64,000 nt of DNA. Source: Granulicella arctica (GTDB lineage Bacteria; Acidobacteriota; Terriglobia; Terriglobales; Acidobacteriaceae). The notes beneath the pieces are model-generated. The model worked only from the letters and a program-made list of their open reading frames with translations, was not told the origin of the DNA and ran no database searches. Within the stretch, counting starts at the first letter, position 1. The number at the start of each line of letters is the position of its first letter. The stretch is taken from the NCBI RefSeq assembly GCF_025685605.1, contig NZ_JAGTUT010000001.1, positions 4,216,001 through 4,280,000 of the forward strand. The letters are read 5' to 3'. The position numbers and the translations under genes were made by a program. Shown here in pieces: positions 1 through 64,000 of the stretch.

Positions 1-903
1 TCGTTTCGCGTTGCGTTTGACAAACGGCAGGGAACCATCTCGCAGATCGAGCGGGGCGGCACATCGCTGTTGATGGAAGGTGGCGGGCCGAAGCTCTACC
101 TGTGGCGTGCACCCCACCGCAATGACGATGAGTGGGCTTCCAAGGCGTGGGACAAGTACGGCATCAATGAGCTGCAGACATCGGTGAAGAGCATCAAAGC
201 GACCCAACTGGGTGACTCGCAGGTGCTGGTGGAGGCCACGCTGCTGGAGCAGGGGCGCCAGGGTTGGTCGGCAACCTACAGGACCGCGTACACCGTTTCA
301 GGCGACGGCTCCATTGCGGTGAAAAACAACTTCGTACCTGCGGGCGAGAGGATTCCGCTGGCAAGAATCGGTGTGCGTCTGATGCTGAACAGGGCTTACA
401 ACCGCTTAACCTACCTGGGCCGGGGACCCATGGAAAACTACTCCGACCGTGATCGCGGATCGGACGTGGGTCTGTATTCCAGCACCGTGCAGGAGCAGTT
501 GACCCCCTATCCGAAGCCGATGGAAGCGGGGAACCATGAAGACGTCCGCTGGGCTGCGCTGGCCGCCAGCGGTCTGCCCTCGCTGGTAGCCGTGAGTGAG
601 GGCAAGCTGTTGCAGGTATCCGCTCTACCGCTCCGGGATGAAGATCTCGACCAGCCGGCTCATGCGGAGGACCTGCCGCCGAGTACGTCCACGGTGCTCA
701 CGCTGGATACACGCACGCTCGGCGTCGGCTCCAACAGTTGCGGACCGAAGCCCCTGCCGCAATACATGGTCTGGTCCGATCCAACGGAGTTTTCATATGT
801 GCTGCGACTGCTGCCCGCCGGCGACCATGAGTACCGCGATGCGGCGAGACTGCCGAATCTGGCGCAGTCACGGCCGTCTGCAACGCGAGATAACTTGCGA
901 TGA
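1..903 (+). CDS. Beta-galactosidase (GH2, LacZ type), C-terminal part
   Basis: The open frame runs in from the left edge, so only the last 300 codons are seen; the catalytic TIM barrel lies outside the window. The visible part is the beta-sandwich 'small chain' domain that ends LacZ-type GH2 enzymes and helps to shape the active site. Diagnostic stretches are APHRNDDEW near the start, YLGRGPMENYSDR in the middle, GNHEDVRW, and LGVGSNSCGPKPLPQY near the end. Family knowledge: hydrolyses terminal beta-galactosides. The stop is TGA at 901-903. It is followed 150 bp later by a GH43 gene on the same strand, which suggests a shared polysaccharide-use locus. No frameshift is seen. The family is very likely; the natural substrate is unknown. 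Confidence 0.9.
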   Translation, partial: SFRVAFDKRQGTISQIERGGTSLLMEGGGPKLYLWRAPHRNDDEWASKAWDKYGINELQTSVKSIKATQLGDSQVLVEATLLEQGRQGWSATYRTAYTVSGDGSIAVKNNFVPAGERIPLARIGVRLMLNRAYNRLTYLGRGPMENYSDRDRGSDVGLYSSTVQEQLTPYPKPMEAGNHEDVRWAALAASGLPSLVAVSEGKLLQVSALPLRDEDLDQPAHAEDLPPSTSTVLTLDTRTLGVGSNSCGPKPLPQYMVWSDPTEFSYVLRLLPAGDHEYRDAARLPNLAQSRPSATRDNLR

Positions 904-1055
904 GGTCTGGTGTGCGCGGTGTCAGTTCACCCGCGGCGGTGACACCGCGCAGGTGCCAGGGATGCTGACAGGGTGTCAGCCCAAAGGTAAACGTCAACTC
1001 TGCACGGCCGCACAACACCCGTTAGACTGGCACTCCTTCATCGAAAGGCACACGC

Positions 1056-2612
1056 ATGCACTCTCACACTTCTTCGGCACAGACCTCATCCTGGACCCGG
1101 CGGCAGTTCGTTCAGATTGGAGGGTCAGCCGTAAGCGCGGGTGTGGCCACGTCGTGGCCGGCACTTTCGTTTGCATCGTCACTGCCATCGCATACTGCCG
1201 GGACCTATAGCAACCCGGTGATCGCGGGTGACCATCCCGATGCGGGTGCTATCCGCGTCGGCAGTGAATACTACCTGGTTCATACCACCGACCACTTTTC
1301 GCCCGGCCTGCTCATCTGGCACTCACGCGATCTGGTGCATTGGAAGGCCGCTGGAGCGGCGCTCGATGCCTACTATGGAGCCGTCTGGGCGCCCTTCCTG
1401 TGCGAATACAAGGGGCTCTTCTACATCTACTATCCCTGCGACGGCAAGATCTTCGTTGTACACGCGCCGCATCCGTTGGGACCATGGAGCAAGCCGATAG
1501 CGCTCGGTATTGGCGGGATCGATCCCACACACGGTGCCACTCCGGAAGGCCGCCGTGTCCTCTATCTGGCGGGCGGAGGGATGGCGGAGCTTTCAGACGA
1601 CGGCCTCTCCGTGAAGGCACCGCCGCGCAAGGTATTGTCCGCGTGGACCATTCCAGACAACTGGCAGGTCGAATGCGAATGCCTTGAGGCGCCCAAGCTG
1701 CTGTTCCACGACGGCTACTATCACCTGACGGTCGCAGAGGGCGGAACCTCCGGGCCGCCCACAAGCCACATGGTGCTCTCTGCCCGCAGCCGCAACATCG
1801 ACGGCCTCTGGGAGTGGTCGCCGCACAACCCCATCGTTCACACTCGCAGCAGGGCAGAGACGTGGTGGTCGCAGGGTCATGGACGCCTGGTGGACGATGC
1901 GGACGGCTCCTGGTGGATGACGTACCATTCCTACCGGAATGGCGCTCAGAACCTTGGCCGCCAGGTGCTGCTGCTGCCCATCGAATGGACTGCAGACGGC
2001 TGGTACAAGGTGCGTGATGACATCTCGGCTGGAAACCCCATCCCTAAGGCTCACCTGGAACCCGAACCGTCAGCGGACACGGCTGGCGCGTTCTCCGGCA
2101 CAGCACTTGATCTGCAATGGCAGTTCTGGAAGGGCTATGACCTGAACCGGGTGCGCCTTGCGGACGGCTCGCTCACACTCGCCGCCCACGGCGACAGCAT
2201 CCAGACCACATCGCCGCTCACGCGCGCCGCCACGCACCCGAACTACACGGTCGAGGTTGACATCGAGATCACGCAGGGGTGCGAGGCAGGATTGATCCTC
2301 TTTTACGACAGCACTCACCTCTGCGGACTGCGCCTCACCTCGGACCCAAGAACCCGGTCTCCCGGCAAGACCTTCCTCGTGCAAGGCGGACGAGCAACCC
2401 TGCGGATCGTCAACGTGGACCAGGTCGCAGACTTCTACTATCACCTTCAGGACGGACCCACCGCAGGCAAGTGGACGCACATCCGCGATTCACTAGATGT
2501 CACGACTTACCAGCAGAATGCGATTGGAGGCTTTCTTGATTTAAGGCCCGCTTTGTATGCCTGCGGCACTGGATCAGCGACCTTCCGGAAGTGGAAATAC
2601 GAGCCGAAGTAG
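1056..2612 (+). CDS. GH43-family glycosidase with Tat signal and C-terminal sandwich domain
   Basis: 518 residues. The N-terminus has a twin-arginine signal (TRRQFVQIGG, about residues 14-23) followed by a hydrophobic Ala/Ser-rich stretch, so export in folded form is expected. The catalytic five-bladed propeller follows. AGDHPDAGAI carries the likely base Asp, GIDPTHGATPEG the likely pKa-modulating Asp, and CECLEAPKLL the likely acid Glu. WWSQGHGRLVDDADGSWWM is typical of beta-xylosidase/arabinosidase members. Residues about 340-515 look like the concanavalin-like C-terminal domain of this family. Family knowledge: cleaves xylosides or arabinosides from hemicellulose. It lies downstream of the beta-galactosidase on the same strand. 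Exact substrate cannot be told from sequence. Confidence 0.88.
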   Translation: MHSHTSSAQTSSWTRRQFVQIGGSAVSAGVATSWPALSFASSLPSHTAGTYSNPVIAGDHPDAGAIRVGSEYYLVHTTDHFSPGLLIWHSRDLVHWKAAGAALDAYYGAVWAPFLCEYKGLFYIYYPCDGKIFVVHAPHPLGPWSKPIALGIGGIDPTHGATPEGRRVLYLAGGGMAELSDDGLSVKAPPRKVLSAWTIPDNWQVECECLEAPKLLFHDGYYHLTVAEGGTSGPPTSHMVLSARSRNIDGLWEWSPHNPIVHTRSRAETWWSQGHGRLVDDADGSWWMTYHSYRNGAQNLGRQVLLLPIEWTADGWYKVRDDISAGNPIPKAHLEPEPSADTAGAFSGTALDLQWQFWKGYDLNRVRLADGSLTLAAHGDSIQTTSPLTRAATHPNYTVEVDIEITQGCEAGLILFYDSTHLCGLRLTSDPRTRSPGKTFLVQGGRATLRIVNVDQVADFYYHLQDGPTAGKWTHIRDSLDVTTYQQNAIGGFLDLRPALYACGTGSATFRKWKYEPK

Positions 2613-2989
2613 CGACTCCACGGAGGTCGTACATCGGTGAGGTGAGCTAAGGACAAGAGGAAATCGTTCCATCGCGAATCAACTCCGCTCGCGAATCTTC
2701 GTGACCGCAAGTCCTGTGCGGCGAGAGCTTGCTTGTAGGGCTCTTAGCGACATCCTCACCCTGTTCTGAAGTCTGAAGGAGCGTGTGATCCGATCCGCCG
2801 AGAGAAGCTTTGAGGTCTCCTCAGACACGATGGACCGCACCCATTTGCACGAGCAAACGGAGACAGCAAATCTTTGTGATCTTTGCCCGTAGTTGGGATC
2901 TGGCGATCCCAGGAGGTGCATGGTCCTCGGCATGTACCCGGGGTATTTACAATGTCCGAAAGTCACCCGCTCGAAAGCAGCACACCATC
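2613..2989. other. Intergenic stretch, no convincing gene
   Basis: Short frames exist on both strands but none has a recognisable domain or a good ribosome site. The right end carries the presumed promoter and leader of the broken parB-like gene. The stretch probably marks the left edge of the mobile-element remnant. Confidence 0.4.
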
Positions 2990-4566
2990 ATGGAAACGCA
3001 GATCGTCAATGTTAACGAATACCGCAACGTAACACTCGCATGCTAAGTGAGTCCAAGACCAACCCCCGTCGCACCTTTGAAGCAACGGCCTTGAAGGAGC
3101 TGGCAGAGTCCATCCGTACCCAGGGGGTTATCTCGCCCTTGCTGGTTCGGCCACTTACCGAGAATGGCTTCGAGATCATCGCAGGAGCACGGTTTATCGC
3201 GCCGCGCAGATGGCATAAGCCTCGACCGTGCCCATCCGCATCATTCATCTCTCCGATGCAGCAGCACTGGAGGCTCAATTGGTGGAAAACCTGATAACGT
3301 CTGAATTCATCCGATGGAGGAGGCGCAGGATTCCGCGCTTTGCCGGATTGGAAGACCCCACGTACAGCATCGAGCAGATTGAGGCGAAGGTGGGCAAATC
3401 GCCCGTCTTCGTGGCTTCGAGGTTGAAATTATCCGACCTTGTCCCGTCTGCGGTCGATGCCTTCTATGCCGATGAGATCGGCGTTGGCCATGCGCTATTG
3501 TTGGCGAAGCTGCCCGCCGATCAGCAGGAAGCGGCCCTTCAATCCTGTTTCAAGGAGGTCCACAATGGAGGATCGAAGCCCGCTCGTATCCTGCTGCCTT
3601 TCCGCAACCTGCAATTCTGGATTGACAGCAATATCCTGTTAGTCCTGAAAGATGCGCCGTTCAACAAGCGGGACGCGCAGCTTATCCCGACCGCTGGCAG
3701 TTGTGCCGATCGCCCCAAACGGACAGGCCATAACAAGCTGCTGTTTGGCGATGACCTCGGAAGACAGGGTGACCGATGCACCGATCCCAATTGCTATCAG
3801 GCCAAAGTCTCAGCGCATGTCGCGCAGACCGTCGCCGCGAAACCGGAGTTGGTGCAGATCAGTACGGCCTAGGGGGGCAGAAAGAAGGCAGCCTGGTATT
3901 GCCGCGCAACAGGTACACCGTGTTTCGCGACGACCGTCCCAAATCCAAAGACGAGGCCAAGCGTGGCGAATACAAGAGTGCAAGTTCACCACTGAGGCCA
4001 TCATCACCGAAGGTACGGACGTAGGCACGACCCATAAGGTCTGCGCAAACGCGAGCTGCCCGGTACATCATCCGAAGCAACCAGCGAGCCGAGACGAAAG
4101 CTGGAAGGCAGAACAGGAGAAGCAGCGCAAAGAGGCGGCTATTGCCAACACCGTTGGCCTTCGCATATTGTCTGCCATCGGCTCCGCCGTCCCGGTTCGC
4201 TTATTGAAGCGTGACATGCTTCTCATCATCGAGAAGCTGACCACTTCAATGGACGACAGCCGAGTGGAGATGTTGGCGCGGCAGCATGGCATCCGTCAGA
4301 AACGGGACAATGGCGGTGTGAAGAAAGCCTTCATCGCCTTCCTCAAGAGAGCGGACGAAGGCACGCTGTCTCGGATAGCCGTCTAGGGCAGCATCTTGTT
4401 GGCGGCATCACGTAGTAACTCCACCAACGTCCTGAAAGACGCAGCAGCCGCCTACAAAGTTGACACAGACGCCATCACTGCGAAGGTGCGGCAAGAGTTC
4501 TCTGCGAAAGAGAAGGCGAAGAAGGCCGCACAACCAGCGGCGAAGGCAACCAAGAAAGCGGCCTAA
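2990..4566 (+). pseudogene. ParB/RepB-family partition protein, broken by several frameshifts
   Basis: Successive frames, each open for part of the length, read as one ParB-like protein. [14 protein letters not shown] starts at 2990. The ParB N-terminal domain ([20 protein letters not shown], then [15 protein letters not shown]) is in a second frame from 3040. The HTH/KorB-like part (YSIEQIEAKVGKSPVFVASR; DEIGVGHALLLAKLP) is in a third frame from about 3228. A short piece around 3873-3975 uses the frame of the start, and a zinc-like segment CANASCPVHHP with the C-terminal helices returns to the second frame. A TAG at 4384-4386 precedes a Lys/Ala-rich tail ending at 4566. At least four frame changes plus one stop mean it cannot make a full protein. 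Family knowledge: such proteins segregate plasmids or integrative elements. It is a relic of mobile DNA, perhaps of the element whose transfer genes decay at 44-48 kb. Confidence 0.85.
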
Positions 4567-4630
4567 CGGGGTCGGTTCTCTCGAGGGGCGCCCAATGGCC
4601 GTCCTTCGTTTATTCCTCAAAAAGCCGCAG

Positions 4631-4653
4631 GGAGAAACCGCTTTGGTTTCTCC
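4631..4653. terminator. Strong hairpin after the parB remnant, possible bidirectional terminator
   Basis: Perfect 9-bp arms GGAGAAACC and GGTTTCTCC around a GCTTT loop. It lies between the convergent parB remnant and the FMN reductase gene. There is no clear T-tract, so terminator function is inferred from position and stem strength. Confidence 0.5.
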
Positions 4654-4798
4654 CCGCACCTCTCATCCCGTTACCGGCCCCCGCTCGCCCGCTGCGCGGC
4701 AGGAGTCGAGTTCCTCCTCCTGCACCTTCCCCTCCTGCAAATGAGCAATTGCTGAGAATCGCGTTGACCGTTCCTTATCTGCTCCGATTTATGCCATG

Positions 4799-5365
4799 TC
4801 AAGCTTCAACGCGCAGGGTCCGCATGGCACCCGACCAACGAAGCACTTGCCGCAACATCTCACGGACTGAAGCTGTGAGCGCTTCTGTAGGGACGAACGC
4901 TCCGGAAGCAAAGGTGGGATGCGTTAGAACCGCGGGCTGGAAGCGCACGGTGGCCACCTGAAGTTCAGCAAGCACGAGTCTGAGCGCTTCTGCTGCTCGC
5001 ACTCCTGCTGCCCAGCCACCGTAGCTCACGATACCAGCGGCTTTGTCGTTCCACTCACGATAGACATAGTCCAGAGCGTTTTTTAGCGCCCCGGGGTAGG
5101 AGTGGTTGTACTCCGGAACGACGAACACATATCCATCAAAGCTCCGGATGACCTGACTCCACTTTTTTGTGTGCGCATGCTCATACTTTTGGTGATTTGG
5201 GTTACCACCCTCATCGAGATTTCCAAGATGGTAGTCGGCCAGGTCGATCAACTCGTAGGCGGCGCCACCGTGGTTCCGCGCCGTGTCCAGCACCCAGGAT
5301 GCGATCTGGTCGCCCCGCCGTCCGGGACGTGTACTCCCAAGAATGATTGCAATGCGAAGATCCAT
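4799..5365 (-). CDS. NAD(P)H-dependent FMN reductase family protein
   Basis: 188 residues, the usual length for flavodoxin-like NADPH-dependent FMN reductases. The N-terminal strand and phosphate loop read IILGSTRPGRRGDQIA (about residues 7-22). The FMN-contact motif PEYNHSYPGALKNALDY follows at about 104-120, then the conserved VSYGGWAAGVRAAEAL at about 134-149. Family knowledge: two-electron reduction of FMN, quinones, azo dyes or chromate with NAD(P)H, in the cytoplasm. It is divergent from a MarR-type regulator, and the 80-bp gap holds two palindromes with the same half-site, so repression by that regulator with release by a small electrophile or quinone is likely (inference). No signal peptide and no breaks. 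Confidence 0.9.
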   Translation of the reverse strand: MDLRIAIILGSTRPGRRGDQIASWVLDTARNHGGAAYELIDLADYHLGNLDEGGNPNHQKYEHAHTKKWSQVIRSFDGYVFVVPEYNHSYPGALKNALDYVYREWNDKAAGIVSYGGWAAGVRAAEALRLVLAELQVATVRFQPAVLTHPTFASGAFVPTEALTASVREMLRQVLRWSGAMRTLRVEA

Positions 5366-5380
5366 GACTGCACCTTTATA

Positions 5381-5424
5381 GTTGATACGTCAACACTATA
5401 AGGCCATCAGTTGATGCGTCAACT
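5381..5424. promoter_or_regulatory. Two matching palindromic operators between FMN reductase and marR
   Basis: GTTGATACGTCAAC at 5381-5394 and AGTTGATGCGTCAACT at 5409-5424 share the half-site GTTGA and a four-base centre ending in CG. They fill most of the divergent promoter region, as expected for binding by the adjacent MarR-type protein. The sequence is seen; the binding is inferred. Confidence 0.7.
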
Positions 5425-5445
5425 GTTACTGGATAGAATAAGAAG

Positions 5446-5934
5446 ATGAAGCGATCTGCAGACCTCTCACCTCAGGAATGGGAGCAATGGCATCGGTGGA
5501 CGCTCATGCAGCGTCTCTTGACGCAGCAGATAGAGCGGCATCTACAGTTGTCGTTTGGGATATCGAAAGCAGAATTCAGCATCCTGGTAACCCTGCTCCG
5601 TTCGTCCGTCAAGGAACCACGCGTCGGCGACCTTTCGCAGTCGCTTGGTTGGGAGAAAAGCCGTGTATCCCATCTGCTCACCCGAATGGAAGGCCGTGGG
5701 CTCGTAAAGCGAGTAGAAACTGGAGCCGCCGGACGACGCACGGGCTTGCGACTCACGTTTCAGGGACGCCAACTTGCGGAGCGCGCCGTCACCGGGCATG
5801 CTCAGAACATCAAGCGCAACTTTTTCGAGGTATCTACACCTGACCAAAACGTCACGATCAGGTCATGGATAGAGCAAATGATCGTGGCCCTCCAGGGCCC
5901 TGAGGCGGTTAGCCAGGGCTCAGTCGAGCCCTGA
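5446..5934 (+). CDS. MarR-family transcriptional regulator
   Basis: 162 residues with the winged-helix core of MarR proteins: LSFGISKAEFSILVTLL (helix leading to the HTH), GDLSQSLGWEKSRVSHLLTR (helix-turn-helix, about residues 64-83), then MEGRGLVKRVE with a basic wing ending GRRTGLRLT. Family knowledge: dimeric repressor that leaves DNA on binding a phenolic or on Cys oxidation. It is transcribed away from the FMN reductase gene and both promoters overlap twin palindromes, so it probably controls that gene and itself. The start ATG at 5446 follows AGAATAAGAAG, a weak ribosome site. A hairpin overlaps the stop codon. Confidence 0.88.
   Translation: MKRSADLSPQEWEQWHRWTLMQRLLTQQIERHLQLSFGISKAEFSILVTLLRSSVKEPRVGDLSQSLGWEKSRVSHLLTRMEGRGLVKRVETGAAGRRTGLRLTFQGRQLAERAVTGHAQNIKRNFFEVSTPDQNVTIRSWIEQMIVALQGPEAVSQGSVEP
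5914..5933. terminator. Hairpin overlapping the marR stop codon
   Basis: Perfect 8-bp arms CAGGGCTC and GAGCCCTG around AGTC. It overlaps the last codons of the MarR gene and has no clear T-tract. It may end transcription or may simply be structured coding DNA. Confidence 0.4.
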
Positions 5935-6239
5935 CACATAGGGCCTTCGACCTGGCCCCTCCTATCGACCCTCGATCATTCGGTACTTCCACAACACCTT
6001 TGGTCTCCAGAAGTCTTAGTGCTGTACTGATGTGACTCAGTGAGTGCAATGGCGATTTGGTACACATTGAGAAGGGGCCTTTGCTTTTCTGAACATCGGA
6101 CTGGATTTGTGGAGAGGACAGGTCCGCTGAGATTCTCTCTCCCTTGTCTAGGCTTTCTTTTCTCTTTACGGGCGTCCAGAGGGGATATTTCTCATTCCAG
6201 TTTTCGTAATTTCGGGTCCATGGTTCGTATACCCATCGT
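5935..6239. other. Intergenic region upstream of the ECF sigma operon
   Basis: About 300 bp with no supported gene. It must contain the promoter of the sigma/anti-sigma operon; an autoregulated ECF promoter could not be picked out by eye. Confidence 0.35.
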
Positions 6240-6272
6240 ATGTTCGATTATGAGCTGACTTCGAGGGCGTCC

Positions 6273-6827
6273 ATGGAAAGCGAAACGGAACGAATCGCGC
6301 TTGGGTTGCGCCAGCGAGATGTCGTCGTCCTTGAGGCTCTGGTCGAGCAATACCAATACCGGCTTGTTCGTTATCTGGTCTCCCTGTTGGGCAGACGCGA
6401 TGGAGTTGACGATTTCGTGCAGGAGACGTGGCTACGAGTCCTGGAGCGGGGTGGGTCCTACGACGGGCAGTATCGCTTTGAACCCTGGCTCTTCAGGGTG
6501 GCACGCAATGTTGCTCTCGATGCCATGCGTAAGCGACCGATGTTCAGTCTGGACTCAGATGAGGCGGATGGCGTTGGCTCATCGCCTGCTTCCGGTGAGC
6601 CTTCGCCATACACGCTTGCGGCGCGGACACAAGATGCCGAGCGGATTGCCCACTCGCTGCAAACTCTGGAGCCCGTCTATCGCGAAGCCCTCGTACTGCG
6701 TTTTCAAGAAGATTTATCTCTAGAGGAAATATCTGTGATTGTGGGAGCGCCGGTCTCTACCGTAGCTTCCAGAATTTATCGAGGACTGGCAACGCTGCGG
6801 CCGCGGTTCGAGGGAGACACAGCATGA
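6273..6827 (+). CDS. ECF-type RNA polymerase sigma factor
   Basis: 184 residues from ATG 6273, which has a GAGG ribosome site 7 bp upstream; ATG 6240 in the same frame has none. Region sigma-2 is seen in VRYLVSLLGRRDGVDDFVQ and ETWLRVLERG, with the core-binding FEPWLFRVARNVALDAMRK after it. Region sigma-4 is LVLRFQEDLSLEEISVIVG plus the recognition helix VSTVASRIYRGLATLRPR. Family knowledge: directs RNA polymerase to a stress regulon. Its stop overlaps the next gene by 4 bp (ATGA at 6824), and that gene is a zinc-finger anti-sigma factor, so the pair is a classic sigma/anti-sigma switch. The inducing signal is not visible. Confidence 0.9.
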   Translation: MESETERIALGLRQRDVVVLEALVEQYQYRLVRYLVSLLGRRDGVDDFVQETWLRVLERGGSYDGQYRFEPWLFRVARNVALDAMRKRPMFSLDSDEADGVGSSPASGEPSPYTLAARTQDAERIAHSLQTLEPVYREALVLRFQEDLSLEEISVIVGAPVSTVASRIYRGLATLRPRFEGDTA

Positions 6828-7291
6828 ATATTGACCACCACGAAACTTTCCAACGCATGATCGACGAGAGTCTGGCGGGCGCCCTCTCAGCGGAGAACGA
6901 ACAATCTCTTCGCGAGCATCTCTCCACTTGCGCTACCTGCAGGGAGTATCTCAGCGCCAGCAACCGGATTATCGCGGGCCTCAGCGGTTTTTCCTTCGAG
7001 GTAAATCCAACCCTCAATGCCAGGGTTCTCGTAGCCCTTAAGCTGTATAACACCGGGACAATGCGACAGCACAGCGTGCCATTCAAGAACTGGGCTGCAT
7101 TTGCTGTGGCACTCTCGATGTCATTTGTCGGATCGGGACTCGTGTACCAGATGGCCGAGCGCCTGGCGGTCCCAATGCATTTTGTCTCTGCTCAAGTCCA
7201 GGCAGGCGTGCTCGTCTTTTGGCTGCTGCCATCTCTTTGCGCGGCCTTATGTCTGCTCGCGGCGCCTGGTGAGAATAGAGGTATTGCATGA
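6824..7291 (+). CDS. Membrane anti-sigma factor with zinc-finger (zf-HC2) domain
   Basis: 155 residues. The HxxxCxxC anti-sigma zinc motif is H32, C36 and C39 (REHLSTCATCREYL). After the sigma-binding part there are two hydrophobic segments (about residues 87-109 and 125-147), so the protein is membrane-anchored with the zinc domain in the cytoplasm. Family knowledge: holds the cognate ECF sigma factor until a signal arrives. It overlaps both neighbours by 4 bp, which implies translational coupling in one transcript. There is no long periplasmic sensor domain; signal input must come through the short loop or through the next membrane protein. Good confidence in the role, little in the signal. 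Confidence 0.85.
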   Translation: MNIDHHETFQRMIDESLAGALSAENEQSLREHLSTCATCREYLSASNRIIAGLSGFSFEVNPTLNARVLVALKLYNTGTMRQHSVPFKNWAAFAVALSMSFVGSGLVYQMAERLAVPMHFVSAQVQAGVLVFWLLPSLCAALCLLAAPGENRGIA

Positions 7292-7758
7292 CACAGCAAT
7301 CGGCGGTGCTTTTGATAGCGTTCTTGGCCGGGATTGTAATCGCGGCTGTCTTATTGGGATCGGCAACGCGGAAGCTTCTACCGCGATCTGCAATGGGCAT
7401 CGCGGCACTGGCGATCCCGATGTGGGTGCTCTATTTTGTTTCCGGCCAGGGCCGTTCCCTACTTGCCACCAAAGGATTTCTCAATGCGATGCCGGAAGCG
7501 CTTTGGTTTGGCTTAACGTTTGGCGTCTTCACCGCGGCTTTTTTCCTTGCCCTCGGATATATCTATGGGGACGCAAAAAGGCGTCAAATGCCTGCCTGGG
7601 CCTGGGTGATTGCCGCTTTCCTCATACCCAATTTCATTGGATTCATCCTTTATCTTGTGTTCCGAAGGCCTCTCCTTGGGCCTTGCAGTTCCTGTGGCAA
7701 GCCTGTTCGCGGGGGAGAAGCATTCTGCAGGCACTGCGGGCACTCGCAGGGTTCTTAG
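7288..7758 (+). CDS. Membrane protein with C-terminal zinc ribbon
   Basis: 156 residues. There are about four hydrophobic segments (roughly 5-25, 35-52, 70-92 and 100-122), followed by a short C-terminal zinc ribbon CSSCGKPVRGGEAFCRHCG with two CxxC-type pairs. The N-terminus overlaps the anti-sigma gene by 4 bp, so it is the third gene of the sigma operon. The ribbon is on the side expected for the cytoplasm, so it could pass membrane information to the sigma/anti-sigma pair or bind nucleic acid. That role is inference; I do not recognise a named family. Confidence 0.7.
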   Translation: MTQQSAVLLIAFLAGIVIAAVLLGSATRKLLPRSAMGIAALAIPMWVLYFVSGQGRSLLATKGFLNAMPEALWFGLTFGVFTAAFFLALGYIYGDAKRRQMPAWAWVIAAFLIPNFIGFILYLVFRRPLLGPCSSCGKPVRGGEAFCRHCGHSQGS

Positions 7759-7803
7759 TATCGAACCCATCGCAGCTGACGATCACACAGAACGGAGGAC
7801 GGT

Positions 7804-8223
7804 ATGAAACGTGAACGCGCCTTACAGGTAGTGTTGGTGTTGGTGGGCTTGATTTATTGCTTTTGGGGCTATCTCCTGTTCGACAATCTGTGGCACGATA
7901 AGTGGCTTCGCGGGCATAGTGACGTCATGCCGATGTTCCTGAGCCTTAACACGGCGCTTGGAGTCTGCCTGTTGCTGGCCGTTAAGCAACCGGCGAAGCA
8001 TCGTTTGATGATCGGCTACGGGGCGTGGTCCAGCCTTGCCCACGCGTTCACGATGACCATCATGTCGGCAGAGGCGATAGTTCACGGGACCCACAGGCAG
8101 GATAGTCCACAGGACATTGTGATGTTTGTTGTTATTGGAGGCACGCTGCTTGCGCTCCTCCCGGCAAAACAAGCATCGCAGGCCGGTGAACATATCGGTG
8201 AGCCACGCTTTGTCGAACGTTAG
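7804..8223 (+). CDS. Small four-helix membrane protein (DUF6632-like)
   Basis: 139 residues with four hydrophobic stretches (about 8-25, 43-60, 68-90 and 104-121). The FWGYLLFDNLWHDKW and LMIGYGAWSSLAHAFTM segments resemble a small family of unknown function common in soil bacteria. It follows the sigma operon by 45 bp on the same strand, with GGAGG 8 bp before the ATG, so it may be a fourth operon gene. No catalytic motif is seen and no function is claimed. Confidence 0.65.
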   Translation: MKRERALQVVLVLVGLIYCFWGYLLFDNLWHDKWLRGHSDVMPMFLSLNTALGVCLLLAVKQPAKHRLMIGYGAWSSLAHAFTMTIMSAEAIVHGTHRQDSPQDIVMFVVIGGTLLALLPAKQASQAGEHIGEPRFVER

Positions 8224-8616
8224 GATCTCGAATTTCAACTGTCGATAGCAGGCCAATGCACTCATCGAGCACTTGCTCAAGCGTTGCGGACGGGATTAGT
8301 ACCGGGAAAGGCCGTTCTCGTCGTCTGAGCCATCGCTGACGAGAAGCCGACTTTCTATGAGCAGGTCACTAGTGTCAAGGGATTGTTCTTTGTTTTTCCT
8401 TCATAGGGCTTTTGCTTTTGTCGTTGCTCTTGGTTTCGTTGCTCTCCACCGTGTTTCTATTCGCACTCTTGATGAGCTGTCTTGAAGCAAGCTCGGTGCC
8501 GGTTGGGGTTCGAGAGAAGAGTCGATGCTGCCATTTATCGGTCGGCCTCGAAGGCCGAAGTCGGCTCGCAGTCATCGGAACACGGTGTCGTCGCAACGGG
8601 TGAACATGTTGATCTC
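8224..8616. other. Non-coding flank of the IS110 element, with hairpins
   Basis: About 390 bp without a supported gene, downstream of the IS110 transposase in its direction of transcription. It holds a perfect hairpin (TCGGCCT and AGGCCGA around CGA at 8542-8558). A segment at 8326-8352 is nearly repeated, inverted, beside the second IS110 at 31252-31278. IS110 elements encode a guide (bridge) RNA in one non-coding end. The opposite flank here is at most 90 bp, so this side is the only one with room for a long RNA. That is an inference from position and folding only. Confidence 0.35.
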
Positions 8617-9702
8617 TCAAGCAGCTTGTTCGTAGAACGGCACGTACGGCTCTTGAGTGCTCCAGAGGTGATGAAGCAACACGGCAAGCTTGCGGGCTAC
8701 GGCAACGACGGCCTTACTTTTGGCCTGTTTGCCGCCTCGGCCAGCTAAGTGGAGACCCCACTGTCGCAACGCCGAGTCTCGTCCGTGCGGTCGCAGGATG
8801 TGGTTGGAGCACTCGATCAGCAGACTTCGAAGGTATGCGTTGCCAGCATGGGTGATGCCGAGTTGAGGATCGTGATCTCCGGACTGACTTCGACGAGGTC
8901 GTAGGCCCAGGTAACACCCAACGTCGCGACTTCGTCCGAACCGCTCCTTGCTGCCGAGCGTTAGCACGAAGGTCAAGGCGGTGAGGTGGCCGACGCCGTG
9001 AACCTTCAGCAGAGCCTGTGTCTCCGGATACTCGGTCTGGCCGAGCTGCTGGATCTGCCGGTCGTACAGCTTGATCTTTATTGTCATCTCCGCGATCTGC
9101 TGAAGTACCGGACCGAGCGCCTGTGCCAGTCCAGGCGGCATAACGGCCAGGCTGCGCTGGGCGAAGCACGTTGTGGCGGAGGCAGGCATACGGTGGCCGC
9201 ACGACTTCGTCAGACCACGAACGGCATTCACCGCAGCGGTACGCAGTCGCACCAGCAGAGCTCGCGCACGGATCAGAGTCAGAGCCTGCTGTTGCTCGAC
9301 CGTGCGATGGGCGATCGGACGAAGGATGTTCGGATCAAGCCGGGCATATCTTGCCAGCTTCTCAGCATCGACCTGATCGCTCTTCCGGTCACTGTGCGAG
9401 ATCGCCCGCAACTCGCGAACGTTCGCCACGATGACTTCGTGACCTAGTTCCTGCAACTGTGCGCTGATCCAGATCGAGTGTGTTCCAGCCTCCATCGCAA
9501 CCCGCGCTGGAGCCACGTCGGTAAACCACTTCTCGATCGCCTTCGGGATAGTTCTGAAGCGGCCACGGTCGACCACTTCTCCGTCCTGGTTAAGGGTGCA
9601 GTAATGACTCCAGACATCGCCAAGGTCGATGCCGATCGTCATCTCGACCTTGGCTTGCCTGCGTGGAGCTTCAGCGATGAGGTGTTGCGCTGGATTCTTC
9701 AT
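8617..9702 (-). CDS. IS110-family transposase (DEDD, RNA-guided recombinase)
   Basis: 361 residues, full length for the family. The N-terminal RuvC-like DEDD domain starts TIGIDLGDVWSHYCTL, with the second acidic strand at VAMEAGTHSIWI and the HSDRKSDQVDAEKLARYA segment carrying the last two Asp. The C-terminal 'transposase 20' domain has LLKVHGVGHLTALTFVLTLG and GCYLGLRPRRSQSG, with a conserved Ser (about residue 300) in GNAYLRSLLIECS. Family knowledge: cuts and joins DNA with a tyrosine-like chemistry and a bridge RNA. No terminal inverted repeats are seen, as is normal for this group. It lies between a small membrane protein gene and a marR gene. The reading frame is intact, so the element may be active. 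Confidence 0.92.
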   Translation of the reverse strand: MKNPAQHLIAEAPRRQAKVEMTIGIDLGDVWSHYCTLNQDGEVVDRGRFRTIPKAIEKWFTDVAPARVAMEAGTHSIWISAQLQELGHEVIVANVRELRAISHSDRKSDQVDAEKLARYARLDPNILRPIAHRTVEQQQALTLIRARALLVRLRTAAVNAVRGLTKSCGHRMPASATTCFAQRSLAVMPPGLAQALGPVLQQIAEMTIKIKLYDRQIQQLGQTEYPETQALLKVHGVGHLTALTFVLTLGSKERFGRSRDVGCYLGLRPRRSQSGDHDPQLGITHAGNAYLRSLLIECSNHILRPHGRDSALRQWGLHLAGRGGKQAKSKAVVAVARKLAVLLHHLWSTQEPYVPFYEQAA

Positions 9703-9792
9703 GGGAACAGTCTGCTCCTCCTTCAGAGGACCTGCTCATCCCATTTATGATGACTATTCGTCTTGCGCACACTAGGTCTGACAGCTTTTGCT

Positions 9793-10260
9793 CTATGTGG
9801 ATTGAATATTCTGAGCACACCTTTGCAGCAGAGTCACGAGGGTGCGGATCTCCGCAGCAGTAAAGCCGGCCGTCATCCCCTTCTCGACTGCATGGATAGC
9901 TTCACGAGCGCTTGTCAGCACCTTCGTACCTTTTGGGGTCAACTCACTCTGCATGATACGTCCGTGTATCTCGTGCGGCGTCCGGCGCATCAGCTCCGCC
10001 TTCTCCAGGTTGGCCACGATGCCAAGCATGCTCTGTGCTGTGACGAAAGACCCGCGTGCGAGGGAGGCATTTGAAATACCTGGCTGTTGTTGAACGGCGG
10101 ATAGCACATTGAACTGTGCCGTGGTCAGCCCCAGATGGCTGAGCTGGTCATCCATGGTTGTCCGGAGTGCGTGTTGTGCTCGTTTGAGTACATAACCAAG
10201 TCGATCTGCCATCGGATGTTCGGCTGCCATATTCGTCCACGTGTTTTCCGCTCTTGACAT
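9793..10260 (-). CDS. MarR-family transcriptional regulator
   Basis: 155 residues from the ATG whose complement is 10258-10260. A longer in-frame start at 10305 would run through the operator and into the neighbouring gene, so it is rejected. The core reads GLTTAQFNVLSAVQQQPG, then NASLARGSFVTAQSMLGIVANLEK (helix-turn-helix), then MRRTPHEIHGRIMQSELT (wing). Divergent, only 28 bp away, is a VOC-family gene, and the gap is a large palindrome, so this protein very likely represses both genes. Family knowledge: ligand-responsive dimer. It has no Cys in the DNA-binding core, so a thiol-redox switch there is unlikely. Confidence 0.87.
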   Translation of the reverse strand: MSRAENTWTNMAAEHPMADRLGYVLKRAQHALRTTMDDQLSHLGLTTAQFNVLSAVQQQPGISNASLARGSFVTAQSMLGIVANLEKAELMRRTPHEIHGRIMQSELTPKGTKVLTSAREAIHAVEKGMTAGFTAAEIRTLVTLLQRCAQNIQST

Positions 10261-10288
10261 ATAAGGTTCCTTATATAATATAAGGAAC
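10261..10288. promoter_or_regulatory. Long palindromic operator filling the marR/VOC intergenic region
   Basis: Arms GTTCCTTATA (10266-10275) and TATAAGGAAC (10279-10288) are perfect around TAA. A second overlapping palindrome, ATAAGG-TT-CCTTAT, covers 10261-10274. Together they occupy the whole 28 bp between the two start codons. One strand also supplies AAGGA as a close ribosome site for the VOC gene. Operator function is inferred. Confidence 0.75.
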
Positions 10289-10693
10289 ATGACAACATCA
10301 AGCAAGCACGCAGATAAGCCACAAGTGATCGGACCAAGCTTTATCGCACTCCAGGTACGCGATCTTGAAGCCTCCAGGAAGTTCTACTTAGAGCAGGTCG
10401 GCCTCACGGCATCGCCGCACATGCCGCCCGGCGCGGTGATTTTTGAAGCCAAGCCCATCCCATTTGCGATCCGTACACCGATGGTCGACCTGGATGCGAC
10501 GAGCAAGCTGGGATGGGGCGTATCTTTTTGGATGGCCGCAACGGACGCCGATGCGCTCCATGCAGAGCTTGTCGAGAAAGGCGTATCCATCGTCCTTCCT
10601 CCGGCTGATGGACCGTTTGGAAGATTCTTCTCGTTTCGAGATCCGGATGGATATGGCATTACGGTCCACACAGCAAAGCAGGCAGCAGCGTAA
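10289..10693 (+). CDS. VOC-superfamily (glyoxalase/bleomycin-resistance-like) protein
   Basis: 134 residues with the paired beta-alpha-beta-beta-beta units of the vicinal oxygen chelate fold: SFIALQVRDLEASRKFYLEQ (first module start), then VSFWMAATDADALHAELVEK and FFSFRDPDGYGITVHTA (end of second module, with the PDGY turn). Typical metal positions are hard to assign: the first module lacks an obvious His on its first strand. It may therefore bind ligand without catalysis, as drug-binding VOC proteins do. It is controlled with the divergent marR gene and overlaps the next gene by one base (TAATG), so the two are co-translated. Substrate unknown. Confidence 0.83.
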   Translation: MTTSSKHADKPQVIGPSFIALQVRDLEASRKFYLEQVGLTASPHMPPGAVIFEAKPIPFAIRTPMVDLDATSKLGWGVSFWMAATDADALHAELVEKGVSIVLPPADGPFGRFFSFRDPDGYGITVHTAKQAAA

Positions 10694-11121
10694 TGCTTCG
10701 CTATCGGGTTGGTGTCGCAAGCCACGACCACGTGCAGGGCGCGGTTGAAGGCGGCTTCTGCCAGTTGGGTCATGGCAAGGAAGCTCCAGTGCGCCGGCTG
10801 AAGTCCGGCGACCTCATCATCTACTACTCGCCGCGCGAAGGGATGAGAAGTGGAGCTGTCCTGCAGGCTTTCATCGCTGCAGGGCGCATCCTCGATGAAA
10901 ATCCCTATGTAGCGGAACAGTCTGCTTGCTTCCATCCCTATCGTCGTAAGGTGAAATTCTTTAAGAGCAGACGGGCGCCTATCCGGCCGCTACTGCAAGA
11001 GCTGACATTTACCCAAGGGGACGAGCACTGGGGCTTGGCGTTTCGCAGAGCAGCGTTCCAGATCAGTGAGGACGATTTCAAGAGAATTGCAGGGGCCATG
11101 ACCCTTGATGCGGAGCTCTAG
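10693..11121 (+). CDS. EVE-domain protein
   Basis: 142 residues. The N-terminal MLRYRVGVASHDHVQGAVEGGFCQ, the KSGDLIIYYSPRE strand pair, the central LQAFIAAGRILDE and the IRPLLQELTF stretch match the small PUA-like EVE fold. Family knowledge: EVE domains bind modified bases in DNA or RNA and are frequent in modification-dependent restriction systems, but stand-alone copies like this also occur in ordinary operons. The start codon overlaps the stop of the VOC gene. The pairing of an EVE reader with a VOC protein under a MarR switch is unusual, and its purpose is unknown. Confidence 0.75.
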   Translation: MLRYRVGVASHDHVQGAVEGGFCQLGHGKEAPVRRLKSGDLIIYYSPREGMRSGAVLQAFIAAGRILDENPYVAEQSACFHPYRRKVKFFKSRRAPIRPLLQELTFTQGDEHWGLAFRRAAFQISEDDFKRIAGAMTLDAEL

Positions 11122-11276
11122 AGCCAGCGGCCCGTTGAAAGCTTGGAACTTAGTGCTTTGGCGTTCCGGACTGTTGACCTCACCTGAATTTCTCTTGAGT
11201 CGATGTCTTCGCGTTCGAGTCCTTCGAACAGGGCCGTGCCCTTATTGAGTACGGTTTACTATCGAGCGAGCAAGAA

Positions 11277-11378
11277 ATAGGTAACGAGAAACGTTAGTAC
11301 CCTATCAGGGCTGCACCGCGCACGAAGCTGGATGTGCTGCGCAGACCGTCGGGGCAGTTTTGATAGGGTACCGTCCCA
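11277..11378 (+). repeat. Structured diverged repeat, copy 1 (partner at 50427-50520, inverted)
   Basis: Begins ATAGGTAACGAGAAACGT. It contains a perfect 11-bp stem (GTACCCTATCA at 11297-11307 and TGATAGGGTAC at 11361-11371) enclosing about 53 nt with an inner GCGCA/TGCGC helix. The second copy keeps the same stem in shortened form and a different but paired inner helix. Copy 1 follows a short stretch at about 11225-11276 that reads like the last residues of an MFS transporter; copy 2 sits at the end of one. No protein explains it. Confidence 0.6.
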
Positions 11379-11550
11379 ACGCGAACCTGATAGCGACGGC
11401 GTAAATGCGATCTGAGCTAATCTGAAAAAGCAGCGAAGGGGAAGGACCGCATCTGCGAGGATGCCAGAGGGTAATGCTGACCGCGCCCAGGGTCTTGGGT
11501 ACCGTCTGCGAGAAACGGTCGAGCGCAGACCAAGCTTTCGCTGCTAAAAG

Positions 11551-11791
11551 CTTCCGCCGAAGTCTCCACAGGAACAGCAACGACGAAAGAACAGTCACAA
11601 CGGCGTGCCTTCAACCTGATACTGATAATGGTCGTCAACGACCGACCGACTTATAAGGACAGGCACGCAGCGGAACTCATCATGGCCACGAGAGATATCT
11701 CCACCTAAAGGCCGAATACATTGCCGCAGACTTGTCTTCTCGCACGCAGCTTTTCCGTTGCAGTCCTGCGGCGGACCATACATTGGCAGTA
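11551..11791 (-). repeat. Diverged 240-bp repeat, copy A (inverted partner at 29826-30061)
   Basis: Read on the minus strand, this matches 29826-30061 at about four bases in five over its whole length by eye, including runs such as TGCGGCAATGTATTCGGCC and GTTGTGACTGTTCTTTCGTC. Differences do not favour third codon positions in any frame, and frames stop early, so it looks non-coding. It lies just left of the IS21 end. Confidence 0.7.
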
Positions 11792-11943
11792 CTATCAAAC
11801 AAATAATAGGCCAGCAGTGACAGAAGGGCATGGTGGTGATTCTGGCACTCTGATCTGGCCCATTATGGCGGTTTAAGTTGGCCCACCCTTGGGCAACACG
11901 GACTCTACCCTGTTTCTCAGTGATATGAGAGGCGGAGGGCGAG

Positions 11944-13476
11944 TTGGATTGGAGAGCCAAGGTGGAGCTATACGAGCAGATTCGTCGGGAGTATGAGTTT
12001 GGCGTTGGGTCGGTGATTGGTGTGGCGCGGAAGTTGGGCGTGCATCGGCGCATGGTGCGTGAGGCGGTGCGCAACGCAGTTCCCACTCAGCGGAAGAAGA
12101 CGGAACGTCCAGCAGTGAAGATGGCACCGGCGGTGTCTTTGATCGACTCGATATTGGAGTTGGACCGTAAGGCTCCGCGCAAGCAGCGCCACACATCGCG
12201 GCGGATCTATGACCGGATTCGTGCCGAGATCCCAGGATGCACGCCAGCGCAGCGAACGGTTCGGCAGTATGTAGAGCGGCGCAAGCAGGCTCTGGGTCTG
12301 GCTGAACACGAGGTGTTCGTTCCGCAGAGCTACGACTGGGGCGTCGAGGCGCAGGTCGATTGGTATGAAGCGTATGCCGATCTGGACGGGGAACGGATCA
12401 AGCTACAGGTCTTTGAGATGCGCTCGATGGCGAGCGGTGCTGCCTTTCATCGGGCGTATCCATGTGCGACGCAGCAGGCTTTTCTGGAAGCACATGAACT
12501 TGCCTTCGAGTATTTCGAAGGCGTCTTCCGGCGGCTTCGCTACGATAACCTCTCGAGTGCGGTGAAGAAGATCCTGCGCGGCCAGCAGCGAGAGTTGACG
12601 GCACGGTTCATCGCGTTCCGTTCGCACTGGCAGTATCAGGCCGAGTTCTGCACTCCGGGCGAAGGCCACGAGAAGGGCGGAGTGGAGGGCGAAGTTGGTT
12701 ACTTCCGCCGCAACCACTGGGTGCCGGTGCCGGTGGCTGCCGATTTAGCGGCGCTGAACCGGAAGCTGCTGGAGGACTGTCGCGCCGATGAGGGCCGGAT
12801 CATGTCAGGCCATAGCGAGTGTGTTGGAACCCGGCTGCTGACGGAGAAGGAGCATCTTCTGCCGCTGGCCGACGAGCCCTTCGATCTGGCCGAGGTTAGC
12901 TTCCCGCGCGTCGATCAGACAGGATGCGCGAAGGTGCGGACGAACTCCTATTCCGTGCCGTTGAAGCCGGGCTCGATCGTCGAAGCCCGCGTCTATTCCT
13001 GCACGGTCGAGTTCCATCACCATGGCAGCCGAATCGCCAGCCACGAACGCTGTTACAGCCGATTACAGAAGATCTTCGATCTGGAACATTACCTTGACGT
13101 GCTGGACCGGAAGCCTGGCGCGTTGCGCGGGTCGACGCCGCTGGCGCAGTGGCGAGCACAGGGCCGTTGGCCTAAGAGCTATGACCGGATCTGGCAGCAG
13201 ATGATCGAACGGCAAGGACGACAGCCCGGCACCCGTGCCATGGTGACGCTCATCCGCATGGGTCGTGAGTTCGGCTATGAGAGCCTGACGGCTGCCGTAG
13301 AGCAGGCGCTCGATCTGGGTTGCGAAGACGTCGCCGCGATCCGTCATCTGCTCATGTCCGATCAGTTGCAGCATACCGTTGGCGAGCCGATCGAGATCGG
13401 GGCTCTGTCCGCGTATGAACGCCCGCTGCCGACCATGATCGAGTATGACCGGCTGTTACAGGCGGTGCAGGCATGA
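11944..13476 (+). CDS. istA: IS21 transposase IstA
   Basis: 510 residues, normal for IstA. The start is a TTG at 11944 after GGAGGGCGAG. The N-terminal helix-turn-helix ([22 protein letters not shown]) binds the terminal repeats. The DDE integrase core shows D in [16 protein letters not shown] in [13 protein letters not shown] and E in [18 protein letters not shown]-terminal beta-barrel and helical tail follow. Family knowledge: acts with the IstB ATPase in cut-and-paste transposition. Its stop overlaps the istB start by 4 bp. The frame is intact, so the element may be functional. Confidence 0.93.
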
Positions 13477-14228
13477 GCCTCCAGATCGCAAGTATCGCTC
13501 AGAACTGTAAGGCGCTGCGACTGCCATCTGTCGGTGCGCAGTTCGCATCGCTCGCCGAAGAAGCCGCTCAACGCAAGCACTCGCATCTGCACTATCTCGA
13601 GGCTCTGCTCCAGTCGGAGATGGAAGACCGAGAACGACGCAGCATCGAGTTGAGGATGAAGGAGGCGCACCTGCCCAGGGTCAAGACGCTAGAAGAGTTC
13701 GACTTCGCTCAGTCGCCGCACATCCCCGCCGCCCGCATCCGCGCCCTGGCCGAAGGAGGCTATCTCGAACGTGCCGAGCCGGTCCTGCTGGTTGGAGATC
13801 CCGGCACAGGCAAGAGTCATCTTGCCACCGGTCTGGCGATCGCTGCCTGCCGTCAACGCAAGCGAGTGCGCTTCACCACCGCCGCCGCCCTGGTCAACCA
13901 GCTCGTAGAAGCGCAACGGGAACAGAGCCTGAGCCGGATGCTGGCACGCTGGTCTCGTGTGGAGCTGATCGTCATCGACGAACTCGGCTATGTCCCGCTT
14001 GCCGAAGTCGCCGCCGAACTGCTCTTCCAGGTCATAGCAGAGAGGGCTGAGAAGGCTGCCATCATCGTGACCACCAACCTGCCCTTCTCCGAGTGGCCTC
14101 AGGTCTTCACCAACGCCCGGCTCTGCAAAGCAGTGCTTGATCGGCTCACCGATCAGGCGCACATCATCGAGACCGGATCGGAGTCCTATCGCTTCCGTAG
14201 AACCCTGCGGAAGAAGACCAAAGAGTAA
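13473..14228 (+). CDS. istB: IS21 helper ATPase IstB
   Basis: 251 residues of the DnaC-like AAA+ family. Walker A is [10 protein letters not shown] (about residues 109-118), Walker B is [12 protein letters not shown], and sensor 1 is [12 protein letters not shown]. The N-terminal helical domain (about 1-90) contacts IstA. Family knowledge: assembles on and bends target DNA and stimulates IstA. It is translated from an ATG overlapping the istA stop. It is followed by a region ending in the right terminal repeat at 14345. Intact. Confidence 0.93.
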
Positions 14229-14547
14229 GCCCTGGGCGTTAGGTTCTGCTTCCGCTACGCCCTCCGGGCTACGCTCCAGCAGAACCCAACTCCCTCAAGA
14301 TCAACACCCAAAGGGTGGGCCAAAATAAACCGCCGAAGTGGGCCAAGCCAAGTTGCCAAACTCAGTTGGTCAGGTACAAGCGCGTGAGCGCACCCGACCA
14401 GGCCGACCTCTGGCAGCTCGACGGAGGTGAGACCGATAAGTGGTTCACTGACAAGGCTTACCCGCTTGACGACAGTATGAAACCTTTTCGTGCAAGAAAC
14501 TTAAGATGCGTATCGGGATGCTAATCCCTTTGAAATTACGCCTAAAC

Positions 14548-15906
14548 CTAGACGGGGTCAGGAACCCAATTCCCATGAAACCCAAACGGGACACGCACTG
14601 GCAAGCGGATCCTAGCGACGGGTGCCTCGGAGAATGCTTGCGCGTCCACGATAACGACATCGGAAGCGTCGCGCGCAGCATCGTAAACGAAAGATATGAT
14701 CCAGCCGTCGTCCTCCGCTGATGCAGCTTGCCTAGGAACGAAAACCGGCTCAAGCGTTACACAACATGGGCCATAGTCATGCACTTCCGTGCGCCCGGTG
14801 CTCACGTCATGTTTGTAGGCCGGACCGAAGCGTAGTCCCTCCATCGAAGCGGTGTAACCGTACTTGTAAGCCTGGCCAGCGTATGCGTCGTTAAAGCGAG
14901 GGAACTCACAACCACGCTCTTCAAGTATTGACTCCTGAAGAGAACCGGTGGCGAGATTAATCGTCCAGCGCGCAAGGCGCGGTACAGCCTCACTGGGGCC
15001 GCGCCGGTCCTGATCGAACGTGTGGGAGTGGCGTACCACGTCCAAGACGACCGTGTTGTCTCGATCAAAGGCATTCATGATGTGGAAGACGAAGCATGCG
15101 AGAGCCTCGAACCAGCGCAGCTCGGCAACATTCCCGCTTCGCGGCAGTAAGCCCACTCGTGCTGGTGACTGGGCGTTCCATGTATAAGGAAAACTGCGGC
15201 CGACCTCTGCCTTGTTGAAGGTTACGGGGAGATCTAACACAATCACCTTGGTCGCGGTGAAACCCATATCGTGAACCATTGGGCTGTTTGGCACGGCAAT
15301 CTCGGCGACCGAACGACTGAGGCCATCCTTACCCACGACAATATAGCTCAGGTTGCTAAGCCCGGGTTCATAGGTGATCGCGTGAAGCTCTCCAGTCTTG
15401 GGATCCAGCTTCGGATGAGCTACGAAGCCATGCTGGAGACTACCGCGGAAATCAGATCGGGCGGAACTCTCGAGAGTGTACGTAAGTTCGACCGGTAGGC
15501 CGCCCGCTTCAACGGTGGCGTAGGTGCGCCCAGCAATGTCCAAGATATTTGTGTTTACGACATTCTTATATCTGCCGTTTCGTGGGCCGGGCAGGGGAGG
15601 CCGTCCGAGGGACGACGCGGTGATGTCGTCCACCACAAAGCGGTTGCGATACCACTCCGCCTTCCCTCCACGCAGACGAAGTCCGTGTGCCATCCCTGAG
15701 CCCATAAACCAGTGGTGCGTCTCTTCCTCTGGCGTTCCCGTAGGATTCGGCCCGATCCGAAGAAGTCGACCCTCCAGTTCGAGTGGGATCTCACCCTCTA
15801 CAGGCAAGTCGAAGGCAGTGGTTTCCGTCAAGACCGGAGCGAAGTTTCCCATGAGATAAGGATTGGTGTGCGGAAGATGAATGCTTGCAAGGTCGAGTTC
15901 CGGCAT
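14548..15906 (-). CDS. Carotenoid cleavage oxygenase family protein
   Basis: 452 residues, normal for the RPE65/carotenoid oxygenase family. The early family signature is LLRIGPNPTG with HHWFMGSGMAHG. Four iron-ligand His candidates lie in the expected order: FVAHPKLDPKTGE, MVHDMGFTATK, CFVFHIMNAFD and the terminal GFHGNWVPD. Acidic second-sphere residues are also present. Family knowledge: non-haem Fe(II) enzymes that split a C=C bond of carotenoids, stilbenes or lignin-derived compounds with O2. It is divergent from a TetR regulator, and two perfect palindromes sit between them, so it is probably induced by its substrate. The lignostilbene alternative cannot be excluded from sequence. Confidence 0.92.
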   Translation of the reverse strand: MPELDLASIHLPHTNPYLMGNFAPVLTETTAFDLPVEGEIPLELEGRLLRIGPNPTGTPEEETHHWFMGSGMAHGLRLRGGKAEWYRNRFVVDDITASSLGRPPLPGPRNGRYKNVVNTNILDIAGRTYATVEAGGLPVELTYTLESSARSDFRGSLQHGFVAHPKLDPKTGELHAITYEPGLSNLSYIVVGKDGLSRSVAEIAVPNSPMVHDMGFTATKVIVLDLPVTFNKAEVGRSFPYTWNAQSPARVGLLPRSGNVAELRWFEALACFVFHIMNAFDRDNTVVLDVVRHSHTFDQDRRGPSEAVPRLARWTINLATGSLQESILEERGCEFPRFNDAYAGQAYKYGYTASMEGLRFGPAYKHDVSTGRTEVHDYGPCCVTLEPVFVPRQAASAEDDGWIISFVYDAARDASDVVIVDAQAFSEAPVARIRLPVRVPFGFHGNWVPDPV

Positions 15907-15923
15907 GATTGCGCCTTTCGGGT

Positions 15924-15962
15924 ATGTGATTGTAAATCACATATGTAATGCTACATTACATA
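15924..15962. promoter_or_regulatory. Two abutting palindromic operators, carotenoid oxygenase/tetR
   Basis: ATGTGATT-GTA-AATCACAT spans 15924-15942, and TATGTAATG-CTA-CATTACATA spans 15942-15962. Both are perfect, the two share one base, and their half-sites are alike (ATGTGAT and ATGTAAT). They occupy the divergent promoter and fit binding by two TetR dimers. Binding is inferred. Confidence 0.78.
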
Positions 15963-15988
15963 AACGCACTGTGCGCCGAGGTAGGAAA

Positions 15989-16630
15989 ATGCCAATCATG
16001 AACCGCGAGTCACCGCAAATACTGGGGAAAACTGCTCGCGCTGCAGGAGCGAAGGGCGCCACGAGGGCCTATCACCATGGTGACCTCCGTGCTTCCCTCA
16101 TCGCTGCTGCCCGTGAAGCGCTAGAAACGACTGCGCATGAAGACATATCCCTGAAGGGGCTGGCGTCTCACCTGGGTGTGTCTCAGCCTGCACCTTATCG
16201 GCACTTTGCCGATCGAGGGGATCTGCTGAGGGCTGTGGCAACGCAAGGATTCCAGGAGTTTTGTGCCAAACTTGAACCTGCCTCCGGTCTAAGCGCACGC
16301 CGAGACTTTACGAGGGCCTGCGAGGCCTACCTCAACTTTGCTCAAGGCAACCGCGGTCTGTACCGCCTGATGTTCGCATCACGCCTTTTGAAGGATTCGG
16401 AGGGAAGTGAGCTTAGCAAGGTGGCTGACGACGCATTCATCTTATTGCTCCAAAGAGTTCGACGTTGCATAGGAGCGGAGGATGCACTAGTAAACGCCGT
16501 CTGGATATGGTCTACGCTGCATGGGTTGGCGATGCTTGATGCCGAACAGATCACGTCTGGTCCGCTCGCGGGCCATCTCACGTCAGTACAGGTCATACGT
16601 CATATGTTGAAATCAATGATGCGGAAGTGA
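15989..16630 (+). CDS. TetR/AcrR-family transcriptional regulator
   Basis: 213 residues from ATG 15989; ATG 15998 is also possible and is better spaced from the AGGA upstream. The longer frame from 15881 would overlap the operators and the divergent gene and is rejected. The HTH domain is DLRASLIAAAREALE, DISLKGLASHLGVSQPAPYRHF, ADRGDLLRAVATQGF. The C-terminal ligand domain includes YLNFAQGNRGLYRLMFASRL, typical of the WHG-type subgroup. It probably represses the divergent carotenoid oxygenase gene and itself through the two palindromes. The inducer is unknown. Confidence 0.88.
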   Translation: MPIMNRESPQILGKTARAAGAKGATRAYHHGDLRASLIAAAREALETTAHEDISLKGLASHLGVSQPAPYRHFADRGDLLRAVATQGFQEFCAKLEPASGLSARRDFTRACEAYLNFAQGNRGLYRLMFASRLLKDSEGSELSKVADDAFILLLQRVRRCIGAEDALVNAVWIWSTLHGLAMLDAEQITSGPLAGHLTSVQVIRHMLKSMMRK

Positions 16631-17078
16631 GTGACACACGATTAGCTTCATCGAGCAAGCCCTGACATGTGCAAAGGTCTGCACAAGAAAAGGAAGATCT
16701 TGCATATGTCTCTCTTCCGGGAAGCCAACAGCTCAGCATCAGATCTTGCTTACCGGAAAGATAATGAAATTCAGCCAAGACCTCGGCAGGTTGTGACGTT
16801 CCAGTCCCCTTGCTAACTACTTCTGAAGCCTCTAACTACGTTCTCTTAAACCGAGTTATTGTCGGTACCAATTGGGCGTGAGATTCCTGGTAGCTCTCTG
16901 CGATGCTCCTACATGGACCTCGACCCTACGCGTAGATTCCTGGGGAGCACCTCAGAGTATCTGAACCCTTCGACGAAACCCCAGTGGTCGTACGTTGCAC
17001 CAGAAGCGGGTATATTGCCGATCTTATCGGGGCAACGTCGTGCATGCTTTGATAAGTTCGGTGACATTGCACGTGGAT
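16631..17078. other. Intergenic stretch, no gene seen
   Basis: About 450 bp between convergent genes (tetR and an MFS transporter). Only short shadow frames are present, and no strong hairpin was noticed. Confidence 0.4.
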
Positions 17079-18344
17079 TCAAGTCGTGGCTTCGGGCGCG
17101 GCCAGTTGTCTAACATCCCAAACGCGCCATTTTGGCAGAAGCAGAAGGAGTAAAGCTCCCAAGACTTCCACCAACGCTGATCCCCGCATCGTCCGACTGA
17201 TGGAACCGCGATCTGCTAGGTACGCAAGTCCAAGAGCGGCGACCGGCTGCGATCCATAAAACGCGGCGCCGAAAAGACCGAAGAGAGGCCCATGCGTAGG
17301 AACTGGTGGGACGGTCTGGATGAGGCCAAGCGTGGTCACGAACAAAACGGTGGTCGCGAGCCCAAGAGGCCACATCGATATAAGCTGAAGGGGGAGAAAG
17401 TCAAAGCTTGCGGTGACAGCCAGAGCGGAGCTCATCCAAAGGAGCGCGCCGCACAGCAACAATCCCGGACGTCGAAACCCCTGGAAGAACGGCATCACGC
17501 AAAGGGCGCTTGTGAGTGATCCAAGTCCGGCGGCTCCGAGGAGAAGGCCTGTCGCGCGGGCGTCGCCGGCTTCCAAAGCCGGTATCAAGGCATAGCAGGA
17601 TTGGCCAAACACATTCATCAGTCCAACCGTTGCGAAGACTCCAAGCATCCGCACATCTTGTGAAAGATACTTTACTGTCTTTAGCAGGCTCCAGCCTTCC
17701 TGTCGCTCCACATGTTGCTTTTGTTCCTCACGGAGAAGCAGCAGCGATACGATCACAGCGACGAATGAAAGACTATTCAAAAAAAAGGCGATGCTGATCC
17801 CGAAGCTGCCAATCAGGAGACCTGCAAGCGTTGGCCCCCCGAATCGAGCGATATTGCTGATGACGGCGCTTAGACCCACGGCAGAGCGGATGTGAGTGCT
17901 GCCCGCTATATCGCGAAGGAGGCGTTGCACTGCGGGGAAATATATGGCCTCGGCGCATCCCAAAAGGAAAGCTAAGACATAGACGCACGCGGGTGTCGCC
18001 CTGTGGGCGTGGACAAGCAAGCCCAACACGGCAGCTAGAAGCAGCTCGACGGCTTGGGTGGCTATTACAAGGTGGCGACGGGGGATGTGGCTCGTCAAGT
18101 TGCCAAGCAGCGGCCCAAGCAGGATCAGAGGAATGGCAGTGCAACACGCGGTGATGGCAACCGGTTCCGAATGGCCGCCGGAGACCCGGTAGACCAACAA
18201 CGCCTGCGCGGTAGATTGCAGCCATGTACCGACAAGGGAGATAGCTTGTCCGGCAAAGAAGAGACGCAGGTTTGGAATGGACAAAGGGTCAAATGTTCTG
18301 CGCCATGTCGCTTTGATCGAGGAAGAGGTGGAGGTTCTTATCAT
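17079..18344 (-). CDS. MFS transporter (enterobactin-exporter-like MFS_3 type)
   Basis: 421 residues with about twelve hydrophobic segments. The N-terminal signature is NLRLFFAGQAISLVGTWLQ with a following QALLVYRVSGG. The loop 2-3 motif reads LGPLLGNLTSHIPRRHLV, and the central cytoplasmic loop is RQEGWSLLKTVKYLSQD. Family knowledge: proton-driven export or uptake of small organic molecules in the inner membrane. It overlaps the upstream aldolase gene by 4 bp, so both are made from one transcript. The partners (class II aldolase, and an isochorismatase-like hydrolase further upstream) suggest it moves a small carboxylic or aromatic compound that they process. Substrate not assignable. Confidence 0.87.
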   Translation of the reverse strand: MIRTSTSSSIKATWRRTFDPLSIPNLRLFFAGQAISLVGTWLQSTAQALLVYRVSGGHSEPVAITACCTAIPLILLGPLLGNLTSHIPRRHLVIATQAVELLLAAVLGLLVHAHRATPACVYVLAFLLGCAEAIYFPAVQRLLRDIAGSTHIRSAVGLSAVISNIARFGGPTLAGLLIGSFGISIAFFLNSLSFVAVIVSLLLLREEQKQHVERQEGWSLLKTVKYLSQDVRMLGVFATVGLMNVFGQSCYALIPALEAGDARATGLLLGAAGLGSLTSALCVMPFFQGFRRPGLLLCGALLWMSSALAVTASFDFLPLQLISMWPLGLATTVLFVTTLGLIQTVPPVPTHGPLFGLFGAAFYGSQPVAALGLAYLADRGSISRTMRGSALVEVLGALLLLLLPKWRVWDVRQLAAPEATT

Positions 18345-19105
18345 TTCTGACCAGACTGAACCGACTCGCGGGTGCGATATTCAACGCCAGCGTGGCGGCA
18401 CCAGTATTCCCATGCACGGTCATAGCCCTCGTTTGGTTTTGCGTTGGCAAGGCGTTCAGAAATGATCCTGATCTCACCGTCGGACAGAAAGGTGATCGGG
18501 GAGAAACGACTCGCCTGCATCTGCAATTCCGCGTTCACCTCCAGGTAAATCGCCGTGTAGACCGCCTCGCGTATCGAACGCCCGATGACGGTACAACCGT
18601 GGCCTCGCATAAGGGCAGAGTTGTTCTGTCCAAGTGTCCTCGCAAAGTCCCGACCCATTTCCAAAGTGGAGATCAGAAGATTGCTGTCGCCAAACATCGT
18701 GTGAGCGTCCCACACCGGAATGTGAGCGCCGATGGTGGCACAACTATGCACGATCGGCCGAAGTTTTTCACTGGTGACACTGTATGGAATCAGTCCCTTG
18801 CTATGGTTGTGAACGATGGACTGAACGTCCGGACGCGCCTCGTAAATCGCACCGTGAATAAAGCGCTCAAGGTACGCCTTGCGAACGTCGCCACCGGGAA
18901 CCTCACCGTCAAACGCAACTTCCATGAAGTCTTCTGGGGTGACGAGCTCGGGTGATATTGCCCGCGCGATGATATAGCAATCCGGGTATTCGGGGTGGCG
19001 TACGCTCACGTGTCCAAACGCATCCACGACCTTCTCGATAGCGAGGATACGATTTGCCGCGACGAGATCCGCGATGATAGCGCTTATGTTTAGCTTCTGA
19101 TTCAA
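18341..19105 (-). CDS. Class II aldolase/adducin-family protein
   Basis: 254 residues. The fold signature DLVAANRILAIEKVVDAFGHVSVR is at the N-terminus. Zn ligands are seen in IVHNHSKGLIPYS and in LMRGHGCTVIG, with a further candidate His in IVHSCATIGAHIP. ARAISPELVTPEDF matches the substrate-phosphate region, but the usual Ser/Thr phosphate-binding run is weak, so a non-phosphorylated substrate is plausible. Family knowledge: retro-aldol cleavage or decarboxylation, cytoplasmic. The stop overlaps the MFS gene. It may be led by the isochorismatase-like gene 107 bp upstream on the same strand. Confidence 0.85.
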   Translation of the reverse strand: MNQKLNISAIIADLVAANRILAIEKVVDAFGHVSVRHPEYPDCYIIARAISPELVTPEDFMEVAFDGEVPGGDVRKAYLERFIHGAIYEARPDVQSIVHNHSKGLIPYSVTSEKLRPIVHSCATIGAHIPVWDAHTMFGDSNLLISTLEMGRDFARTLGQNNSALMRGHGCTVIGRSIREAVYTAIYLEVNAELQMQASRFSPITFLSDGEIRIISERLANAKPNEGYDRAWEYWCRHAGVEYRTRESVQSGQK

Positions 19106-19211
19106 CGGTCTAATTCTCCTGTCATCAAGCAGATCTATTTGAGAGTGCTTTGGCGGAACATGAGGGGAGAGTCAGGAGAACTCTAGCTTCCTGTTCGTGT
19201 GGTGGTGCCTC

Positions 19212-19775
19212 CTAAGCCCCTGTCAAGTTCAGAGCTTGGAGGATCTCTTTTGTCGTACCTGTCTCTCCCAGTCGAGGAAGGATATACGACACGCTGTTGT
19301 CATGGGCTGCGATGCTGCGGTCACTCATGGCATCGGTGGCGAGGGTTACATTGAAGCCAAGTGCGTAGGCCAGCCGTGCGGTGGACTCCACGCCAATGCT
19401 GGTGGCGGCTCCAGCGATGACGACCTGCGTCACTCCTTTGCTTTTGAGGTAATCTTCGAGGCCTGTATGGGTGAAGGCGTCCCAGGTTTTCTTGATCACG
19501 CGATAGTCTTCGCTATGCGCGATGAGCTCCGGCATTAACTCGGCCCAATCGTCCGGGCGTGGCCCTTTGCTTAGAGTCTGCTCCGTTCGGCCGGGCGCGG
19601 TGCCGACGACGGTCACGAGTACAACCGGGAGCTTCTTATTTCTAAACGAGATGGCTAGTTCTGCCGCGTTCTGAACGACGATGCTCACCGGATGTACCAA
19701 GGGATGAGCGAGGACACCCTTCTGCAAATCGACAACGATCAAAGCTGTCACGGGATCAATGGTTTGGATCGACAT
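19212..19775 (-). CDS. Isochorismatase-family cysteine hydrolase
   Basis: 187 residues from the ATG complementary to 19773-19775, which has a strong GGAGGA site; a longer frame from 19949 adds 58 residues with a Tat-like SRRSLVVALTSLCC, which may be an alternative exported form or chance. The family core is TALIVVDLQKGVLAHP (catalytic Asp), VIKKTWDAFTHTGLEDYLKS (catalytic Lys) and VTQVVIAGAATSIGVESTAR. The usual nucleophile Cys in this last motif is replaced by Ser (ATSIGVES rather than A(T)xxCVxxT), so hydrolase activity is uncertain. It faces a LysR regulator and is probably co-regulated with the downstream aldolase/MFS pair. Confidence 0.84.
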   Translation of the reverse strand: MSIQTIDPVTALIVVDLQKGVLAHPLVHPVSIVVQNAAELAISFRNKKLPVVLVTVVGTAPGRTEQTLSKGPRPDDWAELMPELIAHSEDYRVIKKTWDAFTHTGLEDYLKSKGVTQVVIAGAATSIGVESTARLAYALGFNVTLATDAMSDRSIAAHDNSVSYILPRLGETGTTKEILQALNLTGA

Positions 19776-20063
19776 TCTTTTACTTCCTCCTGGTGCTGAT
19801 AAAGTTGGGATCGGCTCGGGGGAACCTGCAACACCTTTGCGTTTCGGCTCGATCGCGGACAGACGAAACGGCATGAAACTGCTGCAGCAGAGGCTGGTAA
19901 GTGCCACAACGAGGGACCTACGCGAAGTTGGATGATCATCAGAAAACATTGAATGCCTATAGCGCTCAACACTTGTGAACTATTAAGTGTTCTGCCTGTT
20001 CCAAGGCTAGGCGAAATGGTCCCTTGCAGCAATGCTGTGCTCGACAATGTATACTTGCCCAAA

Positions 20064-21002
20064 ATGAAACAGTTCGATGCCAACCTGCTGTTTGCCCTGA
20101 ATGCGCTGCTTGAAACCGGCAGTGTCACCGAAGCCGCGGAACGAACGGGTGTGAGCGTTCCAACGATGAGCCGGACCTTGACGCGTATCCGCAAATTGAT
20201 GGGTGATCCCATCATGGTGCAGGCCGGGCGGGGCTTAGTGCCCACTCCGAAAGCTCTGGAAATGAGGGCGCGTTTACATGCTTTTGTGCAGGAGGCGTAC
20301 GATCTCACGCGTACTTCCTCGCCATCGCTCGCGGATGTAGCCCGAACGGTAAACATTCGAGCGGACGAGTCCTTGGTCGCGGTGTTTGCCGCTTCTATCC
20401 TTGAGACCGTTCATCGTAAGGCGCCGAAGGTCAAACTACGCTTCGTGTCGCACGGAGAAGAAGCTGTCGGGCCTTTGAGAGAGGGCGTTCTCGATCTCGA
20501 CCTCGGGAACATCAAACTGAGCGGGCCTGAAGTGAAGCTGCAAAAGCTTTTCTCATCCCGCTTTATGGGAGTGGTGCGTACAGGTCACCCGCTGTCGAAG
20601 GGGAAGGTTACGGCAAAACGATACGTCGAATATGAACACATCAGCGCTTCACGGCGGGGGCTACTCGGAGGTCCGATTGACGATGCGCTGGCCGAGCTAG
20701 GTTTGAAGAGGACGGTATCTCTGAGTGTGCCGACACTCTCAAGCGCCCTCGCGATTGCAGCTACCTCTGACCTCGTGGCCGCCATACCCGAGCACCTCAG
20801 CGGCATTGCAAAGACGCTCTACCGTTCCTTTATCTTTCCATTACCCGTTCAGACAGCAGACCTCCGCATATCTTTAGCATGGCACCCGCGCTTCGACAAT
20901 GAATCCGTGCACCGCTTTGTGCGTGAAAGCATCGTCAAAAGCTGCTCTACGATTCACTCGCAGCAATCGAAGCTAAGTAGCAGAAAGATGCGCTTCAGGT
21001 AA
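20064..21002 (+). CDS. LysR-family transcriptional regulator
   Basis: 312 residues from ATG 20064; the upstream frame from 19953 has no family match. The N-terminal winged helix reads QFDANLLFALNALLETGSVT, EAAERTGVSVPTMSRTLTRI, RKLMGDPIMVQAGRGLVPT, a NodD/LeuO-like pattern. A periplasmic-binding-like effector domain follows, starting near residue 90. It is divergent from the isochorismatase-like gene, so the usual LysR arrangement predicts activation of that gene and the aldolase/MFS genes when an effector is present. The region between them also holds the possible long N-terminus of the hydrolase. Confidence 0.88.
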   Translation: MKQFDANLLFALNALLETGSVTEAAERTGVSVPTMSRTLTRIRKLMGDPIMVQAGRGLVPTPKALEMRARLHAFVQEAYDLTRTSSPSLADVARTVNIRADESLVAVFAASILETVHRKAPKVKLRFVSHGEEAVGPLREGVLDLDLGNIKLSGPEVKLQKLFSSRFMGVVRTGHPLSKGKVTAKRYVEYEHISASRRGLLGGPIDDALAELGLKRTVSLSVPTLSSALAIAATSDLVAAIPEHLSGIAKTLYRSFIFPLPVQTADLRISLAWHPRFDNESVHRFVRESIVKSCSTIHSQQSKLSSRKMRFR

Positions 21003-21058
21003 GGACGACCTGGATTGATGCTAAATCGCCGAGTCACTCATTGAGCGTAGTGATTACG

Positions 21059-21254
21059 AAGGAATCTCACAGCGGATGCTTACCGCTACGCTGCGTCAGC
21101 TGGAGCGGATGGTTTGCTCTCTCGCGAGGTATTCTTTACGGCGCTGCCTAGGGTGGAATACGAACTGACAGGACTTGGACTCAGTCTTCTTCAACCAATG
21201 CGAAATCTGGTCCTCTAGATCGGGAATAACTGGGAGCCCATCAAGAAAGCATGA
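21059..21254 (+). pseudogene. HxlR-family regulator fragment
   Basis: Two frames together read EGISQRMLTATLRQLER, then DGLLSREVF, then PRVEYELTGLGLSLLQPMRN and NNWEPIKKA. This is the C-terminal half of an HxlR winged-helix protein, closely like the intact one at 29309-29716. A one-base shift in the middle and a TAG before the last helix, plus loss of the N-terminal half, make it a dead fragment. Confidence 0.75.
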
Positions 21255-21465
21255 GAAGTTTTTGACAAGTGAGTCGGCTGATTGACGACCTGCTGTTCAT
21301 TCGCTCGGATAGGCGAATGGGCTTGATTGGAGCTTTACCTGAATACTCACCAGGAACTCCAGGTTCTCCCGAATAAGGGAACAGCGGTCGCGATGGCGAG
21401 TTCTATATCGATTCAGGCATGGAAAGTGCTGCGAACAGATTGCATCTGCCCGCAGCTTCCGATGG

Positions 21466-22149
21466 CTATGCTTCCTTCAGCAGCTCGGTACGGTACTTCG
21501 GAGCAAGAGCGTTGGCTTTCTCCATGAACCGTTGCTGCTGTTCTTTATCGAGTTTGGGTGGGGCGGTCGTGCGAGTGGCTACAGGCACTCCCACTTCCTT
21601 GAAAAAAAGCTCTTGCCCCGAAGGCGAGCAAATGCACAGCAGACGAACCGGCTTGGAAGATGACTTATGAAATTGATGCGGCGCGTTTGCGGGGATATTG
21701 ATGGTTTCGCCGGCGCGCACTAGGGACTTCTTCCCGCGGAACGTGGCCTCCATTTCGCCGTCAAGCAGGATGAAGGTTTCTTCAAAGTCATGACGATGTG
21801 GCGCGGGACCGCCCCCTGGCGGGATGTGCATGTCAATGACGCAGAAGCGACCTGCAGTATCCTCGCCCGAAACGATGATGGTATAGGTATCGCCTACGAG
21901 GCCGATGTGGGGCAGTATTTGATCGCTGTCCGGTCGTGCGATCGTGAGCGCACGCTTCAAATCATCGGGCGGAACGGGTGGGTATTGCGTCGTGGACTCA
22001 GACATAGCAGTTCTCCTTGTGGAATCTTGAGGCTCTGATTTAGGGGATGGGCTGCCCAAAACTGCAGAGGCCCAAAGTTTGGAAGAAGAGAGTCCTACGC
22101 CAGCCATGGCGGCAAGCGTGAGAACAGAGCGTCGGCTAAGGTCTGTCAT
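21466..22149 (-). CDS. Cupin-domain protein with Tat-like signal
   Basis: 227 residues. The N-terminus SRRSVLTLAAMAGVGLSSS is a Tat-type signal; an internal start at MSESTTQ (residue 49) has its own AAGGAGAA site and would give a cytoplasmic form. The cupin core shows metal-binding motif 1, APHRHDFEETFILLDGEME, with motif 2 AGETINIPANAPHQFHKSS, giving three His and one Glu. Family knowledge: small-molecule dioxygenase, isomerase or sensor. It is the last gene of a tightly packed minus-strand run and overlaps the upstream alpha/beta-hydrolase gene by 4 bp. Substrate unknown. Confidence 0.83.
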   Translation of the reverse strand: MTDLSRRSVLTLAAMAGVGLSSSKLWASAVLGSPSPKSEPQDSTRRTAMSESTTQYPPVPPDDLKRALTIARPDSDQILPHIGLVGDTYTIIVSGEDTAGRFCVIDMHIPPGGGPAPHRHDFEETFILLDGEMEATFRGKKSLVRAGETINIPANAPHQFHKSSSKPVRLLCICSPSGQELFFKEVGVPVATRTTAPPKLDKEQQQRFMEKANALAPKYRTELLKEA

Positions 22150-23066
22150 ACTCGAGCGACCCCTCCGACGAATTCCTGAAAGAGGCGCATGAATTCAGCG
22201 GGTTGTTCTTCCGGGATGAAGTGACCACATGCCGGGATAACTTTTCCAGTCACATTCTTCGCGACCGCCTCAACCATCTGGCCGACCTTGGCGCCAAGCG
22301 CTTTTTCTCCGCCAATGGCAAGCACCGGGACTTCGACCTTGTTCTTCTTCAAAGGCGTGGTCTGCTCAATGGTCGTAAAGGCGGCACGGTACAGGCCAAG
22401 CGCTCCGAGCACACCTTCCGTGCCACTAAAACTGCGGAGAGTTTCCTTGATCGATGTTTCGCTGATGGGCGATGCATCTGCTGTGGCGCCCTCATAGAAC
22501 CATGTCAGAAAGGCGCGCTCATTGCCAACGATAAGGCGTTCCGGTACGCCAGGTGCTAGCGGGAGAATCCACCACCACATGGAACCCTTTGCCATCGCCT
22601 CCGGCTTGTACACAATTACTTTTGTCAGGAACTCTTCGAGCATCGTGGGAACTTCCATATACACGAGGCCCCTGATTTCGTCGGGGTGATGTGCAGCCCA
22701 CAGCAGGGCTGGGTGTGCCCCCATATCGTGGGCGGCAAGGATCAGCTTCTGACCATTCCCGAATTCGATCTGCCTGACCAGGGCTCGGAAGTCTTCCGCA
22801 AGTGCCCGTGCGTCATAGCCTTCTGTTCCGGCGGGCTTGTCGGAGTCTCCATAGCCGCGCATATCCGGCACCAGAACGCAGTAGCCGGCTTCCGCGAGAA
22901 GCGGCATGACCTTGTACCAGCTATAAGCGGTGCCAAGAAATCCGTGCCATAGCAGGACTGGCCGACCATGAGAATTGCCGCCAATCCAATAGTGCAGGCG
23001 TACCCCATTCACGATTGCCGTTTCACTGCGAAACGTTGCTATGTCAGGCGCGCTCGACTGGGCCAT
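22146..23066 (-). CDS. Alpha/beta hydrolase, epoxide-hydrolase-like
   Basis: 306 residues. The oxyanion motif is VLLWHGFLGTAYSWYKV, followed by DMRGYGDSDKP, which is typical of epoxide hydrolases and haloalkane dehalogenases. The nucleophile elbow is AAHDMGAHPALLWA, so the nucleophile is Asp, and the catalytic His is in IPACGHFIPEEQP. A Trp-rich cap (MWWWILPLAPGVPE) covers the active site. Family knowledge: opens epoxides or releases halide through an ester intermediate. No signal peptide. It overlaps the cupin gene downstream and lies 15 bp from the NmrA-like gene upstream, so it is one step in a multi-gene pathway. Confidence 0.87.
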   Translation of the reverse strand: MAQSSAPDIATFRSETAIVNGVRLHYWIGGNSHGRPVLLWHGFLGTAYSWYKVMPLLAEAGYCVLVPDMRGYGDSDKPAGTEGYDARALAEDFRALVRQIEFGNGQKLILAAHDMGAHPALLWAAHHPDEIRGLVYMEVPTMLEEFLTKVIVYKPEAMAKGSMWWWILPLAPGVPERLIVGNERAFLTWFYEGATADASPISETSIKETLRSFSGTEGVLGALGLYRAAFTTIEQTTPLKKNKVEVPVLAIGGEKALGAKVGQMVEAVAKNVTGKVIPACGHFIPEEQPAEFMRLFQEFVGGVARV

Positions 23067-23081
23067 TCCGCTCTCCTAATT

Positions 23082-23921
23082 TCAGTTGAGTTCTTCGAAA
23101 AATGCCTGCAGCGTCCGCGGCTCCCGCCCAAGGATCGCTCGAAGTGTTGTGCTGTTGCCGAGCAGAGCATGTCTGTCGTACCAGGCGAACATCCGCGTGA
23201 GCTTCGGAGACATGTTGGCCTGCGCGGGAATCTCCACTTTGATCGGCTTTATCTGCTTGCCAACGACCTTGCTCATCAAGGCAGCAAGACCATGCCGATT
23301 CAAGTTGCCTTCGGCGCAGAGCTCGAATGTTCCATACAGGAGCCGATCTTCGGTCAACGCAATCGCCGCAACCTCGGCAACATCGCGGTAATCGACGCGG
23401 GAAAAGCGGGTCTCAGTGGACCAAGGCTCGCCATATACGCCAGTTTCCTTCATCCTCGCCCACGCAGCGCCGATGTTCTGGAAGAACATCGCAGGATGGA
23501 GGAACACATACTCCAACCCGGAATCGAGCAGTGCTACTTCCACTGGCGCTTTGTCGGCGTGATTGACGAGGTCGCTAAGGACTGGGTGTATCACGGACGA
23601 AAAGACGACGCGCCGTACCCCTGCTTGCTTCGCTGCCGAAGCAAATTGTTTGTCGACTTCTGCTTCATTCTCAAGGGCTGCCGGGGCGATGTAGAAAGCA
23701 GCGTCTATGCCCTCCAATGCCTTGGCGACCGCCGCAGCGTCGGAGAGTTCGCCCACTACGATGTCAGTGACACCGAGCTTTTGAACGGTTGGTCTATCTT
23801 CCGATTTGTGGACGAACGCTCGTACCGATACGTTTCGCGTCAGCAACTCTGGAACCACCATGCTTGCTGACGGACCTGCCGCTCCCACTGCGAGTACTTT
23901 GAGTGTCTTGTTGGCTTGCAT
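23082..23921 (-). CDS. NmrA-like NAD(P)-binding protein
   Basis: 279 residues of the atypical SDR (NmrA/HSCARG-like) group. The N-terminal Rossmann strand is KVLAVGAAGPSASMVVPELL; the usual GxxGxxG glycine motif is degenerate (GAAGPSA). VFSSVIHPVL and FLHPAMFFQNIG are the family's conserved central segments. There is no Tyr-x3-Lys pair, so it may sense NAD(P) state rather than reduce a substrate. It is in the same strand-run as the epoxide-hydrolase-like gene below and the SDR above (28 bp). Confidence 0.82.
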   Translation of the reverse strand: MQANKTLKVLAVGAAGPSASMVVPELLTRNVSVRAFVHKSEDRPTVQKLGVTDIVVGELSDAAAVAKALEGIDAAFYIAPAALENEAEVDKQFASAAKQAGVRRVVFSSVIHPVLSDLVNHADKAPVEVALLDSGLEYVFLHPAMFFQNIGAAWARMKETGVYGEPWSTETRFSRVDYRDVAEVAAIALTEDRLLYGTFELCAEGNLNRHGLAALMSKVVGKQIKPIKVEIPAQANMSPKLTRMFAWYDRHALLGNSTTLRAILGREPRTLQAFFEELN

Positions 23922-23949
23922 CGTTCATTTCCTCCAAATTCCTGGTCAT

Positions 23950-24690
23950 TTAGTGCTTGATCTTTCCGCCGTCTACGACAAGCATTTGACCGGAAACAAA
24001 ATCGGCATCCGGAGAACACAATAGAAAAACGGGCCCAGCTAGATCTTGTGGGTGCTCATCTCGTTTAATGGCCCGGAGGTCCACTTGAGTCTTTATCAAC
24101 TCTTGCGGCATGCCGTTGAGCACAGGTTCTGTAAGCGTCAGGCCGGGAGCAACGATGTTGACGGTGATCCCGTAGTCTCCAACTTCCATTGCCAGGGAGC
24201 GCGTGAAGCCTACGATGCCAGCTTTAGCCGAAACATAATGAGTTTGCCCAACGACACCTTCGAACACCGAAGCGGAGCCTATGTTTATGATTCGTCCCCA
24301 ACCCCGACTTTTCATCAGCGGCAGCAGCGCGTGTGTCACCCGGAAGGTTCCCGTGAGGTTGATCGCGATCATCTCCAGCCACTGCTCCTGCGTCATCTGC
24401 TCGAATGAGACAACGGGGTAGGACCCCGCGCAGTTCACAAGCACGTCAACATGACCATGCGTTTGGTTGATGTGCTTCGCGAATTCGGCGACAGCATACT
24501 CGTCAGTTATATCGACGCAAGCAGTCGAAAGCTGATTGCCAGCGTTCCGGCTCGTGGCTAACTCTTCCAACGAGGACTTTGCGCGGTCCAAATCGATCAC
24601 CCGATCCCCATTGGCGAGAAAGCGATCCACAATCTTGCGGCCAATGCCTCCGCCCGCTCCTGTGATTGCGACAACTCTTCCGTCTTTCAT
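23950..24690 (-). CDS. Classical short-chain dehydrogenase/reductase
   Basis: 246 residues, FabG-type length. The cofactor motif is AITGAGGGIGRKIVDRF with an acidic residue (DLDRA) at the end of strand 2, which favours NAD+. NCAGS, the catalytic INIGSAS Ser, and Y-x3-K in THYVSAKAGIVGF are present, as is VAPGLTLTEPV after it. Family knowledge: oxidises or reduces a secondary alcohol/ketone. It is the third gene from the end of the minus-strand run, and the alpha/beta esterase upstream is 57 bp away. The substrate probably belongs to the same unknown pathway as its neighbours. Confidence 0.88.
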   Translation of the reverse strand: MKDGRVVAITGAGGGIGRKIVDRFLANGDRVIDLDRAKSSLEELATSRNAGNQLSTACVDITDEYAVAEFAKHINQTHGHVDVLVNCAGSYPVVSFEQMTQEQWLEMIAINLTGTFRVTHALLPLMKSRGWGRIINIGSASVFEGVVGQTHYVSAKAGIVGFTRSLAMEVGDYGITVNIVAPGLTLTEPVLNGMPQELIKTQVDLRAIKRDEHPQDLAGPVFLLCSPDADFVSGQMLVVDGGKIKH

Positions 24691-24747
24691 TGCTATGCCT
24701 CATCCAAAATCATCACTCGCATCCTCCGTCGGAGGATGATGCGCAGC

Positions 24748-25677
24748 CTAACGAGTATTGGTCTCACGGAAAATCTGTTGCAGAAATTCGCCTATATTGG
24801 CCAGGGCATCCTTGGCACTCTGGAGCGCAAGGTTGGAAACAAAAACGTGCGTCATTCCCTCCTAGATGTGCAGTTCCGCGACTCCGCCCGCAACATCAAT
24901 CCGGCTCGCGAAGCGTCGGGAATCGTCCAGCAGGATCTCGTCTTCGCCAACGTGGAACAGAACAGGCGGTAGACCGCTCATATTCCCGTACAGCGGAGAG
25001 GCTCTGGGATCGCGGTGATCCTGATCTCCCAGGTAGTGTTGAGCTGCCCCATCAAGTGCTTCCCGCGTGAGCAAGGGGTCCGCTGCTGCGCGACCCTCCA
25101 TGCTGTCGCCTGTGAGCGCAAGATCGGTCCACGGCGAGATCACCACCGAGGCCAAGGCCTTCGGTATGCCTTCCTCCTGTGCCCCCTCTGTCGTGATCAG
25201 AAGAAGCGCGAGAGCCAGTCCACCGCCAGCGGAGTCTCCTGCTATAACCAGCCGGGAAAATCCCAAGGCCGCGAGGCCAAGATAGACGGCCTTAGCGTCT
25301 TCGACCGCCGCAGGAAACTGATGCTCAGGAGCGAGACGGTAGTCAACTACGAAAATTGCCGTTTCCGCGCCTGCTGCAATCTGAGAGACAAAATTGCGAT
25401 ACGCCTTCGCAGAACCGAGGGCGTATGCGCCTCCATGGAAGTAAACAATCGCCGACCCGGGAAGTGATCCTTGCGGTTTACACCACCATCCCGCTACCCC
25501 ACCAACTTCCGCCGTTTCATACGTCACCCCCGCCGCCTCGGGTGTCTTCTCCATCAGGCTATCAAAGTCGGGACGAGCTTCTGGAGTGAATTGTAGTTTG
25601 GGCTGAACCGCCAGCATCGTGCGCATAAGAACCATTGCGGCACGATCGAGGAGGTGTTCCTTGTGGTAAGTCGTCAT
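24748..25677 (-). pseudogene. HSL-type alpha/beta esterase interrupted by one amber codon
   Basis: 271 codons are open (25677 down to 24865) and end at a TAG whose complement is 24862-24864. The same frame then continues for 37 more codons, EGMTHVFVSNLALQSAKDAL and onward, to a normal stop at 24748. In the family this position is Trp (WxGMxH), so a single TGG to TAG change explains the break. The open part has the HGGAYALGS oxyanion motif, nucleophile GDSAGGG and Asp in VGEDEILLDD; the catalytic His (GMTH) lies after the stop. Without readthrough the protein has no catalytic His. The paralogue at 53515 is intact. It is the fifth gene of the run. Confidence 0.85.
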
Positions 25678-25727
25678 TCCTTACTCCAATATCAGCGTGT
25701 CTATCCAGTGCTCCTGCGGACCCGAAG

Positions 25728-26588
25728 TCAGGCTTTCCACGATTCCGCCGTTTCGGTCGCAAACTCTTCGTAGCTGCGCGGCGTATGACCAAGTAGTTTT
25801 GCGAGACGCGCGACTTCCGTTTCGGTCGAGGCGAAGCCGCGTTCGAAATATCCCTGGAGCATCATGCGGAGATCGTAGGCGCTCCAACCGGGCATTCGTG
25901 CACGCATGCCCTGCTCCCACTGATCAAAATCGTGTCCCGTGTACTTGATCTCATTGCCGAGGAGTTTGCTCCATAGAGTCGCATTCCCAGGACCGCTGAT
26001 CAGCGTGGGCGACACGATATCGTAAGTCTGCCCGTCATGGCCATCTTCCGTCAGTGAGATTGCCGCTGCTTCCGCGATGTCTCTCATGTCGGCCGCCGCG
26101 ATCCCGGCCGTTCCGAGGGGCATGGGATATACACCCGCTTTAGTTAGCGGGTCCTTAAGCCCAAGATCGTTCTGGATGTAGTACCCGGGACGAAGGATGG
26201 TGAATGGTACCCCGAACTCGCGCAATGCACCTTCAACCGCGAGCTTGGATGCGAAGTGCGGTACGTCGCGGAACTGTTCAACTTTGAAGACAGAAAGATA
26301 GGTCACATGCTTCAATCCGAGACGCTTCGCGATGCCGTACGCGATCAACGCCTGCGTCAATTCATCCGCAACAACCGCATTCAACAAGAAAAGCTTATCG
26401 ACCCCTTGCATCGCTTGTTCGACAGACACTGGGTCAAGCAGGTCACCTGTGACAATCTCTACGCCGGCCTGCACCTTCTCTTCCGGCCGCTTGCGAGCGA
26501 GCACGCGAACGTCAGCCCCTCGCTTCAATAACTCCGACACAACCTTGCCGCCCACATTTCCGGTTCCGCCTGTTACCAGAATCTTCAT
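25728..26588 (-). CDS. NmrA-like NAD(P)H-binding reductase family protein
   Basis: 286 residues from the ATG complementary to 26586-26588, which has GGAGG 6 bp upstream; the frame extends 15 residues further without support. MKILVTGGTGNVGGKVVSEL is an intact GxxGxxG dinucleotide site. Conserved family segments include TYLSVFKVEQF and FTILRPGYYIQND. It is first in the minus-strand run of six genes and faces a LysR regulator across 184 bp, so the run is probably one LysR-controlled operon. Compared with the second NmrA-like protein of the operon, this one keeps the glycine motif and so is the likelier enzyme. Confidence 0.84.
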   Translation of the reverse strand: MKILVTGGTGNVGGKVVSELLKRGADVRVLARKRPEEKVQAGVEIVTGDLLDPVSVEQAMQGVDKLFLLNAVVADELTQALIAYGIAKRLGLKHVTYLSVFKVEQFRDVPHFASKLAVEGALREFGVPFTILRPGYYIQNDLGLKDPLTKAGVYPMPLGTAGIAAADMRDIAEAAAISLTEDGHDGQTYDIVSPTLISGPGNATLWSKLLGNEIKYTGHDFDQWEQGMRARMPGWSAYDLRMMLQGYFERGFASTETEVARLAKLLGHTPRSYEEFATETAESWKA

Positions 26589-26676
26589 ACCAGCCTCCAA
26601 TCCATACTTCGGGCGGTTCTGCGGTTCCGCCATGTTGTTAAAGATGCTTGTCCGGGAGATGTCGCACGCCAGGACT

Positions 26677-26695
26677 GCGCAAAACGGAATTGCGC
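26677..26695. promoter_or_regulatory. Inverted repeat between nmrA-like operon and lysR
   Basis: GCGCAA and TTGCGC flank AACGGAA, about 80 bp before the lysR start. Spacing and placement fit a LysR recognition site. This is a by-eye candidate only. Confidence 0.4.
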
Positions 26696-26772
26696 GCTTG
26701 CAAAACCCGAACCAACGTTAGTTGCCCTTGGAGCGCAATATGAGTGAAACGGGCGCATCGTAGAATCAAAGG

Positions 26773-27708
26773 ATGGACGCAGTCGACCTTAACGACATCC
26801 GTATTTTCACAGTGGTGGGTCAGGAAGGCACCCTAAGCTCCGCAGCCGTGAAACTGAAGGTGCCGACTTCGACGGTCAGCCGCGCTTTAACACGCCTGGA
26901 GAAGAACCTGGGCGCACTACTGATACGGCGAAGTTCGCGAGGCCACGTTCTGACAGATTCCGGCAGGGACTATTTACAGGTCTGCCGGCGCGCGCTACGC
27001 ACCCTGGATGAAGGCGGCGAAATGCTGGCAGCTCAACGAGAACGGCCGAGTGGACTCATCAAGGTAGCATGTCCCGTGACGATGACCCAGCTGATCCTCG
27101 CGCCATTACTCAAAGAGTTGCAGGAACGATACCCGCAATTGCGATTACAAATTGAGTCTTACACTCCGGCAGCCGATCAGGAATTCCGTGAAGACATCGA
27201 CGTCGTTTTCAAAGTAAGAACACCGCGAGATTCGATACGGCGGATGCGCACTTATCCCGGCACAAAGCGTGGATTCTTTGCGAGCGCCCAGTACATCAAA
27301 ACGTTTGGGATGCCTTCTCGACCTGAGGACTTGCTGACACGCACATGCATCGGTTCGGGACCATGGCAGCTGAGTCGCGGCGACACGACTATGACTCCGA
27401 ACATTCAATCTTCCGTAATTCTGAATGATCCAGCAGTGCTGCTAGATCTCATATTGAAGCATTCCGGTATCGCACTGTTGCCGCTTTACATGGCTAGGTG
27501 GCCAGAGATGGGCAACAAACTCGTCCCTGTTCTGGCACGCTGGACTGCCCAGCCGGTCACCCTTTGTGCGCTCTTCTCAGGCCAATCACGCCTGACCCCA
27601 AAGGTTCATGTTTTGCTCGACTTCCTGGGAGAATATATCGGCACTCCCCGCGATCCACGGTTACGTGGCGCTGACGCCAAAGGACTATTCATGAATCCAC
27701 GCGAGTAG
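26773..27708 (+). CDS. LysR-family transcriptional regulator
   Basis: 311 residues, full length. The HTH is NDIRIFTVVGQEGTLSSAAV, KLKVPTSTVSRALTRLEKN, with RRSSRGHVLTDSGRDYLQ closing the wing, followed by a standard effector domain (IKVACPVTMTQLILAPLL) from about residue 95. It is divergent from the six-gene NmrA/esterase/SDR/NmrA/hydrolase/cupin run and is its likely activator. The CrgA/DhcR-like appearance suggests an aromatic or aldehyde effector, but this is inference. Confidence 0.88.
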   Translation: MDAVDLNDIRIFTVVGQEGTLSSAAVKLKVPTSTVSRALTRLEKNLGALLIRRSSRGHVLTDSGRDYLQVCRRALRTLDEGGEMLAAQRERPSGLIKVACPVTMTQLILAPLLKELQERYPQLRLQIESYTPAADQEFREDIDVVFKVRTPRDSIRRMRTYPGTKRGFFASAQYIKTFGMPSRPEDLLTRTCIGSGPWQLSRGDTTMTPNIQSSVILNDPAVLLDLILKHSGIALLPLYMARWPEMGNKLVPVLARWTAQPVTLCALFSGQSRLTPKVHVLLDFLGEYIGTPRDPRLRGADAKGLFMNPRE

Positions 27709-27922
27709 GATCGATACCCTTGATTTACGACGACCAGTCGCGATACCGACTTGTCCTAATACTTCTAGCGAGCAGTGTCTCTAACGAGAGTGTTGATCAG
27801 AGAACCAGGCCCTGGGACGATGATGAGATTGGAGGCATCTGCATCTCTGTCGACGTTAACTGAAATCCAATTCCCGCCGCTTATTGTTAAACGTCTCTGT
27901 ATAACTTGCTTCATACTCTCCC

Positions 27923-28087
27923 TCAGATGCTCACGATGCAAGGAGCACCTGCTCCACAGGCGAGGAGCTCAGGCAAAGCAGTGAGGTCGGGCAACACAGC
28001 GTCCAGTGTCCAGTCAGGATTGAGCGTTTCTCTCAACCTGTCGATCCACACAGCGCGTATCCCCAATTCGTGACAGATCCAGAAAGC
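27923..28087 (-). pseudogene. C-terminal scrap of a HAD-family hydrolase
   Basis: On the minus strand one frame reads CHELGIRAVWIDR, then a Leu-rich end TLDAVLPDLTALPELL, and stops at 27923. This resembles the end of haloacid-dehalogenase-type hydrolases (HELGIxTVWINR...LPDLxxLPxLL). No upstream part with the DxD motif is present. The rest of 27709-28234 shows nothing recognisable. Confidence 0.5.
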
Positions 28088-28234
28088 AGGTTCCAGAAGG
28101 CTGCAACGTCGGTGGAAGTACTTGAGCTAGCGGAAGTAATATCCGCCGTTCGGCGGCTCAACGAGTGCATCGGCTGGAAATCGACAGTCAAGACTTTCAC
28201 CCCTGGCATTGAGTCGACGCAAAACGATCTCGCG

Positions 28235-29128
28235 TCAGGAACCGGAGTTGTCGAAATAGCGCATACGGTCGAGATCTTCCAGAAGCCCCGGCCCGGCCGA
28301 TGTCCAACCGAGTCGCTCCCGAGTCCAAGCGCTCGACGCGGAAAGATCCATGCCTACGTATCCGCCGATACGACCAAATCGGGCTTGTGCCTCTTCCGAT
28401 GAAATAGAGGTGATCGGAACTCTAAGGCCCCGGCCAATGGCGGCTGCAATATCCCTAAGGTGGATTCCTTCTTCGCTGACTGCATGGTAAGTGGAGGCTT
28501 CCCCTTTTTCGAGGGCGAGCCTATAAAGACGGGCAACGTCTGTGACATGCGCGGCCGGCCAACGGTTAAGTCCCTCATTCACGTATGCGGAGGCTCCCGT
28601 TTTGCGCGCTGCACCAATGAGGGTTGTGACGAGGCCCTGTTTGACTGTGTTGTGAACTTGGGGGAGCCGCACGATCGTGGCGTTGATGCCCTGTTGACGC
28701 AATGAACGTACGGCCTGTTCGGGACCGCGAGGTGATGCTGAGACGGCGGGCGCATCGACATCCTCTGTGATCGGACGAATCAGTGATGCGAGACCAAGTC
28801 CTGAACTGACAATGAGAGGACGATCAGAGCCTGCAAGCGAAACGCCCAAAGCCGCGATCGCCAGCCTCTCAGTCTCGCTACTTTCTTCAAAGTTAGCGAA
28901 ATCCAAGTCGAAGGCACAGTGAATCACTCCGTCAGCCTTGCTTGTACCCTCACTGAGGGCTTGGACGTCTCCGAGAGTTCCCATAAGGACCTCAGCTCCA
29001 GCTGAGAGGAGAGCTCTTGCACTTGTCTCCGAACGGGCGAGGCCCAGGACCTGATGCCCAGAATTGATAAGCTCCGGAATGATCGCTGAGCCGATGAGTC
29101 CCGTGCCGCCGGTAAGAAATACACGCAT
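28235..29128 (-). CDS. NAD-dependent epimerase/SDR-extended family protein
   Basis: 297 residues. MRVFLTGGTGLIGSAIIPEL is the cofactor-binding start; IVSSGLGLA is the central strand. VNEGLNRWPAAHVTDVARLYRLALE is typical of the YbjT/HSCARG-to-epimerase-like group where the usual Tyr-x3-Lys is lost. Family knowledge: sugar nucleotide or small carbonyl reduction, or redox sensing. It is divergent from an HxlR-type regulator with 180 bp between, which contains a short hairpin (AGACGC-CCTT-GCGTCT at 29155-29170). It is probably repressed or activated by that regulator. Substrate unknown. Confidence 0.83.
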   Translation of the reverse strand: MRVFLTGGTGLIGSAIIPELINSGHQVLGLARSETSARALLSAGAEVLMGTLGDVQALSEGTSKADGVIHCAFDLDFANFEESSETERLAIAALGVSLAGSDRPLIVSSGLGLASLIRPITEDVDAPAVSASPRGPEQAVRSLRQQGINATIVRLPQVHNTVKQGLVTTLIGAARKTGASAYVNEGLNRWPAAHVTDVARLYRLALEKGEASTYHAVSEEGIHLRDIAAAIGRGLRVPITSISSEEAQARFGRIGGYVGMDLSASSAWTRERLGWTSAGPGLLEDLDRMRYFDNSGS

Positions 29129-29308
29129 TGAAATCTCCTTATATTCGTGAATCCAGACGCCCTTGCGTCTCGTGGTTGACTCGCCTACGGTTCAAAAGTC
29201 CCAATGTGATCAGCTCGATGGTTACTCTTCTATACCTACATCATGGAATGAGTGCTACGTTTAGGGAAGACGGCACAGTCACCTCAGTAACGGAGCTGGA
29301 AGTAACCC

Positions 29309-29716
29309 ATGAAAAAGCCCAACAAAGATGCCGTTGGAGGCCCTGTCGCTCTCACGTGTAGAAGTGAGGAAACGGAGCCACTTCGCGATCTTCTTGCGAA
29401 AATCGGAGACAAATGGAGCATTCTGCTCTTGGTTTCGCTTTCGAGGAGGCCGGGCTATCGCGCGCGCTTTTCAGAACTCCAACGCTTGATAGATGGGATC
29501 TCGCAACGGATGCTCACAACTACGTTGCGCCAATTGGAGCGAGACGGCCTCCTGTCACGTCATGTGTTTGCGGAGGTTCCCCCAAGAGTGGAGTATGAAC
29601 TTACTCCTCTGGGTCTCAGCCTTTTGGAACCGATGCGGACATTAGTTCATTGGATTGGAAGAAATTGGGACGTCATCAAGGAAGCCAGGGTCGGCTTTGA
29701 TCGTCGCAATCGATGA
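29309..29716 (+). CDS. HxlR-family transcriptional regulator
   Basis: 135 residues with the winged-helix features of HxlR proteins: KIGDKWSILLLVSLSRRPG (helix 2-3), FSELQRLIDGISQRMLTTTL (recognition helix) and RQLERDGLLSRHVFAEVPPR, VEYELTPLGLSLLEPM (wing and dimer helix). The usual N-terminal Cys is present as CRSEE. Family knowledge: redox- or aldehyde-responsive control of a divergent oxidoreductase; the epimerase-like gene fits. A decayed sister copy lies at 21059. Confidence 0.88.
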   Translation: MKKPNKDAVGGPVALTCRSEETEPLRDLLAKIGDKWSILLLVSLSRRPGYRARFSELQRLIDGISQRMLTTTLRQLERDGLLSRHVFAEVPPRVEYELTPLGLSLLEPMRTLVHWIGRNWDVIKEARVGFDRRNR

Positions 29717-29825
29717 TTCAAGTACGAGTTTTCTCCACAATCAACCATCTTGATAAGCGGTCTCCGCGGAATGAACCGCACTGGATAGATGACAAATCGC
29801 CGATGCATCCGCTGAGTCAGATTAG

Positions 29826-30061
29826 TACCGTTATTGTATGGTCCGCCGCGCGACTGCAAGGGGTAGTTTGGTCGAGAAGACAGGTCTGCGGCAATGTATT
29901 CGGCCTTTGATGGAGCCGCGTGCTCCTAGCCAGGATGAGTTCCGCTGCGTGTCTGTCCTTACAAGTCGGGCGGTCGTTGATGACCATTATCGGCATCAGG
30001 TTGCAGACGCGCCGTTGTGACTGTTCTTTCGTCCTTACTGTTCCTGTGCAGACCTCGGTGG
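29826..30061 (+). repeat. Diverged 240-bp repeat, copy B (inverted partner at 11551-11791)
   Basis: This is the partner of copy A in opposite orientation. It lies between hxlR and the second IS110 and ends about 80 bp before the IS110 coding region. The pair could recombine to invert the 18 kb between them. The similarity is seen by eye; no protein or known RNA explains it. Confidence 0.7.
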
Positions 30062-30143
30062 GGAAAATAAAAGTCGTCGTCGTGGAGCGGTAAAGTGGGA
30101 GCGCATAGCGCTTCCAAGCCGCAGGCGTCTTTTCCGCTGCTGC

Positions 30144-31172
30144 TTATGCGGGCGTGCTTGCCACTGGTCTGTACTCGTTGCCGCTAGAGAGAACAGCCCA
30201 TGCGATGCGTGCGAGCTTGTTAGCCATGGCGACCACGAGGACGTTGCGAGGTGCCCGCGCTTCGAGCGCGTCCATCCACGCTCCAATCGGAGCTCGGTCA
30301 CGCTTAATGCGCATCGCTGCGGCGCGTGCTCCGTGGATCAGAACCTTGCGGAGGTAGATGTTGCCGCGCTTGCTGATGCCCAGCAACTTGGCCTTCCCTC
30401 CGGTCGAATACTGTCGTGGCACCAGGCCTAGCCACGCTGCGAAGTCTCGGCCCTTGCGGAAAGCCGCGCCGTTGCCAATGGCCGCGACGATAGCAGTGGC
30501 GACGATCGGCCCAATCCCAGGGATCTTGCGAATGCGGCAACAGCCGGCGTCACTGGCAGAGATCTGTTCGAGCTTGTCGGTCAGCTCCTCGATCTGCTGC
30601 TCAACGGTCTTCCACTCACCCCATAGCATGTCGATCAGGTTCCGCATCATCGGCGTCAGCGTGTTCTCCGCGTTCTCCAAAACATCTGCCATCGCAGCCT
30701 TCAACTTCGCCGGCTTCTGCGCGAACACCATGCCTCGTTCCAACAGAAAAGCCCGTATCTGGTTAATGACCGCCGTACGCCGGGATACCAATCGGTCGCG
30801 CACGCGGTGGATTGCCTGGAGGTCCAGCTGGTCATCCGTCTTGATCGGGACAAAACGCATGTTCTTGCGCTCGACGGCTTCGGCGATGGCCTCCGCATCC
30901 ACGAAGTCGTTCTTGTTGGACTTCACAAACGGCTTCACGAACTGGGCTGCGATCAGCCGCACATCGTGGCCCTGATCTCGCAGCGCCTTGCCAAGGAAGT
31001 GCGCTCCCGAGCACGCCTCGAGGCCGATCAAGGAGGTCTGCATGTTCGCCGTGAATGCCAGCAACTGCTTCTGTGTGAACTTCTTCCGAACGAGAACCTT
31101 GCCGGCAACTCCCAGAGCCACAAGGTGAAAGGTCGTCTTGCCCAAATCAATGCCTACTGAACGAATCTGCAT
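30144..31172 (-). CDS. IS110-family (IS1111-like) transposase
   Basis: 342 residues from the ATG complementary to 31170-31172, chosen because GAGGAGG lies 10 bp upstream. The DEDD domain starts IRSVGIDLGKTTFHLVAL, with Glu in SLIGLEACSGAHFLG and Asp residues in SNKNDFVDAEAIAEAVERK. The C-terminal domain has RKIPGIGPIVATAIVAAIGNG and FAAWLGLVPRQYSTGGK, with GNIYLRKVLIHGARA carrying the region where the nucleophile is usually a Ser; here the equivalent residue is not clear. A different subgroup from the IS110 at 8617. Exact ends were not found. Confidence 0.9.
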   Translation of the reverse strand: MQIRSVGIDLGKTTFHLVALGVAGKVLVRKKFTQKQLLAFTANMQTSLIGLEACSGAHFLGKALRDQGHDVRLIAAQFVKPFVKSNKNDFVDAEAIAEAVERKNMRFVPIKTDDQLDLQAIHRVRDRLVSRRTAVINQIRAFLLERGMVFAQKPAKLKAAMADVLENAENTLTPMMRNLIDMLWGEWKTVEQQIEELTDKLEQISASDAGCCRIRKIPGIGPIVATAIVAAIGNGAAFRKGRDFAAWLGLVPRQYSTGGKAKLLGISKRGNIYLRKVLIHGARAAAMRIKRDRAPIGAWMDALEARAPRNVLVVAMANKLARIAWAVLSSGNEYRPVASTPA

Positions 31173-31205
31173 GTCGATGATCCTCCTCATAGAAGCTGCC
31201 ACCAC

Positions 31206-31639
31206 GATCCCTCTACGACGGCTGAGGAATCAAGCGGCGGACCATCTCATTAGTCGGCTTCTCGTCGGCGATGGCCAGCTTCCGACCAGTGCGTTTATCG
31301 CTATCTATCCGACCTACCCGTCGATGGTTCCTTTCTGGCACTCACTATGCAGACGACCAGCGGCAGGTGAACTGAACAACGCATTCTAGCCGTGCGCGGG
31401 CAATTTTTTGACGAAATCATGTTCGCTCAAGAGAGGTCGAAAGCTCTGGATGGGCTTCGGCTTTGAAACGCAATCTGATAACTTCCCGCAAGTTAGGATC
31501 GCAATTAATAAATAGAGAAATACTTGTCGCTAATAATTTCGCCAAAAATTCTTTTCGCGCGGCTGTTCAGCGGAAAGCTGAATTGAAGATGTTGCAGTGG
31601 AATTGTAGAAGAACAGGCGAAGTGGATAATCTGCGAGGT
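31206..31639. other. Intergenic stretch beside IS110, no gene seen
   Basis: About 430 bp. It contains the 27-base segment (31252-31278) nearly shared with the flank of the other IS110 (8326-8352). The rest is AT-richer and unremarkable. Nothing coding is supported. Confidence 0.4.
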
Positions 31640-32611
31640 CTAGGCAGAATGCGCGCGAAATGGGTCCCTAGGTCGCTCGATGAAACCGGACTCGTGAGCG
31701 GCTCGGCTGTATCGGCGTGGTGAAGAACCCATCACCGTACGAAATGCCTTCCGGAATGCACTCTCAGAATCGTAGCCCGACGATAGTGCAATGCCGGTGA
31801 CCGAATCTTTCGTGTTGCGGAGACGGTCAGAGGCCACTAACATTCGCCATCGGGTGAGATACGCCATCGGCGTTTCGCCTACAGCTTCCCTGAAGCGCTT
31901 CACAAAAGATGATCGTGACAGACCAGACTTACGTGCAAGTTGTTCAAGCGTCCATGGATGCGAGGGGTCTTCATGCATGCTGTTGATCGCTGCTTTGAGA
32001 GAGTGATCCGCCATCGCAAAAAGCCAGCCAATGTTGCATGTGGTTCTGTCGGAGAGATGTTGCCGCAACGCCTGCACAAGAATCATGCATGCAAGCTGTT
32101 GCGCGATCAGGTTGCGTCCCGGCTGATCGCCCTGAAGTTCCGACCGCATCCGGTCGAGAGCCCAACGCAACTCGGTTTTGTCAGACTCGGAACGGACAAG
32201 CACCAGTGGTGTTAACAGATTCGTCAGGAGTTCGGCTAAGCCACTTTCTAAAGAAAAGTGAGCCCCAATAATGAAACACTCGCCACCATTTTGAAAGGTA
32301 GTGGTTCCCGTGCCCTGCACCATGGAACTGCAGATCGACTGCAATGCATCGATCGGGAGGATGCTCTGGTCTGTTCCCATGCCGAACGACAATCCGCGCG
32401 GCAGGAGAAAACAATCGCCGGTCCTCAATTCGAGCGGACTTTCTAAAGCCTCCATGGTGAGCCAGCACCGACCCGCAACGACCGCATAGCAGTTGATGCC
32501 ATCCGGCAGATCCCATCGGAAGGCCCACGAGCCACCGAAATCGAACCCGCGGCATGCAAGGTTTTGAGGCCTCAGTAGCGAGAGCACATCAGACAACGGA
32601 TCCGAACTCAT
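31640..32611 (-). CDS. AraC-family regulator with cupin-like sensor
   Basis: 323 residues from the ATG complementary to 32609-32611 (GAGG 6 bp upstream). The N-terminal half is a cupin_6-type effector domain (YAVVAGRCWLTMEALE, LELRTGDCFLLPRG). The C-terminal half has both AraC helix-turn-helix units: WTLEQLARKSGLSRSSFVKRF and VTGIALSSGYDSESAFRKAF, ending in GSSPRRYS. It is divergent from an SDR gene across 160 bp and probably activates it. A second AraC of the same architecture is at 48295. Confidence 0.88.
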   Translation of the reverse strand: MSSDPLSDVLSLLRPQNLACRGFDFGGSWAFRWDLPDGINCYAVVAGRCWLTMEALESPLELRTGDCFLLPRGLSFGMGTDQSILPIDALQSICSSMVQGTGTTTFQNGGECFIIGAHFSLESGLAELLTNLLTPLVLVRSESDKTELRWALDRMRSELQGDQPGRNLIAQQLACMILVQALRQHLSDRTTCNIGWLFAMADHSLKAAINSMHEDPSHPWTLEQLARKSGLSRSSFVKRFREAVGETPMAYLTRWRMLVASDRLRNTKDSVTGIALSSGYDSESAFRKAFRTVMGSSPRRYSRAAHESGFIERPRDPFRAHSA

Positions 32612-32771
32612 CTTGACCTCAGCTTCATCGCGATTCTCGATACGATTTCGTCGAAAATAAGTACTCGACGACGTAGATCGTATCATTCTGGGGCCTTAGC
32701 CTCAACAAAGTGGAGCTGGAGTTTGTCAGCAACTCAGCGCTCCACGGATCTCAGAGGTTCAAAGGAGTTTT

Positions 32772-33563
32772 ATGAGCAAACGAGGTACCGCTGTTGTTAC
32801 CGGCGCATCGTCCGGCATCGGAGAGGTCTACGCGCAGCGCCTCGCCGCGCGCGGCTATGATCTGATTCTTGTCGCGCGCCGCAAGGACCGACTCGAAAAG
32901 ATCGCCGCGGCTCTTCAGTCACGTTTCGCAATTCGGGCCGAAACGATCGTTGCAGACCTAGCCCAGGAAGCGGGCTTGGCCGAAGTCGTCCGGAAAATCT
33001 CGGACGACGCCTCCATCACGTTATTGGTAAACAACGCCGGTATCGCTGTGATCGGTCCTGTTTCTCAGACTTCTGCTGCTGCAACGCACAATATGATTGC
33101 AGTCAACATCACGGCTCTCACGGCCTTGACGATGGCGGTGCTTCCCGCCTTTATCGCGCGAAATGCTGGAACCATCGTGAACATCGGCTCGGTTGCTGGC
33201 TTCGCGCCGTTTGCATTCGTCCCCATCTACGGCCCCACTAAGGCCTATGTCCGCCAGTTCACGCAGAGTCTTCAGCAAGAACTTCAGGCCACCGGGATCC
33301 GCGTGCAACTAGTTAGCCCAGCCTCCACAGTCACTGAGGGTTTCGAGAGCCTGGGTATTCCTCCGTCCGTGCTCGATCCAGCTACGCTCATGACCGCGGA
33401 AAACTGCGTGGATGCTGCGCTGGAGGGACTCGACAACGGCGAGCTCAACACGGCTCCCTCGTTGCATGACGAAAATCTGCTACACCAATTCGAGGAAACC
33501 TCTACAAAGCTGCTGATGGCAACGCAGACTGGTCAACCAGCACCACGCTACCTTCTCAAATGA
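32772..33563 (+). CDS. Short-chain dehydrogenase (DltE/YdfG-like)
   Basis: 263 residues. The cofactor site is VVTGASSGIGEVYAQRLA with LVARRKDRLEK (basic, so NADPH is likely). NNAG is followed by the IVNIGSVAGF Ser and the Y-x3-K motif as YGPTKAYVRQFTQSL. AAAEN-type ending and the long C-terminal part (TAENCVDAALEGLDNGEL) resemble the subgroup that includes broad-specificity ketone reductases. It is divergent from the AraC regulator. GGAG lies 8 bp before the ATG. No break. Confidence 0.88.
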   Translation: MSKRGTAVVTGASSGIGEVYAQRLAARGYDLILVARRKDRLEKIAAALQSRFAIRAETIVADLAQEAGLAEVVRKISDDASITLLVNNAGIAVIGPVSQTSAAATHNMIAVNITALTALTMAVLPAFIARNAGTIVNIGSVAGFAPFAFVPIYGPTKAYVRQFTQSLQQELQATGIRVQLVSPASTVTEGFESLGIPPSVLDPATLMTAENCVDAALEGLDNGELNTAPSLHDENLLHQFEETSTKLLMATQTGQPAPRYLLK

Positions 33564-33951
33564 GGTGTCCCAAAGGCAAATCGAAGAGAAGGTCTCTCGG
33601 GGGCGCCGTCACGCTCTCCAGAGGGATGGTGATCACGAGAAGATGAACCCCCTTACCCTTCTCTCGTGCGCTCGTCCAACTCATATTCGATATGAAGCAC
33701 GAGCTCGCTCATGTCTCTTCGGACAGCGATTCCATCAGCTTCCAATTGCCGAAGATTTGAATCAGCATTTTCTTGGAGGCGCCAGGAATAAGCCTCGCGA
33801 GCTGACCCAGGCGTACTGGACCAGATCGCATAGCACATAGAATTTTGCACTCTCCATTTGCTCTGGAGGAGCAGATCAACAGCAACAGTAGAGGAGTGTC
33901 AAGATCCTCAATCCCGTTCTTAATTACACAGCAGTTCGACAGGTTTCAAGT
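33564..33951. other. Intergenic stretch with an unassigned minus-strand frame
   Basis: A 65-codon frame on the minus strand (33653-33850), containing SAREAYSWRLQENADSNLRQ, is the only thing of note. It has protein-like composition but no family I recognise and may be a gene scrap. No other signal was found. Confidence 0.35.
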
Positions 33952-33983
33952 TTGAACCTCGAAAAACTGAAAAAGGAGAATTT

Positions 33984-34431
33984 ATGGCATCGCAAAAAAT
34001 CGAATTCACAACGCAGGGACGATTTGATTCGCGTAGGCGAAGAGGGCATAAATACAGGTGATGAAAGCGTACTAGACCCCTATTTTGCAGACGATTACAT
34101 CTTCCATGGACCGGATGGAGACATGAACTTCACTCAACTTAAGGCGTTCTGGTCGGTCTGGCGAAGTGCGTTTTCCGGCTTCAGAATCCGGCGCGAACAA
34201 ATCATGGTGGAGGGAAATTTCATTGGTGCACGAAACACCTTCTCGGGAGTATTTGACAAGGAAATGACACACTCTCCGATAGGTCCGATTCAACCAAATG
34301 GCAAGACTGTGCACATAGAAGTCATTAACACCTTTCGCTACGATGATGACGGCCGGCTCGCCGAAGAATGGGTACAGTACGATAACGTCGGCTATTTAAA
34401 ACAGCTCGGCGTAGAAGTCCTGAAACACTAA
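33984..34431 (+). pseudogene. SnoaL-like ester cyclase family protein with N-terminal frameshift
   Basis: The only good start is ATG 33984 behind AAAAAGGAG, reading MASQKIEFTTQ. Near 34011-34017 (CAGGGAC) the frame changes, after which RDDLIRVGEEGINTGDESVL and the whole SnoaL/NTF2-like domain (FADDYIFHGPDGDMNF, FSGFRIRREQIMVEGN) run intact to 34431. One extra G would explain it. The domain frame itself has only a TTG at 33952 upstream, without a ribosome site. Family knowledge: NTF2-fold polyketide cyclase-like or ligand-binding protein. Either a recent knock-out or a base-call error. Confidence 0.7.
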
Positions 34432-34860
34432 ACCTGCTCTGGCGCTCTTCACAAGTGCGGAACGCCGTTAACCGGGGTAAATGAATACGATTTCTAGAAA
34501 GGGGAGGCGCGGACAGCGCAAGATGAAGGGCTTGGATACTAGGTACGTGCGGAATGCGCTCGCGGATGCCGCGTCCTCTTTCGCTCGAAGCGTCGTCCAA
34601 ACTGTCTTCATAGGACCTCCCACGCCCTGTGCGACCAAAAACGACAACAAAGACCACCTGTCTCTCAGAGGCCGAACTGTTCCCTTATGTCTCGGAGCCA
34701 GACGGCATCGTCGTCGATTTTTCGCTGGGCCCGCCGATCTTCTAGTCCCCGGACGCCAAGTTTGAGTTATTCGCTTATTTCAGCTTTTTTGGATTACGGT
34801 CAAAGCGGCAGATCCTGCCAGCGTTTCAAGTTTCTGCGTGGACATGTGGGCTCAGTGGCT
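34432..34860. other. Stretch left of IS66, no supported gene
   Basis: Several overlapping frames of about 60-110 codons on both strands, all unconvincing. The IS66 insertion at 34869 may have cut something here, since removing the element joins this DNA to 40000 onward, but no gene is recognisable across the joint. Confidence 0.35.
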
Positions 34861-34868
34861 GGTGGTTC
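34861..34868. repeat. Target-site duplication, left copy (GGTGGTTC)
   Basis: GGTGGTTC lies immediately before the IS66 left end and is repeated exactly at 39992-39999. Eight bases is the standard IS66 duplication length. Confidence 0.92.
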
Positions 34869-34926
34869 GTAAGCGTCCGGTGTTGGCCGCGTGTACTTCG
34901 GGTTGTTCTGCCGTGATGATGTTGAG

Positions 34927-35334
34927 ATGGCTGATGTTGAAGTGAGCGGTGGGTTGGTGGTGGGTCCTCGTCGTCGGCGGAGTACGGTGGAGCGGCGGCG
35001 GATTGTGGAGGAGACGCTGGAGGCCGGGGCTTCGGTGGCACGGGTGGCGTTGAAGTATGGCGTGAACGCGAACCAGGTGTTTCAGTGGAGGCGTCTGCAT
35101 CGTGACGGCAAGCTCGGAGTGGCTGCTGAGCAAGCGATCAAGCTGCTTCCTGTCAGCGTCACGGAGGAGACCGAGCTTCGCAAGCCGGAGCTTCGCGAGC
35201 CTGAGCCGTCTCAGATTGAGCCGGCCAAGTGTGGTGCGATCCATATTGAGTTGCCAGGCAAGGTGCGGATCAGTTTGGAAGGTAACGTTGATCCAGGCAT
35301 TGTCCGTGCGGTGCTGAAGAGTTTGCGCTCGTGA
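34927..35334 (+). CDS. tnpA: IS66 accessory protein TnpA
   Basis: 135 residues from ATG 34927. The HTH portion is RRRSTVERRRIVEETLEAGA followed by SVARVALKYGVNANQVFQWRR, as in IS66/IS3 OrfA proteins. A less conserved linker with Glu/Pro repeats and a C-terminal strand motif IHIELPGKVRISLEGNVDP follow. Family knowledge: DNA-binding helper required with TnpB and TnpC. Its TGA overlaps the GTG start of tnpB (GTGA at 35331), so the genes are coupled. A related fragment is at 56791. Confidence 0.88.
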   Translation: MADVEVSGGLVVGPRRRRSTVERRRIVEETLEAGASVARVALKYGVNANQVFQWRRLHRDGKLGVAAEQAIKLLPVSVTEETELRKPELREPEPSQIEPAKCGAIHIELPGKVRISLEGNVDPGIVRAVLKSLRS

Positions 35335-35489
35335 TCGGGCTGCCGACAGGAACGCGGATCTGGATTGCAGCTGGCGTGACGGACATGCGGCGTGGCTTTC
35401 ATGGGCCGATTGCGCAGGTGCAGACGGTGCTTGAACAACAGCCGTTGTCAGGCCATGTGTTCGTCTTTCGAGGTCGGCGTGGGGATCGT
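35331..35489 (+). pseudogene. tnpB: IS66 tnpB, 5' half
   Basis: GTG 35331 begins IGLPTGTRIWIAAGVTDMRR, and the frame ends in RGRRGD at the insertion point. This is the start of the IS66 Orf2 family (GTRIWLxxGxTDMRxGFxGL). The 3' half resumes at about 38103. Confidence 0.9.
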
Positions 35490-35509
35490 CTTTCATGATG
35501 CATCCTCCT

Positions 35510-37600
35510 TCAGAAGCCCGGTAGTTTGAGAGTCTTATTTTGGTGATATTGAAGCACTTTGAGGGGTCTTCTTCCGATTACATCCTGCACGCCTATCTTA
35601 ACTTCCTTTGATTCGAGAGCCTGGACAGGTACTTTCCATGGGGCACAAGACATCAGTTGCTCAGCAGGAAGTATGCCCGCCTTGATGAGACGGATTACGG
35701 ATCCCACGCAGATCTTCAGTCGTCGGGCGGTTTCATCGACACTGATCGTCTCCGGTCCCGCCGCAGCAGCGTCGAACTCCGCTACTCCTAGGCGTTCGCG
35801 CAGCGCTCGCACGCGAAGCGTGGTCCAGGACTCGCCATCATTTCTTTTGCATCGCATCCGATTCATGGTTACGGCAAGCTGGCGATCAGGCCAGTGTCCG
35901 CCAAGCATTCGGATCACTTCCACTGGGCTCGGATGACGATCATCTGGATACCTTCCGGTCCGGGTGCGAGCCAAGCGGATTTCGGTGTGTCTCCCGCCGG
36001 TCCAGTGGACCGTTATAGCCACTTCGTCTTTCCCATCATCCAGATCGATGACGACCTCCTGGATCAGGACCCGAGTCAACCGTTGCTTCGTTCGCATTGT
36101 GGCGCTGGGCGCATTCCATGCCGATGCCAGATCCTGCGCGAGCATCAGCAGGCTATCCTTATCAACTTGCGGGCGACAGGCTGTTTGCTCGTCCATACGA
36201 GCGAGTCGCTGCTCTAGTTGAACCACACGCTCAAGAGCGACATTCCATCGCGATTCAAGCTCGCGAGCAACCAGACGTTTTGCCGGATCAACTGCTTCGT
36301 AGCGTCGTGATGCCAGTGAAGCCTCGTACCGAGCTTGCTCCAGATCGCGCGTAGTCGCCTGCTTCACGTCGTCATCTCCGCTGATCACTCGTTGTGCGGC
36401 TTCGAGCGCTGCTTCGACTGCAAGCGTAGAGACAGCTTCCATGATGTAGTTCGCGATCGTTTGATCGACCCGTACTCCTCCGATTCCGATGCATTGGCCA
36501 GCACCCACATGTGCATCATCACCTCGACATTGATACCGATGCGCGTGGCCAGACCTCATGCCATAGAACACATGCATCATCCGCCCACAACGGCCACAGC
36601 GGACCAGACCTGTGAGGAGAGCCCTGCCACCTCGGGCTGCCTTCCGCGAGGCTCGATGCAGCATGTAGGCATTCTCAGTCAACATGCGACGGTTCTCCTC
36701 GAAGTCTTCCCAACCGATGTAGCCCTCATGATGACCTTGGATCAGCACGTTCCAGGCATGCATCGGTTTTCGATGTCCGATGGTCTTCCTGGGCCGGCCA
36801 TCGACGACTTGTACCCGCTGCGTCCGCCTCCCGAACGCATACGCGCCAGCATAGATTGGATTCTGCATCATCTCAACAAGATTGTGATACGCAGGCGCCT
36901 GCCAGACGAGCTTCTGATGCCTCGCGTTCTGGCGAACTACGGGGATTTTGAGCTCTGCATCTCGGGCCCAGAGGAACAACTGACGCGCACTCCCAAGTTC
37001 TCGGAACTTGCGGAACAGCAACCTGATGGTGGCGCTAACGCGCTCATCTGGATCGACCTCGATTTGATCAACATCGTTCCAGCAGTAGCCCGGCGGAAGG
37101 GCGAAGCGTAACTCTCCGCGTTTGGCTTTGGAGTCCCTTGCCGCAAGTCCCCGTTGCCGCAGAAGATTCAACTCGTACTCAGACATCGTTCCCTTGAGGC
37201 CAAGCAGAAGGCGATCGTTGACCAGCCGGGGATCGTACACGCCATCATGATCGATCACCAACACGCCCACGACCGCACATAGATCCACCAGATGGTGCCA
37301 GTCTCGCCCATTTCTCGCTAGTCGAGAGGCCTCGATACAGAAGACGGCACCCACTGCGCCACCGCACACACTTGCCACGAGCTTCTGGAAGCCCGGACGA
37401 GCGACCATACCTGACCCGGATCGACCTAAGTCGTCGTCGATTACAGCTACCGAAGAAAAACCCATACCGGAAGCTGATTCGGCTAGGGCATACTGCCGTC
37501 GCTGGCTCTCCGTGTTTTCGATCACCTGCCCAAGTGTCGACTGCCGGATATACACGATAGCTCCCCGTCCAAGATGTTCAGGCGTGATCTTCGCGTTCAT
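35510..37600 (-). CDS. Large serine recombinase
   Basis: 696 residues. The catalytic N-terminal domain has the nucleophile in VYIRQSTLGQV (Ser about residue 20) and the SRLARNGRDWHHLVDLC motif with active-site Arg. The 'recombinase' domain follows (about 170-290), then a zinc ribbon LVRCGRCGRMMHVF ... YQCRGD (about 335-370) and a coiled-coil stretch. The last 80 residues hold an extra HTH (ISVDETARRLKICVGSVIRL). Family knowledge: integrates and excises DNA at short att sites. The ATG is preceded by GGAGG and overlaps the small upstream gene. It probably mobilised the cassette it lies in. Confidence 0.93.
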   Translation of the reverse strand: MNAKITPEHLGRGAIVYIRQSTLGQVIENTESQRRQYALAESASGMGFSSVAVIDDDLGRSGSGMVARPGFQKLVASVCGGAVGAVFCIEASRLARNGRDWHHLVDLCAVVGVLVIDHDGVYDPRLVNDRLLLGLKGTMSEYELNLLRQRGLAARDSKAKRGELRFALPPGYCWNDVDQIEVDPDERVSATIRLLFRKFRELGSARQLFLWARDAELKIPVVRQNARHQKLVWQAPAYHNLVEMMQNPIYAGAYAFGRRTQRVQVVDGRPRKTIGHRKPMHAWNVLIQGHHEGYIGWEDFEENRRMLTENAYMLHRASRKAARGGRALLTGLVRCGRCGRMMHVFYGMRSGHAHRYQCRGDDAHVGAGQCIGIGGVRVDQTIANYIMEAVSTLAVEAALEAAQRVISGDDDVKQATTRDLEQARYEASLASRRYEAVDPAKRLVARELESRWNVALERVVQLEQRLARMDEQTACRPQVDKDSLLMLAQDLASAWNAPSATMRTKQRLTRVLIQEVVIDLDDGKDEVAITVHWTGGRHTEIRLARTRTGRYPDDRHPSPVEVIRMLGGHWPDRQLAVTMNRMRCKRNDGESWTTLRVRALRERLGVAEFDAAAAGPETISVDETARRLKICVGSVIRLIKAGILPAEQLMSCAPWKVPVQALESKEVKIGVQDVIGRRPLKVLQYHQNKTLKLPGF

Positions 37601-37781
37601 CGCTGACCTCCTTTTGTTTCTCGACGCTGCAGCTTTCCTGCAGACCCATCGCTTCGAGAAGAAGATCCGCTAACACCTCGATTACTTCGCTGCGGACGTG
37701 CTCCACCGGATGCGGTAGCACCCTGACCGGCTCGAGCGAGAGTTGTAGTTGCGTTCGGCTCCGCTTCATCAGTTGGCTCAT
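37578..37781 (-). CDS. Small conserved-type protein of the recombinase cassette
   Basis: 67 residues from the ATG complementary to 37779-37781, within a longer frame. It reads LEPVRVLPHPVEHVRSEVIE, VLADLLLEAMGLQ, then an acidic end that overlaps the recombinase start by 23 bp. Small genes of this look commonly precede recombinases in such cassettes and may affect their control; that is inference. It overlaps the end of the DUF5372-like frame in a different phase. Confidence 0.6.
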   Translation of the reverse strand: MSQLMKRSRTQLQLSLEPVRVLPHPVEHVRSEVIEVLADLLLEAMGLQESCSVEKQKEVSDEREDHA

Positions 37782-38092
37782 CGGACATGCCCTCCTTCTT
37801 CTGGCACCTCCATGATCCAAGCGGACGGCCGCGATCACCATCTAAAACATTTCTGAGTTCCTGCAAGGCGACCAGGCTCAGCTGAGGCGGCCCAACCACC
37901 ATCGTGGCGCACAACGAAGCATCGAACATCCATGCCGGCAGGTCACGGCATAACCCCTCCCGCACCTCAACGCAGAACTGTGGCTTGAGGTGTCTTCCGG
38001 CCTTTCGTATCAAGCGCACCTGTTTACCATGCAGCGGGTGCCACGGATATGCGATAACGACGTGGCTCGCTCGGTATGCAGAACATTGTTGT
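37597..38092 (-). CDS. DUF5372-like protein of the recombinase cassette, start unclear
   Basis: The frame contains YPWHPLHGKQVRLIRKAG, LPAWMFDASLCATMV and LSLVALQELRNVLD, the pattern of the DUF5372 proteins (YPFHPLxG...LPxWM...) often found beside large serine recombinases. No ATG, GTG or TTG was found in frame between the tnpB junction and the start of the domain. The original start may therefore have been lost at insertion, or translation may begin in tnpB sequence. The frame also runs about 60 residues past the expected end and overlaps the small gene. Function unknown. Confidence 0.55.
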
Positions 38093-38102
38093 ATCTGGCG
38101 AC

Positions 38103-38294
38103 ATCGTGAAGGTGCTCTGGTTTGATGGCGACGGGCTTTGCCTGCTGGCCAAGCGGCTGGAACGTGGCCGCTTTGTGTGGCCTCAGGCGAGCAGTGGTAC
38201 GGTGTCTCTAAGCCGTGCGCAGCTGTCGATGCTGCTCGAAGGCATCGACTGGAGAGCACCGCTCCGGACGGCAGAACCGGTGATGAGTGTTTGA
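38103..38294 (+). pseudogene. tnpB: IS66 tnpB, 3' half
   Basis: The frame resumes with IVKVLWFDGDGLCLLAKRL and ends with LSMLLEGIDW plus a short tail at TGA 38292-38294. Together with the 5' half this is a full tnpB with a 2.6 kb insertion between RRGD and VKVLW. No working TnpB can be made unless the cassette excises. Confidence 0.9.
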
Positions 38295-38362
38295 GCGTTT
38301 TGCCTTGTATTTATGCGGGTTTTCTGCTGTAACGCGATCCCGATTCATGGCATACTTCGCAC

Positions 38363-39916
38363 ATGCTGGCTGCTGCGCTTCCGGACCTTGAGTCGCTCGA
38401 TATTGAAGCGATGAAGGCACTCGTCATCGAGCAGCATGAGCGCTTTACGCGCACGCTGAACTCGCGTGCCGGCGAGATCGAACGGCTGGTGCTGCTGGTT
38501 GCGAAGCTGAACCAGATGCTGTTCGGCCGGAAGAGCGAGAAGGTGCTCCGCCAGATCGAGCAGCTGGAGTTTCAGCTTGAAGACCTGCAGGTTGCCAGCG
38601 CTGTGGAAGAGACTCAGGCGGAAGCTGCCGCAGAGCGGCCCGCAGCGGCGAAGCCGCGTCGCCGCCCCTTGCCTGAGCATCTTCCACGCGAGATACACAC
38701 CCATATGCCGGGTCATGACGCGTGCCCCGACTGCGGTGGTCGGCTCCGCGAGCTGGGCGAAGATGTGGCCGAGATGCTGGAGTACGTCCGCGCGAGCTTC
38801 AAGGTGCTGCGCCACGTGCGCCCGAAGCTGAGTTGCGACGGCTGCGACCGGATCGTGCAGGCACCGGCACCTTCGCGGCCGATCGACCGAGGGCTCGCCG
38901 GGCCCGGGCTGCTGGCGCATGTGCTGGTGTCGAAGTACGCCGACCATCTGCCGCTCTACCGGCAGTCAGATATCTATGCCCGCGAAGGCGTCGACCTGGA
39001 TCGCTCCACGCTTGCTGGCTGGGTTGGTGCAACCAGCGAGCTGCTGAAGCCGCTGGTGGAAGCCGTTCGGGATCACGTTCTGAGCGCAACCAAGCTGCAC
39101 GCCGACGACACGCCGGTGCCGGTGCTCGCGCCAGGCAACGGCAAGACGAAGACTGGCCGGCTCTGGACCTACGTGCGCGACGACCGGCCCTCAGGCGATC
39201 CCACCGCGCCCGCCGTGTGGTTCGCCTACTCGCCCGACCGCAAGGGCGAGCGGCCACGCGAACACCTCAAGCTCTACCGGGGTGCGCTCCAGGCCGACGC
39301 TTACGCCGGCTTCCACCACCTGTACGAAGCAGGAACGATCTACAAGGTCGCCTGCTGGGCCCATGCCCGGCGCAAGTTCCACGAGATCCATCTCGCGCAC
39401 GCCTCGCCAACAACGTCACAAGCCATCGAGCGGATCGCCGCTCTCTACGCCATCGAAGCCGAGATCAGAGGCAGTAGACCGGAGATCCGTAAGACCATCC
39501 GACAAGCCAGGGCAAGGCCGCTGCTCGACAACATGCGCCGTTGGCTAGAAGCCACGCTCGCGAAGCTCTCGGCGAAGTCCGACACCGCGGCTGCCATCCG
39601 CTATGCGCTCTCGCGCTGGCGTGCGCTCACCCGCTACGTCGATGACGGCCAACTGGAGATCGACAACAACGCCGCCGAACGGGCGCTGCGCGTCGTCGCG
39701 CTCGGCCGCAAGAACTATCTTTTCGCAGGTTCAGACTCGGGAGGAGAACGCGCCGCAGCCATGTACTCGCTGCTCGGTTCAGCCAAGCTCAACGGCCTCG
39801 ACCCGGAGATCTACCTTCACCAAGTTCTCGAACGTATCGCCGACCATCCCATCAGCAGGATCAACGACCTGCTGCCCTGGAATCTGGCACTGCACACACC
39901 ACCCGTACCCTCATAA
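38363..39916 (+). CDS. tnpC: IS66 transposase TnpC
   Basis: 517 residues, normal for the family. The N-terminal leucine-zipper region (EIERLVLLVAKLNQMLFG RKSEK) and zinc finger (CPDCGGRL ... CDGCDRIV) precede the DDE core: Asp in LHADDTPVPVL, Asp in LQADAYAGFHHLY and Glu in IDNNAAERALR, with CWAHARRKF between. A C-terminal IS66 tail (DLLPWN) closes the protein. The coding frame is intact although tnpB is split, so the element itself is probably immobile unless complemented. Confidence 0.94.
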   Translation: MLAAALPDLESLDIEAMKALVIEQHERFTRTLNSRAGEIERLVLLVAKLNQMLFGRKSEKVLRQIEQLEFQLEDLQVASAVEETQAEAAAERPAAAKPRRRPLPEHLPREIHTHMPGHDACPDCGGRLRELGEDVAEMLEYVRASFKVLRHVRPKLSCDGCDRIVQAPAPSRPIDRGLAGPGLLAHVLVSKYADHLPLYRQSDIYAREGVDLDRSTLAGWVGATSELLKPLVEAVRDHVLSATKLHADDTPVPVLAPGNGKTKTGRLWTYVRDDRPSGDPTAPAVWFAYSPDRKGERPREHLKLYRGALQADAYAGFHHLYEAGTIYKVACWAHARRKFHEIHLAHASPTTSQAIERIAALYAIEAEIRGSRPEIRKTIRQARARPLLDNMRRWLEATLAKLSAKSDTAAAIRYALSRWRALTRYVDDGQLEIDNNAAERALRVVALGRKNYLFAGSDSGGERAAAMYSLLGSAKLNGLDPEIYLHQVLERIADHPISRINDLLPWNLALHTPPVPS

Positions 39917-39991
39917 TTTATGTATCCACATAACGTTATGTGGATACATAACTCTGACACCCACCCATAACGGTCCACACCGCACGCTTAC

Positions 39992-39999
39992 GGTGGTTC
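39992..39999. repeat. Target-site duplication, right copy (GGTGGTTC)
   Basis: An exact repeat of 34861-34868 immediately after the IS66 right end. Confidence 0.92.
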
Positions 40000-40250
40000 T
40001 GCATTCTGCATGAACATGGATACTTCGTCGGCGCTGGGGCTCCAGCTTGCGGGAACGGCGACATTGAGCAGGCGCACTCACGTATGTTCGGTTCCCCCAA
40101 AACGCGGCATCGTAACAATTCGTGAGCTTCTCAGTTGATCCTCCGTTTCAGCAGAATTTGCTATAGAACGACTGTCGCTGATACTTGCCTGATACACTTT
40201 TGAGCGAGGTCGGTAAGAAGCGCCTGCATAGTGATTGTTTCGAACTCGAA

Positions 40251-41410
40251 TCATTCGATTTTGAAGTGAGCGTTTCTTCGCTGAATCGCCTCTTCAGATG
40301 TTGGAACGAACATCTTCTGCCCAAATTTGACCGCCCGCGTTTGAACCTCCTCGACGAAGGGACGCAGGATGTCGTTGTACTCCTGAAACGCCGCCTCGAA
40401 ATCGCTGGGGTGCTTCTGGAACGCGTCAGCCAGGGCGGTCGCTCCGACAATTGCCAGCGACCCTCCCATCCCTGCTGCGGGCGAAGCGCAATAACCGGCG
40501 TCGCCTACCAGGGCTACTCGCCCTTTGGTCCAAGAGGGCATCCTGACCTGACACATCCTGTCGAAGTAGAACTCTTTGCTGCGGCCTAATTCATCCAACA
40601 GTTCGCGCGTCCTCCAGCCTTCGCCGCTGAATTGCTGGAGGATGATGCCTCTCTGTTCCTCCTGATCGCGATAGTTGTAGGAGATTTCCTTGTCGGAGTG
40701 GAAACAGAAAATGATGTCCGTCTTGTTGTTGTAGGCGTTCAGCATCACAGACTTGCCAGGGACGTTGTACATCTGCGCCGTGTCTTCTTCGATCAGAAGC
40801 CTGTCGATGATCGTGATTGAGAAATACTTTTGAAGCGAGTAGGAGTATGCGGATTCTTCGCCGACGCACATTCTTCTGACGCTCGAGTGATTGCCATCGC
40901 AGCCAAAGAGGAGAGAGAAGGATTGTTGCCTACCGCTCTTGAACGCGACGGCAACCTCGTCTGCGGATTCATCGATGCGGGCGATGCTGTCCTCGAAGAT
41001 GAATTCGACATCGTTCTTTACGCTGTCAACGTCATGTGAAGAAGGGTGTCTCTTTCAATTTCATACTCTGGATTCGAATCCTGCGCATCGCCGGCGTAGG
41101 CCGGCAACTTCGCTATCGTCACACCTTGGGCATTCAGAAAATCAATCCCCTTGGCCTTGAGGCTGGTGGCTTGAATTTGCTCCAGCAGTCCCATGCGCCG
41201 CATGATGTCCACGGTGCCTTCCTTGATATCGACCGGCGACCCGCCTGTCTTCAGGCCCTTTCCGATCTCGATGACCGTCACCTTGTATCCAAGCCGATTC
41301 ATCCAGAAGGCCGTAGCCAGACCGGCGAAACTCGCTCCTGAGACGAGTACGTTCAAATGTTGACGTTGGTTTTCTGCGGCGATGTCGTGTTGTTGTGAGG
41401 AACTGGTCAT
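40251..41410 (-). pseudogene. FAD-dependent monooxygenase (PHBH/TetX-like), one frameshift
   Basis: The N-terminal frame (from the ATG complementary to 41408-41410) has the FAD site LNVLVSGASFAGLATAFWMN and runs to IERDTLLHMTLTA, then stops near 41018. A second frame continues at once with VKNDVEFIFEDSIARID, LLFGCDGNHSSVRRM, later VALVGDAGYCASPAAGMGGS (the GD FAD motif) and ends at 40251. One missing base near 41020 explains it. Family knowledge: hydroxylates aromatics or inactivates drugs with NAD(P)H. It is divergent from a TetR regulator. It could be a base-call error, since the rest is well preserved. Confidence 0.83.
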
Positions 41411-41427
41411 AATGAACTCTCCGTGCT

Positions 41428-41462
41428 TATACTGAGTATAACTATATACCCTATACAATAGG
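41428..41462. promoter_or_regulatory. Palindromes between FAD monooxygenase and tetR
   Basis: TATACT-G-AGTATA lies at 41428-41440 and CCTAT-ACA-ATAGG at 41450-41462. Both are perfect and sit in the 64-bp divergent promoter. They do not share the same half-site, so one may be a promoter-related sequence. Operator role is inferred. Confidence 0.55.
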
Positions 41463-41474
41463 TACAGTTAAACT

Positions 41475-42119
41475 ATGGTGTCCATACCCCCAGATCGCCG
41501 AACGCGAAAGCGCCTCGCAACGCGGCAGAACATCTCGGATATTGCCTCGCGGCTCTTCGTCGAACGCGGGTTCGATCATGTGACGGTGGACGAGATTGCC
41601 GAGGCAGCGGACGTTGCGCGGATGACGGTCTTCAACCACTTCCCACGCAAGGAAGACATGTTCTTCGACCTTGACGAAGAAGGCCGCGAAGATCTGCTGG
41701 CTGCTTTACAGAGACGCGACGCGGGGACCTCTCCTATCGAAGCATTGCGCCTGTTCGCCCATTGGGCCATCGCCGAACAGCGCCCCTACGTCCGGTTCTT
41801 TGAAGGAGGAAGCGAACGATTCATTGAGACGATCCGGGCGAGCGAAGCACTCAAGGCTCGCGCCCGGGCGATACGCGACGAACTGACGGATACCCTAACC
41901 ATCGCGTTGACCAAGGCTGCGAAGCGGCGTCAACCCGATCCTGCCGCGACCCTCGCGGCTACACTCCTTGTCGCGACTTGGGAGGTAGCCTTCCTTGAAG
42001 CGCATCGGATCTTCCACCAGAGCCGGAATATCAAAAAAGCAAACGCGGTCTTTCTCGCGATTGTTGACCAGGGGACCCGGGGTCTGAAAGCCGCTGTGGT
42101 AGGTTCCCCATATCCATGA
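41475..42119 (+). CDS. TetR/AcrR-family transcriptional regulator
   Basis: 214 residues. The HTH domain reads TRQNISDIASRLFVERGFDH, TVDEIAEAADVARMTVFNHF, PRKEDMFFDLDEEG, a textbook TetR start. The ligand domain includes LRLFAHWAIAEQRPYVRFFEG. It is divergent from the FAD monooxygenase pseudogene. This regulator/monooxygenase arrangement is the same as in TetR-controlled drug- or phenol-inactivating monooxygenases. The likely target is now broken, so the regulator may be an orphan. Confidence 0.88.
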   Translation: MVSIPPDRRTRKRLATRQNISDIASRLFVERGFDHVTVDEIAEAADVARMTVFNHFPRKEDMFFDLDEEGREDLLAALQRRDAGTSPIEALRLFAHWAIAEQRPYVRFFEGGSERFIETIRASEALKARARAIRDELTDTLTIALTKAAKRRQPDPAATLAATLLVATWEVAFLEAHRIFHQSRNIKKANAVFLAIVDQGTRGLKAAVVGSPYP

Positions 42120-42360
42120 GGCCATGTGGAACGATCATGATTTCGGTTCAAGCGGAGAGTCGATGTTGCCATTTCCCGTTTGGCTAGAACTGATAGGCGA
42201 AAGCGTTCACTAGCGCGCTTGTCGCCGCTGCCTCAATGACGGCATCGATGAGCGACACCCGTAGCTGAACACTCACGATGAGCGCTTCCAGCCGGCAAAT
42301 GCTTTCCGGCTGCTACGGCGCTTCTGCTGTTTCTCCTTCATCTCAATCTGCGCGGCATTA

Positions 42361-42522
42361 CTTGCCCCGGAAGGATTCGTTGAAACTCACGTCGGAGAAT
42401 TGATCACAGCCGGAAAAGCTCACTCGCGCTCGATTGAATTTGAAGGATTCAACTCCGTACCGGAGGCCCTCTTGGGTCTTTTCGAGGGCGAGAACATGGG
42501 GAAGATGCTGATAAGACTCTAA
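42361..42522 (+). pseudogene. C-terminal scrap of an NADPH-dependent oxidoreductase (CurA/YncB-like MDR)
   Basis: One frame reads PEGFVETHVGELITAGKAHS, then IEFEGFNSVPEALLGLFEGE and NMGKMLIRL, ending at TAA 42520-42522. This matches the last 35-50 residues of the CurA/YncB medium-chain reductases (EGLENAPEAFLGLLxGxNFGKLLVKL). The cofactor domain is absent. The rest of 42120-42586 is empty. Confidence 0.6.
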
Positions 42523-42586
42523 GAGGTGCTGTTGCAAATTCGCGACGGTCGGCTAGGAAGAAGACACAGAAAAGCCCTTGTACCGA

Positions 42587-43204
42587 CTAAAGGGGCAGCA
42601 TTTTCAAAGCCATATCGGTGACACGCTTCAGTTCTGCTTTACCGTCTCCGTTCGCGGCCAGAACGCGCAATCCATACAAGATGGTACACACGTAACCTGC
42701 TAAATCATGAACACTGGCAGTTCGCGGCAGGTCACCCTCGGCCTTCGCTCGCTTGAACCGTTTGAGCAGTTCAGCCTCTCCGCTTTTGCGCCGGTCAATC
42801 AGAGCTTGCTTGACGGGTGCCGCTCCGACCCCCGTGGCGAGCGCTCCCTGGGTTATCAGGTCTCCCCGAGGATTTCTGGTATCGCCGAGCAGATTAACTG
42901 AACCCGTGAAGAGACTTTTGATGACATCTGCTGCTGTTTGTTCTTTGAGGGCGATCTTCCAAAAGGCAGCAGGACCGTCCTCGTATCGTGCCAATGCCTT
43001 AAGAAATAGGGTTTCCTTATCGCCAAAGGTCGCGTAAAGACTCGCGCGATTCATGTCCATCGCCTCCGTCAAGTCGCTGACGGAAGCGCCTTCGTATCCT
43101 CTCTCCCAAAAGAGGCGCATGGCAGCTTCGAGGGCCGTTTCCTCGCAGAAACAGCGAGGCCGTCCCATCTTTGCCGCCGAAGATTTCGTCATGCTCACAC
43201 TCAT
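42587..43204 (-). CDS. TetR/AcrR-family transcriptional regulator
   Basis: 205 residues from the ATG complementary to 43202-43204; a start 12 bp further in (43192) is equally possible, and a frame to 43264 would cover the promoter. MGRPRCFCEETALEAAMRLF, WERGYEGASVSDLTEAMDMN, RASLYATFGDKETLFLKAL is the well-known subgroup that controls divergent SDR or nitroreductase genes. Two inverted repeats lie in the shared promoter with the SDR at 43302. The subgroup's ligands are often electrophiles. Intact. Confidence 0.88.
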   Translation of the reverse strand: MSVSMTKSSAAKMGRPRCFCEETALEAAMRLFWERGYEGASVSDLTEAMDMNRASLYATFGDKETLFLKALARYEDGPAAFWKIALKEQTAADVIKSLFTGSVNLLGDTRNPRGDLITQGALATGVGAAPVKQALIDRRKSGEAELLKRFKRAKAEGDLPRTASVHDLAGYVCTILYGLRVLAANGDGKAELKRVTDMALKMLPL

Positions 43205-43232
43205 CTGATGTGAATCATAACTGATCGTTCCA

Positions 43233-43279
43233 AAAGTTTTGAAACTTTGCCTGAGGCGAGACATCTAGAACGTACGGTC
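43233..43279. promoter_or_regulatory. Inverted repeats between tetR and SDR
   Basis: AAAGTTT-TG-AAACTTT (perfect, 43233-43248) and the imperfect palindrome GAACGTACGGTC (43268-43279, centred on CGTACG). The latter resembles operators seen with this TetR subgroup. Both are by-eye candidates. Confidence 0.55.
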
Positions 43280-43301
43280 AGAAAGTGCCGGAGGAGAAGA
43301 T

Positions 43302-44051
43302 ATGTCAAAAAAGCTTGAAGGAAAGATTGCAATCGTCACGGGTGGCAGCACTGGAATCGGTCTCGCGACCGCTAAGGAATTTGTTGCCCAGGGTGCATAT
43401 GTCTTCATCACAGGAAGGCGCCAAGCCGAACTCGATAATGCGCTCAAGGAGATCGGATCGAATGTTACCGCGATCCGCGCCGACTCTTCATCGTTGAGCG
43501 ATCTGGACAAGGTGTACGACCAGATCAAACAGGAGAAGGGACGCATTGATATTGTCTTCGCCAATGCAGGCATTGCTGCTTTTGCTCCTCTGGGATCAAT
43601 CACGGAAGAGCACTTCGACAGCATCTTCGACACGAATGTAAAGGGTCTCGTATTCACTGTCCAAAAGGCGATTCCTCTGATTCCTGACGGTGGCGCGATC
43701 ATCCTCAATGCTTCCATCACATCGGTCAAGGGCACCGCTGCCTTCAGCATCTACTCCGCAACAAAAGCCGCAGTGCGTTCGCTTGCCCGCTGCTGGACAC
43801 TGGATCTCAAAGATCGCAAAATTCGCGTCAACGTGGTTAGCCCTGGGCCAGTCGATACCCCCGGCCTGAATGGTCTCGTCCCCGAGGATCACAAAGCAGG
43901 ACTGCATGGTGCTCTTGCCTCTCAGGTCCCCTTGGGGAGGCTCGCCCAGCCCGGGGAAATTGCCAAGACAATCGCATTCCTTGCGTCCGACGATGCCAGT
44001 TACGTCGCCGGCGCGGACATCCCCGTAGACGGCGGAGCAGCTCAAGTCTAA
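43302..44051 (+). CDS. Classical short-chain dehydrogenase/reductase
   Basis: 249 residues. AIVTGGSTGIGLATAKEF is the cofactor site and ITGRRQAELD after strand 2 indicates NADPH. FANAGIAAFA replaces the usual NNAG. Ser is in ILNASITSVKGTA, and Y-x3-K is in FSIYSATKAAVRSLAR. The C-terminus SYVAGADIPVDGGAAQV is typical. It is divergent from the TetR regulator and has GGAGGAG 7 bp before ATG. A terminator-like hairpin follows 10 bp after the stop. Substrate unknown; probably detoxifies an aldehyde or ketone that also induces the TetR protein. Confidence 0.9.
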   Translation: MSKKLEGKIAIVTGGSTGIGLATAKEFVAQGAYVFITGRRQAELDNALKEIGSNVTAIRADSSSLSDLDKVYDQIKQEKGRIDIVFANAGIAAFAPLGSITEEHFDSIFDTNVKGLVFTVQKAIPLIPDGGAIILNASITSVKGTAAFSIYSATKAAVRSLARCWTLDLKDRKIRVNVVSPGPVDTPGLNGLVPEDHKAGLHGALASQVPLGRLAQPGEIAKTIAFLASDDASYVAGADIPVDGGAAQV

Positions 44052-44060
44052 CGACACAGT

Positions 44061-44087
44061 GGGTGCGTCCCGGTTTTGGACGCACCC
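44061..44087 (+). terminator. Hairpin terminator after the SDR gene
   Basis: Perfect 10-bp arms GGGTGCGTCC and GGACGCACCC around CGGTTTT, starting 10 bp after the stop codon. The trailing sequence ATCTTC is only weakly T-rich. Confidence 0.65.
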
Positions 44088-44336
44088 ATCTTCAATACGG
44101 ACGAATGGACCGACAACGCATTCACGCGATTGTGACGCTGGCTCTTCCGCATTGAGTCCCCCGGTCTCGCTGTCTTGTTACTGGAGCCGCCATTGGCATC
44201 GTTCTAACAACTGCAGACATGAAGATAGGGTGAGACCTGGATGCTCAATGAGTGCGTTGGCCTGATTTCACTCTTCGACCTTCGGACGATATGCTACAAA
44301 GGCCAAAGTAGACCTAGTCGAATCCTTTGCTTCAAC

Positions 44337-46270
44337 CACCAGGGCGTGGAGGCCGGCAAGCCGTTCCAGGAGATGGATCAGGCCGGAATGCAGACCTCGC
44401 AACTGGATCAAATTATGCGCCAAAAAGACGCAGAGCTGTTGAAGGCGGTCCAGCACCTTGCCACTAGAGAGACGGAGAAGGGTGTTGGTTTGTTGGTCCA
44501 GCAGGGACGAGTGACCGAGGTAAAGAGCGGCGTAGACCGTGTCGCGGCGATCGCCAAGGACTATGCTGCCCAACCAGAAAATACCCTCGTCGTCTCACCT
44601 GACAATCGGAGCCGTCAGCAGATCAACGAGTCCATTCGCGCTGAGCTTCAAAGCACCGGTCAGCTCTCCACGGACGGCCGCGCGTTCCAGACACTCGCGC
44701 ATCGTTCCGACCTCACCGGCGCGGGCCGCACCTGGGCGGCACTCTACCATCCCGGCGATGTGATCCGCTATGAGTCCGGTAGCAGCACTCTCGGCTTCGA
44801 GAGGAATTCTGAGGCCCGCGTGGTCGGCGTGGACGCCCGGACCAATATCCTTATTGTCCAGAAGCAGGACGGCGAACAGGTCTCCTATGATCCGAAGCGG
44901 CTCTATGGCGTGAACGTCTTTGAAGAGCAAAGCCGCGATTTCAGTTTGGGTGAGCGAGTCCAGTTCACCTCTGGGAACCGCGATCTCGGCATCGCCAACC
45001 GCGACCTCGGCACCATCACGGCCCTTGAGGAGCGTTCCATCACCATACGCATGGATGGCAAGAGTGGGCGCGAGGTGACTTTCGACCCCACCGAATTCCG
45101 GCAAGCTCGACCATGGCTACGCTGTCACGTCCCACAGCTCGCAAGGACTCACCGCTGACCGTTTGATCGCCAATATCGACACCGACTCCAGCCGTTCGCT
45201 TATCAATGACCGGCTGGCCTATGTCGCCATCTCCCGCGCTGCGTATGATGCGCGCATTTACACCAATAACGCCGCCACCTTGGGCGAGCGGCTGGCGACC
45301 GATGTTTCGAAAAGCGCGGCTCTCGACCTCGACGATGTGCGGCAAGCGGTAGATATTTTCCGGCGCGCCGACCCTCAATCGGCAACCATGTTCCTGCGGG
45401 ACACCAATCGTATCCAGGTCTATAGCGACCCGGAACACCGCACGGCTGCCGTGGCCCAAGAATACGTTTCCAAAGAAGACCGCGCCGTCATCTTCGCACC
45501 TGATAAGACGGAGCGTGAAGAGTTGACCCGGCTCATTCGTGCGGATCTTCGCGAGCGGGGTCGGTTGGGCGAAACTGTCAGCGCCAACGTCCTCACAGAC
45601 AAACCCCTGTCAGACAAAGATGCAAAGATTGCCGCCAATTACGAAGTCGGCGACGTGATCCGCTATGGCAGCAAGGGCAGCGATGAGCTGGGCATCTCCC
45701 CGAACACCTATGGAACAGTGACCGGCTTAGACGCCGGGAGGAACCTCATCACCGTCACCGGAGCGGATGACAGCCCGCGCGTCTACAATCCTGCAACCGA
45801 ATGGCAGATGCGCCTCAAGGCTATTGTTTACAAGCCCGAAGAGCGCGAGTTGGCCGAGGGAGAGCGCATCCAGCTCACCCGCTCCGAGTGGGGTCAAGGT
45901 ATCCGTATCGGCAATGTCGCCACCATCGAGCAAATTTACGAAGACGGCGGCCTCTCAGTTCAAGTCGATTCGGGAGCGAGTCTGCACCTCACCCCCGAAC
46001 AGGCGCAACATGTTGAGTATGGTTATGTCGTCGAGTCGACCGCGTCATCCTCAGCGGCGAAGCCGAACAATCACTGTTCAGCGCGAAGCACTCTCCCAAC
46101 TTCCGGCCAAGCTCCACGAGCTAACCGTGTACACGTCGGACGGCTACCACCACGCCGCGCCCGACCTTGCCATGCAGAAGGAGCTTGTCGGTCCGGTTGT
46201 GGCGGAAATCCCCATGCCGGAGATCGACGCCCCTTCGATTGAGTTCGAGGGATATGCGATCGAGCTTTAG
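44337..46270 (+). pseudogene. MobF-type relaxase/helicase (TrwC-like), C-terminal part, two frameshifts
   Basis: It begins abruptly at HQGVEAGKPFQEMDQAGMQT (44337) and continues through the helicase region (VVSPDNRSRQQINESIRAEL, RYESGSSTLGFERN). The frame changes near 45105, where LDHGYAVTSHSSQGLTADR and INDRLAYVAISRAAYDARIY follow (UvrD-like final motif). Another change near 46075 leads to LPAKLHELTVYTSDGYHHAA and the end at 46270. The N-terminal relaxase domain with catalytic Tyr and His is missing. Family knowledge: nicks and unwinds DNA for conjugation. It is a relic of a conjugative element. Confidence 0.87.
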
Positions 46271-46416
46271 CCGATTCGGTCAGCAGATCGTCCTCTAGTC
46301 CCGAGAACCTTCTGCAGTTTCAGGCCCGGAATCGCGGGTATGACTCGCAGCGCAGCGATTCGATTTGAGGTAGCGAACCGCAAACACAGGCGACGGCATC
46401 AGCGCATAATTGAGGT

Positions 46417-47496
46417 ATGGCGAAGTGCCTATATTGCGCAGCGGTTGGTGAAACGGAAGAGCACGTGATCCCGGCAGCGTTCGGCGAGTTCCGATCTGCT
46501 CCCAAGCTGCCTATACCTTTATGCCCGAAATGCAATAACGAACGGCTCAATCATCTGGACCAGCAAGTTTCGCGATGCGGACCCGAAGGATTTATGCGGG
46601 AATCTTACGGCATTAAGGGCCGGGCGCATAAGACCAAGGTCAACCCTTTTGCGCGGGGAAGCGCCGGTGGGAGCAGGCTGGAGTTTTCGACATTCGATCG
46701 TGAAGTGGGGGTGGAAGTCCACCTTGAAGTCGTGGATGGCGTTGTCACCCAGATGTGCGAGCTGATCCTCGTTGAAACCAGCATGGGGCGGGCGCATCAT
46801 TTCCCTCTGTCGGAAACGACCACCGCTGATGAACTTCGGGGCGCGATTGCTCGGAAAAATGTTCCTGCACCCTATGATGTGCGCCTCTCCTGCCATCCGC
46901 ATGAGCAAGAGTGGGTTGAGAAACTGCTACGCGAGCACTCACCCGGCATCGTGTTCTCCGAGCCGAAGCTCATGAGCCACATCATCAAGACGCCAGAGGT
47001 GAAATTCCAGTTGAGCGAGCGCTATTTCCGGGGAATCGCCAAGATCGGCTTTCACTATTTCTTGTCACAGTTCCAGGCCTATTCAGGCCATCATTCGATG
47101 TTTTCGGGCATCCGGTCGTTCATCTCTGAAGATACGAATGAGCCGGTGCGCCGAGTGAACGATTTCATTCAGCACCGTAACCATCCCCTGGTGTACCAAA
47201 TGCTGAATGACGAGGCACGCCCCGACGGATGGAAGGCGCACATCCTTGCAGCCGAGGTAAAGCCGGGACTATGCCAAGCTCACGTGCAAATATTCCTAAC
47301 CCAGGAAAACCCGAACCTTATCTATACCGTGAAGTTGGCTCATGACCGATCCCTTGTTGAGCAAGAGGTAGCCGCGCACGCGTACCGCTATTTTCATGAC
47401 GGTAAGCAAGGGTCGTTTTCTGGGGAAGCCAGTCCACTTCCAGCTATTCGCGTCGACCAGGCATTCCCGCCCGCGACACCCGCAGTATCTGCATAG
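46417..47496 (+). CDS. HNH-endonuclease-like protein
   Basis: 359 residues, intact. The N-terminus has two metal-binding Cys pairs around the HNH-type core: CLYCAAVGETEEHVIPAAFG and PLCPKCNNERLNHLDQQVS, with E-H as the catalytic pair and the NN after CxxC. The remaining 300 residues (HIIKTPEVKFQLSERYFRGI, KIGFHYFLSQFQAYSGH) are of no family I recognise. It lies between decayed conjugation genes. Similar stand-alone HNH proteins are cargo of mobile elements and are sometimes defence nucleases; a defence role here is only a guess. No partner gene survives next to it. Confidence 0.75.
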   Translation: MAKCLYCAAVGETEEHVIPAAFGEFRSAPKLPIPLCPKCNNERLNHLDQQVSRCGPEGFMRESYGIKGRAHKTKVNPFARGSAGGSRLEFSTFDREVGVEVHLEVVDGVVTQMCELILVETSMGRAHHFPLSETTTADELRGAIARKNVPAPYDVRLSCHPHEQEWVEKLLREHSPGIVFSEPKLMSHIIKTPEVKFQLSERYFRGIAKIGFHYFLSQFQAYSGHHSMFSGIRSFISEDTNEPVRRVNDFIQHRNHPLVYQMLNDEARPDGWKAHILAAEVKPGLCQAHVQIFLTQENPNLIYTVKLAHDRSLVEQEVAAHAYRYFHDGKQGSFSGEASPLPAIRVDQAFPPATPAVSA

Positions 47497-47586
47497 TGTC
47501 GTCTTGGACGCGATGATGAATTCGCTCAGCAACGCGATAGCATGGATTCGCTGGACATTCCACCAACCGATTGTGTGAATCCGCCA

Positions 47587-48190
47587 ATGAGCTTCAGCAT
47601 GAGAAACGTTAAGAGACTCGGTGACCAAGTGAGCGTGCCGATGCACAGCGACGAAGACGGTTATTTCGGACGTGAGTGCCCCGTCGAAGAGTGTCGCGGT
47701 TATTTCAAGGTCACGCCGGGAACAGGCGTCCAGGGTAGCCCCCTTTGCCACTGTCCGTATTGCGGCCACAGCGGAGACAACGGTACATTCTGGACTCAGG
47801 AGCAAATTGAGTATGCCCGTTCCTTTGTTCTCCGGCAGGTCACCGACGCTCTGCACAAAGACATGAAGTCTATGGAGTTCGACCATAAAACCGCAAGGTG
47901 GGTTCGGAATCGGCATCAGCCTCAAGGTGACGCGAGTCGCGCCTCATCCGATCCAATACTACCGAGAGAAAGAGCTCGAGACTCATGTGGTCTGCGAGAG
48001 CTGCGCACTTCGCTTTGCAATCTACGGCGTCTTTCGTATTCCTTCGGGAATGTCTTGGAGATCGCGAGACAGCGCCCGACAGCCACGAAATTCGCGGGCA
48101 TGTATGCGTGGAACCAGTTAGGACGCCGCGTGAAGAAAGGCGAGAAAGGCATCCGCATTCTAGCGATTGCGATGCCCATCCCACCGCCGA
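47587..48190 (+). pseudogene. Conjugative-element zinc protein fused by deletion to an ArdC fragment
   Basis: The first part (from ATG 47587) has a zinc-finger-like start, GYFGRECPVEECRGYFKVTP and CHCPYCGHSGDNGTFWTQEQ. The frame shifts near 47890 into PQGGFGIGISLKVTRVAPHP and VVCESCALRFAIYGVF. At about 48030 this stops matching and the frame in use reads SFGNVLEIARQRPTATKFAG, MYAWNQLGRRVKKGEKGIRI, the N-terminal DNA-binding part of ArdC-type antirestriction proteins. The ArdC enzymatic part is absent. Both pieces are typical cargo of the same conjugative element as the MobF relic. Confidence 0.78.
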
Positions 48191-48294
48191 TGCATAGGCT
48201 GGCAACGCTTAATTCTTTTCCTCTAGCACGAAAATGGGAAGCAGATACTGGCCACGCTCAAGCGAATGGTCGTTTCGCTGTCACGGTCAGAGCA

Positions 48295-49209
48295 TCATCC
48301 CTCCGTTGCTGCTCTTCGGAACTCGCTGGGAGTCGTTTGCATCACCTTCTTGAAGACCTTTGTAAAGGCGCTTTCTGAGGCGTATCCGACACCCTTAGCG
48401 ATTTTGCCAATGTTGGAATCGGTTTTTCTTATGAGTACCGATGCTCGATGAATGCGCCATTGCGTCAGGTACTCCAATGGGCTCTGCCCGACGATCAATT
48501 TGAATCGGGCTGCGAAGGCGGAGCGTGACATGCCAGCACTCGCTGCCATGGAGTCGACGGTCCAATTCTTATGCAGATGCGCGTGCAATAACTGAATCAC
48601 CTGTCCCAGTTGGCCGTCCGAGATGCCAGCCAGCCAGCCGCCTTGGTTCTGAGTCAGGTCCTGGGTATAGGCGCGAATGGCATGAATGAAGAGCATTTCA
48701 CACAGTCGATTGATCATCTCTTCCGAAGCAAGCCCCGGGTGCTCGGTCTCAAGCGAGATCAATTCCATGACTGACTGGAACGAGTGAGTGCGTTTTTGAT
48801 CGAGTTGAAGATGAATAGAAGCTGGAAGCACTTTGAGGATCGGACCTGCCTTCACTTGGTCGATGACAAAACGTCCAGCCGCGAGGGTGGTCGGCACACC
48901 ACCGCCTCCGAATTGAATGACGCTGCCAATTCTCGTGAACACCAGCGCTTCACAATGGACACGCTGGGAGCTGGCCTCATTGGCAAGTGAATAGTCTCCG
49001 CCAAAGAGGATGAACAGATCGCCGCCGCGCAGTGATAGAGGCTGAGAGAGGGACTTAGTCTCAAGAACCGCGGATCCGCGAAGCATCAAGATGAAACGGA
49101 TCTCGGGGCCCGAGGTCGAATGGAAACCCCATGGAGCGGTGACCTCAAGGCGATCGACCAGCGCTTGCTGGACGCTCATAGAACTAAATATCGCGGAAAG
49201 TGGATCCAT
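48295..49209 (-). CDS. AraC-family regulator with cupin-like sensor
   Basis: 304 residues from the ATG complementary to 49207-49209; the frame extends 34 codons further without a ribosome site. The sensor is of the cupin_6 type (FILMLRGSAVLETKSL, LSLRGGDLFILFGGDYSLAN). The C-terminal HTH pair is WTVDSMAASAGMSRSAFAARF and IGKIAKGVGYASESAFTKVF, then TTPSEFRRA. It is divergent from the two-domain SnoaL gene (122 bp) and probably activates it. Same class as 31640, but only moderately similar. Its 3' end runs into the ArdC relic. Confidence 0.88.
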   Translation of the reverse strand: MDPLSAIFSSMSVQQALVDRLEVTAPWGFHSTSGPEIRFILMLRGSAVLETKSLSQPLSLRGGDLFILFGGDYSLANEASSQRVHCEALVFTRIGSVIQFGGGGVPTTLAAGRFVIDQVKAGPILKVLPASIHLQLDQKRTHSFQSVMELISLETEHPGLASEEMINRLCEMLFIHAIRAYTQDLTQNQGGWLAGISDGQLGQVIQLLHAHLHKNWTVDSMAASAGMSRSAFAARFKLIVGQSPLEYLTQWRIHRASVLIRKTDSNIGKIAKGVGYASESAFTKVFKKVMQTTPSEFRRAATEG

Positions 49210-49330
49210 GAAGGTCTCTGTCAACGTGGACGCACGCGCTAGGAATATGGACGACGAGCGCTCGCCTGCTCTCATCCTATCAGTGCACATGGATTGATGA
49301 GCATCTATCAACAGGCGCTACGGAGGAAAA

Positions 49331-50098
49331 ATGACAATCACGATGACGAGTGACATTGAAAGAGTAGTGACTATGTTTCAAGGGTTTGGTGATCGGGATC
49401 CACACCTTGCGACCAAACACATTCACCCAACCAGTTACATCACTCACAACCCACTCGCGTTCGACGGCATAGAGGGAGTGAAGCGCTTTATCGATCACCT
49501 TCCTGGTGAGAAAAGTCCTGTGAAGATACTCCGAGCTTTTCAGGACGGGCCTTATGTCTTCACTCACGCTGAAGGAGATTTCTTCGGTCAAAAGCTCTTC
49601 TTCGACATCTTCAAACTGGAAGAGGGTCAGATCGTTGAGCATTGGGATAGTTCGACGGAGCCGACCCCTCCGAACGAGAGTGGGCACACGCAGACTGGCG
49701 GCCCAATTGAGGCCAAGGACCTTCACGCCACAGAAAAAAACAAGTCGATTATCCGTGATTTCTACGAGTCCGTTGTTGTTCCGGGAAAGATACCGGAGTA
49801 TTTCGCCGGCGATCATTTCATACGCCACGACGCCAATGGCGGCGATGGAGTTGCGGCCTTTATGGCACGGTTGAAGGCATTGGCTCAGAAAGGAATTGTG
49901 TTCCAGATCGACGAGATCAAGTTCGTCCTGGGGCAGGGAGACTTCGTCCTTGTAGCCGCTAAAGGATCACTTGCAGGCGAGTCATGCGTCTACTACGACC
50001 TTTACAGGGTCGACAACGAAAAGATTGTTGAGCACTGGGGAATTACGGAGAACGTTCCTTCACAAGACAAGTGGAACAACAAAAACGGCATACTCTAG
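49331..50098 (+). CDS. Tandem SnoaL/NTF2-fold protein
   Basis: 255 residues. There are two NTF2-like units: residues about 8-112 (FGDRDPHLATKHIHPTSYI, FKLEEGQIVEHWDSST) and about 135-245 (YFAGDHFIRHDANGGDGV, YRVDNEKIVEHWGITENV). The repeated EHWxx endings mark the two domains and show an internal duplication. Family knowledge: 'predicted SnoaL-like aldol condensation-catalysing' proteins bind hydrophobic ligands; activity is unproven. It is divergent from the AraC gene and probably induced through it. GGAGG lies 7 bp before ATG. Intact. Confidence 0.85.
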   Translation: MTITMTSDIERVVTMFQGFGDRDPHLATKHIHPTSYITHNPLAFDGIEGVKRFIDHLPGEKSPVKILRAFQDGPYVFTHAEGDFFGQKLFFDIFKLEEGQIVEHWDSSTEPTPPNESGHTQTGGPIEAKDLHATEKNKSIIRDFYESVVVPGKIPEYFAGDHFIRHDANGGDGVAAFMARLKALAQKGIVFQIDEIKFVLGQGDFVLVAAKGSLAGESCVYYDLYRVDNEKIVEHWGITENVPSQDKWNNKNGIL

Positions 50099-50426
50099 TT
50101 CCGATGCACCCTTCCGCATTCATGAATCGCTTAAGGCCCATCGGCAGCCACTCTGTGGTCGCAACAAGGGATCAAGGAGAATAGAGACGAAATAAGATCG
50201 CATTGTGATCATTTCTGGGGCTGCTGGGATGTACGGCTGGCAGCTCCAAGAATCATCGAGCCCTGCCTCAGGAGCAATCCAAGAGCTTTCTGCCGTCACG
50301 CACCACCGGCGCCTCCGTTCCACACCTTGCCAAGCCCAGGAAAAGAGGCCATCCGAGCAGGAATCGCCCATTCAAATTTCATAGCCTCCCATCGCATCCG
50401 CTGTGTTAGCCGCTTCCTTTCAAACG

Positions 50427-50520
50427 GCCCTATCAAAATTGCTCCGATAGAACGCCCCGCAGGTCCCGCCTTCCTGCACGGGACAGCCCTGATAGGTCCC
50501 TCACGTTTCTCGTTACCTAT
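50427..50520 (-). repeat. Structured diverged repeat, copy 2 (partner at 11277-11378)
   Basis: Read on the minus strand it begins ATAGGTAACGAGAAACGT, exactly like copy 1, and includes the stop codon of the MFS gene at its start. The outer stem is CCTATCA/TGATAGG (50490-50496 with 50429-50435). The inner helix is GTCCCG/CGGGAC, with base changes on both sides relative to copy 1. It is the same element in opposite orientation, 39 kb away. Confidence 0.6.
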
Positions 50521-51693
50521 CTTCGGCGTGAAGTCGCGGCGCGAGATTTAACATGAGCGGTACAACAGCGAGAGCTGTAATGGCAGCAGCGACTATAGCC
50601 CAGATGATGCCGGCCGAGTCACCCAGACGACCGTACAGCACAGGCGCGAGCGCGCTCGAACCGAGAATGCCCGTGTAGAAGATGGCGAAAGCTCGCTCGA
50701 TGCGATGCGGAGCCACAAGCTCCGGAACCGTGCCGTACAGCACGGACGATGTGCCATTGAGCATTATCCCGAGGAGCGGCAATAGGATCATGTATGGCCT
50801 AAGGGGCAGGATCAACAGCGACAGGATCGCGACGGCGGTACCGACCTCAGTGGTGAGGACCGTTGCCAGCAGCCCAAGACGTTCCCCGAGCCAGCCGCAG
50901 GCTGCCTTTCCGAAGGCTCCGCCGATAAAAACCAACGACAATGTAAACCCAACGGTCGTTAGCGATGCGACCTTCGTTTTCATGAGAAAGGGCAGGAACA
51001 ATAGAACCCCATTCGTGTGGCGGTATCCAGGATGCCGATTACAAAGAGCAGCGCGAATCCCACATTGCCCTTTGTCACCCGGTGGGTCAATGCGACGAGC
51101 TTCACTTCGCCTGGAGAGGTTGAAGCGAGCGGCATAAATAGCCGGATGGAGACTGCAACGAGCAGGCCCAGCCCCGCAGCCACCCAAAGCGTCGAGCGCC
51201 AATGCATCACGGTCAGTAAGAAGGAAATGAGGGGTGGAAGCGTGGCCTTCCCGAGGTCGCCCGCGAAGTTATAGGTGCCCAGCGGCCCGCGTGATTTCTC
51301 GCCGTACGCCCGCGACACGGCACTGGAGGCAAGCGGATGCTGGGTGCTACTGCCGACGCCAGCCAGCGCCAAAGAGGCGGTCAAGCCTATGAGACCGCCT
51401 GAGAGACCAGCCACGGCATAGCCGGTTGCACTCAACAATGTTCCTAGGGCAAGGACGGTTCGCGCATTCAGACGCTTCGCAAGGTGCGCAGACGGAACCT
51501 GAAGTGCGGCCAATACCCCCACGTAGACAGCGCGAACGACTGCAAGAGCTACGTAATCAAGAGATAAGTCTGTCTGCCAAGCCGGTAGCAGCACGTAGAT
51601 CATGTCCACATAGCCGTCATGCAGTGCATGCGCAACACTGGCGAGTGCCAGCGTGCGCCCTGCGCTTGCCGTTCCTGAGATTTCACCAGCCAT
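50513..51693 (-). pseudogene. MFS transporter (fosmidomycin-resistance-like), one frameshift
   Basis: The first frame (from the ATG complementary to 51691-51693) holds six membrane segments with ALASVAHALHDGYVDMIYVL and LLPAWQTDLSLDYVALAVV, the start typical of Fsr-type exporters. It stops near 50980 just after ATRMGF. The second frame carries on as LLFLPFLMKTKVASLTTVGF with segments 7-12 (FIGGAFGKAACGWLGERLG) to 50513. One missing base near 51003 explains it. Function would be drug efflux. Either a recent inactivation or a base-call error. Confidence 0.85.
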
Positions 51694-51944
51694 GTATCAC
51701 CCGCCTCTGCCCAATCCTGATTGCTACTGTGCCGAAATGGATGATCCCCTGGAAGGGGCCAGTATGGCGCTGCGATAGATCAAAGCCCCAAGACCGATGA
51801 GCAGATTCGACTACTTCATGTGGTGGCATCCAAGAATGAACGGTGATGCTGCCCATATCTGGCTTCGCAATGTCGTCGTCAGGTGGCTGAGAGTCTGTGA
51901 CGCTCCGCATTACGGGAATATGTTTGCCGGTACTCAGGATGCAG

Positions 51945-52433
51945 CTAGTCGGGTACAGTGAATGCGTGCTGAATACCGCCATCGATTGGGAACACCGACG
52001 CAGTGATGAATCCTGAGTCATCACTAGCCAGGAATGCTACCGTGCCTGCAATTTCTTCCAGTGTGCCGAAACGCCCTAAGGGCATATGGGTAAACCGGCG
52101 TTTGCGCTCCTGTTCACCGATCCGAGAGAACACTTCGATGAGTTGAGGTGTTTCAATTGGACCAAGGGCAAGTGCGTTCACGCGGATGCCGTCTCGTGCG
52201 AGATTGGTCCCGAGATCGCGGCTGAACTGAGAGACCGCAGCTTTGGCGGCGTTATAGGCCATCTGTCCGGTTGCTGATCCCATATTGGCCAGAAATGAGC
52301 TGCTGTTCACAATGGAGCCGCTCGGCGGATTGTTCTTCAACATGAGAGGCACGCAGTATTTGCAGCAGAGCCAAGCCGTGCGGAAGTAGTCGCTATTGTG
52401 TTGGAGCTCGAGCGACTGCGAACGAAGTGACAT
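51945..52433 (-). pseudogene. Short-chain dehydrogenase, N-terminal third missing
   Basis: 163 codons starting directly at the middle of the SDR fold: LCCKYCVPLMLKNNPPSGSI, the VNSSSFL Ser, Y-x3-K in MAYNAAKAAVSQFSRDLG, and the end VAFLASDDSGFITASVFPID. The cofactor motif TGxxxGIG and the NNAG are absent, and just upstream is the end of another SDR. A deletion, perhaps between tandem SDR genes, removed them. It cannot bind NAD(P) normally. Confidence 0.78.
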
Positions 52434-52448
52434 CCGAAGGTGAGTCTC

Positions 52449-53204
52449 TTACTTAATCGCCTCGTTGAGCGACTGGAAGGCTCGTTCAAAATTCCCTAAT
52501 TGCGCCGCGTCGCGCATCGGCTTGGCGCGGGCAACCACAATCTCGTGGGCCTCTGAAGAATCTCCCATCAAGCTAAACACCTCAGCGATAAAGTCGGGAA
52601 GCGGCATGGCACGGGGATCTACACCATGGCTGGGTCCGAGGTCGGTTTGCACGTATGGCGGGATCAATTCCATGACGCGGACCGGCGTGGATCGAAGTTG
52701 ATATCGGAGGCTTTGCGTATAGGAGTGCATTGCAGCTTTAGTGGCACAGTAGGTGGGAACCCCTGCCAATGGAAGGAATGCTAAAGCCGAGGTCACATTG
52801 ATGATGGTGCTTTGCTGTTGTCTTTCGAGAAGGGGCAAGAGGATTTTGGTGAGTCGGACTGGAGCAATCAGATTTGTCTGCACCATGCCTTCCATGGCTT
52901 TCAGGTCTTGAGCTTCATCTCTGAGTTTCTCCGGCGATTGAATACCGGCATTGTTGACCAGTATGTTAAGCGCTGGGAATTCGGCTGCAATTGTCCTTCC
53001 GAACTTCCGCACCTCGCCGGAGTGCGTGACGTCGAGAGGAAATGCCCGCATTCCTGGATTGACCCTTGTCACCCCGTCAAGTGCGGTTTGACGCCGTCCC
53101 GTGATGATTACCTGGTTGCCGAGTCGATGGAATGCCTCGGCTAGCCCTCGGACAATCCCAGAACCTCCGCCAGTGATTAGAATGGTGTTTCCTTGTAAAA
53201 TCAT
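52449..53204 (-). CDS. Short-chain dehydrogenase (DltE-like)
   Basis: 251 residues from the ATG complementary to 53202-53204, which has AAGGAG 6 bp upstream; the frame's further 45 codons have no support. The cofactor site reads ITGGGSGIVRGLAEAFHRLG (Val replaces Gly at one place: GIV instead of GIG). NNAGI, INVTSALAFLP and Y-x3-K in TYCATKAAMHSYTQSLRY are present. It resembles the COG3967 (DltE) group, whose members act in cell-wall or lipid modification. It is followed 15 bp later by the truncated SDR. Confidence 0.85.
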   Translation of the reverse strand: MILQGNTILITGGGSGIVRGLAEAFHRLGNQVIITGRRQTALDGVTRVNPGMRAFPLDVTHSGEVRKFGRTIAAEFPALNILVNNAGIQSPEKLRDEAQDLKAMEGMVQTNLIAPVRLTKILLPLLERQQQSTIINVTSALAFLPLAGVPTYCATKAAMHSYTQSLRYQLRSTPVRVMELIPPYVQTDLGPSHGVDPRAMPLPDFIAEVFSLMGDSSEAHEIVVARAKPMRDAAQLGNFERAFQSLNEAIK

Positions 53205-53437
53205 GTTGCTCCTTCTGTAAGCGCTTCGACTCACCATTATTTGTCTATCAAGTAAGTCGCCTGTAGGGACGTTACTGATGAGTTTCAGGGTTTTATCGGT
53301 AGCTTTGAGGCACCCCGCAATCGTCGACCCGACAGGCAAGTACTAGATTGCTTCGCGACCAATCAAATTGAAGCTTGCCGTTCCGTCATCCATCAATTGA
53401 CAAGGGAGATTTCTTTTATGGACCGAAAAGGCCTCGA

Positions 53438-53464
53438 TTGCCGAGGCGTTGAACGCCTCGGCAA
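53438..53464 (-). terminator. Perfect 12-bp hairpin between esterase and SDR genes
   Basis: Arms TTGCCGAGGCGT and ACGCCTCGGCAA are perfect around TGA. It lies about 50 bp after the end of the minus-strand esterase gene and probably stops its transcript. No T-tract directly after. A 52-codon plus-strand frame (53419-53574, with GGGAG before ATG) overlaps it and is probably chance. Confidence 0.55.
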
Positions 53465-53514
53465 GTTCGGCGCGGCTAGCAGCGACCATGCAGCTCAACA
53501 TGGTCAACTTCGTT

Positions 53515-54492
53515 CTATGTCAATGAGCCTGCTTTTTCCACTTCACCAAACCGTTCAGTTAGAAATTCCCTGATAAGTCCGAGGGCTTTTGCGGAAGCTG
53601 TCAGGCGTCCAGCGCCCCCCAAAAATCCGTGCGCCATTCCTTGCCATATGTCGACCCGAGCATCCACTCCGGCGGCAATCGCCCGCTCTACCAGCCGGAT
53701 GGAATCATCGAGCAAGACTTCATCGTTGCCGACATGTACACGGATCGGTACGAGGCCTTTCAGGTCGGCATAGAGCGGCGAGGCGAGCGGATCCTCTGGA
53801 TCGGATCCAGCCAGATAAGACCGCACCAGCTCGGCCGTTTGTGGCTGAGTGAAGTATGGATCGGCGATAGCGCGTGTCGACCAGCTTTCACCGGAAAAGG
53901 TCAAATCAGTTACCGGCGAGAGCGCTACTCCGCCGACAAGCGCTTCACTCGCGCTTTTACGCGATGTTGAAAGATGCACAAGCAAACCAAGTGCCAAGTT
54001 GCCGCCGGCAGAATCGCCGGTGATGGCGATCTTCGAGAAGCCTTTCTCCGTCAGACCGGCATAGCAAGCCTGGACATCTTCGACGGCAGCCGGAAACGGA
54101 TGCTCCGGAGCGAGGCGGAACTCAGGTACGAAGGCCGCTACCCCTGCACTGGCAGCGATATGGCCTACCAGGTGACGAAAAGCTTTCGCAGAACCAAAGT
54201 TGAACCATCCGCCGTGTAGATGCATGATGGCCTGGCCTGCCCGCGCGGCTTCAGGGCGGCACCACCACCCTGGGATACCTCCCACACGATCCTCCTCAAA
54301 AACGACGCCGATGGGCGCAGCAACGCGCTCCATGATGGCGTCGTATGGAACTCGAGCTGCAGCTCCTTGAAGTTGGCCTTTGTTGGGTTCGACGATGGCC
54401 CGCATGGCGGCCATAGCAGCCTGGTCTTCTGCGCTGCATGGATGATCGACCAACCACGAGGCATTGTTATGATCTTCCCGAAGTGTTTGCAT
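53515..54492 (-). CDS. HSL-type alpha/beta esterase
   Basis: 325 residues from the ATG complementary to 54490-54492, which follows GGGAG by 7 bp. The oxyanion motif is MHLHGGWFNFGS (HGG), the nucleophile is in ITGDSAGGNLALG, the Asp in VGNDEVLLDDS and the catalytic His in GMAHGFLGGAG. No signal peptide. Family knowledge: hydrolyses short acyl esters. It is divergent from a TetR gene and probably controlled by it. It is the intact counterpart of the amber-interrupted esterase at 24748. Confidence 0.9.
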   Translation of the reverse strand: MQTLREDHNNASWLVDHPCSAEDQAAMAAMRAIVEPNKGQLQGAAARVPYDAIMERVAAPIGVVFEEDRVGGIPGWWCRPEAARAGQAIMHLHGGWFNFGSAKAFRHLVGHIAASAGVAAFVPEFRLAPEHPFPAAVEDVQACYAGLTEKGFSKIAITGDSAGGNLALGLLVHLSTSRKSASEALVGGVALSPVTDLTFSGESWSTRAIADPYFTQPQTAELVRSYLAGSDPEDPLASPLYADLKGLVPIRVHVGNDEVLLDDSIRLVERAIAAGVDARVDIWQGMAHGFLGGAGRLTASAKALGLIREFLTERFGEVEKAGSLT

Positions 54493-54606
54493 GATGTTCT
54501 CCCTTTTCACTGATCCACTGAAGCCCTTGGGCCTTCACGTTACTAGACGTAAAGGAAACCTATTCCGATGCATTTATTTTTACGTTCCGTTCAGGTAACG
54601 TTAGGT

Positions 54607-55233
54607 ATGGCGAAGACGATTGCAAAACCGTTACAGATTGGGAGGCCGCGCAGTGAAGCAGCGGTTTCTCATGCCGCGATCATGGATGCCGTCTACGGAT
54701 TGCTCAAAGAAAGACCCGCGCGTGACCTGACCATGGATGCCGTGGCAAAGCGAGCAGGTGTTGGGAAGCCAACACTCTACAAATGGTGGTCCTCTAAGCC
54801 TGCCCTTATTATGGCCATGTTCCATGAGCGATTCGGTTCTATCCTCGAAATCCCGGAAGCACGTACGGCGGAGGAGGCGCTGCGGACAAGAGTGAAATAT
54901 CTGATTAAGCAGTCCAATGGTCTGTTCGGAAAGGTGATCGCCGACCTCATCGCGGAAGGTCAGGCAGATGAGTCGATTTTAAGCGAGCTGTACGAGAGCC
55001 ACATTCGCCCGAGAAGGTTGTCCACGGGGACCGAAATCAGGCGTGGGATCAAGACGGGTGAGTTCGCCTCGAACACAGACCCAGAGCTGCTGATGGATGC
55101 GATCTTTTCGCCAATTTATCTTCGCCTCTTGCTCCGTCATCCCACATTGACAGAGGAGTATGGGATGCAGGTTATCGATCAAGCCCTCCTCGGTGTCCGA
55201 ACACCCAAAGGGAACCTTTCGCGGCGGGAGTAA
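54607..55233 (+). CDS. TetR/AcrR-family transcriptional regulator
   Basis: 208 residues from ATG 54607, with AGG close upstream. IGRPRSEAAVSHAAIMDAVY, LLKERPARDLTMDAVAKRAG, VGKPTLYKWWSSKPALIMAM is a standard TetR HTH of the TetR_C_11-like subgroup with Trp-Trp in the recognition helix. It faces the esterase across 114 bp, where ACGTTAC and GTAACGT occur 50 bp apart. It probably represses the esterase gene. Inducer unknown. Confidence 0.87.
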   Translation: MAKTIAKPLQIGRPRSEAAVSHAAIMDAVYGLLKERPARDLTMDAVAKRAGVGKPTLYKWWSSKPALIMAMFHERFGSILEIPEARTAEEALRTRVKYLIKQSNGLFGKVIADLIAEGQADESILSELYESHIRPRRLSTGTEIRRGIKTGEFASNTDPELLMDAIFSPIYLRLLLRHPTLTEEYGMQVIDQALLGVRTPKGNLSRRE

Positions 55234-55561
55234 ACAGGCTAGCTCAGCTTAGGATCAGTATGTCGGTCACGGTAACGCATGTGTGCAGGATATTTGCTTG
55301 CGTCTGCAAGAGGTTGAACTCGCCGGTCAATAGTAGCGAACCTGACAGCGCACGCACGACCTGCATAGAAATGGAAATGACAGAGAGGCGACCCGGATCG
55401 AGCGTAATCAGAAGACAGATGGCAGCCCGATGAGGAGGGAATCCACGCAAGTTGCCTCTGTAATCATGTGCGTTTTCACTAAACACTCGCGGAGAAAGGC
55501 GGGAGCGTCCGCTCGCACCGACGTTCCCGTCGAAACCAAAACAAGATATAGCGGGGCCCCT

Positions 55562-55957
55562 CTAGTGCTTGGCGAAAGCCGCAGACGGGGCTGCACCCGA
55601 GCCGGATTTCGCCTCCTTGAGTGTCATGCGTTCGATGAGACCCTTTTCGAACGTGTAGACATGCCATACTTCGCTATCTGAGAGAACCTCACCGCCGAGG
55701 CTTTTCACTAGCTGATGGACCCTCACGTCCGTCTTGCCATCTTCACGATCAATCACTTCCATCGGATCCACATGTGGATCGAATTCGGCCCATTGGCGCG
55801 TCCAGTAAGCCCGTATCTCTTCCTTCCCAATCACACTCCCACCCTCTGAAGCTTTGGGCCAACTGACCCCTTCACTCATGAGCGCCAGGGCTCCGTCGAT
55901 ATCGCGATTATTGAAGGCAGAATATGCCTGAGCAATCAGTGTTTGCGTGTTTGCCAT
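55562..55957 (-). CDS. SnoaL/NTF2-fold protein
   Basis: 131 residues from the ATG complementary to 55955-55957 (GGAGGA site); the frame up to 56095 covers the operators and is rejected. LIAQAYSAFNNRDIDGALAL, MSEGVSWPKASEGG and the end VYTFEKGLIERM are typical of one-domain SnoaL-like proteins. Family knowledge: ligand-binding or isomerase/cyclase fold, function usually unknown. It is divergent from a MarR regulator, with two identical-type palindromes in the 110-bp gap, so it is probably repressed by it. Confidence 0.84.
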   Translation of the reverse strand: MANTQTLIAQAYSAFNNRDIDGALALMSEGVSWPKASEGGSVIGKEEIRAYWTRQWAEFDPHVDPMEVIDREDGKTDVRVHQLVKSLGGEVLSDSEVWHVYTFEKGLIERMTLKEAKSGSGAAPSAAFAKH

Positions 55958-55978
55958 GGTTCCTCCAAAGTGCATGCA

Positions 55979-56045
55979 TGTATTATACACATATGCTGCC
56001 GAAAATGCATTGGTGCTCATGAGCGCTAAGCATGTGTATGATACA
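55979..56045. promoter_or_regulatory. Two TGTATnATACA operators between SnoaL and marR
   Basis: TGTATTATACA at 55979-55989 and TGTATGATACA at 56035-56045 are both perfect 11-bp palindromes differing only in the centre base, with centres 56 bp apart. One lies near each gene start. This is a strong case for MarR binding sites, though binding is inferred. Confidence 0.8.
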
Positions 56046-56067
56046 CAGAGTGGTCGTGATGTGACAC

Positions 56068-56601
56068 ATGACAAAAGCAGGATCGAAATGGGCACTTATC
56101 CGGGCGTCGTTGCCACAGTTGCTCGGCTCGGTGCTCGACATAGTCGGCATCTTTAATAGCCCCGAGCGCGATGCGGCGATGCTCGAGAGCGCAGGCTTGA
56201 ATCTCGAACGGGCGCTGTACCCGCTTCTTGTGCTTATTGGAAAATACGGCCCCATCGGCGTCGTCGATGTGGCAACCCGCGTCGGGCGGGACTACACTAC
56301 CATAAGTCGGCAGGTTGCGCGACTCGAACAGCTTGGCTTAGTCACGCGCCGCAACAGTCCGGTGGATCGACGCACGCGAGAAGCGACTGTGACACCGCAG
56401 GGTAGGATCGCGACAAATGCCGTCGATGCTGCGCGCGAGCGGTTAGCTTTCCGTATGTTCCGTGATTGGTCTCGCTCCGACTACGAACAGCTTCTTCGGC
56501 TGACAAGAATGCTGGGGGATGGTCTAGACGAGACGCCAGCGCCAGGATCGAAACTGGCACAGACGATGGCGCGACGAAAAGCTTCACCTCCACGTACCTA
56601 G
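56068..56601 (+). CDS. MarR-family transcriptional regulator
   Basis: 177 residues. LERALYPLLVLIGKYGPIGV leads to VDVATRVGRDYTTISRQVAR (HTH), then LEQLGLVTRRNSPVDRRTRE (wing). A longer N-terminus than the other two MarR proteins here (about 45 residues before the core). It is divergent from the SnoaL gene and probably recognises the two TGTATnATACA sites. No cysteine in the DNA-binding core. Intact. Confidence 0.88.
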   Translation: MTKAGSKWALIRASLPQLLGSVLDIVGIFNSPERDAAMLESAGLNLERALYPLLVLIGKYGPIGVVDVATRVGRDYTTISRQVARLEQLGLVTRRNSPVDRRTREATVTPQGRIATNAVDAARERLAFRMFRDWSRSDYEQLLRLTRMLGDGLDETPAPGSKLAQTMARRKASPPRT

Positions 56602-56790
56602 GGTGCTAGCTCTAGTCATAGGAAAAGCGTTGCTGCCGTGCGTTATAACAACATAGAATAATCCGGGCAGTACCGGCACTTCATGCGTACATCCGGCGTT
56701 CGTGACGGACGCGAACGTGCGTTGACGATCCTGGAGCATTGATGAACGTCGCTATGCACGGAAATGCCTAATGCGAGATATTTGCATCCG

Positions 56791-57075
56791 TCAAGTGGGC
56801 AGATGAAAGGGGCCCTTCAGCAGCGACCGAAGCATGACGGTGCATGGGTGTGCTCCGGCATCTTTGCTGTTCTGTGCCGACGGCCTAAGCAGCCCATCCT
56901 GCTGCAGGCGTCGCCACTGAAACACCTGGGTCACGTTACTCCCGTACTTGCGAACTACACGCGGAACCGACATCCCGTGCAAATACGCCTCTTCCACAAT
57001 CCGCAGCCCTTCCTGAGCACTCCGACGGCGACGAGGACTAACCACCTCAACCGTATCTAACTTCACTTCAGACAT
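56791..57075 (-). pseudogene. IS66-type TnpA fragment
   Basis: The first 65 residues match IS66 TnpA: SPRRRRSAQEGLRIVEEAYL, HGMSVPRVVRKYGSNVTQVF and QWRRLQQDGLLRP. After that the frame degenerates. No tnpB or tnpC and no terminal repeat were found, so this is a remnant of an IS66 unlike the complete one at 34869 (about half the residues shared). Confidence 0.75.
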
Positions 57076-57349
57076 ACAACATCGTCATGCCTGATCAAAC
57101 CCATGTACACACGGCCAATACAACACGCTTATTCCACAATCGTGCTCAGGTGCCCATCATCCACCAGGGCCAAGGCGCGCTCAGAGCATTCGACCTCGCA
57201 AGTGCCAAGCACTGCTCGAAGACTTCTACCCCGATCCACCAGCACCACTAGATGCGTCGCTATTCGGGCTTAGTTTAACCGTTAGAAGACCGGCCAGCAA
57301 CTCGGAACAGGACTAAAAGTTTCCTTCACCCCGATAGATAAGGAAGAAA

Positions 57350-57880
57350 GTGAAGCTCAAAGCACTGGCCCTGGCATCTCTGACAACTCTCTATTCTGCA
57401 GTTCTTTCCGCTCAATCTCCACGCCCAAGCCCGGTAGCGACTGCTACCGAGCGGAAGTGGGTCTCGTTTTTTGGAGGCATCGCCTACGGGCGAACTGACC
57501 AAGCAGCCATCGTTGGCTGCATCTAGCTCGTGCTGGGTGTAGTCGGGCGTGAGATCCGACACATCTTCAAATGCTCTGCCTTCTCCATCCTCCATCTCTT
57601 ACCCCAGCTGGAGACGGTCGGCTTCACCCAGGTCACATTGTTCAAGTGCCGCCTCTTCCTCTTCGAGGGAAGACAAGACTACGGCACCTCTCACCTCGCC
57701 GCAGCAGAATGGTTTCAGCACGTAAAAGCCCCGAAAAAAAAGCTCATCTGGTTTGACTACTCCGGTCACCTTGTAGCAGATGAGCAGCCCGGAAGATTCT
57801 TGGTTCATCTTATCACCGACGTTAGACCCATCGCATTAAGAGCAGGCAACGCAGCTCCCGAAGATGAAACACATAATTAG
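57350..57880 (+). pseudogene. Secreted alpha/beta hydrolase, internally deleted
   Basis: GTG 57350, after AAGGAAG, starts a clear signal peptide (KLKALALASLTTLYSAVLSAQ). The frame continues with FFGGIAYGRTDQAAIVG, meets TAG at 57524, and then goes on as HIFKCSAFSILHLLPQLETV, LFLFEGRQDYGTS (Asp region) and WFDYSGHLVADEQPGRFL (catalytic His). The oxyanion and nucleophile elbow region between the signal and GG is missing. Related proteins are proline-iminopeptidase-like hydrolases. It cannot be active. Confidence 0.72.
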
Positions 57881-58258
57881 CGCATGCTAACTGGTTGGAG
57901 TGAACGCCTTGCTCTTCGGTCGAGCGACGAGGAACCCCCCAGCTTCCAGCTTCTTGCGGAATTAATCTTCAGTATCATGCATTGTACTCAGCAGGAACTG
58001 AGCTATGAAAAAGACGGCAAAGAGCTGCCTTGGAAAACGCCCACAAGCGTTGCTTTGGAAGTTCTTAGCTTCGAGAAGGTGATTAGCGCTTCGTAGAAGC
58101 GCCACGCGAAACTGTTTGAGCAGCTTGGATTTCTATGATGCTTGTGACGATCGCCAGGTATGATACGGACCGCTTAGGTGAAACGTCCTGAACTGGACAA
58201 GTGCGGCTGCAAGAACCCGTACTCTTGTTGGATGCGTGCAGCCGCGTAAATGAATTAG
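57881..58258. other. Intergenic stretch, no gene seen
   Basis: Only short frames, the longest at 57884-58096 (70 codons), none with a domain. It lies downstream of both flanking genes and no clear terminator was noticed. Confidence 0.35.
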
Positions 58259-61200
58259 TTAGTGGGGTTGCGCTTCACAGACACCACTGCCGACATAGGA
58301 GGGCTTGGGAACAAGCACGGCAGCATTCGCACTACTTGCTGGCCCTCCTGTCCCATTGATGATATTGCTAATTTGCCCGCTACCATTGAGGAAAACAGTT
58401 CCAACGTCTGCTATTTGGATCCCCGCATAAGTCGGCACTATCATTGCGTTATCTTCTACGATTTTAACGCTCTGATTAAAGTAGGAGTAAATTCCGAGAC
58501 CATACGCCTTGTGATTGCAGACGGACAGAGGAGATACCACGTATGACGGATAACCGTTCACCGAGCCATTGGCTGAGGGATAGGCTGACGAACTGCTGGA
58601 CCATGCAGCTTGGTTCGGTGGATCATACGGCAGTTCGCTTTGGTAGAAGATCGTTTGTCCATTGTCTCCAAACCATAGGACCTGTTCTTGCTGGTAGTGC
58701 TCAACGGCAAGGCCCAATGCCGTTACGCCGTTTCCATTTACGACCACGCCGTGAGCTGCCGTGTTCACAGTCCAACCCACTGTTCCTGGATTTCCATGAT
58801 CGGCGCGCCACGCCCAGATGTTATCGAGGATAACGCTTCCGCTATCAACCTGTAGACTCGTCGTTGCCGACCCTGCCGTAGAACCTCCGATGCGGAAGAA
58901 CACGTCGTTGAGCGAAGTTGGATTGGCCGCGTGAGTGTTGTTTACTGAGCCTGCCACACCCACTTCCACCAATACGCTCGAATTCACCGGGCCTGCGTCA
59001 ATCATCACTCCCGCCACTTGCACGCCATCAACGTCTGCCACAGTGATGGCGGGCGTTCCGGCTTGAGGAACAATGGTCGGGAAACCCATTCCGAGTACAA
59101 CTGTATCTGCGTTTTCTACGCGAATCGAGTCTGTGTATTGGTAGATGCCCGGTGTGAGAATGAGATTTTGACCCGACGCCAGAGCACTGTTAATCTCATC
59201 GATCGTGCTTGAGGGCTGCGCGATATAGAAGCTGGTGATTGGCAGCGAGTGACCGGTGCCCAGAACGTCGCCAGCCCAACTCGTTCCAGTGGAATTCGTG
59301 CGGACTGTTGGTACAAACACGTTATACAGATTGTTGATGTCGAGATATAGGAACGGTTTCTCCCTGCTTACCGGCGTTGTCGCGACATTGGTGACATTAA
59401 CCGCGCCAGCTGGTCCACCTGGATACGATTGAGCGGGCACGATTCCGGTATCACCCGAGAAGACAAAGTTCCACACGTAATTGTTGAAACCGCCTACGAG
59501 GTAAGTATTGCGCGTGTACCACTGCTGTTGAGAGCAGGCGTTTACACCGTTTCCACCGCTGCCTAATTGCGAGTCAGCAATAAAGCCTCCACTTGCTTCC
59601 TGACACGGATAAGCGGAACCGATCGTTCCAGAGTTCGCTAACCATAAGCCGCCAGAGACCAGCATTCGTCGAAGAGACGCACCCTGAGACACGCCCCAAT
59701 CCAACACGTTTGCTGTCAACCCACCCGCGGGACTCACAGCCATGTTCTCTTGCGAGCGCCAGAAGTTCTGGGTCATATTGCCGGAAATCAGTTGATCCGC
59801 ACCGAAACCGCCCGTCACGCTGACGTTAGTCGGCGACTGTCCTAGACCTGAGATTTGCTCGTAGAAGCCTAGTTGTGCGACCACCGGACTGGAAGCTGTT
59901 CCGTAGTTACCCGGCTTCAGTAGAACCGCATGACGATTCGTACTGAACTGTGTCTCCTGATTGAGCGAGTTCAACGTGGCGTTGATAGAAGCGGCTGACA
60001 TCGTAGGGTCGAGCACAATCACATTTGGCCCGAAATCGGGAGCGCTGGAACTTCCTGTCGACCCCGAGCTTGCAGATTGTGGAATGGGGATGTCGAATTG
60101 ATAATAGCAAGCCTTGACGACTCCCTGATTCGGATCACCGAACACAGAGGCACTGCATGGCGTGCCTCCGCTCAGCGTTTGATAATTGAAATGTCCATTT
60201 GCGCCGAAGGCTATTCTCCCCGGGCCTGCATAGCTGCATGTTTGATTTTCTTGTGCACACAAGACATATCCAGCGGGTCCCCCGTAAAGGTTTCCGGATG
60301 ACAGTTGGTAGTAACAGGTTTTCGCGTGATTTGGAGCCGGGTCGGTGTAGAAGGTCGAGACGCTGCAGGCAAATGAGTTTTGGAAGCCGGCGATCGAGGC
60401 AAAACTTCCACTCAAGCCAAGGGCTCCGATCGCGACTCCGTTGAAGGTGCAAGTTCCGCCTTCGTCGGCGCAGTAGACGCCTGGTTGCGAATGGTTGCCC
60501 CGAAGACCGAGAGCGGGACTGTAGTAGCAAGCCTTGGTCAAGCCGGGAGTAGGATCCCCGAAAGCACTAACACTGCATGCGGTGGTGTTTGTCACCGTCA
60601 GGTAGTTATATTTACCATTCGCGCCGAAGGCGACTACCCGCGTGCCAGCGAAGTTGCACGTTTGATTTTCAGCAATGCAATGGGTATATAGGGTCGTACC
60701 GTCAGCATTGCAGCCAGGGTAAACTGCGCCATTGACACCACTACAGTTATTTCCATCAGAGTAGCCATTTTCTTGCATATAACTCAAGTTGCGAAGACCT
60801 AAACCTGCAAGCTGAGCGGCCCAACCCGCAGCAGAGTCAGCGGTGATAATGTTGAAGTTCTTACCGACCACGAAGTTCAAGTCGCTGCGAGTGTCAGCAG
60901 TGTCGGCAGGTGTGCCACCCGGGTAACTATAGTGAAACATGTTGAGAGTTTGGCAGGTTTGTTGAACGCCATCGTAAGTAATAAAGCAAGAACCATTTTG
61001 TGAACTGAAGAAACGCGCAGTATGCGTAGGATCATTCGGGTCGAAGTAGTCTCCGGTAGGACTAAATTCGGCAACAGATCTTCCCTGAGCGATATTCGTC
61101 GTCCTCATGGTATCGAGGATACCCCCAGATTGTTTCTGGGTAATTTCCGCCGAGATCGTGCTGAGTGTGGTGTCCTGATAGAAGCTGTTTAAAGAGTTGG

Positions 61201-62143
61201 TGATAGCTTGTTCACCGCCGCCGAACGGCGATGATGGATCGATGTCGCTTGTGTTATAGATCCACCACATGTTGAGGTATGGAGCATCCGCTCCGAAGTC
61301 GTTATGGAAGGCCTGGGGTGTCGGATAAAGATTTCCACTGATCTTGAATACAACATCCTGCCTAAAAGGACGGCCGAGAAAGTCCATCTGTTGTTGTTGG
61401 TTTGTTTTGCTGTTGCCATTTATCGCATTCCATACCAGATGGAATGTTGCCGCGTCTTTGATGTCAAATGCCAAGACAGTTTGGATTTGATTCGCGTTAT
61501 AGAAATTGATGACATTTTGGAGCGTCGGCGGAGGCTCCGGATTGCTGGGATAGAGTAAAGAAACAGAATCGCGCAAGAGCAGATTTGCCTGAGTTTGCGC
61601 CATCGTCATACTCGTTATCAGGGGGTTGAAGGCGGTTTGCCCTGCCGGATCGGTGAAGGGATTGAATATCGAACCAGGACCCCCGCTTGTAAATACTGCT
61701 TGACGGCCCCAGGTCTTGTCGTGACTGAAGGTCAACTGGCCATCAGATGTCTGCTTAACATCAAGCTCAAGCACCTCGAGTCCGGCCCGTGCGGCAGCGG
61801 CAATAGATGCGAGCGAATTTTCGGGCACTCCTGGGACGTTTGGATTGTCTCCCGGGATTGCGTGAAGGCCGCGATGAGCGGACATGAGCGTTAGATCGGA
61901 GTGAGGTGTCTTCATCGCCTCGATGACTCTAATAGCATCCAAATGATTAGGGTTGTAGGAGTAGCTTCGCGTTTGTGCTTCGGACGAGCGGCAAAACAGC
62001 GCAACGCATAGCAGACCGACCGTCATACAGACGGGGTAGAAACCGGATAGTGACTTATTTGACCCTCGGACGCTTCGAATAATTGTGAGTCTCTTCGCGT
62101 CCTGAACGGTTCTTGACAGATGAAGGCAGCGATCTCGGAACAT
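58259..62143 (-). CDS. Secreted GDPD-like domain fused to Cys-rich repeats and beta-helix
   Basis: 1294 residues, start supported by AAGGAG 7 bp upstream. A late signal-like segment, MTVGLLCVALFCRSSEAQ (40-57), follows a basic N-terminus. Residues about 85-440 form a glycerophosphodiester-phosphodiesterase-like barrel: AHRGLH (His 90, Arg 91), PENSLAS (Glu 108), VLELDVK (Glu 126, Asp 128), SHDKTWGR (His 141). Residues about 485-690 are three roughly 70-residue repeats, each beginning CxAENQTC or CADEGGTC and ending with a xCYY pair. After a Ser/Gly linker the rest (about 705-1290) looks like a right-handed beta-helix related to actinomycete 'coagulation factor 5/8 type' proteins. Probably an extracellular polymer- or lipid-acting protein; exact reaction unknown. 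It is divergent from another GDPD/PLC-superfamily gene. Confidence 0.8.
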   Translation of the reverse strand: MFRDRCLHLSRTVQDAKRLTIIRSVRGSNKSLSGFYPVCMTVGLLCVALFCRSSEAQTRSYSYNPNHLDAIRVIEAMKTPHSDLTLMSAHRGLHAIPGDNPNVPGVPENSLASIAAAARAGLEVLELDVKQTSDGQLTFSHDKTWGRQAVFTSGGPGSIFNPFTDPAGQTAFNPLITSMTMAQTQANLLLRDSVSLLYPSNPEPPPTLQNVINFYNANQIQTVLAFDIKDAATFHLVWNAINGNSKTNQQQQMDFLGRPFRQDVVFKISGNLYPTPQAFHNDFGADAPYLNMWWIYNTSDIDPSSPFGGGEQAITNSLNSFYQDTTLSTISAEITQKQSGGILDTMRTTNIAQGRSVAEFSPTGDYFDPNDPTHTARFFSSQNGSCFITYDGVQQTCQTLNMFHYSYPGGTPADTADTRSDLNFVVGKNFNIITADSAAGWAAQLAGLGLRNLSYMQENGYSDGNNCSGVNGAVYPGCNADGTTLYTHCIAENQTCNFAGTRVVAFGANGKYNYLTVTNTTACSVSAFGDPTPGLTKACYYSPALGLRGNHSQPGVYCADEGGTCTFNGVAIGALGLSGSFASIAGFQNSFACSVSTFYTDPAPNHAKTCYYQLSSGNLYGGPAGYVLCAQENQTCSYAGPGRIAFGANGHFNYQTLSGGTPCSASVFGDPNQGVVKACYYQFDIPIPQSASSGSTGSSSAPDFGPNVIVLDPTMSAASINATLNSLNQETQFSTNRHAVLLKPGNYGTASSPVVAQLGFYEQISGLGQSPTNVSVTGGFGADQLISGNMTQNFWRSQENMAVSPAGGLTANVLDWGVSQGASLRRMLVSGGLWLANSGTIGSAYPCQEASGGFIADSQLGSGGNGVNACSQQQWYTRNTYLVGGFNNYVWNFVFSGDTGIVPAQSYPGGPAGAVNVTNVATTPVSREKPFLYLDINNLYNVFVPTVRTNSTGTSWAGDVLGTGHSLPITSFYIAQPSSTIDEINSALASGQNLILTPGIYQYTDSIRVENADTVVLGMGFPTIVPQAGTPAITVADVDGVQVAGVMIDAGPVNSSVLVEVGVAGSVNNTHAANPTSLNDVFFRIGGSTAGSATTSLQVDSGSVILDNIWAWRADHGNPGTVGWTVNTAAHGVVVNGNGVTALGLAVEHYQQEQVLWFGDNGQTIFYQSELPYDPPNQAAWSSSSSAYPSANGSVNGYPSYVVSPLSVCNHKAYGLGIYSYFNQSVKIVEDNAMIVPTYAGIQIADVGTVFLNGSGQISNIINGTGGPASSANAAVLVPKPSYVGSGVCEAQPH

Positions 62144-62588
62144 GCATTCTCCTTGGTTGGTTATGCTGCGGTTGGTGATAAGCGGAGGAGGTTACGCTGT
62201 GATCCTGCACCCCTTGTAGCCCTGAAACAAGTGAGGGACAGGTGAGATAAGGCCCGATGAAGAGTGAGTGATCCTCCTCTCTCTGCGCACGATGCAGTGC
62301 TTTCAAGAACTTGCAAGCGTGGACCGTTACTATCGCTAAGTGAAAATCTAATGAATGCGAAGTCCCTCAAAGAAAGCCTGTTCTAGGCGTCGCTCAGGGT
62401 GCAGTTCTGGCTTTGTTCCGAGAGGGTCTTGTTGGGCTTTCGAGCCGCGCCAGAATAAGCAGCGAGTTCTCTGCTGCTGGCAGTAACGTTCTTTACTTGC
62501 GGTCGCCGTTCGGCCACACTGCTAACTTTACAGAACGTAATGGGTCCACTCTGCAAGAACGTTGTAATCTGAGGACTCAGGAGAAGCG
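62144..62588. other. Divergent promoter region between the two phosphodiesterase-like genes
   Basis: 445 bp with no supported gene. It must hold the promoters of both genes. No palindrome of note was found. Confidence 0.4.
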
Positions 62589-63593
62589 ATGAGAGTAGGT
62601 TTCGCTCTAAAGTTTGGTGCCGCCCTTGTCACAGCAGCGTTATACTGGGGCGATGCGATCGCTCAATCGAGGCCTGGTGCGGTAGTCACGCCGGATGCGC
62701 ACAACTGTTACCCATACGCAGGGCTGTGGAGTGACCGGATTGATCGGGCCTTGGCAGGAGGAACGCCAGTAGCGATCGAGCAAGATCTCTTCTGGTATCG
62801 TCCTGATCCGTCCCTACCGGGACGCTCGGTCGTTGCTCATGGAAAGCCAGTCAACGGCAGCGAACCAGGGATGGTGCAGTACTTCTTCGAGCGTGTGCGT
62901 CCGCTGGTAGAAACTGCGACGCGCAATCCGAACCACTCCCACTGGCCGATCATCACGCTCAATTTGGACATCAAGACGGAGGAGCCGGAGCACCTGAGAG
63001 CGATCCACGAGCTGCTCGTTAAGTATCAGGCGTGGCTGACAAGCGCGACGCGCACAAACGACGCTTCGCATGTTGAAGTTCTGACCGTCGGTCCGATTCT
63101 CGTGCTAAACGGCCCATCGGACGCGCAGCAGAAGGTCTTCTACGACGAAATCCCGGTAGGCGGCAAGCTGCTGACGTTCGGTGCCGTACACAGCGATGTG
63201 CATGACCTGGCAGCTCCAGCGAACAAAATCGAGACGGAGAACGCATCGAATTACCGTCGCTGGTGGAACAACTCTTGGATCGTGATCGAACCGGAAGGGC
63301 AGCCACACGCAACGGCATGGACCCCGGATAAGAATGCGCGACTAAGATCGTTTGTTGCTCAGGCTCATGCCCGAGGACTCTGGATTCGCTTCTACACCCT
63401 GGACGGTGCGAGCAAAACCGAACAGGATACGAATGGCTGGTTCGCCGGCTATAACTTCCCGAGCCTCGATGCCGCCGGTCTGCGCTGGATCGACTCCATT
63501 CGAGATGGCGTGGACTATCTAGCGAGCGATCAGTACGAGCTGGTCTCTGCTTTGGTGCGGAAGATGACCCCATCTAAATTGCCGATCCGATAG
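62589..63593 (+). CDS. Secreted PLC/GDPD-superfamily phosphodiesterase-like protein
   Basis: 334 residues. The signal peptide is residues 1-25 (VGFALKFGAALVTAALYWG, then DAIAQS). HNCYPYAGLWSDRIDRAL opens the barrel, TPVAIEQDLFWY carries the acidic pair, VVAHGKP the His, and IITLNLDIKTEEPEHLRAI a central strand. The end FVAQAHARGLWIRFYTLDG resembles the last strands of PI-PLC/GDPD-like barrels. The classical HRG at the N-terminus is altered (AHNCYPY), so metal and substrate use may differ from GDPD. GGAG lies 8 bp before the ATG. It probably works outside the cytoplasm with the divergent large protein. Confidence 0.78.
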   Translation: MRVGFALKFGAALVTAALYWGDAIAQSRPGAVVTPDAHNCYPYAGLWSDRIDRALAGGTPVAIEQDLFWYRPDPSLPGRSVVAHGKPVNGSEPGMVQYFFERVRPLVETATRNPNHSHWPIITLNLDIKTEEPEHLRAIHELLVKYQAWLTSATRTNDASHVEVLTVGPILVLNGPSDAQQKVFYDEIPVGGKLLTFGAVHSDVHDLAAPANKIETENASNYRRWWNNSWIVIEPEGQPHATAWTPDKNARLRSFVAQAHARGLWIRFYTLDGASKTEQDTNGWFAGYNFPSLDAAGLRWIDSIRDGVDYLASDQYELVSALVRKMTPSKLPIR

Positions 63594-63642
63594 CGCCCCT
63601 CTGGAATTGCGACGTGGCGTTTTTAGAGGAACACCCGGCGTG

Positions 63643-64000
63643 TCAAGGGATTCGGATCTTGATGTCGCTGCGCATTTGATCCTGCTGAGCCACAAGCAAC
63701 CACTTACCGTCCGGCGAAAGACTGACATCGGGATCATTGGTGACCAGTGGACCCGTAGGAGTTCCGAGAGCCGTTACATTGCCGTTCTCGAAGACACAGA
63801 TTTTGAAGGTTCCGGCGCTTGCGCCCTCAGTCGAATAAACGAGTCCGTGCGTAGTCGGAGCCCAGCTTTTCACAGGGAATGCCGTTATGTTCAACGGGTG
63901 AGCACCGGTGCCGTCGGGGTTCGCTTCAAAGAGATGGCCGGAACGGTCGCTGTAGTACAACTCCTTTCCATCCGGCGACTGGGCGACCGTGTACATCTCG
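63643..64000 (-). CDS. WD40/PD40-type beta-propeller protein, C-terminal end (partial)
   Basis: The frame is open to the right edge; only the last 119 codons are visible. Repeats of the PD40 type are seen: VAQSPDGKELYYSDRSGHLF and VSLSPDGKWLLVAQQDQMRS, with the final DIKIRIP strand. Proteins ending like this in Acidobacteriota are often winged-helix (CadC-like) regulators or kinases with a TolB-like propeller; the N-terminal domain is outside the window, so the class is undecided. Confidence 0.75.
   Translation of the reverse strand, partial: EMYTVAQSPDGKELYYSDRSGHLFEANPDGTGAHPLNITAFPVKSWAPTTHGLVYSTEGASAGTFKICVFENGNVTALGTPTGPLVTNDPDVSLSPDGKWLLVAQQDQMRSDIKIRIP

Follow-up and report, generated by a model that had tools for sequence, protein, structure and literature searches.

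A putative exported GDPD-GH55 protein of Granulicella arctica and the recurrent joining of its GDPD clade to polymer-degrading domains

The locus and its two divergent genes

We analyzed a 64,000-nucleotide stretch of the Granulicella arctica genome (the window), near one end of which a preliminary description had reported a divergent pair of open reading frames. Both frames are present, with the coordinates and lengths given below, and the layout reported for the longer one, P0001, is confirmed: a GDPD domain that keeps the main motifs is followed by three Cys modules, and a beta-helix makes up the C-terminal part. The features are as follows.

58259..62143, minus strand: P0001, 1294 residues, with a signal-peptide-like start, GDPD domain, three Cys modules and GH55 domain (open reading frame and domain matches)
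61973..62026, minus strand: probable signal peptide core and cleavage end of P0001, residues about 40-57, ending SSEAQ (read by eye)
60704..61966, minus strand: GDPD domain with large insertions, residues 60-480 (PF03009 match and alignment of 10 domains)
60515..60697, minus strand: Cys module 1, core residues 489-540
60305..60490, minus strand: Cys module 2, core residues 558-611
60095..60277, minus strand: Cys module 3, core residues 629-680
58331..60043, minus strand: GH55 beta-1,3-glucanase domain, residues 701-1271 (4pew match, printed alignment)
62144..62588, no strand: divergent intergenic region between the P0001 and P0002 genes, 445 bases (from the frame coordinates)
62589..63593, plus strand: P0002, 334 residues, exported-looking, with a signal peptide at about residues 1-26 by eye
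63643..63999, minus strand: C-terminal end of a 741-residue PD40 beta-propeller protein, which we take to be regulator-like; the gene runs past the window (L034:3644-5869)
L034:5903-9424: outer-membrane beta-barrel protein (PF25183), after the PD40 gene

At the sequence level, P0001 is best read as an exported two-enzyme protein that carries both a GDPD and a GH55 domain. The combination is more than a chance one: the match to GH55 is conclusive, and nine further loci carry the GDPD domain.

The second protein had been described as GDPD/PLC-like with an altered HRG. The divergent frame and the alteration both stand: H38-N39 occupies the position of GDPD's HRG, and H38, E64xD66, H84 and D127xK129 are invariant in 13/13 aligned sequences (P0002 and 12 relatives). 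We take this His ... ExD ... His ... DxK pattern to be a mark of the PLC-like/GDPD superfamily, to which P0002 may, on this motif, belong in the wider sense. Membership was not confirmed by database comparison: P0002 matched no Pfam family above cut-off, no PDB chain matched it at an E of 1 or below, HHalign profile comparison left a link to the GDPD clade unsupported (4.5% probability), and we therefore do not file it as a PLC/GDPD member. One of the 13 family sequences has a GDPD_2 match (E 0.036). Seven of the 13 have weak Pec_lyase matches over a short piece (best E 0.0039), P0002 itself scoring 15.2 bits against a cut-off of 22, and an AlphaFold single-sequence model of P0002 came out at low confidence (mean pLDDT 40.3). 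Relatives of P0002 occur in 54/299 family genomes, among them only three (G000, G141 and G295) of the nine genomes with the GDPD clade of P0001; the viral contigs and the plasmid search yielded none. Proteins of the P0001 and P0002 types lie near each other in only 2/11 loci; the pair is sometimes kept together but is not what is conserved. The conserved unit is the GDPD plus a polymer-degrading module. P0002 would be a separate exported enzyme, possibly phosphodiesterase-like, which shares a cluster with P0001 here and in one relative.

The GH55 domain and the Cys modules

Residues 701-1271 of P0001 pair with residues 17-549 of the 561-residue SacteLam55A chain (PDB 4pew) at E = 1.1e-139. With residue positions set by hand from the printed alignment and catalytic roles taken from excerpts of PMC10637969, the general acid (E502 to E1170) and the adjusting Tyr (Y505 to Y1173) are kept, as are the proton relay (T149/Q174/S198/E480 to T791/Q820/S851/E1148), subsite -1 (W446/D449/H481 to W1112/D1115/H1149) and the aromatic block formed by F794, W1110 and W1112 (F152/W444 to F794/W1110). 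The preliminary description had proposed a pectate-lyase-like beta-helix for binding. The term beta-helix was right, since a GH55 enzyme consists of a pair of beta-helices (excerpts of PMC10637969), while its likeness to pectate lyase and its binding role give way to a GH55 domain with catalytic residues. Neither Pfam nor NCBIfam gave a pectate lyase family for P0001, even with E allowed up to 1.

The three Cys repeats that had been noted are all there, between the two enzyme domains. The module is about 60 residues long with four Cys, and is seen either as one copy or as three consecutive copies; it had no Pfam match (E up to 1 for P0001, up to 0.01 in the other scans), and its best PDB match has an E of 0.62.

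A variant GDPD clade and its partners

GDPD enzymes use a two-histidine, metal-dependent mechanism. Residues 101-214 of P0001 match Pfam PF03009 (E 1.8e-8; 35.2 bits, cut-off 23.6), and the HRG/EN/ExD/HD residues that had been recognized are present (H90 R91 G92, E108 N109, E126xD128 and H141 D142), with a DxK at 227/229 and a C-terminal D436 as further positions. The GDPD profile matches solved GDPDs, e.g., 7e0v (6.6e-17) and 2pz0 (2e-16). It also matches the beta-1,3(4)-glucanase chains 7ww4/7wwc over a short stretch (E 1.5e-6); a literature search found no publication on 7ww4. An AlphaFold model of the GDPD-Cys region, computed from two sequences (P0001 and one relative), has a mean pLDDT of 33.7, too poor for showing a barrel. 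Ordinary GDPDs presumably have Glu as the third metal ligand, followed by Lys (ExK), although there is no curated requirement for this. The corresponding position is Asp in 10/10 domains of the P0001 clade (DIK in P0001), and two residues past it stand Lys in six domains, Gln in two and Arg in two. Because it departs from ExK, we call the P0001 domain, from its sequence, a variant clade inside the Pfam family and no standard member, the change from Glu to Asp being conservative. With these positions altered, specificity may have changed.

The clade is rare, with 10 loci in 9/398 family genomes searched. In seven of these loci a glycoside hydrolase (GH55, GH30, GH54, GH18 or GH6, assigned, like the other partners, by Pfam or BLAST) is encoded in the same open frame as the GDPD; the other three comprise a locus with a GDSL domain, one that overlaps a frame of the alginate-lyase type and a GDPD alone (L105). 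Frames of at least 975 residues were found in 8/10 clade loci versus 0/28 other GDPD loci of the same 10 genomes (Fisher p 9e-7), where no other GDPD frame exceeds even 600 residues (0/28). Fusion marks the GDPD clade of P0001. The viral contigs held one remote GDPD match (L123).

In one relative, L033, the domains come in a different order, and the two domain trees conflict: the GH55 of the window groups with that of L033 (100/99), whereas the GDPD of the window groups with L043 (99/98) and that of L033 with L100 (100/99), a GDPD clade of the window and L033 being rejected (p-AU 0.00017). The permuted order and the conflicting trees together indicate that the modules have been shuffled. The partner in L043 is a GH30 whose nearest solved structure is 5ngk, the endo-1,6-beta-glucanase BT3312 (5.2e-29), with the glucosylceramidase 3ke0 close behind (4e-27). 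In a related protein, L044 (three Cys modules and GH54), the GDPD-like motifs are present only in degenerate form (HHalign probability 5.9%), so that catalysis can evidently be lost.

Within 5 kb, 9/11 group loci have an outer-membrane barrel gene, versus 2/17 GH55-only stretches (queries from all groups, p 0.0004), the latter being hand-picked and somewhat shorter and not a random background; in the loci scanned with Pfam the barrel genes are PF25183. An apparent enrichment of a shared regulator-like gene near the fusion genes (8/11 versus 3/17 with own-group queries) was dropped, the counts with all-group queries being 8/11 versus 6/17 (p 0.12), and 5/11 versus 5/17 within 5 kb.

Proposed function and relation to known systems

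We propose, with a probability of about 0.6, that P0001 is an exported two-enzyme scavenger acting on beta-glucan-rich biomass. The protein would settle on dead biomass rich in beta-1,3-glucan, most likely fungal wall, aided by its Cys modules. The GH55 domain would attack beta-1,3-glucan at its non-reducing ends and free sugars there by an inverting mechanism, with E1170 as the acid and the water activated via E1148, Q820, S851 and T791; its exo action is suggested by the nearest solved relative. In the same material the GDPD (H90, H141) would hydrolyze phosphodiesters, for example glycerophosphodiesters of membrane lipids or phosphate-bridged wall components, and the released sugars and phosphate compounds may be taken up, perhaps via the neighboring outer-membrane barrel. 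As the partners across the clade attack several polymers, the fungal wall is not fixed as the target. A GPI-anchored arabinogalactan-protein substrate, raised by the GH54 partner, is not favored, most partners not being its enzymes.

For the clade as a whole, the best explanation appears to be that the GDPD acts as a mobile catalytic accessory, coupling phosphodiester cleavage to the polymer of its partner. More tentatively, and at somewhat less than even odds, it may constitute an unrecognized class of catalytic accessory phosphodiesterases, attached before or after unrelated glycoside hydrolases and other polymer-degrading domains, which would cut phosphodiester links where the glycan is cut and so either release carbon and phosphorus jointly or break protective phosphate cross-links.

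A narrower reading, which we consider unlikely, is that the GDPD cuts a phosphodiester bridging or decorating the glycan itself, such as the GPI remnant through which mannoproteins are bound to fungal beta-1,6-/beta-1,3-glucan, or phosphoglycerol or phosphocholine on bacterial beta-1,3;1,6-glucans, and thereby unblocks the chain for the exo-acting GH55. Fungal and cyclic bacterial beta-1,3;1,6-glucans carry both linkages, which GH55 (beta-1,3) and a GH30 resembling 5ngk/BT3312 (1,6-beta) would fit; the GH18 partner suits the fungal wall too, substituents block an exo enzyme, and some GDPD-family enzymes, such as GDE2, cut GPI anchors. The GH30 subfamily in L043 is unsettled, however, given how close 3ke0 comes, and GH6, GH54, GDSL and the alginate-lyase-type frame are not enzymes of those glucans. 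In addition, GDPD chemistry normally uses a vicinal hydroxyl, which the ethanolamine-phosphate-mannose bond does not have.

It is more doubtful that the GDPD barrel has lost catalysis and serves for binding or as a scaffold, much as carbohydrate-binding modules or cell-surface anchors do. Its recurrence with many enzymes does resemble that of such modules, its metal and lysine positions are altered, and L044 has at most a degenerate GDPD. Yet HRG, EN, ExD and HD, together with the terminal D, are invariant in 10/10 clade domains that have differing partners and share 23-50% identity with that of the window; such constancy would be difficult to account for had catalysis been lost, and it argues for selection on catalysis. 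Least probable is the reading of the preliminary description, in which both proteins act on a glycerophosphodiester-containing, teichoic-acid-like extracellular polymer or glycolipid, with helix and repeats for binding: the GDPD domain, the PLC-like motif of P0002 and the large GP-PDE domain proteins among the solved relatives (9euf and 9eul, of a kind that we take to occur in phage tails) are in its favor, but the helix is a GH55 with catalytic residues, which makes beta-1,3-glucan the more likely polymer, the pair lies close together in 2/11 loci, and partners as varied as GH30, GH54, GH18, GH6, GDSL and the adjoining alginate-lyase-type frame do not tie the clade to one glycerophosphate polymer.

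Both GH55 and GDPD are familiar families. Their combination is as unusual as had been claimed, in that a literature search found no paper on GDPD, Cys modules and GH55 together, nor one on a phosphodiesterase as a repeated plug-in partner of polysaccharide-degrading enzymes. The fusions suggest that these bacteria draw carbon and phosphorus jointly from the dead remains of fungi and plants; if true, the release of both from dead fungal and plant walls would be directly linked in soil bacteria of a common group. They also supply candidate bifunctional wall-breakdown enzymes, and in the 60-residue Cys module an uncharacterized candidate glycan binder.

Several known systems share parts of this arrangement. 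Secreted glycerophosphodiesterases free phosphorus in soil, and the secreted Pseudomonas enzymes GlpQI and GlpQII resemble what is proposed for P0001 in acting outside the cell on soil organic phosphorus; the abstract of that study mentions no glycan-degrading partner (PMC5438359). In the Bacteroides 1,6-beta-glucan utilization locus a surface glucanase, BT3312, to which the GH30 of L043 is nearest, adjoins an outer-membrane importer and targets fungal glucan, much as is proposed here, whereas the five encoded proteins given in the excerpts of PMC5481569 include no GDPD, and the barrel here is OMP_b-brl_4. CBM92 is, like the Cys module, appended to enzymes of types including GH18, GH16 and GH30 (subfamily 3), but it is a beta-trefoil with WExF motifs (excerpts of PMC11039641) and not a module of about 60 residues with four Cys. 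Bacterial GDPDs (PF03009; 7e0v, 2pz0, 4oec) share HRG, EN, ExD, HD and the terminal D with the clade; they are about 250 residues long, whereas the clade domain has about 400 with large insertions, has Asp in place of the presumed third-ligand Glu and in most loci is joined to a polymer-degrading domain. SacteLam55A of Streptomyces sp. SirexAA-E (4pew, 4tz1) matches the GH55 domain over nearly its full length, including the acid, Tyr, relay, subsite -1 and aromatic block, and differs in that the GH55 of P0001 is the C-terminal part of a 1294-residue protein, in which a GDPD and three Cys modules precede it.

A rare GDPD clade and its fusion partners

The two divergent genes lie 445 bases apart, and the N-termini of both products carry, by eye, a signal-peptide-like stretch:

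62143-58259, minus strand: P0001, the GDPD-Cys3-GH55 fusion, 1294 aa
62589-63593, plus strand: P0002, its divergent neighbour, 334 aa

In P0001, Pfam places PF03009 (GDPD) at residues 101-214, a match that clears the curated cut-off (E 1.8e-8). Among 398 family genomes, with up to three candidates scored per genome, the GDPD-Cys profile A1 matches 10 genomes at E <= 1e-10, and the clade of GDPD domains akin to that of P0001 comprises 10 loci in nine genomes. The tenth matching genome, G130, holds Cys modules (~60-aa repeats with four Cys) and a GH54 domain at locus L044, which we did not count as a GDPD: its N-terminus is GDPD-like but degenerate (HHalign probability 5.9%). This 1791-aa protein (L044:6903-12278) runs from the degenerate region (HRG, ELD, HG), possibly a decayed GDPD, through three Cys modules and ArabFuran-catal, which we read as GH54, to BNR repeats. 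A match at G324:C16 (E 5.5e-13, 379-aa frame) spans just 84 positions and was placed among ordinary GDPDs. A phylum search at E <= 1e-15 (396 genomes, up to four candidates scored per genome) returned at least three matches, all from the same family; the match in genome G180 (E 7.8e-16) is a frame of ordinary length (312 aa).

The nine other clade domains are 23-50% identical to that of P0001, and HRG, EN, ExD, HD and a C-terminal D are invariant across all 10 aligned. The position that we take to be the third-ligand site is Asp in 10/10, and the residue two past it is Lys (6/10), Gln (2/10) or Arg (2/10). The solved structures closest to the clade profile are GDPDs (7e0v, 2pz0, 4oec); 7ww4/7wwc, chains called beta-1,3(4)-glucanase, match profile positions 28-84 (E 1.5e-6).

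Partner domains were assigned by Pfam and BLAST, with GH55 assigned by BLAST to P0001, as Pfam did not name it. A glycoside hydrolase occupies the same frame in 7 of the 10 clade loci, the others having GDSL, an overlapping lyase frame and no partner (one each).

Domain order at the 10 loci of the GDPD clade
P0001 (window): GDPD-Cys3-GH55
L033 (Acidobacteriaceae bacterium ZG23-2): GH55-GDPD-Cys-RicinB-Cys2
L043: GDPD-Cys3-GH30-B_lectin-Cys
L103: GDPD-GH30-B_lectin-like (under cut-off)-Cys
L102: GDPD-Ig-like-GH54
L106: GDPD-GH18
L104: GDPD-Cys3-GH6-RicinB
L101: GDPD-GDSL-FG-GAP
L100: GDPD, and an overlapping frame with Alginate_lyase2 (presumably PL7) and many RicinB units
L105: GDPD without partner, 460 aa

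At L100:7268-12654 (genome G209), the 572-aa GDPD frame overlaps the 1293-aa lyase/RicinB frame by 214 bases in another frame, and the two look like a single gene fusion whose frame is broken, either truly or through faulty assembly. In L043, the GH30 domain comes closest to 5ngk (5.2e-29), which the accessible text of PMC5481569 describes as BT3312, an endo-1,6-beta-glucanase of GH30_3; membership of that subfamily is tentative, because 3ke0, a glucosylceramidase, scores close behind (4e-27).

For comparison with ordinary GDPDs, 10 genomes picked for having the clade or its Cys modules gave 46 PF03009 matches at E <= 1e-5, merged by hand to 38 loci. Open frames reach at least 975 aa at 8 of the 10 clade loci (472 and 580 at the remaining two), whereas all 28 other loci have frames of 207-600 aa (Fisher p 9e-7). 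Fusion is a trait of this clade rather than of GDPDs at large.

The GH55 domain, domain shuffling and the Cys module

The preliminary description gave P0001 a pectate-lyase-like beta-helix for binding. The helix is real, but it belongs to a catalytic GH55 domain, because residues 701-1271 match 4pew, 4pex, 4tz1 and 4tyv (phmmer against the PDB, E 1.1e-139 to 1.6e-138) and the catalytic residues of SacteLam55A are kept. SacteLam55A (4pew, 4tz1) is, in the accessible text of PMC10637969, a GH55 exo-beta-1,3-glucosidase with two beta-helices, and we transferred the catalytic residues given there by hand on phmmer's alignment. With roles following the same text (SacteLam55A = P0001), these are the general acid E502 = E1170 with Y505 = Y1173, the relay T149/Q174/S198/E480 = T791/Q820/S851/E1148, subsite -1 W446/D449/H481 = W1112/D1115/H1149, and the aromatic block F152/W444 = F794/W1110. 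At the level of sequence, both this active site and the main motifs of the P0001 GDPD domain are complete.

The genome encodes a further GH55 (G000:C1:4645682-4647289, 597-aa frame, 47% identity). Despite the crystal structure, Pfam-A (2025 copy) named no family for the bacterial GH55 domain in the 15 proteins scanned (P0001, L033, L036-L041, L045, L046, L048, L049, L051-L053), and annotation by Pfam only would overlook it. In L046, L051, L052 and L053, ~190-580 residues precede the GH55 domain, where Pfam names nothing (E up to 0.01).

In a tree of 19 GH55 domains, P0001 and L033 are sisters (support 100/99), and in the GDPD tree P0001 is sister to L043 (99/98) and L033 to L100 (100/99). Grouping the GDPDs of P0001 and L033 is rejected (p-AU 0.00017), as is grouping both GH30-linked GDPDs (p-AU 0.008), p values weakened by the choice of tested clades once the trees were known; the GDPD tree also leaves five of its seven inner branches open, with L104 on a long one. 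These topologies indicate that domains have been recombined, both orders occurring. Transposase-like genes, which could aid such shuffling, flank the locus at window:56791-57075 (HTH_Tnp_1) and, past the window's end, at L034:11969-13507 (rve).

Seventeen Cys repeats from six proteins align across ~62 positions, with two of four Cys invariant and two nearly so (one of the L044 copies is without two); D48 and K55 are invariant. The module has no Pfam match and no solved relative (PDB best E 0.62), and occurs in 3/297 phylum genomes at E <= 1e-5. It is a module of diverse proteins in several phyla, since it is also found on plasmids of Cupriavidus, Glaciecola, Deinococcus and Eleftheria, once within an annotated S8 peptidase gene and once within a YD-repeat protein, and at L126:1492-2409 (G615, another Acidobacteria family), where it ends a 305-aa exported-looking protein after repeats that we take to be hemopexin-like. 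We infer that the module may bind glycans.

Neighbourhoods of the fusions and of P0002

We compared 11 fusion stretches (10 clade loci and L044; 15.0-20.2 kb save L101, 7.3 kb) with 17 stretches bearing GH55 without GDPD (10.1-17.8 kb), hand-chosen from GH55 search matches plus L032. A first count took query genes from the fusion group itself, and a second from all groups. With all-group queries, an outer-membrane barrel gene (PF25183 in the copies scanned) lies within 5 kb in 9/11 fusion versus 2/17 GH55-only stretches (p 0.0004), and anywhere in the stretch in 9/11 versus 4/17 (p 0.006). The association of a regulator-like PD40 gene was dropped (8/11 versus 6/17, p 0.12, same queries).

P0001 and P0002, described earlier as a divergent pair, form a loose association and no fixed unit, because P0002 relatives are near in only 2 of the 11 fusion-group stretches, adjacent in the window and ~6 kb off in L043. 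The G130 genome has a relative ~18 kb away from its Cys3-GH54 gene, and P0002, the PD40 protein and the barrel gene cluster together in the window's locus, L043 and L108.

Relatives of P0002 occur in 54/299 family genomes, some as fragments only, and in 7/149 phylum genomes. H38-N39, E64xD66, H84 and D127xK129 are invariant in P0002 and 12 relatives selected from those found; the pattern, which we take to be that of the PLC/GDPD-like superfamily, suggests membership. P0002 has no Pfam match above cut-off, a superfamily match was not found by Pfam, PDB or profile comparison, and its single-sequence structure model is of poor quality. Twelve stretches picked around relatives (11 genomes, two from G130) contain the barrel gene in 10 cases and a ~500-aa metallohydrolase, PHP-like by our reading of its motif, in five; Pfam matches nothing in the two copies scanned. 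In L107, L109, L111, L112 and L113 the relatives adjoin this metallohydrolase and a barrel, possibly a phosphoester-use cluster. Elsewhere in the window, two overlapping minus-strand frames (50513-51693; 229 and 237 aa) resemble, by eye, a single MFS transporter interrupted by a break in frame.

Proposed role and relation to known systems

Domain comparisons and trees show fusion, recurrence and shuffling of the GDPD clade. In the role we propose, P0001 would be secreted and bind biomass, its GDPD domain would act as a phosphodiesterase on a phosphate substrate, and the barrel would take up the products. The main rival is that the GDPD cuts a precise bridge, such as a GPI remnant or a phosphate-substituted glucan. 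Because the partners act on different polymers, the reading we favour is that sugar and phosphate are released together from wall biomass. The fusions, with their putative activity and substrate, should surprise specialists and are directly testable.

A literature search, with subscription literature mostly outside its coverage, found no GDPD-glycoside hydrolase fusion among the titles and abstract openings listed. According to the accessible text of PMC5438359, Pseudomonas secretes glycerophosphodiesterases that release phosphorus in soil. The component families are known, except the Cys module (nothing in Pfam or PDB), and the recurrent combination of GDPD with polymer-degrading domains is, as far as we have seen, new.
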